A stretch of DNA of 33,610 nucleotides, taken from a bacterium. Its GTDB lineage: Bacteria > Electryoneota > RPQS01. Shown here piece after piece: positions 1 through 33,610 of this stretch. The DNA lies in assembly GCA_018812265.1 (NCBI GenBank), contig JAHJDG010000028.1, positions 1 to 33,610 of the forward strand, in the 5' to 3' direction. How positions within the stretch are numbered: position 1 is the first letter of the stretch; every line of letters starts with the position of its first letter. The position numbers were made by a program, and so were the translations under genes. Below the pieces are notes generated by a model that had not been told where the DNA came from, did not search any database, and saw only the letters and a list, made by a program, of their open reading frames with translations.

Positions 1-1243
1 ACGGAAGCAGGTTGAAGAAGAGACCGTAGAAGATCTCGAAATGACGACCGAACGAGAGCAGAATCGAGAACCCGGAGACGGCAACGAGTCCCCAGAAGAG
101 GCGGTCTTTCTTTCCCCAGAAAGCGAGTATGGCAAAGAGCAGCGGAACGATGCCGAAATAGAAGCTGGACGAGGTGAACGGCATGTCGCCCCAATAGTAG
201 GGCGATTTGAGACCGAACCACGACGGCACGATGAGCGTGAGCAGCTCGCGGGGGGCGAACGACCACATGGTGGCGTCGGCCATCGAGTAGCCCGCTTGTT
301 CTCCGGCGGCGGCAATGGCGGGACCCATACCGCGAATGGAATAGCCCAGATACTTGAGCAGCGGAACGTACCACAGCGCGCCGACGGCGAATCCGAGAAG
401 CAGAGCGGCCGCGATGAGTCCGGCGGGTTTGAGCACGAGCAGGGACGCCCGAGTGCGGAGTTCGGGAATCGCCCACATGACGTAGAGAATGCCGACCGTC
501 ACGAAGCTGTAGAACAGAATCTGCGTGTGCCCGCCCATGGCGATTTGCCAGCCGAAGACGATGGCGAGCAGCGCAAAATCATAGAGCCGCCGTTTGGTGA
601 TGACGTTCCACGCAAACAGAACAACCAGCGGCATATAGATGTAGGTGAGCAGTTTTCCTCCATGCGCGGCGGTGGCGAGCGAGACCAGATAGGGATTCCA
701 CGCCATGAGGAGCGCGGCGAAGACCGCGATGAGCACGTCGAAACCCAGCCGGCGGAGGAGCAGAAACGTGAGCAGGCCGCCGAAGAGCAGGTAGGCGACG
801 AGCGGACGGCCGTTCTCGGAGCGATCATTCCAGAAACCCAGCAGGCCGATATTAACGGTGAGCGACTCGGCCCAGTAGCGGGGGGAAAGATACTTGTAGG
901 CCAGCGCGAAGGGCATTCCCATGTATTCATAGTTGAAGTAGGCGCCCGCCGCCAGACCGGGGAATCCTCCGAAGACGTAGGGATTCCACAAAGGGTATTC
1001 GCCGGTCTCGGTTTCGCTTTCGGCGAACTTGTTCATGGCCGCGGCGGATTCGGTATCGTCACCGCGGGAGAAGCTCTTCCCTTCGAGGGGGATTTCATGG
1101 AAGAGCACGAAGACCGCAAGAAAAATCGCCACACACGCGATGAGATCGGCCTGCCACGGTTTGAGTCCGCCGGTGGGGGATTTCACCGGCGAGGCGGCGT
1201 GTGTCTGGGAACGCGCCTTGCTTTTGGCTTTCTTGGCTGTCAA
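1..1243 (-). CDS. YfhO-like multi-spanning membrane protein (partial, C-terminus off window)
   Basis: About 414 codons are visible; the gene runs off the left edge. The start is a TTG at 1243 with a GAGG Shine-Dalgarno 6 bases upstream; no ATG lies near it, and the frame is closed just upstream by the lptA stop codon. A short Lys/Ala-rich cytoplasmic N-terminus is followed by a first membrane helix and then many hydrophobic segments. The motif YWGDMPFT near residue 350, followed by FYFGIVPLL and later LLSFGRHFEIFYGLFF, is what I recall of the YfhO family, whose members are GT-C-like membrane proteins linked to cell-surface glycopolymers (for example lipoteichoic acid glycosylation in Firmicutes). 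It is the last visible gene of the kds-lpt operon, 18 bases after lptA, so a role in modifying LPS or another envelope glycan is plausible but inferred. The substrate is unknown. Confidence 0.8.
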   Translation of the reverse strand, partial: MTAKKAKSKARSQTHAASPVKSPTGGLKPWQADLIACVAIFLAVFVLFHEIPLEGKSFSRGDDTESAAAMNKFAESETETGEYPLWNPYVFGGFPGLAAGAYFNYEYMGMPFALAYKYLSPRYWAESLTVNIGLLGFWNDRSENGRPLVAYLLFGGLLTFLLLRRLGFDVLIAVFAALLMAWNPYLVSLATAAHGGKLLTYIYMPLVVLFAWNVITKRRLYDFALLAIVFGWQIAMGGHTQILFYSFVTVGILYVMWAIPELRTRASLLVLKPAGLIAAALLLGFAVGALWYVPLLKYLGYSIRGMGPAIAAAGEQAGYSMADATMWSFAPRELLTLIVPSWFGLKSPYYWGDMPFTSSSFYFGIVPLLFAILAFWGKKDRLFWGLVAVSGFSILLSFGRHFEIFYGLFFNLLP

Positions 1244-1261
1244 GTGATCCTCGAAGCGAGT

Positions 1262-2368
1262 TTAGCGTTTGATGTCGTTGTTTGCCGGGACGGCGGTCAG
1301 ACGCTGAGGTGTATAGGTTCCTTGGGTGCCGCCTTCGACGCGGATGCGCGACATCTGACGATCGGCGAAGAAGATGAGAAGACGGTCGCCCGAGGTGACG
1401 TTCATGCCGCGCTTCTTATCCTGATCGCGGATGTAGTAGGTGGCGATAGCCGTTCCCTCGACGAGGGCTTCGGTGATGACGCCATCCGTAATCCAGAGGG
1501 TCATGCGCTGGCCTTCCATGCGATTGAGAGGCTCGGGGAAACTGCTGTCGGCGGGGCTGGTGGCCAAGGCCTGGCCGATCATTTCCACTCGCGAAAGCTG
1601 CTCGTTGTCGAAGAACAGCTTCATGGTGTCGCCGCGGGTGTGGTTTTCGCCGCGCACGGCCTCGGGAGAGCCGAGCAGGACGGCCATTCGTTCGTCGGTG
1701 AAGTAGTCGAGAACCTGCCCGGTGGCGACCAGACTGTCGCGCACGATGGTCACGTTGCCGGCGACGCGAACCCGCTTTTCTTCGCCGAAATACTCCACCG
1801 TATCGCCGGTGACGCGGGTGACGATGCGGAACGTGGAATCGCCTTCGGTCATCACCGGATTACCGGTAACCCGTCCGTATTGGCGCACGTGATCCAGATA
1901 ACCGATTTGTCCGATCAGAACCAGACGGCGGCTGCGTTCGTTGATGCGGACGTCATCGAACAAATGCCCTTGCGAGAGTTGTTGGTAGTAGCGCGCGCGG
2001 CGGGACGTGACCGAGAGCGTGTCTCCCTGATAGACGCGGACGTGGCCGCCGGCTTCGATGACCTCGGAAAGCTCGTCGTAGGTGATCTTGTCCGCGAGCA
2101 GAATCCGGTGCGGATCGCGCACCTCGACGTTACGCAGGAAAACCACCCGGCCCGAGTCGGGATAGTGGAGCGCGTGGTCGCAGGTCATCGTCAAGCTGTC
2201 CTTGGTCATCTTGACGTCGCCGCGCAGCTCCCGGCAGATGACGCCACCCTCTTCGGTGACCACAAGCGAATTGGCGTGATCGAGATGAATCGGACTTCGC
2301 GTCTGAGCGATGACGGCGACGGCGAAGAGGGGAACGATCCACCAGAGTAGTTTGCCCGAACGCGCCAC
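1262..2368 (-). CDS. lptA: LptA/OstA-family LPS transport protein
   Basis: A 368-residue exported protein. A hydrophobic N-terminal segment (residues 6-22, LLWWIVPLFAVAVIAQ) looks like a signal peptide. The rest is a series of short beta-type repeats of the OstA/LptA kind (for example GDVKMTKDSLTMTCDHALHY and RVFLRNVEVRDPHRILLADK-like units), which form the periplasmic jelly-roll bridge that carries LPS from LptC to LptD. It is about twice the length of E. coli LptA (185 aa), so it may hold two OstA domains in tandem, as in several FCB-group bacteria. The GTG start directly abuts the lptC stop (TAAGTG), and GGGAGAC upstream can serve as ribosome binding site. Alternative: an LptD N-terminal-like OstA protein, but no C-terminal barrel is present. 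Confidence 0.8.
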   Translation of the reverse strand: MARSGKLLWWIVPLFAVAVIAQTRSPIHLDHANSLVVTEEGGVICRELRGDVKMTKDSLTMTCDHALHYPDSGRVVFLRNVEVRDPHRILLADKITYDELSEVIEAGGHVRVYQGDTLSVTSRRARYYQQLSQGHLFDDVRINERSRRLVLIGQIGYLDHVRQYGRVTGNPVMTEGDSTFRIVTRVTGDTVEYFGEEKRVRVAGNVTIVRDSLVATGQVLDYFTDERMAVLLGSPEAVRGENHTRGDTMKLFFDNEQLSRVEMIGQALATSPADSSFPEPLNRMEGQRMTLWITDGVITEALVEGTAIATYYIRDQDKKRGMNVTSGDRLLIFFADRQMSRIRVEGGTQGTYTPQRLTAVPANNDIKR

Positions 2369-2974
2369 TTACAGCGAGTCTCCCGGAAGCGAGTCGGTGA
2401 TTTGAGGCGCGACCGCCAGCGAATCGCGCGCGATTCGCCGTTCCTGTTCACGGAACGTCAAGCCGTAGGGGCGATCAATGCGCCAGTTCCGCAAGTGCTC
2501 GTCGGAGACGAAGCCGATGCCGTACAAGGTGTCGGTGGGCGTGGACAGCTTCACGCGCACGTTGGAGCGAACTTGCCGGGACGTGTTGTCCCAGCGCAGT
2601 TCGGTGGTTTCGAGCATTTCCCCGCTGTCCGACTGGGCGATCACGTTCCCCATGGCGACCATGTCCTTACGGACTTCATCGGTGCGGCCCGAATCGGCCC
2701 ACAGGGTGGAGGTATGAAGTCCCTGTTCGTTGAAGAAATCCATGACCACTCCGCTGTCGAGAAGGACCAGAGAGGTGCGCTCGAACTTGCGGATTCTTCC
2801 GGCCTTCAGAACGCCGCTGATGCGGTCGTTCTGGTAGAAGGTGATGGTGGCTTCGTAGAGCTCTTGCTGGGGCAAGTTCGCGCCGGGAGTGGTTTCCTTG
2901 GCCGGTTCAGTAAGTTGCGTGCAGCCGGCGAGCAGAAGACCGGACACGAAAGACAACAATGCGAAGCGCGTCAC
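2369..2974 (-). CDS. lptC: LptC, LPS export periplasmic lipoprotein
   Basis: A 201-residue protein with a canonical lipobox: LLLAGC ends a short hydrophobic signal, with the lipidated cysteine at residue 18. LptC takes LPS from the inner-membrane LptBFG transporter and passes it to LptA. In proteobacteria LptC is held by a membrane helix; lipoprotein forms are common in the Bacteroidetes/FCB group, which fits the rest of the window. Middle-region phrases such as FNEQGLHTSTLWADSGR (residues about 84-100) match the LptC beta-jellyroll pattern. The GTG start overlaps the kdsD stop in GTGA, suggesting translational coupling, and lptA follows without any gap. lptB, often next to these genes, is not in the window. 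Confidence 0.82.
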   Translation of the reverse strand: MTRFALLSFVSGLLLAGCTQLTEPAKETTPGANLPQQELYEATITFYQNDRISGVLKAGRIRKFERTSLVLLDSGVVMDFFNEQGLHTSTLWADSGRTDEVRKDMVAMGNVIAQSDSGEMLETTELRWDNTSRQVRSNVRVKLSTPTDTLYGIGFVSDEHLRNWRIDRPYGLTFREQERRIARDSLAVAPQITDSLPGDSL

Positions 2975-3975
2975 CGTCCGATTCCCGATTTGAGCAAGTC
3001 GTGGAGATGCACGATGCCGACCAATTTGCCCTCGTCGTCCAGAACAGGCATCACCAGAATATTATGGGTTTCCATCAGGTTGATGGCGCGGGTGACCAGA
3101 GCCGTCGGTTCGATGGACTTAGGGTCTTGCGTGGCAATGTCGGCGGCGGTAAGCAGGTGAAGATCTCCGCCGCGCTCGAAGGTGCGCCGTAAATCGCCGT
3201 CGGTGTAGATACCGAGTAGCTTTCCCGCGTCGTCCACCACGCACGTTGCTCCCAGCCGCTTCAGCGTCATCTCCATGACCACGTCACGAAGCTGCGTATC
3301 GGGCGAGACGATGGGGATTTCACCGCCGGCGTGCATGACCTCCTGAATGCGTTTGGTGAGCCGCCGTCCCAGCACCCCGCCCGGGTGGAGGAAGGCGAAA
3401 TCCTCGGGGCGGAAACGCTTTTCCGTCAACAGAGCCACAGCCAGCGCGTCGCCCATTGCCAGCGCAGCGGTTGTCGAGGCGGTGGGAGCCAGATCAAGCG
3501 GACATCCCTCCTCCACGACCGAAACGTCGAGACGAACGTCGCATTTCTCGGCAATCGAGCTCCGGCAGTTGCCTAAGAGTCCGATGGTCGGAATATTGAG
3601 CAACTTGAGATAGGGAATCAGATTCAGGATTTCCTGGGTCTCGCCGCTCTTGGAAAGAATGATGACTCCATCCTGCCGAGTGACCATTCCGAGATCGCCG
3701 TGGGCGGCCTCGGTCGGGTGGAGAAAATGCGAGGGGGTTCCGGTGCTGGCCAGAGTGGCGGAGATCTTCCGGCCGACGTGTCCGGACTTGCCCATTCCGG
3801 TCACGATCACGCGGCCTCTGACCGCGGCCAGGAGATCGAGCGCGCGGGTGAAGGAGTCGTTCAGCCGCTCGGTCAATGCTCCGACCGCATCGGCCTCGAT
3901 CCGCAGGAGGCGGCGGGCAACGGCCAGACCTTCGCTGCGGGCCGCGTGGGCGAGGGAGGGATCAGTAGTTGCCAC
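2971..3975 (-). CDS. kdsD: D-arabinose 5-phosphate isomerase KdsD
   Basis: 334 residues from the chosen GTG at 3975. KdsD converts ribulose 5-phosphate to arabinose 5-phosphate, the first step of Kdo synthesis for LPS. The N-terminal SIS (sugar isomerase) domain shows GRVIVTGMGKSGHVG, HPTEAAHGDLGM, ILSKSGET and LAPTASTTAALAMGDALA; LHPGGVLGRRL follows. The C-terminal third carries two CBS domains (TLKRLGATCVVDD... and THNILVMPVLDDEGKLVGIVHLHDLL). The length equals E. coli KdsD (328 aa). The frame stays open upstream as far as 4158, but those extra residues lie inside kdsC in another frame and look like noise. The GTG at 3975 overlaps the kdsC end by 14 bases and has GAGG at good spacing. Confidence 0.93.
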   Translation of the reverse strand: MATTDPSLAHAARSEGLAVARRLLRIEADAVGALTERLNDSFTRALDLLAAVRGRVIVTGMGKSGHVGRKISATLASTGTPSHFLHPTEAAHGDLGMVTRQDGVIILSKSGETQEILNLIPYLKLLNIPTIGLLGNCRSSIAEKCDVRLDVSVVEEGCPLDLAPTASTTAALAMGDALAVALLTEKRFRPEDFAFLHPGGVLGRRLTKRIQEVMHAGGEIPIVSPDTQLRDVVMEMTLKRLGATCVVDDAGKLLGIYTDGDLRRTFERGGDLHLLTAADIATQDPKSIEPTALVTRAINLMETHNILVMPVLDDEGKLVGIVHLHDLLKSGIGR

Positions 3976-4516
3976 GAAGCATGTCCTCGATTGCGGTTTC
4001 CCAGTGGCCGGTGGCGGCCAACCAAAGATCCAGGAAATGACGGACGGCGCCCCGACCGCCGGGTTGATCCAGAACGATGTCCACGCGCGCCAAGACTTCG
4101 GGATGGGCGTCCGCCGGAGCCGCCGAAACTCCCGCTCGCTGGATGAGCGAAAGGTCAATGACGTCGTCGCCGATGTAGGCGATGGTTTCCGCCGCTATTC
4201 CCGTCCGTCGGATGATGTCCTCAAAGACGGGAATTTTATGGGTGGCGCCGAGGTGGATTTCGTCAATGCCGAGGTCTTGACAGCGAAGAAGCGTGGCGCG
4301 GGACTGCCGTCCGGAGATGATTCCGGTGCGAAGACCATACTGCCGGAGCCAATAGAGGGCGAGGCCGTCGCGGGTTGAGAAAAGCTTGGTTTCCACGCCC
4401 GAATCATCCAGATGGATAAGGCCATCCGTGAGGACTCCGTCTACATCCATGAGGAGCAGGCGGATGCCGGCGAGCCGCTGGCGTAATTCGGGGTCAAGAT
4501 CGTTTAAGGTTTTCAC
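3962..4516 (-). CDS. kdsC: 3-deoxy-D-manno-octulosonate 8-phosphate phosphatase KdsC
   Basis: A HAD-superfamily phosphatase that removes the phosphate from Kdo 8-phosphate in LPS core synthesis. HAD motif I is LLLMDVDGVLTDG with catalytic Asp24 and Asp26; motif II is in IISGR; the last motif is IAYIGDDVIDL. The C-terminal GGRGAVRHFLDLWL is typical of KdsC. From the GTG at 4516 the protein is 184 aa, close to E. coli KdsC (188 aa). An alternative GTG at 4576 adds 20 residues that do not look conserved and would leave a leader of only about a dozen bases from the predicted promoter. Neither start has a clear Shine-Dalgarno. It is the first gene of the kdsC-kdsD-lptC-lptA operon. Confidence 0.9.
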   Translation of the reverse strand: MKTLNDLDPELRQRLAGIRLLLMDVDGVLTDGLIHLDDSGVETKLFSTRDGLALYWLRQYGLRTGIISGRQSRATLLRCQDLGIDEIHLGATHKIPVFEDIIRRTGIAAETIAYIGDDVIDLSLIQRAGVSAAPADAHPEVLARVDIVLDQPGGRGAVRHFLDLWLAATGHWETAIEDMLRGNY

Positions 4517-4547
4517 CGAAATACACTGGGGTTGGTGAGCAAGATTT

Positions 4548-4570
4548 CCCTTGGAGTTCTCTCCCAAGGG
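4548..4570 (-). promoter_or_regulatory. Hairpin in the kdsC leader or start region
   Basis: On the minus strand CCCTTGGGAG and CTCCAAGGG flank an AGAA loop, giving a 9-bp stem with one bulged G. It lies between the predicted transcription start and the GTG at 4516, or inside codons 3-10 if the upstream GTG at 4576 is used. No T-run follows, so a terminator is unlikely. It could affect translation or mRNA stability. Confidence 0.4.
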
Positions 4571-4595
4571 GTACACTTTTTGCTTGTTATCGCTA

Positions 4596-4624
4596 AAGAT
4601 AAGACATCAGGCAGGCAAAGTCAA
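4596..4624 (-). promoter_or_regulatory. Predicted sigma-70-type promoter of the kds-lpt operon
   Basis: Read on the minus strand: TTGACT (4624-4619), a 17-base spacer, then TATCTT (4601-4596). Five of six bases match the -35 consensus and four of six the -10 consensus, at ideal spacing. Transcription would start near 4589, just upstream of kdsC. Confidence 0.6.
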
Positions 4625-4968
4625 GGGGCGTGGGGATCGCCGAGAGGCCTTGTGATATGTCATAACGAGTTGTAGACACGTGTGTTGCGGTGACGGATTG
4701 GATTTGTGGACGGCTCTGGGGGCACGGCCAGTAGTCTCTTCCCCGCGCAGGTGTGCAAGATTGTCCAATTCGGCAATAGCGAAAGAGTTTTCCCTGCCTC
4801 TTGATTCACTTCCGATGGTTCGGCTCCAAACGTAGGTTTTGCCTTGATTTTGTGAGTGGCGACCATTACTTTTAGGTATGGGTCAAAAACGATTGGATTT
4901 CGGCCCGTCTCTGGAAGTGATTTCTGATCAAGGCGCACGTGTGTCAAGCGGTTTATCTAACCTCTCCC
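4625..4968. other. Divergent intergenic region without recognised gene
   Basis: This gap separates the minus-strand kds-lpt operon from the plus-strand secreted-protein cluster. Its only notable content besides the kdsC promoter at its left edge is a weak candidate plus-strand promoter, TTGATT, 17 bases, TACTTT, near 4853-4881. A 95-codon minus-strand frame (4947-4660) has no ribosome binding site and no coding-like composition. No tRNA or clear terminator was seen. Confidence 0.5.
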
Positions 4969-5958
4969 ATGCTTTCAGCTCGTAGCATCCTCTGGGTGAT
5001 ACTTTCGCTGGCGGCGAGTGCGATTGCCATTCAGGCCGGTTCGCGCGAGCCGGTGGCGGTATCCGTTGAATGCGCGGGAGTAGAGCCGTGTTTCACCCTT
5101 GACGAGCCCACGGACACGCTTCGGCAGGACGACAACCGTCCAGTGTATGCTTTTCGATTTCCGGACGCATATGGCGATGATCTGCGGAATCAGCGGTTTC
5201 GAGCTCCGGATCGGGCGCACGTTCGAGGCGTGCTATTCGCTTTCCCGACCCGCGGATCTGCACAGTGGACGACCGGCTCGCCCGACCTCGTGGTGAAGTT
5301 GTGGCCGATGGGCGAAGACTCCCTGCCGGTAGCGGGCGGAGAATGGCTCTCGGATACGGTGGCTTTCGAGGAATGGGCTTCGCATGTCTACTCCCTCGAT
5401 TCGACGTGGCGGGGAGATTCGACACAGTTCGTGTACGTTGACCTCGCGACTCACGAAATCCAGTTGGACAGCGGGCAGTGGTTTCATGCGGGCTATTCGG
5501 CGGTTCTCGAGGCGGGGGACTCGCTGGCGATTCTCGCGGATGATGGGATTCCCGAGACCTCGTATGCGAGCGAATGGTACAACGGACGGTTCGTGCTGAT
5601 GCGCGACGGTTGGCGGAGCGTGAACTTTTTTATGCGGGTGGTGGTGAGTCTGGATTCGGCAGGGCTGAACGTCCTCGGCCCGGACGGGACGGTGGCCGAT
5701 CTTTCTTTGTGTACGGTTTATCCCAATCCATTCAACAGTCGCACGACGATCTCGTTTGACGTTATACGGCCCGGTATCGTGCGGCTAAGTATGTTCGATC
5801 TTTTGGGGAGGGAACGGCTCCTGTTGCTCGATGAACATAAATCGGCGGGCCGCTATCGCGTTAACCTCGATGGGAATGATCTTTCGTCGGGAGTTTATTT
5901 CGTTCAGGTGTGGACGCTCGGACGGCGGCAGGCGATTCGGCTGGTGTTGACGAAGTAA
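4969..5958 (+). CDS. Exported protein with C-terminal T9SS/FlgD-Ig-like sorting domain
   Basis: 329 residues from the ATG at 4969, which directly begins a good signal peptide (ARSILWVILSLAASAIAIQAG). An in-frame GTG at 4939 would put ten extra residues before it. The central part (about residues 30-235) is rich in Asp, Ser and Trp and has no family I recognise; it reads as a beta-sandwich (for example QFVYVDLATHEIQLDSGQWFHAGYSAVL). The last ~80 residues have VYPNPFNSRTTISFDV, LSMFDLLGRE and SSGVYFVQVW...RLVLTK, the pattern of the type A T9SS/Por sorting domain or FlgD-Ig-like tails of FCB bacteria. Such tails are removed or used to anchor the protein at the cell surface when T9SS is present. 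No strong Shine-Dalgarno precedes the ATG. Function unknown. Confidence 0.75.
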   Translation: MLSARSILWVILSLAASAIAIQAGSREPVAVSVECAGVEPCFTLDEPTDTLRQDDNRPVYAFRFPDAYGDDLRNQRFRAPDRAHVRGVLFAFPTRGSAQWTTGSPDLVVKLWPMGEDSLPVAGGEWLSDTVAFEEWASHVYSLDSTWRGDSTQFVYVDLATHEIQLDSGQWFHAGYSAVLEAGDSLAILADDGIPETSYASEWYNGRFVLMRDGWRSVNFFMRVVVSLDSAGLNVLGPDGTVADLSLCTVYPNPFNSRTTISFDVIRPGIVRLSMFDLLGRERLLLLDEHKSAGRYRVNLDGNDLSSGVYFVQVWTLGRRQAIRLVLTK

Positions 5959-5971
5959 TCCTGACGATTTC

Positions 5972-7090
5972 ATGGACGAAAGTACCTTCCCCACCGAGTC
6001 CTTCATCAAATGGCAGCCGTCGCCGCTTATGGAATGGGCCAAGGCGATTGCCGGACGCGGGCGATACAATCTGGCGCGGAGCGGCGTCCCCTCGGTGACG
6101 GATGTGCGCGAGATTCCGGGCGGGCCGTTCGAAGCGGATTTATGGGGCCATAACGAAGGGGGGCACGAAGGGCTGAAGGGATGCATCGCCGCCATGTACG
6201 GCGAAGCGCCGGCGAACGTGCTGCTGGCCCAGGGTGCAAGCGAGTGCAACTTCCTCATCGCCGGAGCCGTGCTGGCGGGCGGAGGATCGGCAATCGTCGA
6301 GACGCCCGTATACGAACCGCTTTTGCGGGCTATCGAAGTCTGGGCGGATCGCGTGATTCGGCTTCCGCGGCGGCGCGAGAACGGATTTCAACCCGATCCC
6401 GATGAGCTGCGACGGCTGGCGGCAAAAGACGTGCGGCTGGTGGTGCTGACGGACCTGCACAATCCCACGCACGTGGCTCTCGAACCCGCGCGCCTGCAGG
6501 AGATTATGACGGCGGCGCGGGAGACGGGTGCGATGGTGATGATTGACGAAGTGTTCTTGCCGATGCTGCGGCGCGATCATCGAACGCACGGACACGAATT
6601 CGGGGCGATCTCGGTGAACGGTCTGGACAAGTCGTGGGGACTGGACGCGATCCGAGTGGGATGGGCGGTGGGACCCGAGGAGATTGTCGGGCGAGCCTAT
6701 CGCCTGAACAACCTGCTGGGAGTGAATCAGCCGTACCTGACGGAAGACCTGGCGTTTCGGATTTTAAGCAGCCGCGTGGCCGTGGAATCGCTGATTGGCC
6801 GGGCCGATCGAGCGAACGAGGGACGGGCGCTGCTGGATGAGTTCGTGGAGCAGACCCCGGAGGTTCGCTATGTGCCGTCGGATGGCGGGATTTCGGCGGT
6901 GGTGGAATTGCCGGAGGGAATCAGCGACCGAGAACTTGCCGAGCGTTTGCTGGCGGAGGAGCATACCGTGGTGTTTCCGGGAAGTTTCTTTGAGTATCCG
7001 GGAACGCTGCGCGTGAGTTTCGGCGGCGGTACGGAAGAAACGAGAGAAGGATTCCGGAGACTGAGCCAACGGATAAGGACGGGATCATGA
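5972..7090 (+). CDS. PLP-dependent aminotransferase, class I/II
   Basis: 372 residues of the fold-type I aminotransferase family (aspartate aminotransferase/MalY-like). Visible cofactor features: GASECNF at 88-94 (phosphate-binding region), Tyr114 in TPVYEPLL (ring stacking), Asn164 in LHNPT, Asp192 in MMIDEV (pyridine nitrogen), and the Schiff-base lysine Lys220 in LDKSWGLDAIRVGW with Arg228 for the phosphate. The C-terminal PGSFF...GTLRVSFGGG resembles the carboxylate-binding Arg region. The amino acid substrate cannot be told from sequence; it is shorter (372 vs ~395 aa) than AspC-type enzymes. It follows the preceding gene by 13 bases, and its TGA overlaps the ATG of the protease (ATGA), so it is translationally coupled to secreted-protein genes with no obvious metabolic link. 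Confidence 0.85.
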   Translation: MDESTFPTESFIKWQPSPLMEWAKAIAGRGRYNLARSGVPSVTDVREIPGGPFEADLWGHNEGGHEGLKGCIAAMYGEAPANVLLAQGASECNFLIAGAVLAGGGSAIVETPVYEPLLRAIEVWADRVIRLPRRRENGFQPDPDELRRLAAKDVRLVVLTDLHNPTHVALEPARLQEIMTAARETGAMVMIDEVFLPMLRRDHRTHGHEFGAISVNGLDKSWGLDAIRVGWAVGPEEIVGRAYRLNNLLGVNQPYLTEDLAFRILSSRVAVESLIGRADRANEGRALLDEFVEQTPEVRYVPSDGGISAVVELPEGISDRELAERLLAEEHTVVFPGSFFEYPGTLRVSFGGGTEETREGFRRLSQRIRTGS

Positions 7091-9909
7091 CAAAGCAAAC
7101 CGGGTTGGCGATGCTGCTGCTGTTGGCGGCGACCACCATTTCATTGCAGGCGAGCGACACCGAGCGATGGTCGCGCGAGATTATCGTGAAGTGGCGGGAA
7201 GTTCCGGCGCGACTCGACGGTGATCGGTTTCCGGCCGAAGTTCGCGGGCAAGTCGTGGACGTGCGGGCGGCGCTGCCCGTTGGCGAGCGGACGACGGTGG
7301 GACTGGAACGGATCAGCGTGGTGGAGGTGAATAACGCGAGCACCGTACCCAAGTTCATCGCACTGCTTCAGCATGATCCACAAGTGGAATACGTCGAGCC
7401 GCGAGCACTACGCTACATTGACGGCTGGACAGAGGGGGGAAATCGGGGGCGCGAAGGAGCTTTGGACGGCGTTCCCAATGATCCGTTCTACGGTCAGCAA
7501 TGGGGGCTGGTGGCGATGGAGGCGGAGGCGGCGTGGAACATCACGCGCGGCGATCCGTCGGTGGCAATTGCCGTATTGGATCTGGGAGTGGATTTCACGC
7601 ATCCCGAGCTGGTTCATTGCCGCTGGGAGAATGCGGCCGAGCGATCGGGCGTGGCGGGAGTGGACGATGACGGCAACGGCTTCGTGGATGATGTGTACGG
7701 CTGGGATTTCGTGGAAGGCGACGGAGAACCATGGTCGCAGCTTCTCGATGGTGACGAAGCACATGGGACACACGTGGCGGGATTGGCAGCGGCGGCCCGC
7801 AACAACGGACAAGGGATTGCGGGACTCGCGCCCGACTGCAAGATTATGGGGGTTCGCGTGGGCCACCACGGGCAAATTCCCTATGGCTATGATGGTATCT
7901 ACTACGCGTGTCGAAGTGGCGCAAAGGTCATCAATTGCTCGTGGGGCGGCGAGTTCGAGTCGGCATACGAGCGCGACGTGGTGCAGTACGCGGCTGAGAT
8001 GGGCTGCGTGATCGTGGCATCGGCGGGCAACTCGGCCACCTCTCAGGAGCATTATCCGGCCGGAATCGAGGGCGTTCTTAGCGTGGCAGCGACGCGGATC
8101 GGGGATTTCGCCGCCGATTTCACGCAATATGGGTCGTGGGTGAAAGTGTCGGCCCCGGGAGTCGCGATGCTTTCAACCTTCAACACTCCGGGTGGCGGAC
8201 ACAGTTACGGCACATGGCAGGGAACGAGCATGTCGGCTCCCTTGGTGGCGGCGACGTGCGCGCTTGTCAAGAGCCGTTTTCCACAGATGACGGGCCGCCA
8301 TCTCATGGCCCGCGTGATGGGAACGGCGGACCCGATTGACGGCAAGAATCCGACACTGGCGGGTCAGATCGGACTCGGACGCGTCAATGCATGGCGGGCG
8401 CTGGCGGATTCGGCGGCGGGAATCCGCGTGGTAGACGACAGCTTGACGGAGACTTCCGGAAACGGAGACGGACGGATCCGTGCGGGGGAAACCGCGACCC
8501 TCCGCCTGGCCATCCGCAACGACGGAACGGGCGTGGGAGGCATGGCCGCATTTTTGGCCACCTCGGCGACTGACGTGGGTCTGCGCAATCCGGTGCTGGT
8601 CTTCGAGGATGTGCCACCGGGCGGACCGGTGTGGAGCGAGTCGGTGGTTGCGATCGAACTGGCGGGAACCGCGAGGCGGGGATTCCTGCTTCCGCTCTCG
8701 ATAGATTTCATCGGCGGTAACGGCCGACTGGCGGGGCGCGTGACCCGGACGATCTATCTGGATTCGACGTTCGTCTGCCTGGACAACGGGCGGCTGCGGC
8801 TCGGATTCGCGGAAGACGGCAGTCTGGGATACTACGATCGCGAGCAGGACCACTATATCGGCTGTGGTTTCCGGACGGCAGAGCTATCGAATGCTCTTTA
8901 TCACGGATCGTTCGTGCTGGCCGCGGACGGACTCGTCTCGGATAATGCCTATGGGAATGCGGCTCTGAACCGCTACGATTGGCAATCGCTGGACGAGAGC
9001 GTGGCGCGTCTGGTTGTCAGTGAGCGAGCGGACGTGGAAGCGCGGGCGGAATTCGCGGACCGGCGGGCCGAGCCCCCGCTGTTCGCGCAAGTGGAGTCGG
9101 CTGGTCTGGGTTGGCAGGGAGCGGAACAGAACGGATTTCTGATCCTGGAATACGCGGTTGAGAATCGCTCGGTCAATCCGTGGAATGAGGCGTACGCCGG
9201 ACTGTTTCTCGACTTGGACGTGGGGCCCTCCTCGATGAATCGCGTGTTCTACCATGAGGAGGCGGGAATCATCTACGTACAGGCGATCGGTTCCAGTCAT
9301 CCTCTGGCGGGCGTCGCGTCCATCGGAGATTCGTGGGGCAGTCTGTTCGTGGTGAACAATCGCGATGAGCTGCATCCGCCGAGCGGGGAGGATCCGTTGA
9401 CGGGTTGGACGGATGAACGGAAATGGCAGATCCTCGAACGGGGAATCGCCGCGATTCCGACCGAACCGGCGGACATCAGCCTTCTGGTGTCGTACGGTCC
9501 GCTGGTGATGGATTCGCATGAAATCCGGACGTTCGCTTATGCTCTCGTGAGCGGGAACGACGCGGATGAACTTGCCCGACAAGCGGAGTCCGCGCGGCAG
9601 AGATATCAAGGTCGAAAGAGTCCTCCCCCACCTCCGACTCCGGAACGACGAGCGATGAAAGCCGGATTGTATCCGAATCCGTTGGCGGCGGGTGAGCCGT
9701 TGCACTTGGTCCTGCCCTCGCGGGAAGAAGCGACGGTCCGACTCTACAACATCCTCGGTCAACGGGTTGCCGAATTTCAGAATGTGATGGCCGGTCCGGA
9801 AGGAGCGCTGCTTGACCCGATGGTGGGGAGGGCGGCCAGCGGGCTGCTGCTGTATCGAGTTGAAACCGCGACCGGCGGAGTGACCGGGAAACTGCTCATC
9901 TTGAAGTGA
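7087..9909 (+). CDS. Secreted subtilisin-like serine protease (S8) with C-terminal sorting domain
   Basis: 940 residues. A signal peptide (residues 1-22, LAMLLLLAATTISLQA) is followed by an inhibitor-I9-like prodomain (about 25-110, ending EYVEPRALRYI). The S8 catalytic domain (about 130-440) shows all key residues: Asp165 in IAVLDLGVDFTHPEL, His226 in HGTHVAGLAA, oxyanion Asn315 in ASAGN and nucleophile Ser381 in GTSMSAPLVAA. A calcium-loop-like stretch VDDDGNGFVDD occurs at 192-202. Residues about 450-850 are beta-rich with no named family; the first part (GDGRIRAGETATLRLAIRNDG) resembles the CARDB/NEW3-type domains often seen after such proteases. A Pro-rich linker precedes the tail GLYPNPL...VRLYNILGQRVAEF...LLLYRVE...KLLILK, a T9SS/FlgD-Ig-like sorting domain. 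The ATG overlaps the aminotransferase stop. Confidence 0.9.
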   Translation: MTKQTGLAMLLLLAATTISLQASDTERWSREIIVKWREVPARLDGDRFPAEVRGQVVDVRAALPVGERTTVGLERISVVEVNNASTVPKFIALLQHDPQVEYVEPRALRYIDGWTEGGNRGREGALDGVPNDPFYGQQWGLVAMEAEAAWNITRGDPSVAIAVLDLGVDFTHPELVHCRWENAAERSGVAGVDDDGNGFVDDVYGWDFVEGDGEPWSQLLDGDEAHGTHVAGLAAAARNNGQGIAGLAPDCKIMGVRVGHHGQIPYGYDGIYYACRSGAKVINCSWGGEFESAYERDVVQYAAEMGCVIVASAGNSATSQEHYPAGIEGVLSVAATRIGDFAADFTQYGSWVKVSAPGVAMLSTFNTPGGGHSYGTWQGTSMSAPLVAATCALVKSRFPQMTGRHLMARVMGTADPIDGKNPTLAGQIGLGRVNAWRALADSAAGIRVVDDSLTETSGNGDGRIRAGETATLRLAIRNDGTGVGGMAAFLATSATDVGLRNPVLVFEDVPPGGPVWSESVVAIELAGTARRGFLLPLSIDFIGGNGRLAGRVTRTIYLDSTFVCLDNGRLRLGFAEDGSLGYYDREQDHYIGCGFRTAELSNALYHGSFVLAADGLVSDNAYGNAALNRYDWQSLDESVARLVVSERADVEARAEFADRRAEPPLFAQVESAGLGWQGAEQNGFLILEYAVENRSVNPWNEAYAGLFLDLDVGPSSMNRVFYHEEAGIIYVQAIGSSHPLAGVASIGDSWGSLFVVNNRDELHPPSGEDPLTGWTDERKWQILERGIAAIPTEPADISLLVSYGPLVMDSHEIRTFAYALVSGNDADELARQAESARQRYQGRKSPPPPPTPERRAMKAGLYPNPLAAGEPLHLVLPSREEATVRLYNILGQRVAEFQNVMAGPEGALLDPMVGRAASGLLLYRVETATGGVTGKLLILK

Positions 9910-9953
9910 TCGAGCCGCCGGGTGCGGCGAGTCATAGGCGGAGACGACAGGTC

Positions 9954-12900
9954 ATGTTCCACTTGACGAAACGAACAAAGACAGTGACGGCGGTTGTGAT
10001 GGTGTTGCTGATCGCGGCCGTCGGTCGGGCGCAGGAACCGACGCTGGAAGGTATCGGACTTTCCGGGCAGGGCGGCGCGCGCGACACCGTCGTGGTGGAC
10101 GGCGACAGCGTGTTCGTCATCGTTTCCTTCGATCCGGAGCCGGATTGGCCGGTGGCGGGGGTCGGATTGCGAGCGGATTCCCTGAACCGCGCCTACCTGC
10201 ATTTCTACACTTCGAGTCTTCCCGGACCGACGCTGACGCAAACGATAGCCATCAGCGTGGACACCTCCTCGGTGGAAATTGACACTCTCGTTCAGCCGCC
10301 ACTCCTGCGGTTTCGTTCGCTGATGCCGGTCGTCGTCAATCCGCGCATTCGATCGCTGCAAATAGAATTGGCCTTGTTCGCCCGCCATGCGGGAGGAGAC
10401 GTTGTTTTCAGCGCGCGGCATACGTCCTACGCACAGGTCGGGAGCGCTACTCCGCTTCGCAACGCTGTAGACGTGCTGCACGCCATGTATTTGACATTTG
10501 TGGACACCCGAACCTATGCGCCGGTATTGTTTTCTCCGGCACCGAATTCGACGATTCCGCTCGTATTCCAAGTACGATATAGCCAGCCGGAGGAAGCTGC
10601 CGGCGGAACGCTCATTCTGACGATACGCAATGAACTTACCGACAGCACGACGACCATCTATTTGCGGGACCGGAATCCGGGGCCGCTGAAGACGGTGGTT
10701 CTGAATGCGACTTCGCTCATCAATCTCGTGTATATGGACTCGCTGAGGGGTCCGACGGCGCTGGCTCATGAGTCTCCCTACGAATTCTCTCTCCAATATC
10801 AGGACGTCAACGGCAATCTACCGGCCTCGGTTTCGGTCAACCACGTGCTGGTGGATCGGTTCACGGATCCCCCCGTCATATTGTATCCGATCCGGAATAC
10901 GATCATCCCACGGCAGCTTGAGGTTCGGTTCAATCAGCGTGAACATGCCGCGCGCGGTTCCTTGATGCTCAGTCTGACGAATCTGGATACGGCGGCCCAC
11001 GAAGCCCGGCACGTGCTGTATCTGACCGACCTGACGGTCAATCCGGAGAAGCGGATTCCCCTCGATGCGCGAACACTGTTCAATCCGGAAATCATGGACT
11101 CGGCTCGCGGCACTGACAGCTTATCCCACAATTCACAGTATCGCCTCACGATCTCCTATCGGGATACGCTGGGGAACGTGGCGGCGGCCGACTCGGTGGA
11201 ACCGTTGCCGACCGTTTTGCGCTCACCCGTTCCATCGTTCTACGAGCCTCGATTGGGAACCTCGCGCAGTGACTCGACGGTTCCGGTTCTCTATCAGCTG
11301 GCGCAACCGGCCGACACGGTGTGGTTGATCTTCGAGGCCGACCCAATGGACTCCGCATCGCTGCTGAGCGACACCCTCAGCCCCCATATTCTCCGGCTGG
11401 TCGGTTCATTGGCGCGGGAAGGACTTCACAACTTTTCGCTTGACGGTCGTGAGATCGGCAGCAACAGCCCCTACGTGGCCGAGAGCAACCGCGGGGCGGA
11501 GGATCATCTGGTCACGCCATGTATCTACAACGTGACTCTGATGGCGGGCGATACTCTGGGCAACGACAACGCGACGGCCACCAACAACGGCTACGTTTGG
11601 CCGAACGACCGAATGACGGTTCCGCCGGTTGTCATCGAACCGCGGACCGGAAAGCGGGTGGGTGAATCGTTTCGAGTGCTGTTTTCGCTTCCGGAGGAAC
11701 CGTATCCGGGTAGTGTGTACCTGAGCTTCGTCGAATTCGGGATATCTTCGGATCCGGCTTCGCCTCATCGTGTGTATCTGGGCAATATCCCGCGCGGGAA
11801 CACCGTTTTTTATCTGGATGCACGACAGTTCACGAACACGGACGTGGTGGACAGCGTTCAAGGCGCCGGCACGCCGGAACAGAACAACACTCTGGTGCAC
11901 GGTGCCGTATACACGTTGCGGCTGCAGTACCGCGATCACTTGGGAAATCCCGCAGCGGTCTCCGCCGCTTCGGTGATTTCTTTCGACGTCCGCACGGACG
12001 CGCCGCAGCTTCTCGCGCCGCTGGCGGGGGACACTCTGCCACGGATCAACCTGCCGGTGCGATTCCGGCAGCCCGAACACGCGTATTTGGGTTCGCTGCG
12101 GCTGATCTTCACCCAGACGGGAGGCGTCGAGACCGATCTCGGTTCGCCGCACGTCCTGTACCTGTCGAATCGCCTGCCAAGCCTGGACACCGGCAAAGTC
12201 ATCATCGTGCAGCCGTCGGCGCTGTACGCCAGCAGCGGCGTGGACTCGACCCAGGGTGGAGCGGAGCTTCTCATTCGCTCGATCTATCGCCTAACGGTGG
12301 AATACCGGGATACACTGGCCAACACGGCGGCCTCGGCGAGGGTGGACGGTCTCGTCTATAGCAGCGGTACGGCGGTGAGCGTGCGCGGCGGATCGGTCGG
12401 AACGGCGGCGGTTGCCCCGGGCGATCTGCGGGTGGTCAGTTTCTGGTTGGGACTCCGGACGGACGGCGGCAATAGCGTGCTGCGGGCGTTGAAGTTCACC
12501 ACCCTGGGCGATGCCTCGACGACGGATCTTGTTCTCTCCGAGACGTCGCTTTGGCAAAGCGTGGACACGCTGTTCGTGGAAGGCGAGGACGTATTGCTCA
12601 ACCATCCCGACCGGTGGAGCGGTGGAATCCTGCCCTTTGACTCGCTGTCGGTGCCTTTGAATGAGGAAGAAACGATCTTGCTCGTGACGTTGGCTTTCGC
12701 CGGCAATGCGGACCTGAGTCATTCGCTGGGATTGCAGCTGGCCGGGCCGTCGGCCATAGATTGCGGGACGGATCCGGTGTATAGCGCAAGTTGGCCGCTG
12801 GGCCGCGAAGACTACGCGCTCAACGTGGAACTCACCTCGTTTGCGACGGAACAGGATACGCTGTTCGGAGCGCTTCGCGTGTGGTGGATTGTGGCCTCCG

Positions 12901-13433
12901 AGTCCGACAATGCGGGATTCGTGCTGTACCGCCGCACCGAGGAAGAAGAGGGTTTCCGGATGATCGCCAGCTACGCGACGGCTCCCGAGCTGGTGGGGCG
13001 GGGCTGGAATCCGACGGCCACGCGCTATCAATACGTTGACCGTGGTCTCACGCCGGGGACGAAGTACTACTATCGGTTGAGAGCCGTATCATCTTCTTTC
13101 CACGAGCAGGAGTTCGAGGCGATTGCCGAGGGAATTCCGCAAGTGCCGCCGACGAACTTTATCCTCGGCGACGCCTATCCGAATCCCTTCAATCAGGAAG
13201 TGACCTTCCGCTACGTAGTGCCCTACACGGCCAAAGTGGAGATCACGATCTACGACATTTTGGGAAGGAAGATGCGAAGTCTGGTGCGGGCGTTGCAGCC
13301 TCCCGCCGAATACCGCGCCCGCTGGGACAGCCGCAATGATGAAGGAATGCTGGTGCCGTCGGGAATCTACTTCTATCGCATGGAGGCCGGCGGGTCGTTC
13401 GAGGAAACCCGCAAGTTGGTGCTTATTCGCTGA
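9954..13433 (+). CDS. Large surface protein with five ~115-residue beta-type repeats, FN3-like module and sorting tail
   Basis: 1159 residues from ATG 9954, which begins a clear signal peptide (VTAVVMVLLIAAVGRAQE); the frame opens upstream at a GTG (9906) inside the previous stop, but those 16 residues spoil the signal. The bulk (DNA 10518-12360) is about five related units. Shared pattern: P-x-(L/I)-x-x-P at the start, then VRF/VLF + (Q/P)E + G(S/T)L-x-L-x-(F/L), hVLYL, (V/L)DAR..LFN...(V/M)DS.(R/Q)G, and a closing Y.L.(I/V).YRDTLGN.AA. Unit 3 is divergent. Then comes a cohesin/Ig-like stretch, an FN3-like module (VELTSFATEQDTLFGALRVWW...NAGFVLYRR) and the tail AYPNPFNQEVTFRYV...IYDILGRKMRSL...GIYFYRMEAG...KLVLIR. 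I do not recognise the repeat family. It likely acts as a surface or secreted adhesin or scaffold. Confidence 0.8.
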   Translation: MFHLTKRTKTVTAVVMVLLIAAVGRAQEPTLEGIGLSGQGGARDTVVVDGDSVFVIVSFDPEPDWPVAGVGLRADSLNRAYLHFYTSSLPGPTLTQTIAISVDTSSVEIDTLVQPPLLRFRSLMPVVVNPRIRSLQIELALFARHAGGDVVFSARHTSYAQVGSATPLRNAVDVLHAMYLTFVDTRTYAPVLFSPAPNSTIPLVFQVRYSQPEEAAGGTLILTIRNELTDSTTTIYLRDRNPGPLKTVVLNATSLINLVYMDSLRGPTALAHESPYEFSLQYQDVNGNLPASVSVNHVLVDRFTDPPVILYPIRNTIIPRQLEVRFNQREHAARGSLMLSLTNLDTAAHEARHVLYLTDLTVNPEKRIPLDARTLFNPEIMDSARGTDSLSHNSQYRLTISYRDTLGNVAAADSVEPLPTVLRSPVPSFYEPRLGTSRSDSTVPVLYQLAQPADTVWLIFEADPMDSASLLSDTLSPHILRLVGSLAREGLHNFSLDGREIGSNSPYVAESNRGAEDHLVTPCIYNVTLMAGDTLGNDNATATNNGYVWPNDRMTVPPVVIEPRTGKRVGESFRVLFSLPEEPYPGSVYLSFVEFGISSDPASPHRVYLGNIPRGNTVFYLDARQFTNTDVVDSVQGAGTPEQNNTLVHGAVYTLRLQYRDHLGNPAAVSAASVISFDVRTDAPQLLAPLAGDTLPRINLPVRFRQPEHAYLGSLRLIFTQTGGVETDLGSPHVLYLSNRLPSLDTGKVIIVQPSALYASSGVDSTQGGAELLIRSIYRLTVEYRDTLANTAASARVDGLVYSSGTAVSVRGGSVGTAAVAPGDLRVVSFWLGLRTDGGNSVLRALKFTTLGDASTTDLVLSETSLWQSVDTLFVEGEDVLLNHPDRWSGGILPFDSLSVPLNEEETILLVTLAFAGNADLSHSLGLQLAGPSAIDCGTDPVYSASWPLGREDYALNVELTSFATEQDTLFGALRVWWIVASESDNAGFVLYRRTEEEEGFRMIASYATAPELVGRGWNPTATRYQYVDRGLTPGTKYYYRLRAVSSSFHEQEFEAIAEGIPQVPPTNFILGDAYPNPFNQEVTFRYVVPYTAKVEITIYDILGRKMRSLVRALQPPAEYRARWDSRNDEGMLVPSGIYFYRMEAGGSFEETRKLVLIR

Positions 13434-13472
13434 GCAGACGGCTTCCCCGTCATTCGCATTGCCGCTATAGAG

Positions 13473-13503
13473 GATCCGCCGCGCGAAACTGGCGCGGCGG
13501 ATC
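13473..13503. terminator. Strong hairpin between convergent genes
   Basis: GATCCGCCGCGC (13473-13484) and GCGCGGCGGATC (13492-13503) form a perfect 12-bp stem with a 7-base loop. It lies between convergent genes, 40 bases after one stop and 48 before the other. Neither strand has a true T-run (plus side reads ACATTTGCATTTG), so it may terminate weakly in both directions or stabilise 3' ends. Confidence 0.6.
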
Positions 13504-13550
13504 ACATTTGCATTTGCGAACGGCAAGACGTCTCAGGTTTTCTCGACAGG

Positions 13551-14201
13551 CTATATTCGCCGCCACTCGGCCGCGACCGGGAACGCCTGAGCCAGATGCT
13601 CGGGTACGGTGTTTTCGGGGAGTAGCTCGGACCGCAGCGGATCATTTCCGGCGGATTGCAGACAGGAACGGATGAAGTGTCCGCAGTGCATGGAATCATC
13701 GCGGTGAAGCGGGCCGCGAAACATCGGATCGCCTCTCTCGAGGGCAATCCAGGTCTCGGCGAGTTCGGATACGGAGTATCGAAATCCGCCATCGAGATAC
13801 AAAGTGATCGCTCGTTGCACGTCGAGGAGCTGCTGCTCGGTCAGTCCCGGATCCAGTACTACGGCCCGGTCCACGGCTGGGTGTGACCATTTATAGATCA
13901 AATTCTCCTGCGGGCCGTTGGGCTTGGGCCGGAATCCGGGCAAGGGAACCTGCATGTCACTTTCGGCGATCCACGGGACGCCGCTCCGAGGGCGAAGAAA
14001 GATGAACGCATGCGCCCACGGGGACGGTTCTCGATTCGGCGTCAGGTTGCGCTCCGCCCAGCCGATGAGCCGGGCGGTGATCACATCAATACTGATCAGC
14101 CCAATCCGTCCGGGCCGGGCATGTTCATACCAGAAGGCAAGCAGGTCGCAATCCAGAGCACGGCTGTAGGTGATCATGATCCGTTCATCTTGACAAACCA
14201 C
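13551..14201 (-). CDS. Putative permuted papain-fold (YiiX/NlpC-P60-like) protein
   Basis: 216 residues from GTG 14201; an in-frame ATG at 14177 (residue 9) is an equally possible start, both with weak ribosome binding sites. No signal peptide or membrane segment is seen. The layout suggests a circularly permuted NlpC/P60 or YiiX-like cysteine peptidase or amidase: ARPGRIGLISIDVITARLIGWAE (residues 28-50), a possible catalytic His64 in WAHAFIFL, and a possible nucleophile Cys173 in SMHCGHFIRSCLQSAG near the C-terminus. In this fold His precedes Cys. The assignment rests on these motifs only and is tentative. It is divergent from nadB; the nadB promoter overlaps its 5' end. No partner gene explains its role. 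Confidence 0.5.
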   Translation of the reverse strand: MVCQDERIMITYSRALDCDLLAFWYEHARPGRIGLISIDVITARLIGWAERNLTPNREPSPWAHAFIFLRPRSGVPWIAESDMQVPLPGFRPKPNGPQENLIYKWSHPAVDRAVVLDPGLTEQQLLDVQRAITLYLDGGFRYSVSELAETWIALERGDPMFRGPLHRDDSMHCGHFIRSCLQSAGNDPLRSELLPENTVPEHLAQAFPVAAEWRRI

Positions 14202-14218
14202 AGAATCTTCAGTAGATT
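14190..14218 (+). promoter_or_regulatory. Predicted sigma-70 promoter of nadB
   Basis: TTGACA (14190-14195, perfect -35), a 17-base spacer, then TAGATT (14213-14218, four of six matches to the -10). Transcription would begin near 14225, giving a leader of about 25 bases before the TTG start of nadB. The box lies inside the 5' end of the divergent gene. Confidence 0.65.
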
Positions 14219-14230
14219 AGCTACGCTAAT
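14216..14230. promoter_or_regulatory. Palindrome over the nadB -10/+1 region (candidate operator)
   Basis: ATTAGC (14216-14221), TAC, GCTAAT (14225-14230) is a perfect 6-bp inverted repeat with a 3-base centre. It covers the end of the predicted -10 box and the predicted start site, the classic place for a repressor. The bound protein is unknown; I see no match to the NrtR or NiaR sites I remember. Confidence 0.45.
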
Positions 14231-14248
14231 TGGAGAGGTATCCAAACA

Positions 14249-15895
14249 TTGTCGCGCAGACGGACTGACATCCTCATTATCGGCTCAGGGATCGCCGGAC
14301 TTAGTTTGGCGCTTAAGGCTTCCCGGTATGCCGACGTGCTGCTGGCTACCAAGAAGGACTCGGTGGATACGGCCACGAACTGGGCGCAAGGTGGAATCGC
14401 CGCCGTCACGGCCGGGGACGACGATTTCCGGCTTCACCTGGAGGACACGCTGCGAGTGGGAGCCGGCCTGTGCCGGCCAGAGGCCGTGCAACTGGTCGTG
14501 GAATCGGCGCCCGCCCGCATCCGCGAGCTCATGGAACTGGGAGTGCGCTTCACCCGCCACGAGGGTGAACTCGCGCTGGCCCGCGAAGGCGGGCACAGCC
14601 GGGCGCGCATCCTGCATCATCACGATCACACGGGACAGGAGATCGAGTCGGTGCTTCTCCAGAAGGCCCGTGAGTCGGGTCGGCTGGAGCTTCTGGAACA
14701 TCACCTGATGATTGACCTGCTGATGGAGCCGCGCAGCCGGATGGCATTCGAAGCGGGACGAGTGCCGCGTTGTTTCGGGGCCTACATTCTGGATGTTCAG
14801 AACGACTTGGTGGAGGCCGTGGAAGCCAAGGCGGTCGTTCTATGTACCGGCGGATCGGGGATGGCGTACTACCACACGACCAATCCCTCCATTGCCACGG
14901 CGGATGGAGTCGTGGCGGCGTGGCGAGCGGGAGCGGTGGTGGGGAATCTCGAGTTTTTTCAGTTTCACCCGACTACGCTCTACGAGCCGGACACCGGCAG
15001 TCAGTCCCGCGCCCTCATTACGGAAGCGTTGCGGGGATTCGGAGCCAAGCTGCGAACGAGGACGGGCGAGTCGTTTATGCACCTCTACGATGAGCGCAAG
15101 GAACTGGCTCCCCGCGACGTGGTGGCGAGGGCGATTGACGCCGAGTTGAAAAAACGCGGTGAACCCTACGTCGTTCTCGACTGCACACACCTGTCGGTAC
15201 AGCGGCTGCGCGAGGAGTTTCCGTACGTGGATCAGATCTGCCACCAGCGGGGAATTGACTTCACGCGGGATCCGATTCCGGTGGTTCCGGCGGCGCACTA
15301 TCAATGTGGGGGAGTGGTGACGGATTTGGAGGCGCGGACCAGCTTGCCCGGCCTGTTCGCGGTGGGAGAGGTGGCTATGACCGGTGTGCACGGGGCCAAC
15401 CGGCTGGCTTCCAACTCGCTTCTGGAGGCGGTGGTGTTTGCCGATCGGGCGGCGGAAAGCTGTAAAAAATGGCTTCGGGAAGCCGCTCCGCTTCCCGAAG
15501 CCGAAGAATGGTCCGCCGAAGGCACCGTAAATCAGGAGGAATGGGTGCTGGTGGAACACAACCGCGACGAGATCCGCAAGATCATGTGGGACTACGTGGG
15601 GATTGTGCGGTCCACGCTTCGACTCGAACGGGCCCAGCGCCGAATGCAGCTACTCCGCAAGGAAATCGAGGATTTCTTCCGCCGCACCCGAGTAAACGGG
15701 CCACTGGTGGAGCTGCGGAATCTGGTGGTGATGGCGGACTTGATCGTGCAGAGCGCGATCAGCCGCCGTGAGAGTCGCGGCCTTCACTTCATGACGGACT
15801 ATCCGGACCTCGATAGGAAGTCGGGTCCGGAGGATACAATCCTGAGTCGCTATCATTCCTCCGCTCCCGCTTCAGGGCGACATGGTCCCCGATAA
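14249..15895 (+). CDS. nadB: L-aspartate oxidase NadB
   Basis: 548 residues; FAD enzyme that oxidises L-aspartate to iminoaspartate, the first step of de novo NAD synthesis (NadA then makes quinolinate). The FAD-binding GSGIAGLSLAL sits at residues 12-22. NadB-type motifs follow: TNWAQGGIAAV, HLEDTLRVGAGLC, EGGHSRARILHHHDHTG, the capping/catalytic part HYQCGGVVTDLEARTSLPGLFAVGEV, TGVHGANRLASNSLLEAVVF, and the helical C-terminal domain ending RRESRGLHFMTDYPDLD. Length fits E. coli NadB (540 aa). The start is TTG at 14249, with GGAGAGG about 10 bases upstream. The last ~16 residues are an unconserved tail that overlaps the convergent gene by 107 bases. nadA and nadC are not in the window. Confidence 0.95.
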   Translation: MSRRRTDILIIGSGIAGLSLALKASRYADVLLATKKDSVDTATNWAQGGIAAVTAGDDDFRLHLEDTLRVGAGLCRPEAVQLVVESAPARIRELMELGVRFTRHEGELALAREGGHSRARILHHHDHTGQEIESVLLQKARESGRLELLEHHLMIDLLMEPRSRMAFEAGRVPRCFGAYILDVQNDLVEAVEAKAVVLCTGGSGMAYYHTTNPSIATADGVVAAWRAGAVVGNLEFFQFHPTTLYEPDTGSQSRALITEALRGFGAKLRTRTGESFMHLYDERKELAPRDVVARAIDAELKKRGEPYVVLDCTHLSVQRLREEFPYVDQICHQRGIDFTRDPIPVVPAAHYQCGGVVTDLEARTSLPGLFAVGEVAMTGVHGANRLASNSLLEAVVFADRAAESCKKWLREAAPLPEAEEWSAEGTVNQEEWVLVEHNRDEIRKIMWDYVGIVRSTLRLERAQRRMQLLRKEIEDFFRRTRVNGPLVELRNLVVMADLIVQSAISRRESRGLHFMTDYPDLDRKSGPEDTILSRYHSSAPASGRHGPR

Positions 15896-16217
15896 GGAGA
15901 GCGATGCCGACGAAGAGGGGAATCAGACCCCAAGCGTTCAGGTCGTCTTCGGGAGCAATGATGCCCCAGAGGACGATTCCCAGTCCAATGGCCGCCCAGA
16001 CGAGACCCGTTACATAGGGACGGCGCTTGCGGGCCTGCTCGGTATAGTCCATCGGCACAGGCAAGCCTTTTTCGAGCGCCAGCATTCGTTCGCGGTGCAA
16101 CATTTCATGGCGGATCCGTCGGCTGCGAAGCGCCGCCAGAACGATGATGATGGCAACGGCGAACGTTCCGACGATTGCGATGATCGGGATGAATAGTGCC
16201 AGAACGCCTTCCATCAT
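15789..16217 (-). CDS. Small DUF6249-like membrane protein
   Basis: 142 residues. One N-terminal membrane helix (about 5-29, ALFIPIIAIVGTFAVAIIIVLAAL) is followed by the basic motif RRIRHEMLHRERMLALEKGLPVP, which I associate with DUF6249-type proteins common in FCB and other Gram-negative bacteria. Two more helices follow at about 69-87 and 94-111, and a polar C-terminal tail. ATG at 16217 has GGAGTAGGC directly upstream; a second ATG follows immediately. Function is unknown. Its last 107 bases overlap, antiparallel, the end of nadB; both overlapping ends encode unconserved tails. It is divergent from the ECF sigma gene. Confidence 0.72.
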   Translation of the reverse strand: MMEGVLALFIPIIAIVGTFAVAIIIVLAALRSRRIRHEMLHRERMLALEKGLPVPMDYTEQARKRRPYVTGLVWAAIGLGIVLWGIIAPEDDLNAWGLIPLFVGIALLIGDHVALKRERRNDSDSGLYPPDPTSYRGPDSPS

Positions 16218-16370
16218 TGCCTACTCCTTCTATTCGTGGTTCCCAAGGAAGACTTGATCCATTGAAGCGACCCGGTCTCACAGGTCTTGGGGTCGCCTAT
16301 CCCGTAAGATTGCTCAAGTTTATGAAAGTTGCAAGGGAACGATATCCCTCCGGCCGGGTGAAACAAAGCG

Positions 16371-17000
16371 GTGGCCCATCACTCCAATAGGAGGCAGAGA
16401 GGTATTTCGGCAAGCAGCGACATCGAAACCCAGATAGATGAAGCGCAGCTTTTGCGCCGCCTCCGTCGAGGGGATGAAGGGGCCTTTGCCCAACTCGTAA
16501 GTCATTACCGGGCAATGGTTCTGAATCTTGCTGCACGCATGACGGGGAAGCCGGATGGAGCCGAGGACTTGGCGCAGGAGGTCTTTCTGCGGGTTTGGAA
16601 GGCTCTTCCCAAATTCCGCGGGGACTGCAAGCTGTCTACCTGGATATATCGAATAACCATTAACTTATGCATCGCAGAGGGAAAATCAGCCCGAGGGCGA
16701 GCGATGCACATGGCTCTCGATGATCCATGCCTCCTCTCGCAACCGGAAGTGCGAACCGGTAGTCCGAATGAGTATTCCGAGGAGGTTGTGCTGAAAGCCC
16801 GGCTGGGTCCGTTGATTGCGCAGATGCCCGATCATTATCGAACAGCTATCTCATTGTATTATTTGAAGGATTTGTCGTATCAGGAGATTGCCGACATCAT
16901 GAGTGTGCCCATGGGAACGGTGAAAAGCTACCTCTACCGAGGCAAAGCCTGGCTGCGTGACCGCCTCCTCGGCCGAGAGGGTGAGCGGGAGGGACTATAA
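16371..17000 (+). CDS. ECF-family RNA polymerase sigma factor
   Basis: 209 residues in the GTG frame. Sigma region 2 covers about 28-105 (LRRLRRGDEGAFAQLV, DLAQEVFLRVWKALPKF, STWIYRITINLC) and recognises the -10 element; region 4 covers about 145-200 (LIAQMPDHYRTAISLYYLKDLSYQEIADIMSVPMGTVKSYLYRGKAWLRD), a helix-turn-helix for the -35. No region 1 or 3, so group 4 (RpoE-like). Start is uncertain. GTG at 16371 has only a weak GGGTG; a strong AGGAGG at 16389-16394 is perfectly spaced for an in-frame ATT at 16404, which would remove 11 unconserved residues. The TAA overlaps the next ATG (TAATG), so the pair is coupled. Regulon not known. Confidence 0.92.
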   Translation: MAHHSNRRQRGISASSDIETQIDEAQLLRRLRRGDEGAFAQLVSHYRAMVLNLAARMTGKPDGAEDLAQEVFLRVWKALPKFRGDCKLSTWIYRITINLCIAEGKSARGRAMHMALDDPCLLSQPEVRTGSPNEYSEEVVLKARLGPLIAQMPDHYRTAISLYYLKDLSYQEIADIMSVPMGTVKSYLYRGKAWLRDRLLGREGEREGL

Positions 17001-17494
17001 TGAGACTCGAAGAGGCTTATCGCAAGCTGCCGGAGTTCATGGATGGCGGTTTGCCTGATGTAGAACGGCGCGAGATGGAGCGGCTTTTAGATCAGGAGCC
17101 GGCGCTGGCGCAAGCGTTTCACGTATCTCAACAGATTGACGATTGTTTGACCCGGCAGCCGTGGTTGGAGCCGTCACCGCTGTTTGTTCAGAAGGTTCTG
17201 GCCCATACGGAACTGGCCGGCTCTCGATTGTTGCCGCGGTGGGTGAGGATGTGGGAACCGACCAAGGTGGCGGTATCCTTTTTCACGCTGGGTTTGTTGC
17301 TGGCGATTAGCGGCAAGACCCTGTGGAAGATCACGGCGGAAGGACTGCGGCAGACCGGCACTTGGCTGGATACGCTAATTGGCGTGACCCTGTTTGCGGT
17401 GAATCCCCTGGTCGTCCTGGCGGTGATCGTTCCGATTCTGGTGGGTGGATGGGCGATTTGCGTAGTCAGTGGTCGCTGCCGCGCCATGTCATAG
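17000..17494 (+). CDS. Putative membrane anti-sigma factor
   Basis: 164 residues, translationally coupled to the sigma gene (TAATG). The N-terminal cytoplasmic part, EAYRKLPEFMDGGLPDVERREMERLLDQEP (residues 5-34), follows the anti-sigma pattern 'L..y.DG.L....r..ve.lL...P', yet the zinc-binding His-x3-Cys-x2-Cys of ZAS-type factors is absent: the only cysteines are at 49, 154 and 160. Membrane helices lie at about 88-106 and 134-156. By position and topology it should hold the sigma factor at the membrane until an envelope signal arrives. This is inferred from gene order and layout, not from a firm family match. Confidence 0.65.
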   Translation: MRLEEAYRKLPEFMDGGLPDVERREMERLLDQEPALAQAFHVSQQIDDCLTRQPWLEPSPLFVQKVLAHTELAGSRLLPRWVRMWEPTKVAVSFFTLGLLLAISGKTLWKITAEGLRQTGTWLDTLIGVTLFAVNPLVVLAVIVPILVGGWAICVVSGRCRAMS

Positions 17495-17523
17495 AGTTGG
17501 TTCTGGGGAGGGCTTTGCAGGAG

Positions 17524-17561
17524 CCGCGTCCGAGGGAAATCGGACGCGGTTTCTGTTGTTT
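17524..17561 (+). terminator. Rho-independent terminator after the sigma/anti-sigma operon
   Basis: CCGCGTCCGA (17524-17533), loop GGGAAA, TCGGACGCGG (17540-17549), a perfect 10-bp stem, followed by a T-rich run TTTCTGTTGTTT. It cleanly separates the sigma operon from the pilus locus. Confidence 0.9.
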
Positions 17562-17689
17562 CGGATGAGTGAAAAACTTATGCCTCTCATTGAAAGAGGG
17601 AGTTATTAGGCCGGAGAAATCGCGGGATGGATGTGACGCATGGTTTGCAGTGAATGCACGAAATGCATATTCACCGGAAGGAGGCGTGA

Positions 17690-17797
17690 ATGTTTTTGCT
17701 TACTTTATGTGTTGCGGAGGAGGGGGTTTTTACGGAACGGTTGTTGCTCTCAAGTAATCGAATAGACTCGCCAAGCACATACCAGCGAGACACTTAA
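17690..17797 (+). CDS. Possible small ORF (35 aa) upstream of the pilin
   Basis: ATG at 17690 lies 5 bases after a full AAGGAGG Shine-Dalgarno, the best ribosome site in the region. The frame encodes 35 residues, hydrophobic at first (MFLLTLCVAEEGVF) and polar later (NRIDSPSTYQRDT), ending at TAA inside the left arm of a palindrome. A hairpin sits directly upstream. An alternative overlapping frame from GTG 17686 gives MNVFAYFMCCGGGGF and ends at 17757, but the spacing to AAGGAGG is too short. It could be a leader peptide, a small membrane peptide or chance. No family recognised. Confidence 0.25.
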   Translation: MFLLTLCVAEEGVFTERLLLSSNRIDSPSTYQRDT

Positions 17798-17811
17798 GAC
17801 TTGATTAAGTG
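17791..17811. promoter_or_regulatory. Palindrome upstream of the pilin gene
   Basis: CACTTAA (17791-17797) and TTAAGTG (17805-17811) are a perfect 7-bp inverted repeat around the 7-base centre GACTTGA, one helical turn arm to arm (14 bp centre to centre). A second palindrome, CAAGTACTTG, lies at 17845-17854 and repeats the ACTT/AAGT theme. A candidate activator or repressor site. Confidence 0.45.
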
Positions 17812-17829
17812 GGAAATCAATTGTAACTT
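17801..17829 (+). promoter_or_regulatory. Weak candidate promoter of the pilin
   Basis: TTGATT (17801-17806), 17-base spacer, TAACTT (17824-17829). The match is only four and three of six, but position and spacing suit the pilin, and the -35 box overlaps the right arm of the palindrome at 17791-17811. I did not find a sigma-54 GG-N10-GC pair at TTTGGCAAG (17833-17842). Confidence 0.3.
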
Positions 17830-17915
17830 TTTGTTTGGCAAGTTCAAGTACTTGGGTGTGGGGGACGGCGAATAGAGGACTCGACCGTCCGAGACCGAAA
17901 GAAAAAGGAGAGACC

Positions 17916-18347
17916 ATGAATCGAAGAATTTCGCGCAGACGCGGCGAGAAGGGATTTACCCTCATCGAAATCCTCATCGTCGTGGTGATCGTGGCCATTT
18001 TGGCGGCGATTTCCGTGCCGATCTACGTCGAGTACGTGAAGAGTGCTCGGGCATCGGACGCCAAGACTACGATCAATGCCGTCTGGCAGGCGGCTCAGGT
18101 GTACTATCAGGACAAGGGCGACTGGCCGAACACCGTGGAAGACCTGGAGCAGGAGAAGTACCTGGAGATCGCGCAGTCCACGAAGTTGCAGTGGAACTTC
18201 AACATCGTCGGATCTCCGCCGGTCACCATTACCGCCACTTCGACCGAGCAAATGCGGGGCGGCGCCGGCCATTACGTGACCTACAACATTCAGGACGGCA
18301 CCTGGATCGGCTATGGTCTGCCGACCGATGAGGGCGAGGGTGGATAA
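17916..18347 (+). CDS. pilA: Type IV major pilin (prepilin)
   Basis: 143 residues from ATG 17916, with AAAGGAGAG in front. The frame extends upstream to 17835 but that would add an unlikely 27-residue tail to the leader. A basic leader (RRISRRRGEKG) ends in the prepilin peptidase site KG|FTLIE: cleavage after Gly13, N-methylated Phe14, and the conserved Glu18 (mature position 5). A hydrophobic helix ILIVVVIVAILAAISVPIYVEYVKSARASDAKTTINAV follows. The globular part is short (about 90 aa) and has no cysteine pair; GGAGHYVTYNIQDGTWIGYGLP near the end resembles short GspG-like or FCB pilins. It is the only prepilin of the locus with Glu5, hence the best major-subunit candidate. Confidence 0.88.
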   Translation: MNRRISRRRGEKGFTLIEILIVVVIVAILAAISVPIYVEYVKSARASDAKTTINAVWQAAQVYYQDKGDWPNTVEDLEQEKYLEIAQSTKLQWNFNIVGSPPVTITATSTEQMRGGAGHYVTYNIQDGTWIGYGLPTDEGEGG

Positions 18348-18428
18348 TCACTCTCCGGTAGCCGGTGGAGCGGTCCGCCGACGGGAAAACGAGCGAGCAC
18401 GAATCTTCAATGCAGTGAGGGCGTAGCC

Positions 18429-19511
18429 GTGGCCGAGGTCGCAATCGAGAAACAGATCAACATCTACGAACTTCTGAGGTTCACCGTGGATCAGGGAGCC
18501 TCGGACCTTCACCTTTCGACGGGATCCATTCCGATGATCCGCGTGCACGGGTACATGCGCAAGCTGGCCCTGCCGCGGTCGGACAACGAGACGATGTGGT
18601 CCATCGTCCGCACGGTGCTGAATCGCGATCAGCTTGATCGTTTCGAGGAGATGAAGGAGATTGACTTCTCGGCGAAGCTGGAGGACATCGCGCGGTTCCG
18701 TGTCAACGTGTTCCAGCAGATCAACGGGATGGGCGCGGTATTTCGGGTGATTCCGTCGGAGATCCGTTCCTTTGAGGAGCTCGGGCTGCCCGAAGTCATG
18801 CGAGACTTGTCGGAACGGGATCGCGGACTGGTGCTGCTCACCGGGCCGACCGGTTCCGGCAAGACGACGACGCTGGCGACCATGATTGACTGGATCAACG
18901 AGTACAAGCAGCTGCACATCGTCACGGTCGAGGATCCGGTCGAGTTCTTCCATGACTCGAAGAATTGCATGATGAACCAGCGAGAGCTCGGCGCCAATAC
19001 CCACTCTTTTGCCAATGCGCTGCGGGCCGCGCTTCGCGAGGACCCGGACGTGATTCTGGTCGGCGAAATGCGCGATTTGGAAACCATCTCGCTGGCGCTG
19101 ACGGCGGCCGAGACGGGTCACTTGGTATTGGCTACCCTGCACACGTCCAGCGCGGCCAAGACGATTGACCGTGTCATTGACATTTTTCCGGCGTCGCAGA
19201 AGACGCAGGTCCGTTCGATGCTGGCCGAATCGCTGGAGGCGGTGGTGGCACAGAAGCTGCTGCCGAAGAAGGATGGGGGCGGTCGCGTGGTGGCGTGCGA
19301 GGTGATGATTGCCACGACGGCGATTCGCAATCTCATCCGTGAGGACAAGATCTACCAGATTCCTTCCGTGATCCAAGCCGGCGGCAAGGCCGGCATGCAG
19401 AGTCTCGATCAGGACCTTCTGAGGCTGCTGCACAAAGGACAGATCAGTCGTGAAACGGCCGCACACGTGGCCGAGAATCCCAAGTTGTTTGAAGTCAATT
19501 TAACGGAGTAG
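18429..19511 (+). CDS. pilT: PilT, type IV pilus retraction ATPase
   Basis: 360 residues; hexameric cytoplasmic ATPase that depolymerises the pilus for twitching and DNA uptake. N-terminal PAS-like half: SDLHLSTGSIPMIRVHG (25-41). Walker A GPTGSGKTTT at 139-148 with Lys145; Asp box VTVEDPVEF; Walker B ALREDPDVILVGEMRD; His box TGHLVLATLHTSSAAKTIDRVID. The PilT-specific AIRNLIRE motif required for retraction is present at about residue 291-298 (TTAIRNLIREDKIYQ). Length fits PilT (about 345-370). GTG start with GAGGG about 8 bases upstream, 81 bases after the pilin stop. Confidence 0.96.
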   Translation: MAEVAIEKQINIYELLRFTVDQGASDLHLSTGSIPMIRVHGYMRKLALPRSDNETMWSIVRTVLNRDQLDRFEEMKEIDFSAKLEDIARFRVNVFQQINGMGAVFRVIPSEIRSFEELGLPEVMRDLSERDRGLVLLTGPTGSGKTTTLATMIDWINEYKQLHIVTVEDPVEFFHDSKNCMMNQRELGANTHSFANALRAALREDPDVILVGEMRDLETISLALTAAETGHLVLATLHTSSAAKTIDRVIDIFPASQKTQVRSMLAESLEAVVAQKLLPKKDGGGRVVACEVMIATTAIRNLIREDKIYQIPSVIQAGGKAGMQSLDQDLLRLLHKGQISRETAAHVAENPKLFEVNLTE

Positions 19512-19540
19512 TCAGCCGTTTGGACAGGAGGGAGGGACAA

Positions 19541-20038
19541 ATGAGGCTGAAGCGAACATGGCAGAGCGGCGCAGCCGATTTGATATCAGTGGCAGTCGGC
19601 ATGGCCATTCTGTCCATTGTAGTGGCGGGAACGTCGGCGGCCATGATCTATGGCCGGGACGCATTGCTTCGCGAGGAACACGCCAAGGCGGCCGCCTACC
19701 TGCTGCGCGGAGAGATGGAGAAATTCCAGGCCGGCTTGCAGGTGGTGGATGACGCGCGAAATGCGGATTACGGGCGGAGTTACTTGAACACCCTCGAGAC
19801 CTCGGCCCCCATCGCCATTGATACCAGAGCCGATCGGGGCGGCGACCATCAACAGGTGTTCGTAACGATTCGGCGCGAGAGGGTTCGATACGTGGACCCC
19901 CTCGTACAAGGGAGTGGCTACATCATCGAGGCCAAGGCCACCTGGACTGAACCGGACCTGGCAGGCAGTCGGCGAACCGGCGGATCCCAGCGGGAAATCA
20001 AGTTCAAGACCGCGACGGTCGTGAAGCAGGAGCTGTAG
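19541..20038 (+). CDS. Minor-pilin-like protein 1 (PilV-type, no Glu5)
   Basis: 165 residues from ATG 19541, with a strong GGAGGGAGGG upstream; the frame's earlier TTG (19520) is inside that site. A short basic leader (MRLKRTWQSGA) is followed by a hydrophobic helix ADLISVAVGMAILSIVVAGTSAAMIYG. Aligned with normal prepilins, cleavage would be after Ala11 (GA|ADLIS), so the -1 residue is Ala, not Gly, and position 5 is Ser, not Glu. The globular part has HQQVFVTIRRERVRYVDPLVQGSGYIIEAKATW, beta-strand like, as in PilV/GspI-type pseudopilins. First of three co-oriented minor pilin genes. Confidence 0.65.
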   Translation: MRLKRTWQSGAADLISVAVGMAILSIVVAGTSAAMIYGRDALLREEHAKAAAYLLRGEMEKFQAGLQVVDDARNADYGRSYLNTLETSAPIAIDTRADRGGDHQQVFVTIRRERVRYVDPLVQGSGYIIEAKATWTEPDLAGSRRTGGSQREIKFKTATVVKQEL

Positions 20039-20094
20039 CACAGGACGTCTCGGGTTCGAGCGGATCAGTCCCGAGAGAAAGGGAGGGACATTTC

Positions 20095-20898
20095 ATGAAG
20101 ACACGAGCGCCAACCGGCGCAAAGGAACTGCGAAGCGCGCGAGGCCGACGATGGCAGCGCGGCTTCACACTGGTCTCCACGGCCATCAACTTCACCGTTG
20201 CCGGGGTGGTATTGACGGGTGCATGGATCGCCTACAACAACATGCAGGTCCAATGGAAGGTGACCAACGCGGATCGGATGATGGATCAGTACGCCGCGTC
20301 GGCCATGCAGGAACTGACCAACGTCCTGAGTTGGGGCTGGGGGGGGGAAGGAATTCAAGGCGGCCGGAACACCCGCTGGAAGTTCTCGATCAATGATCTG
20401 GTCGAGGAACATGGACTCATGCAGCAGTGGCGATACCGTACGATCCCCGCACTGGGATATCGCTACATCGAGCTTACCTGCCAGCCACAGAAGGGTATTC
20501 TGTTCAACGGTGGTCAACCGAAATGGGTCCACGGGTATCTCTGGTCGGGATCCACTCCCAGATACCTGCAGAGCCGGGTCTTCGATTCACGGGACCGCAT
20601 GACGGTGGAAGGATTCGGGATAGACTACTACTTGTACCCGGAGTTTCCGGCGCAAAATTCGCGAGAAATCGGTGCCGCCCAGATCATGTTGAACCGGCGG
20701 ATGCTGGCGAAGGTCACGATCACCCTCCACTACACATACAACGCTCCCGAATTTTTCGGCAAGACCACAACTCTGTTCGGGTCGCGCTATGTGCGGGAGC
20801 GGAAGTATGAGACGACGGTGTGCATGCGCAACTGGTGGGTGGAGAACAACGAGTACTACGATCACGTGCTGGGACGTTCCGGCTACGGGAGCGGATAA
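20095..20898 (+). CDS. Minor-pilin-like protein 2 (PilW/PilJ-type, no Glu5)
   Basis: 267 residues; ATG with AAGGGAGGGAC upstream. A long basic leader of 23 residues ends QRG|FTLVS; Phe24 is the expected mature N-terminus and Ser28 takes the place of Glu5. The helix is TAINFTVAGVVLTGAWIAYNNMQVQW. The globular domain is rich in Tyr/Trp (LSWGWGGEGIQGG, LGYRYIELTCQPQKG, GIDYYLYPEFPAQ) with beta-strand spacing, close in size to PilW/GspJ-type minor pilins, and has two cysteines (TC at about 148 and VCMRNWW near 241). No family assigned with certainty; the layout next to a PilX-like gene supports a pilus tip role. Confidence 0.65.
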   Translation: MKTRAPTGAKELRSARGRRWQRGFTLVSTAINFTVAGVVLTGAWIAYNNMQVQWKVTNADRMMDQYAASAMQELTNVLSWGWGGEGIQGGRNTRWKFSINDLVEEHGLMQQWRYRTIPALGYRYIELTCQPQKGILFNGGQPKWVHGYLWSGSTPRYLQSRVFDSRDRMTVEGFGIDYYLYPEFPAQNSREIGAAQIMLNRRMLAKVTITLHYTYNAPEFFGKTTTLFGSRYVRERKYETTVCMRNWWVENNEYYDHVLGRSGYGSG

Positions 20899-20914
20899 CG
20901 AAAACAACGCCTGT

Positions 20915-20945
20915 GCCGGCCGCGGTGCGAATGGCCGCGGCCGGC
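20915..20945 (+). terminator. GC-rich hairpin after minor pilin 2
   Basis: GCCGGCCGCGG (20915-20925) and CCGCGGCCGGC (20935-20945) form a perfect 11-bp stem with a 9-base loop, 17 bases after the stop. No T-run follows, so it could be an mRNA 3'-end stabiliser or an attenuator between minor pilins 2 and 3 rather than a true terminator. The remaining 245 bases to 21190 hold nothing recognised. Confidence 0.4.
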
Positions 20946-21189
20946 CGGCGAAGAGATAGACGCGATCAGCATGAAAGAGGAGTGCGCCGCAGCCGGATAG
21001 GGGAACGGTGCAACTCGTAAGGTCCGACGGGAAGTGCGCGTCCGTGCGCAGCCCCGCCCGCAAGATTCCCATCACTCGATCCCTCGACCGATGATGCGGA
21101 TTTTCGGGAGTGGTTGCCGCAGCGCCCGGACGCGAAGTTCCAGGAGGGCTGAGTTGCCGAGTTCAATAAACCGGCGAAGGGAAGGCACA

Positions 21190-22683
21190 ATGAACGGCAT
21201 AATTGCTCATACACCCGCGCGACGACAGGGCGGGTTCATGCTGGCAACCGTGATGGTTCTGGTGACCGTGCTGCTGGCCACGGGGATCGCCTTCATGCGG
21301 TGGTCGGTGGACGAATCCACACAGTCCGCCGAATTGGTGGCTGCCACGCAGGCCTACTATTTAGGCCAGATGGGCATCGTCGAGAAGGGATTTGCCTGGC
21401 TGCGATCTATTCAGGCCTCGCAACTGCCGATTGGCGAGACCATATTGGAGGGGAAGCGAGTAGACGGGTACGGCTACTACGAGAACGTGAGCATTGTCTA
21501 CCTCCCCTCGCAGACGGGGGGCGATTTCTGGACGCAGAAACGCATCTTCCGCATCTCGGCGGTGGGAGTGGTGCGAATTCCGTTCTATACCGGCCGCCAG
21601 AGCGACTACAAGAATGTTCGACGAAAGGCCGTGTTGTACGTGGAAGTCCGGAATTTCGCCGACTACATGTATCTTTCCGATGAGGAAATGACGTGGTTTG
21701 GAGACCGGATCAAGTTCTGGCACGGAGATACGCTGGAAGGTCGCGTACACTCCAACAGCCAAATCGCCATCATGCAGGATCCGGTGTTCTACGATCAGGT
21801 GAGCACGACCGAGACGGATTTCTGGCGAGGGAGTGGCTACAATCCGCAGTTCCGGGGTCCCCCGCCGGTGTTCCGCGTCAAGGCGGTGGAGATTCCGCTG
21901 GTGGCGGAGAATTTGCGGGCCACCGCCGCCCAGCAGGGGCATTCCTACCCCGGGGGCAACATGACCTATTATGCCCGCTTTCAAGGTGCGACCTGCAAGA
22001 TGTGGAAATGGCCGACCGGTACTGAAATTGACTCCGCGGACAACTGGATTGTTACCCTCACGGAAAATACGTGCATTTTCGTGGATGCTCCATTATGGAT
22101 GCATGGGCAGGTCCAGGGGGCAGTGACGATCGGTTCCTCGGAGATCGTCCGGCTTATGGATGACATCCGCTACGTGGACGCCAATGCCCGTACGGGAATT
22201 ACGCCGTACTCCTCGACCAACATCATGGGGATCGTATCGGAACGGGACGTGAAGATCGCCAATACGGTAGTCAACGGCCGGGAGAATTCCAACGGTCTTG
22301 GCCTCAACCAGACGAACACGGCCTTCACGGATATCGTCATCACGGCGGCGATTGTGGCCTTGGGCTTCAGCTTCACATTCGAGAACCAGAACGATCCGGA
22401 CAGCGGCTACGTCAGCAGCACGATTCCCGATGACCGCGGGCAGATCTGGCTGTTCGGTTCGGTCACGCAGATGCGGCGCGGCTACGTTCATCGTTCGACC
22501 AACAGTTCCACCGGATATCTGAAGAAATACAAATATGACACGCGGCTTCTCACCAAGCGACCGCCGTGTTTCTTTGACGTAACGGATGAAGAAGGCCACG
22601 CGCTGTTCAACATCGTGCAGTGGGGTCAAGGGATGACGGACCAGGCCGACGACGCGCGCGGGAACATCGTTCGTTACAATTGA
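21190..22683 (+). CDS. Minor-pilin-like protein 3 (PilX/GspK-type with DUF4900-like domain, no Glu5)
   Basis: 497 residues from ATG 21190 (AAGGGAAGG upstream); the open frame begins at 21034 but those 52 residues are not pilin-like. Leader MNGIIAHTPARRQGG ends at GG|FMLAT, so Phe16 is the mature N-terminus and Thr20 replaces Glu5. The helix TVMVLVTVLLATGIAFMRW is followed by AATQAYYLGQMGIVEKGFAWL, the PilX/GspK pattern 'A..AAEAG...'. The body contains FWHGDTLEGRVHSNSQIAIMQDPVFYDQVS and NIMGIVSERDVKIAN...ITAAIVALGFSF, which I associate with DUF4900, a domain seen on pilus-like proteins of FCB candidate phyla. Likely a large tip adhesin. Confidence 0.72.
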   Translation: MNGIIAHTPARRQGGFMLATVMVLVTVLLATGIAFMRWSVDESTQSAELVAATQAYYLGQMGIVEKGFAWLRSIQASQLPIGETILEGKRVDGYGYYENVSIVYLPSQTGGDFWTQKRIFRISAVGVVRIPFYTGRQSDYKNVRRKAVLYVEVRNFADYMYLSDEEMTWFGDRIKFWHGDTLEGRVHSNSQIAIMQDPVFYDQVSTTETDFWRGSGYNPQFRGPPPVFRVKAVEIPLVAENLRATAAQQGHSYPGGNMTYYARFQGATCKMWKWPTGTEIDSADNWIVTLTENTCIFVDAPLWMHGQVQGAVTIGSSEIVRLMDDIRYVDANARTGITPYSSTNIMGIVSERDVKIANTVVNGRENSNGLGLNQTNTAFTDIVITAAIVALGFSFTFENQNDPDSGYVSSTIPDDRGQIWLFGSVTQMRRGYVHRSTNSSTGYLKKYKYDTRLLTKRPPCFFDVTDEEGHALFNIVQWGQGMTDQADDARGNIVRYN

Positions 22684-22942
22684 CAGCCGGATAAATGGGA
22701 AGCGGGCGGCGGCAAGAGTCGGCTTCCGTCCGTTTCCGGGAAAGCGAGGGGAGACTCGCGAGACTACCGGCTGTCCATGCGCGGATTTTTGCGGGGCAAG
22801 CCTGAACCGGATGCGGTTGGCCTGCCACCCTTTCCTCAGCATGACTTCGTGAGGCTATCCCCATCGGCTTTTCCTTCCCAGACTCAGCGGCCCAGCGCCG
22901 CGGAGTCTCGATTCGTGAATTCCCCGGCATAGAGGAGTAACT
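22682..22942 (+). ncRNA. Candidate structured leader RNA upstream of pilM
   Basis: The gap holds nested complementary segments. An outer 9-bp helix GACAGCCGG (22682-22690)/CCGGCTGTC (22767-22775) encloses GGAAGC (22698-22703)/GCTTCC (22722-22727), and GCGAG (22744-22748)/CTCGC (22755-22759) with loop GGGAGA, a multibranch shape. Outside it are a hairpin GGCA-A-GCC-TG-AACCG / CGGTT-GGC-C-TGCC at about 22796-22831 and GACTC-A-GCGGC/GCCGC-G-GAGTC at 22881-22907. The outer helix begins in the stop codon of the preceding gene. No known riboswitch or ribozyme class was recognised; covariation is untested. Confidence 0.35.
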
Positions 22943-24010
22943 GTGTTCGGACTGAAATCCAATTTGCGCGTGGGGCTTGACATTGGCTCCCACGCCATCA
23001 AACTGGTCGTAGCCGAGAAAGGCAGCCACGGCAAACTGCGGTTGGTCAAGGCCATCTCGCGCGATCTGTACGCGGGCCAGGACAAGTTTGACATGGACGG
23101 CCCCAAGAAGACGCAGGTCGTTCCGCTGCTTTTGGAGATGTTTCAAGAGATCGGCGTGCGTCCGAAGCGAATCTCGCACTTGGGAAGCTGCATCGGCGGA
23201 ACCAATCAAGCGGCCAAAGAGATTCGCACGCTGCAGCTATCGGAGGATGAAATGGCGTCCTCGATTCTGCAGGAAGCGCGCAAGCACGTTCCGCTGGACG
23301 GCAGTGAGTCGGTGGTGGACTATCAGATCCTCGGCGAGGATCCGAAGGAAGCCGATAAGCTACGGGTGCTGGTGGCCGCCACCACCAAGCGGATGTTCGA
23401 CGCGCACGTGGACATGCTGCGGGAAGCCGAACTCAAGCCGGGGGTGCTGGATTTGGAGCCGCTGGCGGCCGCGAATTCCTTTCTGGGACACGTGGAGCTG
23501 CCGGATGACGGCGTGGTGGTGTTCCTCAATATCGGTGCGAGACGAACGAATCTCTTGATTCTCGGCCGCAAGGACATGTTCTTCAGCCGTGATTTGCCGG
23601 TGGGGGGATACGCCTTCACGGAAGACATCATGAAGAAGTTGAACGTTAAGTTTGCGGAGGCCGAGGAGATCAAGAAGACTCGCGGGATTCAGATCAAGGA
23701 GCATGGAGCCGGCGAGGAAGCGCCCAGCTTCGCGCTGGCCGACAAGTCGCCGATCGAGAAACTGGGAGACGAGATCAACCGGTCGCTCCGCTACTACGTG
23801 AAGGAGACCGGACAGAGCTTCTTCAACCACATCGAGATGGTGGGCGGCGTGGCGGAGTCGTCGGAGGTGAGCGAGTACTTGGCGAACAAGTTCAATATCG
23901 AGGTGCGGTCTTTCGATCCCTTCCTGTTCCTGGAGGGAGTGCAGGACGTGCGGCACCGCCCGCAGTACGCGGCGGCCGTTGGTCTGGTACAGCGTGCGCA
24001 GGGAAGCTAA
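22943..24010 (+). CDS. pilM: PilM, actin-like T4P assembly protein
   Basis: 355 residues; cytoplasmic actin/FtsA-like ATPase fold that binds the PilN N-terminus and links the pilus alignment complex to the motor. The nucleotide fold starts with RVGLDIGSHAIKLVV (residues 9-23), then an SHS2-like insert (LSEDEMASSILQEARKHVPLD), a second phosphate motif VVVFLNIGARRTNLLIL, and the adenosine motif IEMVGGVAESSEVSEYL; these are in canonical PilM order and the length is normal. GTG start with GAGGAGTAA at 7 bases. Start of the pilM-N-O-P-Q block, 18 bases before pilN. Confidence 0.93.
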   Translation: MFGLKSNLRVGLDIGSHAIKLVVAEKGSHGKLRLVKAISRDLYAGQDKFDMDGPKKTQVVPLLLEMFQEIGVRPKRISHLGSCIGGTNQAAKEIRTLQLSEDEMASSILQEARKHVPLDGSESVVDYQILGEDPKEADKLRVLVAATTKRMFDAHVDMLREAELKPGVLDLEPLAAANSFLGHVELPDDGVVVFLNIGARRTNLLILGRKDMFFSRDLPVGGYAFTEDIMKKLNVKFAEAEEIKKTRGIQIKEHGAGEEAPSFALADKSPIEKLGDEINRSLRYYVKETGQSFFNHIEMVGGVAESSEVSEYLANKFNIEVRSFDPFLFLEGVQDVRHRPQYAAAVGLVQRAQGS

Positions 24011-24028
24011 ACCGAGTAAGAGTGCCAC

Positions 24029-24622
24029 ATGGTCAAGCAATTCACGATTAACCTAAACAAGGGCGAGGGCGAGGTCGCGCTGCGTTCCCGCCGGCAGGAG
24101 CGCCGTTCGTATCTGGTGCTCAGCCTGTTCGTTCTGGTGTTTATCATCCTGGGCGGCCTCACTTGGGCGCAGAACAACGCGATGAACGAGGTGATCCGCC
24201 AGCGTCAGGCGAAATTGGACCGCATTCGTTTTGAGCTTGACAGCCTCAAGCGCGAAGGGACGAAGGTCTCGAAAGAGGACGTGATGGCGCTGGCGCGACT
24301 GGAGAATGAACGGTTTTTGTGGGCGCGTCGTCTCGAGAAGCTGGCGGAAATCCTGCCCGCCGACATCGCGGTTACCGGTTTGGAATACCAGAACAAGGTA
24401 TTCACCATTCGGGCGCATGCCAAGGTGGATTCCAGTCAGAAGGAATTCGAGATCATCTCCAAGTTCATCGAATTGTTGAAGTCAACCCCGGAATTCCGGC
24501 AGGGTCTGTTTGAGATTCGATTCAACCAATCGGTTCGCAAGGTGGTACAGGACCAGGACGTGTTGATTTTTTCGGTGGAGTGTCTGACGGCTGATCCGGA
24601 GCGGCGGTCGCGTCGCGGCTAA
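24029..24622 (+). CDS. pilN: PilN, inner-membrane alignment protein
   Basis: 197 residues with the PilN layout: short cytoplasmic N-terminus, one membrane helix (about 29-47, YLVLSLFVLVFIILGGLTW), coiled coil (VIRQRQAKLDRIRFELDSLKREG) and a ferredoxin-like periplasmic domain (LPADIAVTGLEYQNKVFTIRAHAKVDS). The conserved N-terminal PilM-binding motif INLLP is degenerate here: it reads INLNK at residues 7-11. The last part carries ILLxSTPEF-like IELLKSTPEFRQG. Placement between pilM and pilO supports the call. Confidence 0.85.
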   Translation: MVKQFTINLNKGEGEVALRSRRQERRSYLVLSLFVLVFIILGGLTWAQNNAMNEVIRQRQAKLDRIRFELDSLKREGTKVSKEDVMALARLENERFLWARRLEKLAEILPADIAVTGLEYQNKVFTIRAHAKVDSSQKEFEIISKFIELLKSTPEFRQGLFEIRFNQSVRKVVQDQDVLIFSVECLTADPERRSRRG

Positions 24623-24674
24623 GGCTCGCGGGATGAATGCAGCGTCGAAGCGGTAATCAAAAGGATCCAGGCAA

Positions 24675-25229
24675 ATGAGGAAGGTATTCGTTGGGTTGAT
24701 CCTGCTGGCCATCATCGGCATCGGATTCTACTACTATCAAGGGCAGATGTACGGTCCGAAACCGGCGAAAGTGCGGGAACTGGACCGGATCATTCAGCAG
24801 GAGAACGAGAAGTTGATCTCGGCGCAGATCATCGCCAATGAACTGCAGCACGTGACGCGGCTGATCGAGGGGAATCTGGCGCAATCGGCGCGCGATTCCT
24901 TGGCCGAAGACGCCTCGCTGCCGTTTATGGATCAGGTAACGGACATTCTGCGCAAGTATGACATAGACTTGGTCAGCATCGAGCCGGGGTCGCGCAAGAA
25001 TTTCGCGGACTATATCCGCACGCCCTATCGGATGGAAGTCCAAACGAGCTATCCGTCGCTGGTGAGCTTCCTGAACGACGTGGAGAAGAACAACCGGCTG
25101 GTGACGGTGGATCATTTGGATTTGGCGAGTACGGTCAAGCGAGTGCAGACCTTGGCCAAGAGTGGAAAACTCGATAAGCGTCCGATGACGATCACGCTCT
25201 CGACGCTAACTCTGCTCAAGCACAAATAA
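24675..25229 (+). CDS. pilO: PilO, inner-membrane alignment protein
   Basis: 184 residues: single N-terminal membrane helix (about 4-20, VFVGLILLAIIGIGFYYYQG), coiled coil (KVRELDRIIQQENEKLISAQIIANELQHVTRLIEGNL, residues 33-70) and a ferredoxin-like domain with LPFMDQVTDILRKYDIDLVSIEPG and the YP-x-L-x-x-F-L motif SYPSLVSFLNDVEKNNRLVTVDHL, hallmarks of PilO. It forms a heterodimer with PilN in the periplasm. Slightly shorter than P. aeruginosa PilO (207 aa). 52 bases after pilN, 18 before the next gene. Confidence 0.9.
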   Translation: MRKVFVGLILLAIIGIGFYYYQGQMYGPKPAKVRELDRIIQQENEKLISAQIIANELQHVTRLIEGNLAQSARDSLAEDASLPFMDQVTDILRKYDIDLVSIEPGSRKNFADYIRTPYRMEVQTSYPSLVSFLNDVEKNNRLVTVDHLDLASTVKRVQTLAKSGKLDKRPMTITLSTLTLLKHK

Positions 25230-25247
25230 CGAGGACGAGTTCCGCCC

Positions 25248-25793
25248 ATGAGACAGCGGGTGAATGTGTTATGGGGCATCATTGTGGCGTTGCTGGTGGC
25301 GTGTGTGATTTGGATCGGCTTCAGCAACTACCGGATGTCGAAACAGGTTGAGAATCTTCGCAGCCGCAAGATCACGCTGGGAACCGACCAGCAGCTCCAA
25401 GAGACGGTCAACACTCTGGAGCGAAATCTTCAGGACCGGCTGGTCTATGTGACCTCGGTGGAGACCGATCCCCTGGACCTGACGCGGGTGATTCAATCCA
25501 AGTCGTTCCTGGCCAGTCTGGGTCTGCGCGAGACTCTTGAGCAGCAGGGTCGGATGCGTCTGTCCTGCACGGTGATAGGCGAGGATCCGTCGGCGGTGGT
25601 CAAGTTCATGGGCCGCAGCCACATTCTGCACCTTGGAGACACCTTCAACGGATTCAAGGTGGAGGGAATCACCGCGGCGCAGATGGTGCTGACCAAGGGC
25701 GGTTCGCGGCTGGTTCTCATCAATGAAGCGGCGCCCGAGGAAGAGCTCTCGGAACGGGCCGGTGCAACGTCGGTGTCGGGCGAGAACTACTGA
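25248..25793 (+). CDS. PilP/GspC-like periplasmic coupling protein
   Basis: 181 residues in the position of pilP. The N-terminus has a membrane helix (about 9-27, WGIIVALLVACVIWIGFSN) and then a coiled coil (MSKQVENLRSRKI...LQETVNTLERNLQD), unlike the lipobox and disordered linker of classical PilP. The C-terminal part, ILHLGDTFNGFKVEGITAAQMVLTKGGSRLVLINE (about 125-160), has the PilP/GspC homology-region pattern that contacts the secretin N0 domain. It thus appears to join a PilO-like anchor to a PilP-like domain and would connect PilN/O to PilQ. The hydrophobic LVAC is not a likely lipobox because more hydrophobic residues follow. Confidence 0.7.
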   Translation: MRQRVNVLWGIIVALLVACVIWIGFSNYRMSKQVENLRSRKITLGTDQQLQETVNTLERNLQDRLVYVTSVETDPLDLTRVIQSKSFLASLGLRETLEQQGRMRLSCTVIGEDPSAVVKFMGRSHILHLGDTFNGFKVEGITAAQMVLTKGGSRLVLINEAAPEEELSERAGATSVSGENY

Positions 25794-25806
25794 CGTGACG
25801 GGCGGC

Positions 25807-25821
25807 CCCATTTCAAATGGG
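25807..25821. repeat. Small palindrome upstream of pilQ
   Basis: CCCATTT, C, AAATGGG is a perfect 7-bp inverted repeat in the gap before pilQ, 54 bases before its start. As RNA it would give only a short stem. It may be an operator or chance. Confidence 0.25.
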
Positions 25822-25874
25822 ACAATTTGGATAACGAAAATAAACCAACCACTTGCTTCTGAGGTACATTTCTG

Positions 25875-27335
25875 TTGAGCCTTGCACAGCAATTCCTTCC
25901 ACGCCTCTTCCGGAGAGGCTATCCCACACCGCGCAGCACGCTGACGATGCTCGTCGTGCTGATGGCCGCCTGGGTCGCGGTGATACCCGTGCAGCAAGGA
26001 TCGGCGCTGGCTCAGACTTCGCTGGCAACAGAGGAGGGACTGAGCCGCCTGGTAACCATTGACGCCGACGACGCGTTCCTGCCTTCGGTTCTGGCCATCC
26101 TTGCCGAGAAGAGCGGCTACAACATCGTAACCGGTCCGGGCGTCAACAAAGAAGAACGGGTGTCCGTTCATCTCAAGGACGTTCCCATCGAGCAGGCCAT
26201 GAATCTGGTGGTCCGCGCGGCGGGGCTGTCCTATGAGATTGTCGGCCGGTCGTTTCTGGTGGCGCCGGCCAAGCAGCTCAAAGAGCAAGTCGGACTCACG
26301 TCATACGTGATTGAGCTGAAGTACACCGACGCGCCCACCGTATTCAAGATGCTCAGTAAATTCAGCGCCGAGATCTCGATTGACACCACCGGCAACAAGC
26401 TCCTGCTGATCACCAGTCCCAAGGTGATTTCGGACATTCAGAGGGTCGTGGAGCAGGTGGATCGCCCGGCCCTGCAGATTGTTCTGGAATGTCGAATTAT
26501 CGAAGTGGCAGTGGACGATGAGCAGCAACTGGGCATGGACTGGAACCGGCTGTCGCAGTTACAGACGGTGCTCATGGAGTCGCCGGTGGATCCCAACGGC
26601 ATTCGGGTGAACAACGAAGGAACTCCCCACCTGACCGGTCTTGATCCCTCGCAGAAGGGTCGAGTTCCGACCACCATGCCGTACTTCCCGCTGGAGACCC
26701 GCCGGCTCGGATATTGGTCCAAGCAGGTGACGGCCTTCGAAGTGGCGTTGGACCTGTTGCTCAAGCGAGGCCGCGCCGAGGTGTTGGCCAACTCATCGGT
26801 GGCCACGCTCAATAACAAGGAAGCGACGATTCAGGTGGTGGACGAGATTCCCTACGTAGCCCGCAGCGGCGGCGTCGGCGGTCAGGTGCAGATCGAGCGA
26901 ACGATCGTGGGAGTGCGTCTGGCGGTCCGTCCCAAGATCAACAGCGACGGATTCATCACGACCGAGATCACTCCCGAGCTGTCGTCCATCTTCCAGTTTA
27001 TCGAGTCGGGGGACACGCAGCTGCCGTGGGTGAAGCGGCGCTTGACCAATACGACGATTCGTATTCGCGACGGCGAAACGGTGATTATCGGCGGTCTGCT
27101 GGGTGTGGAATCCACCAAGACGGTGCACCGCGTTCCGTTTTTGGGTGACCTTCCGTTCGTGGGTTCGCTTTTCCGGCACACGTCGGATCTGACGCGCAAG
27201 ACCGACCTGATTATTCAGGTGACTCCACACATTCTGGGCACGGGCTACGAAATGGAGCTCCCGCCGCGAGTGAAGGAAGTGGAGCAGAAGTTCCTGCCCC
27301 AGTCGTCCGATACTGAATCGGAAAGTGAAGAGTAG
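25875..27335 (+). CDS. pilQ: PilQ outer-membrane secretin
   Basis: 486 residues; forms the outer-membrane ring through which the pilus passes. TTG start with GAGG about 12 bases upstream; an alternative ATG at 25947 (residue 25) would begin at the signal helix LVVLMAAWVAVIPVQQGSALA. N0/STN domain at about 54-125 (IDADDAFLPSVLAILAEKSGYNIV...), N1 domain at about 135-195 (SYVIELKYTDAPTVFKML...VVEQVDRP), and the secretin core from about 197 (IVLECRIIEVAVDDEQQLGMDW). The core has VLANSSVATLNNKEATIQV, VGVRLAVRPKIN and the signature VPFLGDLPFVGSLFR before LIIQVTPHIL. The AMIN domains seen in proteobacterial PilQ are absent, which explains the short length. Confidence 0.93.
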   Translation: MSLAQQFLPRLFRRGYPTPRSTLTMLVVLMAAWVAVIPVQQGSALAQTSLATEEGLSRLVTIDADDAFLPSVLAILAEKSGYNIVTGPGVNKEERVSVHLKDVPIEQAMNLVVRAAGLSYEIVGRSFLVAPAKQLKEQVGLTSYVIELKYTDAPTVFKMLSKFSAEISIDTTGNKLLLITSPKVISDIQRVVEQVDRPALQIVLECRIIEVAVDDEQQLGMDWNRLSQLQTVLMESPVDPNGIRVNNEGTPHLTGLDPSQKGRVPTTMPYFPLETRRLGYWSKQVTAFEVALDLLLKRGRAEVLANSSVATLNNKEATIQVVDEIPYVARSGGVGGQVQIERTIVGVRLAVRPKINSDGFITTEITPELSSIFQFIESGDTQLPWVKRRLTNTTIRIRDGETVIIGGLLGVESTKTVHRVPFLGDLPFVGSLFRHTSDLTRKTDLIIQVTPHILGTGYEMELPPRVKEVEQKFLPQSSDTESESEE

Positions 27336-27343
27336 GTGCCTTT

Positions 27344-29029
27344 GTGACCAAGCTGCAGGGGAGCCTTCTTCGCTTTGGGGTCTGGTTCTGCGCGCTGGCA
27401 CTGGTTACGGGACACCTGGGTGGACATGCACAAACGCTTCCTCTAACTTCTTCGATAGGCGGACGGGAAGCAGAATTCGATAGACTTTTCGGCACGCAGA
27501 TGCCGATCCCCACCACCGGGGAGTCGTTCTTTGAAGGAGCCGTGAATCCCCAGGCCTACGTGGTAGGCCCCGGCGACCGGTTGGCCATCGTCTTCTGGCA
27601 GCCAACCTTCGCGGAGTATCCCACGACGGTGAACGGTGACGGTGATGTGCTGATTCCGTACGTGGGACTGATCCGCGTGGCCGAGCTGACGCTGGATGAA
27701 GCCCGCGAGAAAATCACGACCGCCGTATCCAAGGCCTTGCGGGTGGGCCGCGTGACGGTGTCACTGGCCGAACCGCGCCGATTCCGGGTGCACGTTACCG
27801 GAATGGTCGAGATTCCCGGAACGTACGTGGTCTCGGCGGCCAGCCGAGTCTCGGATGCCATTGCTTTGGCGGGCGGACTCAAGCGGGAACGCACGTTTCT
27901 GGCGGGCGATACGGCTTCGGTGCTGCGAGCGACTCAGCGGCGGATCGAGGTGATCAGCCGGAAAGGCGAGCGGGTGAACTACGCCGATCTCTTGCTGTTT
28001 TCCCGCGGCGGTCGTACCGAAGCGAATCCGCGCCTGCAGGATGGGCAAACGATCTACGTGCCGCCGCCGGCGACATCGAGTCTACAGGTGGGAGTGTTCG
28101 GAGCCGTCAGCAACGGCGGCTTGTTCGAGTATGCGGAGAACGAACGCCTCCAAACCCTTCTGGCAGTGGCGGGAGGACTAACGGCGGAGGCGGATTCTTC
28201 CAGTATTCGCATACTCTCCGGCAACGGAACCGAAACCCGATTGGACTTGCGGGGTGAGAAAAAGAGCGACGCTCTGGCGCATCTCTTGCATCCGGGAGAT
28301 CGGGTATATATCACGGGCTTTCCCGATACGAGCCGTACCGGGTCGGTGACCGTTATCGGGGAAGTGGCGAATCCGGGTGGATTTCCCATCGTCGTGGGCG
28401 AGACCACACTCGCCGAGATCTTGACGGCGGCGGGCGGCTTGCTGCCTTCCGCGGCCGCCAACTCGGCGCGGCTGATCCGACACGAACGAAAAGAACTGAT
28501 AGAGCCCGAGCGAAAACGCCTGCTGGCAGCAAGTCTGCGTATGAATCAGGTTCCGGCGGTGAGGGCGATTCTTGATGCGGATCTGGCGGTAGAACTATCG
28601 CGCTGGGAATACGGGACGGTGGTGGTGGATCTTACTGATGCCACCCGGCCGGGAAGCGCCGCTTATCAGGTCAAGCTCCATGACGGCGATGTGCTCGAAA
28701 TTCCCCGCCATCCGCTCGGTGTGCGAGTGCTGGGCGCGGTGAATCACGCGGGTGAGGTGGAGTGGAAACCGGGCGCGAATCTCCGCCATTATCTGCAGGA
28801 AGCCGGCGGCGCCAATCGCGGCGCATGGCGGGGATTGACCATGGTCATCAAGGCCCGTAACGGATCGCTCATTCGATACGAATCGTCGCTGCCCATTGAT
28901 CCGGGTGACGTTGTCTTCGTACCGATGAAGCCGACGACAACGACGTGGACGTTGGTCAAGGATTTTGTGGCCGTGACCGCGCAGGTGGCCACGGTAGCGC
29001 TAATCATTCAGAACATTCAGAAGAAATAG
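27344..29029 (+). CDS. Wza-like polysaccharide export/SLBB-domain protein
   Basis: 561 residues; GTG start 8 bases after the pilQ stop, so probably co-transcribed. A signal peptide (WFCALALVTGHLGGHAQ) lacks a lipobox cysteine. Next come a Poly_export domain (VVGPGDRLAIVFWQPT...VNGDGDVLIPYVGLI, about 72-145) and four SLBB units: VTGMVEIPGTYVVSAA, VFGAVSNGGLFEYAE, VIGEVANPGGFPIVVG and VLGAVNHAGEVEWKPG, each ending in a LAGG/AAGG/EAGG turn. The C-terminus (WTLVKDFVAVTAQVATVALIIQNIQKK) resembles the amphipathic helix that makes the Wza outer-membrane pore. Such proteins export capsule or EPS; none of the other capsule genes is nearby. Confidence 0.85.
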   Translation: MTKLQGSLLRFGVWFCALALVTGHLGGHAQTLPLTSSIGGREAEFDRLFGTQMPIPTTGESFFEGAVNPQAYVVGPGDRLAIVFWQPTFAEYPTTVNGDGDVLIPYVGLIRVAELTLDEAREKITTAVSKALRVGRVTVSLAEPRRFRVHVTGMVEIPGTYVVSAASRVSDAIALAGGLKRERTFLAGDTASVLRATQRRIEVISRKGERVNYADLLLFSRGGRTEANPRLQDGQTIYVPPPATSSLQVGVFGAVSNGGLFEYAENERLQTLLAVAGGLTAEADSSSIRILSGNGTETRLDLRGEKKSDALAHLLHPGDRVYITGFPDTSRTGSVTVIGEVANPGGFPIVVGETTLAEILTAAGGLLPSAAANSARLIRHERKELIEPERKRLLAASLRMNQVPAVRAILDADLAVELSRWEYGTVVVDLTDATRPGSAAYQVKLHDGDVLEIPRHPLGVRVLGAVNHAGEVEWKPGANLRHYLQEAGGANRGAWRGLTMVIKARNGSLIRYESSLPIDPGDVVFVPMKPTTTTWTLVKDFVAVTAQVATVALIIQNIQKK

Positions 29030-29099
29030 CCCTCACCCGCTTGCGATCAATCGGAAGTTTTCAGAAACGCACATCTGTTTGGTGGAGATTTCCGATCGG

Positions 29100-29121
29100 T
29101 TGAAAAGCAAAACTCTTTCAA
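29100..29121 (+). promoter_or_regulatory. Small hairpin before the ribosome site of the Ig-like lipoprotein
   Basis: TTGAAA (29100-29105) and TTTCAA (29116-29121) pair around AGCAAAACTC, immediately before GGGAGGGCG, the Shine-Dalgarno of the next gene. Another inverted repeat, ATCGGAA (29050-29056)/TTCCGAT (29090-29096), lies upstream. These could set translation level. Confidence 0.25.
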
Positions 29122-29131
29122 GGGAGGGCGT

Positions 29132-31837
29132 ATGGAGGCGACGATGAAGAAACTACCGTGGGTTGCTGCCGCAGCGCTTCTGATCATCCTGATGGCCTTG
29201 GGGCTGGGGTGTTCGGAGAAAAAGAGCACCAGCCCAGGCACTGAAGGCGGCGTGTCGGCAATACAGATTTGGTTGCCCACGGATACTCTGCGATTCCTGC
29301 CGGGAGACTCGGCAATCGCGGAGGGCTGGGTCTTGGTGAAGGATCAGGCTCAGCGAGGAATTCCCGGTGTCCAAGTGGACATCTCATTAACACAGCCATT
29401 TGGAGTCATCGAATTCTCGACTTCGACACGGGACACGAGTGATGTAAACGGCCGGGTGTACTTCCGGTTCCGCTCGTACAACCAGACGGGGCTGCAAATC
29501 ATCACAGCCTCAACGGGAGGACGAACGGACCAGTGGCAGTTGGCGGTTCTGCAGGCGGCCGAGGTCGTTGCCGATCTGACGGTCAGCTTGTCCAAACCGC
29601 TGTTGGAAATTCCGCGCGGTATACGGGACTCGGTGTTGGTAACGGTGAGCATTTCGGACCCTAATGGGAATGGCATTTCGGATGTTGTCCTGCCGCTGGT
29701 TGCCACCGGTGGGCAGTTTGCACCCTTGCCTCCCACGAACCCATCGGGCTTTGCCGAGACCTGGTGGTACTTCCTAAACCGGTTCGGTAGTTTTACGATC
29801 ACTGTGCGAGCTGGCGGACAGCAAGACACAGCCTCCATCACGGTTCGGGAAATCGAGAGCAACGGCACGCTTGATCTGTATTCTCCGGTGCGGGTGGTCC
29901 GGGCCGATCGTGGCGTAACGAGAGCACCACTGCGGGCTACGCTGAAGAACCAGCATGGCGTGGCTGTCTCGGGTGATACCGTGTATTTCGCGGCACCGCA
30001 TCTGGGTGAGGTGGGCGCCTTTGGAATCACTAATAACTCGGGTATCGCATTAGATACGTTCCAGGGAGGTGGAGTTCCGTCGGCGCATCCTCTTGACTCG
30101 GCGTATGTGATCGCTCGTTACCTGCGATGGGGTCTGGTGGACACTGTGCGTATCTTTGTTGCTCCCGCGGCAATGATCGAAACCATCAGTTTGCGAGCCA
30201 GCAGTCTCGTGGGCGTTGCCGGTGTGGACTCGACAGCCCTTCATGTGGACGTCTATTATGACGACGGATCGCGTGTGGACAATGTACCTATCCGTTTCTT
30301 CCGCACGTGCGGGGTGTTGTCGGTGAATGAGGATACTCTGGACAACGGCACGGTGGACAACGTGTACTGGAAGTTCTGCAATACAACCACCGATGACACG
30401 ACTCGCGCGTTGGTCTGGTGCCAAGTGCTTAGCCATACTTCCGATACTCTGGAATTCACGGTGGAACCGGGACCGGCGCGGCGGATTCGAGTACAGGCGG
30501 CCGCCAGCATTATTCCGATTAACGAGCAATTGTCGTGTTGGGCTTTCGTTCGCGACTCGCTGAACAATCTGGTACGGCAAGGCGTTCCGGTAATGTTCAC
30601 CACTACGCTGGGAACGTTGTCTCCGCAATCGCCGGTACAGACCGATGCCCAGGGCCGGGCCTTTGTTACACTGAGTCCCGGAACTCAGGCGGGCCAGACG
30701 ACAATCCGCGGCAGCATCGCCAGCGAAGCCTTTGTGGATTCGACCATTGTAACAATTCAATCGGGAACAGTGGCTTCAATTCAACTTGAGGTGCCCAATC
30801 CCAGTCCTCAGGTGCGCGGAACCGGCGGTCAGGACTGGACTCAGATTCTGGCCTATGTCAAGGATGCCAACGGCAATCCGGCCCCGGACGGGCAATGGGT
30901 GACGTTCCAGATTCTTGCCGCGCCTGTGGGATGTATGATCAATGCTCGTGGACCGCTTGACTCGGCTCAGACGGCGGCAGGTCTGGCGACGGTAACCTTT
31001 AATTCCGGCACTCAAGCAGGTCCGGTGGAAATTGAAGCCCGGGCTTTCACCGGCACGGACACGATTCGGGCGCGAGCCTCGAACATCACAGTCGTGGCCG
31101 GACCGCCGAACTCGATTGACATCCAGCCGACGGACAACGGCACCGATGCCGATGGCGCGGCCTGGGATGTGGTGGTTTCGGCGATGGTTCGCGACGTTTA
31201 CAACAATCCCGTGCGCAACGGTATCGCCGTGTTCTTCGAGATTCAGCCGGACACAGCGTCCATTCAGTCCGACACGGTGTTCACGGGCAATGGCCCGGGC
31301 CGTCCGGGCATGGCCTATACGACGCTGCGCTACTTATCCGCCGCCACCAACCAGATCGTGCTGATTACCGGCCGGACGGCGGGCACGAACAGCGTATCGG
31401 AAACCGTCACCTACAAGCTTCCGATTCAACAGCCCGCGATCAATCTGTATTGCGACTGGACGTCGTGGCATTTCATTGCCCAGGGTGATCCCTGCCAAAT
31501 CACGTGTACGGCGGAGGTGCGCGACGGCCACAACGTGTTGATCAATGGGGCCAAGGTCAACTACTCCGCGCAGCGAGGCCGGCTCTATCTCACCTGCAGT
31601 GGCGGCACTCCGCGCTCCTACAATTTCACGGGGCCGCCCTACCACGCTGAGAACGGCAAGACGTCGCTCTGCCTGCGTGAACAGGCTACGTTTATCTTCC
31701 CGGATCAGTTCACGGTGGAGATCACCGGCGACGTTACCGTGGAAGTGGAAGGATTTTCGCAGGCGATTGATTCGCAGATCATCAACTTCCGCCGTGGCCA
31801 GGGCATGACCGAACGTGGCCCGGTCCGCGGCAGCTGA
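29132..31837 (+). CDS. Large lipoprotein with bacterial Ig-like (Big-1/invasin type) repeats
   Basis: 901 residues. ATG at 29132 has GGGAGGGCG upstream; an ATG at 29144 (MKKLPW) with GGAGGCG is also possible. A hydrophobic signal ends in ALGLGC, a near-canonical lipobox, with the lipid cysteine at residue 27 and SEKKSTS after it. The rest is a string of about six or seven Big-1-like domains, each with the pattern 'G.P...V.F......G.......T...G.A.........G...I.A' such as GVPVMFTTTLGTLSPQSPVQTDAQGRAFVTLSPGTQAGQTTIRGSI. Big-1 domains act as stiff rods in intimin/invasin adhesins. The polar C-terminal part has cysteines (YCDW, CTAEVRDG). Placed between the SLBB gene and pilB, it may be a surface stalk, role unproven. 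Confidence 0.75.
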   Translation: MEATMKKLPWVAAAALLIILMALGLGCSEKKSTSPGTEGGVSAIQIWLPTDTLRFLPGDSAIAEGWVLVKDQAQRGIPGVQVDISLTQPFGVIEFSTSTRDTSDVNGRVYFRFRSYNQTGLQIITASTGGRTDQWQLAVLQAAEVVADLTVSLSKPLLEIPRGIRDSVLVTVSISDPNGNGISDVVLPLVATGGQFAPLPPTNPSGFAETWWYFLNRFGSFTITVRAGGQQDTASITVREIESNGTLDLYSPVRVVRADRGVTRAPLRATLKNQHGVAVSGDTVYFAAPHLGEVGAFGITNNSGIALDTFQGGGVPSAHPLDSAYVIARYLRWGLVDTVRIFVAPAAMIETISLRASSLVGVAGVDSTALHVDVYYDDGSRVDNVPIRFFRTCGVLSVNEDTLDNGTVDNVYWKFCNTTTDDTTRALVWCQVLSHTSDTLEFTVEPGPARRIRVQAAASIIPINEQLSCWAFVRDSLNNLVRQGVPVMFTTTLGTLSPQSPVQTDAQGRAFVTLSPGTQAGQTTIRGSIASEAFVDSTIVTIQSGTVASIQLEVPNPSPQVRGTGGQDWTQILAYVKDANGNPAPDGQWVTFQILAAPVGCMINARGPLDSAQTAAGLATVTFNSGTQAGPVEIEARAFTGTDTIRARASNITVVAGPPNSIDIQPTDNGTDADGAAWDVVVSAMVRDVYNNPVRNGIAVFFEIQPDTASIQSDTVFTGNGPGRPGMAYTTLRYLSAATNQIVLITGRTAGTNSVSETVTYKLPIQQPAINLYCDWTSWHFIAQGDPCQITCTAEVRDGHNVLINGAKVNYSAQRGRLYLTCSGGTPRSYNFTGPPYHAENGKTSLCLREQATFIFPDQFTVEITGDVTVEVEGFSQAIDSQIINFRRGQGMTERGPVRGS

Positions 31838-31883
31838 TTCGCGTCGGTCGGGACTTCGATGCCGAGAACGCGATAGGATCGTC

Positions 31884-31923
31884 GGGAGCCGGAGCCGGGA
31901 ACGTCTTCTCGGTTCCGGCTCCC
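31884..31923 (+). terminator. Long hairpin before pilB
   Basis: GGGAGCCGGAGCCG (31884-31897) pairs with CGGTTCCGGCTCCC (31910-31923), 14 pairs including one G-U wobble, loop of 12. It is 47 bases after the lipoprotein stop. No T-run follows, so termination is uncertain; it divides the lipoprotein gene from pilB. Confidence 0.5.
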
Positions 31924-32038
31924 GTGCCATAGAATATCCCGTGCGAGATGAACCGCGTGAATACGCGGGGCGCATCTCGAATGGTGTCAACGATAAAGCG
32001 TACCGTCCGTACCCGGACGAGAAAAGAGACGTCTTGAC

Positions 32039-33610
32039 ATGCGTGAGAAGATTGGCGAAATTCTGATCCGGCAGGGTCATATTAATTCTCAGCAACTGAA
32101 CGACGGCCTGGCCCGACAGAAGGACACCAAGAAGAGGCTCGGGGAGACATTGGTTGCGCTTGGTCACGCGACCGAAGACAGGGTCTTCGCCGCCCTGGCC
32201 GACCAGTGGCAGGTGCCGTTCATCCCGGCGGACAAGCTGATTGCGGCCGACAAGGACGTGCTACAGCTTGTGCCGGAGGTTTTCGCCCGTCAGAATCGGG
32301 TGATTCCGCTGCATCTCAATCAGGCGGCGCTGGTGGTGGCGATGGCGGATCCCGACGACATCGTGGTGATTGACCAGTTGCAGAAACTGAGCAAGCGCGA
32401 AGTGGACGTCCGGCTGGCCGCACCCACGGCGATTCTGGCCGCCATCGAGAACCTCTACTCGAAGATTCGCAAGACCGCCGAAGTCGGCGAAGCGCTGGGG
32501 GACCTTCAATTCTTCGCGCCGTCCGACGAGGATGAAGAAGGTCTCGTGGACATGACGCGAACGGTGGGAATCGAAGACGCGCCGGTGGTGAAGCTGGTGA
32601 ATCTGATCATCGGCGACGCCATCAAGGAGCGCGCCACCGATATTCACGTCGAGATTTTCGATGAGGGCATGGTCATCCGCTTCCGGATTGACGGAGTGCT
32701 GCAGGAGATCATGCGGCCGCCGAAGGCGTCTCACCCCGGAATCATCTCGCGCATCAAGATTCTCTCCAAGCTGAACATCGCCGATAAGCGACTGCCGCAG
32801 GACGGCCGATTCACGATCAAGGCTCCCGATAAGGAGCTCGACGTTCGTGTGTCGGTGTTGCCCACGGTGGCGGGCGAGAAGATCGTGCTGCGACTTCTCG
32901 ACAAATCGGGATTCGCCTACAGTCTGACGACGCTCGGATTCGAAGACGAATTGCTGATGATCTTTCGCCGCTGGATTCGCCAGCCGTACGGAATGATCGT
33001 GATTTCGGGACCGACCGGTTCGGGAAAGAGCACGACGCTGTTCGCGGCGATTCAGGAGGTCAAGAGCGAGGAAGACAACATCACCACCGTCGAAGACCCG
33101 GTCGAGTACCACATTCCCGGCGTCAATCAGGTGCAGACCAAGTCTTCCATCGGACTGACGTTCGCCCATTCGCTGCGTTCGATTCTCCGTCAGGACCCGG
33201 ACAAGCTGCTGATCGGTGAGATTCGCGATGAAGAGACGGCCGATATCGCCGTGAAATTCGCGCTCACCGGCCACCTCGTATTTTCGACGGTGCACGCCAA
33301 CGACGCGCCGTCCACCATCACTCGTTTGCTGGACATCGGTGTGCCGCCGTTTCTGGCGGGATCGGTGCTCAATCTGGTGATGGCGCAGCGATTGGTGCGG
33401 CGCATCTGCGAGCACTGCAAGGAGCAATACGATCCGGACGACCACGAGCTGGCGGTGCTGAATATTACGCGCGAGGTTCTGGAGGACCGGGTCTTCGATG
33501 TCATTGGTGAGGTTCTCTCCCTCAACGATCTGAACCTGCCTGAGCTGCTACGAGAGGCGGCCCACGACCCGCGCCGTTTGGAGGAATACCTCGACCGCAT
33601 CGAGAAAGTG
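32039..33610 (+). CDS. pilB: PilB, type IV pilus extension ATPase (partial, C-terminus off window)
   Basis: 524 codons, open at the right edge. ATG at 32039 with only a weak AGAGAC upstream. Residues 1-60 are an MshEN-like domain with two copies of the motif 'R/K-(L/I)-G-x-x-L-(V/I)-x-x-G...L...Q': KIGEILIRQGHINSQQL and RLGETLVALGHATEDRVFAALADQ. MshEN domains bind c-di-GMP. The second N-domain runs to about 290 (RATDIHVEIFDEGMVIRFRIDGV). The ATPase has Walker A GPTGSGKST (324-332), Asp box TVEDPVEY, Walker B LRQDPDKLLIGEIRDEETADIA and His box TGHLVFSTVHANDAPSTITRL. The zinc motif's first half is CEHC (457-460); the second CxxC is not seen in the next 64 residues. Extension of the pilus is its role. 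Confidence 0.93.
   Translation, partial: MREKIGEILIRQGHINSQQLNDGLARQKDTKKRLGETLVALGHATEDRVFAALADQWQVPFIPADKLIAADKDVLQLVPEVFARQNRVIPLHLNQAALVVAMADPDDIVVIDQLQKLSKREVDVRLAAPTAILAAIENLYSKIRKTAEVGEALGDLQFFAPSDEDEEGLVDMTRTVGIEDAPVVKLVNLIIGDAIKERATDIHVEIFDEGMVIRFRIDGVLQEIMRPPKASHPGIISRIKILSKLNIADKRLPQDGRFTIKAPDKELDVRVSVLPTVAGEKIVLRLLDKSGFAYSLTTLGFEDELLMIFRRWIRQPYGMIVISGPTGSGKSTTLFAAIQEVKSEEDNITTVEDPVEYHIPGVNQVQTKSSIGLTFAHSLRSILRQDPDKLLIGEIRDEETADIAVKFALTGHLVFSTVHANDAPSTITRLLDIGVPPFLAGSVLNLVMAQRLVRRICEHCKEQYDPDDHELAVLNITREVLEDRVFDVIGEVLSLNDLNLPELLREAAHDPRRLEEYLDRIEKV

Follow-up and report, generated by a model that had tools for sequence, protein, structure and literature searches.

The window, that is, the 33,610 nucleotides of contig JAHJDG010000028.1 analysed here, comes from a 3.5 Mb assembly in 235 contigs belonging to the uncultured KSB1/Calditrichota-like bacteria. 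Its forward strand carries, in order, a sigma factor, an anti-sigma factor, pilA, pilT, three genes here called A, B and C, then pilM, pilN, pilO, pilP, pilQ and later an extension ATPase. The major pilin PilA (17916..18347) starts canonically as KG/FTLIE (the slash marks the prepilin cleavage site), so with Glu at mature position 5 (Glu5), and matches PF07963 N_methyl at 9.7e-9; the retraction ATPase PilT (18429..19511) matches TIGR01420 at 2.2e-147. The genes pilM to pilQ fill 22943..27335, M, N, O and Q being assigned by Pfam or NCBIfam matches and P from where it lies and from its conserved orthologues in the clusters, and a PilB/GspE-type extension ATPase, identified by reading its Walker A motif GPTGSGKST, occupies 32039..33610 and runs past the window end. 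With pilA, pilT, pilMNOPQ and an extension ATPase found together, A, B and C are minor pilins within an ordinary type IVa pilus cluster of the form pilA-pilT-A-B-C-pilMNOPQ, and the order from pilA to pilM is kept in nearly all clusters examined. The sigma-70-type factor and the probable anti-sigma gene lie directly 5' of pilA (16371-17494) and are kept there in most clusters of the family. A search of the genome for PilY1 gave no match, as did the same search of control genomes, which makes the negative result no sign of absence.

Protein A (19541..20038), protein B (20095..20898) and protein C (21190..22683, from an ATG) are all on the forward strand and have purine-rich ribosome-binding sequences just 5' of their starts; the reading frames, coordinates and N-terminal readings of these three and of pilA are as the first-pass annotation gave them. 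A would take the I (GspI/PilV) place, B the J (GspJ/PilW) place and C the K (GspK/PilX) place, and these letters are given from gene order, size and Glu5 status because neither A nor B matches a named I or J family and the AF2 models of A and C have no significant PDB match. For A no informative or significant match came from Pfam, NCBIfam, PDB sequence profiles or Foldseek against the PDB. Curated PilV, GspI, PilW and GspJ models give weak pilin matches in some orthologues, and for B the database and PDB profile comparisons gave weak pilin matches only, again in some orthologues (to TIGR02532 and PilV/ComGD-type models). The long α1 helix and C-terminal sheet of a type 4 pilin are seen in the AF2 models of both A (helix 5-59 and a sheet of four strands, pLDDT 88) and C (helix 3-60 and a large beta-rich body, pLDDT 83).

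The first-pass annotation had noticed that A, B and C of the window all lack Glu5 while PilA keeps it, and this holds well beyond the window. Twenty-nine orthologous clusters from eight families of the phylum (f1, the window's family, to f8) were aligned, the genomes being draft MAGs, some with truncated contigs, and states were taken at columns 2 and 5 of A and at column 5 of B and of C. In f1 (8 clusters) A has Asp at column 2 and Ser, Ala or Thr at column 5, B has Ser and C has Ala, Ser or Thr. Column 2 of A is also Asp in f2 (1 cluster), f3 (8 clusters) and f7 and f8 (1 each), all with Gln at column 5 of A and Glu at column 5 of B, and with Met (f2), Met, Leu or Gly (f3) or Ile (f7, f8) at column 5 of C. 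The ten clusters of f4, f5 and f6 have Thr, Ser or Asn at column 2 of A, Glu at column 5 of both A and B, and a non-acid residue at column 5 of C. Five extra clusters read by eye (L151, L152, L153, L154 and L155/L156) follow the same pattern with one exception, G023, where Asp replaces Glu at position 5 of A and the acid is thus kept. PilA has Glu5 in all 33 clusters with a readable start (27 from among the 29 aligned sets, plus the five read by eye and one outside the phylum).

All eight f1 clusters lack Glu5 from A, B and C together, and they do so despite mean identities of only about 41% for A and B and 51% for C, so on sequence grounds the triple loss is real and due neither to chance nor to decay. 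A pseudogene or assembly error as the cause of the missing Glu5 was likewise set aside, the same states being found in seven other genomes of the family. Eleven f1 genomes were covered. Two (G004 and G008) lack a match to A and have just a distant homologue of PilM, so that they may be without this pilus, through loss or because their assemblies miss it; a third without an A match (G006, 56% complete) has a close PilM, so there it is probably just the assembly that lacks the cluster.

The N-terminus of A, MRLKRTWQSGA/ADLIS, can from its own sequence be read as SGA/ADLIS or SG/AADLIS. However, the helix of A aligns gap-free to orthologues with a canonical G/xTxxE start, most rows sharing Gly-Thr landmark columns at 19-20, and in that register the Ser (19586..19588) occupies the Glu5 column, which holds S/A/T in f1, Q in f2, f3, f7 and f8 and Glu in f4-f6, and the Asp (19577..19579) occupies the Thr2 column. 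Among the Asp-bearing relatives the residue just before the canonical site varies between G, S, A and T, and the one further upstream (in the window the codon 19568..19570) is Gly in all 20 Asp2-type clusters. Since the last residue of a prepilin leader is Gly or Ala (PMC10191384) and the upstream Gly is invariant, the simplest reading is that A is probably cleaved after this Gly, which would make the mature protein one residue longer, with Ile as residue 5 and Ser as residue 6; in either register there is no acid at 5 or 6, and Asp stands at 2 (or 3). The leader of A would then end in Gly like those of B (RRWQRG/FTLVS) and C (ARRQGG/FMLAT), which do so directly; in all three the short basic leader is followed by some 20 hydrophobic residues, as in a class III signal peptide of type 4 pilins. 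The Ala at −1 reported earlier is thus correct in one register but probably a one-residue register effect, and as the true cleavage residue it was judged unlikely, with S or T there in relatives and the invariant Gly one upstream.

That the canonical −1 residue is S or T in many relatives when leaders should end in Gly or Ala (PMC10191384), and that an Asp sits near the start of the membrane helix, could also mean that the shifted Gly and the Asp block cleavage and that A is an unprocessed, inner-membrane anchored assembly factor. This we regard as quite improbable, given that the upstream Gly is invariant, that A retains a short K/R leader, some 10-14 residues long, that orthologues in f4-f6 carry the canonical G/xTxxE at the same place and that the model of A has the pilin α1-plus-sheet layout.

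The three subunits differ in what has replaced the Glu. The hydroxyl residue proposed for all three is present in each protein of the window genome but does not carry across f1, where A has S/A/T and C is mostly Ala, with Ser in two clusters and Thr in the window; Ser is fixed only in B, and a common hydroxyl rule at position 5 was rejected accordingly. In B, Ser5 (codon TCC, 20176..20178) is found in 8/8 f1 genomes from six genera, against Glu in 21/21 aligned clusters outside f1. Just five of the first 32 columns of B are invariant in f1 (G-1, F1, S5, G19 and W21), columns 4, 6, 7 and 9 beside Ser5 vary, and its codon is TCN in seven clusters and AGC in one, so that it is Ser itself that is retained across a switch of codon set. 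In A the change is tied to column 2, which is Asp in 19/19 clusters without Glu5 and Thr, Ser or Asn in the 10 with it, with no mixed case.

These patterns bear on whether selection was simply relaxed, in that A and B might preassemble through their periplasmic domains, leaving Glu5 neutral and free to drift, with Ser, Thr and Ala merely small and Asp2 without a special role. Position 5 of A does vary among S, A and T in f1 and that of C varies widely, and TcpB is able to initiate assembly without Glu5 (PMC5207764). However, drift sits badly with a Ser5 in B that stays invariant in 8/8 clusters through a codon switch amid variable neighbours, and with an Asp column in A invariant in all 19 clusters lacking Glu5, and so relaxed selection is a credible but lesser possibility.

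Protein C is the least unusual of the three. Its Thr5 (21247..21249) lies in a column that is acid-free in every family (29/29 clusters), its mature form has about 480 residues and it is the last gene of the three, all as in K-type subunits; GspK, PilX of Pseudomonas, Neisseria and Myxococcus, and ComGG are K-type proteins without Glu5 (PMC7541494; PMC8727766; PMC10790768). Judged from the alignments, its phylum-wide lack of Glu5 is this known K-type property. Comparison of C with GspK and PilX by sequence profiles and Foldseek returned only DUF4900, below the cut-off, and nothing in the PDB at E <= 0.001. Its C-terminal, DUF4900-containing module also occurs in paralogues without a pilin N-terminus (L020-L025 and others, for example G000:C160), some of which have an apparently ordinary signal peptide. 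In several clusters C is duplicated in tandem (L030:8925-12294, L095, L098, L099, L102 and L106), which suggests variable tip subunits.

The Glu5 usual for I- and J-type subunits, missing from A and B in f1, is present in orthologues of A in f4-f6 and of B in f2-f8. Such homologues within the same cluster had been named beforehand as evidence that would count against the observation; the alignment finds them in other families and none inside f1, and because they lie only outside f1 there is little doubt that Glu5 was lost stepwise and in a lineage-specific manner. One packing rule shared by all three, as once suggested, does not fit losses that are stepwise and differ among A, B and C. In a tree of pilT, pilM, pilN and pilO both f1 and f1+f2 are supported 100/100; on it the shift at position 5 of B needs one change and the exchange of Asp2 for Glu5 in A needs two. 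The sister family f2 is intermediate, with Gln5 and Asp2 in A and Glu5 in B. With only one (B) or two (A) independent changes, the pattern is strong but falls short of proving coevolution statistically.

Quite what a minor pilin set without Glu5 can do follows from how the residue is used. When a subunit joins from below, its Glu5 forms a pair with the N-terminus of its upper neighbour (PMC5207764; PMC5059446). As Glu5 acts in the lower subunit, a subunit without it can still be docked onto from below and has lost the ability to dock beneath another. The minor pilins of related systems are ordered H-J-I-K with K lacking Glu5, and homologous sets assemble into one complex (PMC10790768). Very probably A, B and C belong among such tip minor pilins, as I-, J- and K-like proteins that would prime the type IVa pilus and then remain at the tip, with C at the top, A next, B lowest and PilA below. 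As none has Glu5 they would be unable to dock beneath the terminal subunit of a growing fibre and could enter only while the tip complex is being built, whereas PilA with its Glu5 would still join from below. Such a set would start a pilus and could not interrupt one, an expectation taken from TcpB of Vibrio cholerae, where the Glu5Val protein still initiates pili and enters the growing pilus inefficiently (PMC5207764). Retraction could rely on PilT, encoded next door. A role of A, B and C at the tip only is evenly balanced in our judgement, and a K-I-J tip complex whose members function only as first subunits, the best explanation overall, stands at about even chances too. Against it, E5A in ComGD or ComGE impairs pneumococcal pili (PMC8727766), so that such subunits do not in general tolerate the loss of Glu5. 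The earlier proposal of a tip complex whose members all cap the fibre keeps its first half, through gene order, the K-like C and the literature; capping has to be amended, in that subunits without Glu5 can still be docked onto from below.

Each protein lacking Glu5 could in principle be a first subunit, and A, B and C might then be alternative tips, each capping its own pilus, with no single complex. Across families, however, the three genes stay side by side in a constant order, homologous sets of minor pilins assemble as a single complex (PMC10790768), and Glu5 is retained by A and B of other families with the same type of cluster, all of which makes separate tips highly improbable.

Within the proposed K-I-J complex the interface of A with B may have changed its chemistry. 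Between neighbouring subunits, Thr2 of the one is set against Glu5 of the other (PMC5059446). C lacks Glu5 throughout the phylum, A has swapped Thr2/Glu5 for Asp2/Gln5 in five families, and in f1 B then exchanged Glu5 for a fixed Ser5 and A its Gln5 for S/A/T. A Thr2(upper)-Glu5(lower) pair would so become Asp2(A)-Ser5(B), the sides of the pair being exchanged, with Asp2 neutralising the N-terminus of A itself and making Glu5 of B unnecessary. Asp2 would have come first and Glu5 of B would have become dispensable afterwards, which the families having Asp2 in A with Glu5 in B fit as intermediates; the same co-occurrence in f2, f3, f7 and f8 counts against the explanation. Also against it is a homologue of A from another phylum (G230, L157:5404-6141), which starts DRGA/TMLPSLVVG and has Gly-Ala before the helix and Ser in the Glu5 column but no Asp2; a separate loss of Glu5 there is possible. 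A narrower rule of the A/B interface, with Asp2 of A facing Ser5 of B, may hold, and the contact itself is tentative and rather less likely than not. Doubtful, and a little more so, is the full proposal of a tip without any Glu5/N-terminus salt bridge, in which the carboxylate has switched sides at one interface and all minor pilins are limited to initiation.

The system most alike is GspH-I-J-K and its pilus counterpart FimU-PilV-PilW-PilX (PilHIJK), also a short minor pilin operon beside pil genes in the order I-J-K, with a large last subunit without Glu5 and an expected tip-priming role; the window cluster differs in having no H-type gene, in the loss of Glu5 from A and B in f1, and in the lack of any significant sequence or fold match of its proteins to GspI, GspJ or GspK. 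That only GspK-type subunits lack Glu5, as the first-pass annotation held, is right for the T2SS but not beyond it, for PilA of Streptococcus sanguinis, structurally of the I-type, lacks it too (PMC9934059). Together with PilB and PilC, its large modular partners, that protein makes up a tip complex of three subunits (PMC9934059), but there only PilA is described as Glu5-less and PilC has Glu5, while here all three lack it; no sequence relation to the proteins of the window is apparent. TcpB likewise shows initiation intact without Glu5 (PMC5207764), but it is an engineered case of one T4bP initiator, whereas here three T4aP minor pilins are naturally affected in a system with PilT.

A published review expects at most one pilin without Glu5 in any type IV filament or T2SS, since the topmost subunit alone can dispense with it (PMC6370729). 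Against that expectation there are three in f1 and two in each of four related families, and every cluster read shows the same state. The literature, which was partially covered, yielded no description of an entire minor pilin set lacking Glu5 and no paper on the minor pilins of KSB1 type IV pili. These lineages are natural experiments on whether Glu5 serves fibre docking, charge neutralisation in the core, or both, and the intermediate families supply an ordered series, E5/T2 to Q5/D2 to Ser5 in B, that could be rebuilt in a laboratory pilus system.

At the ends of contigs the same genome has a further set of minor pilins (L004, G000:C9:74-154, and L006, G000:C182:34019-34093), with a PilV-like start GISMIE in the former and PilW-like GVTLLE and PilX-like GLVMVV starts in the latter. 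Here Glu5 is retained in the V- and W-types and absent from the X-type. C182 also carries, at 24461, another PilM homologue, a distant one. The genome encodes a prepilin peptidase with CxxC motifs, and since it is the single match found, the two minor pilin sets probably share this one enzyme, as far as an assembly that is 97% complete can show.
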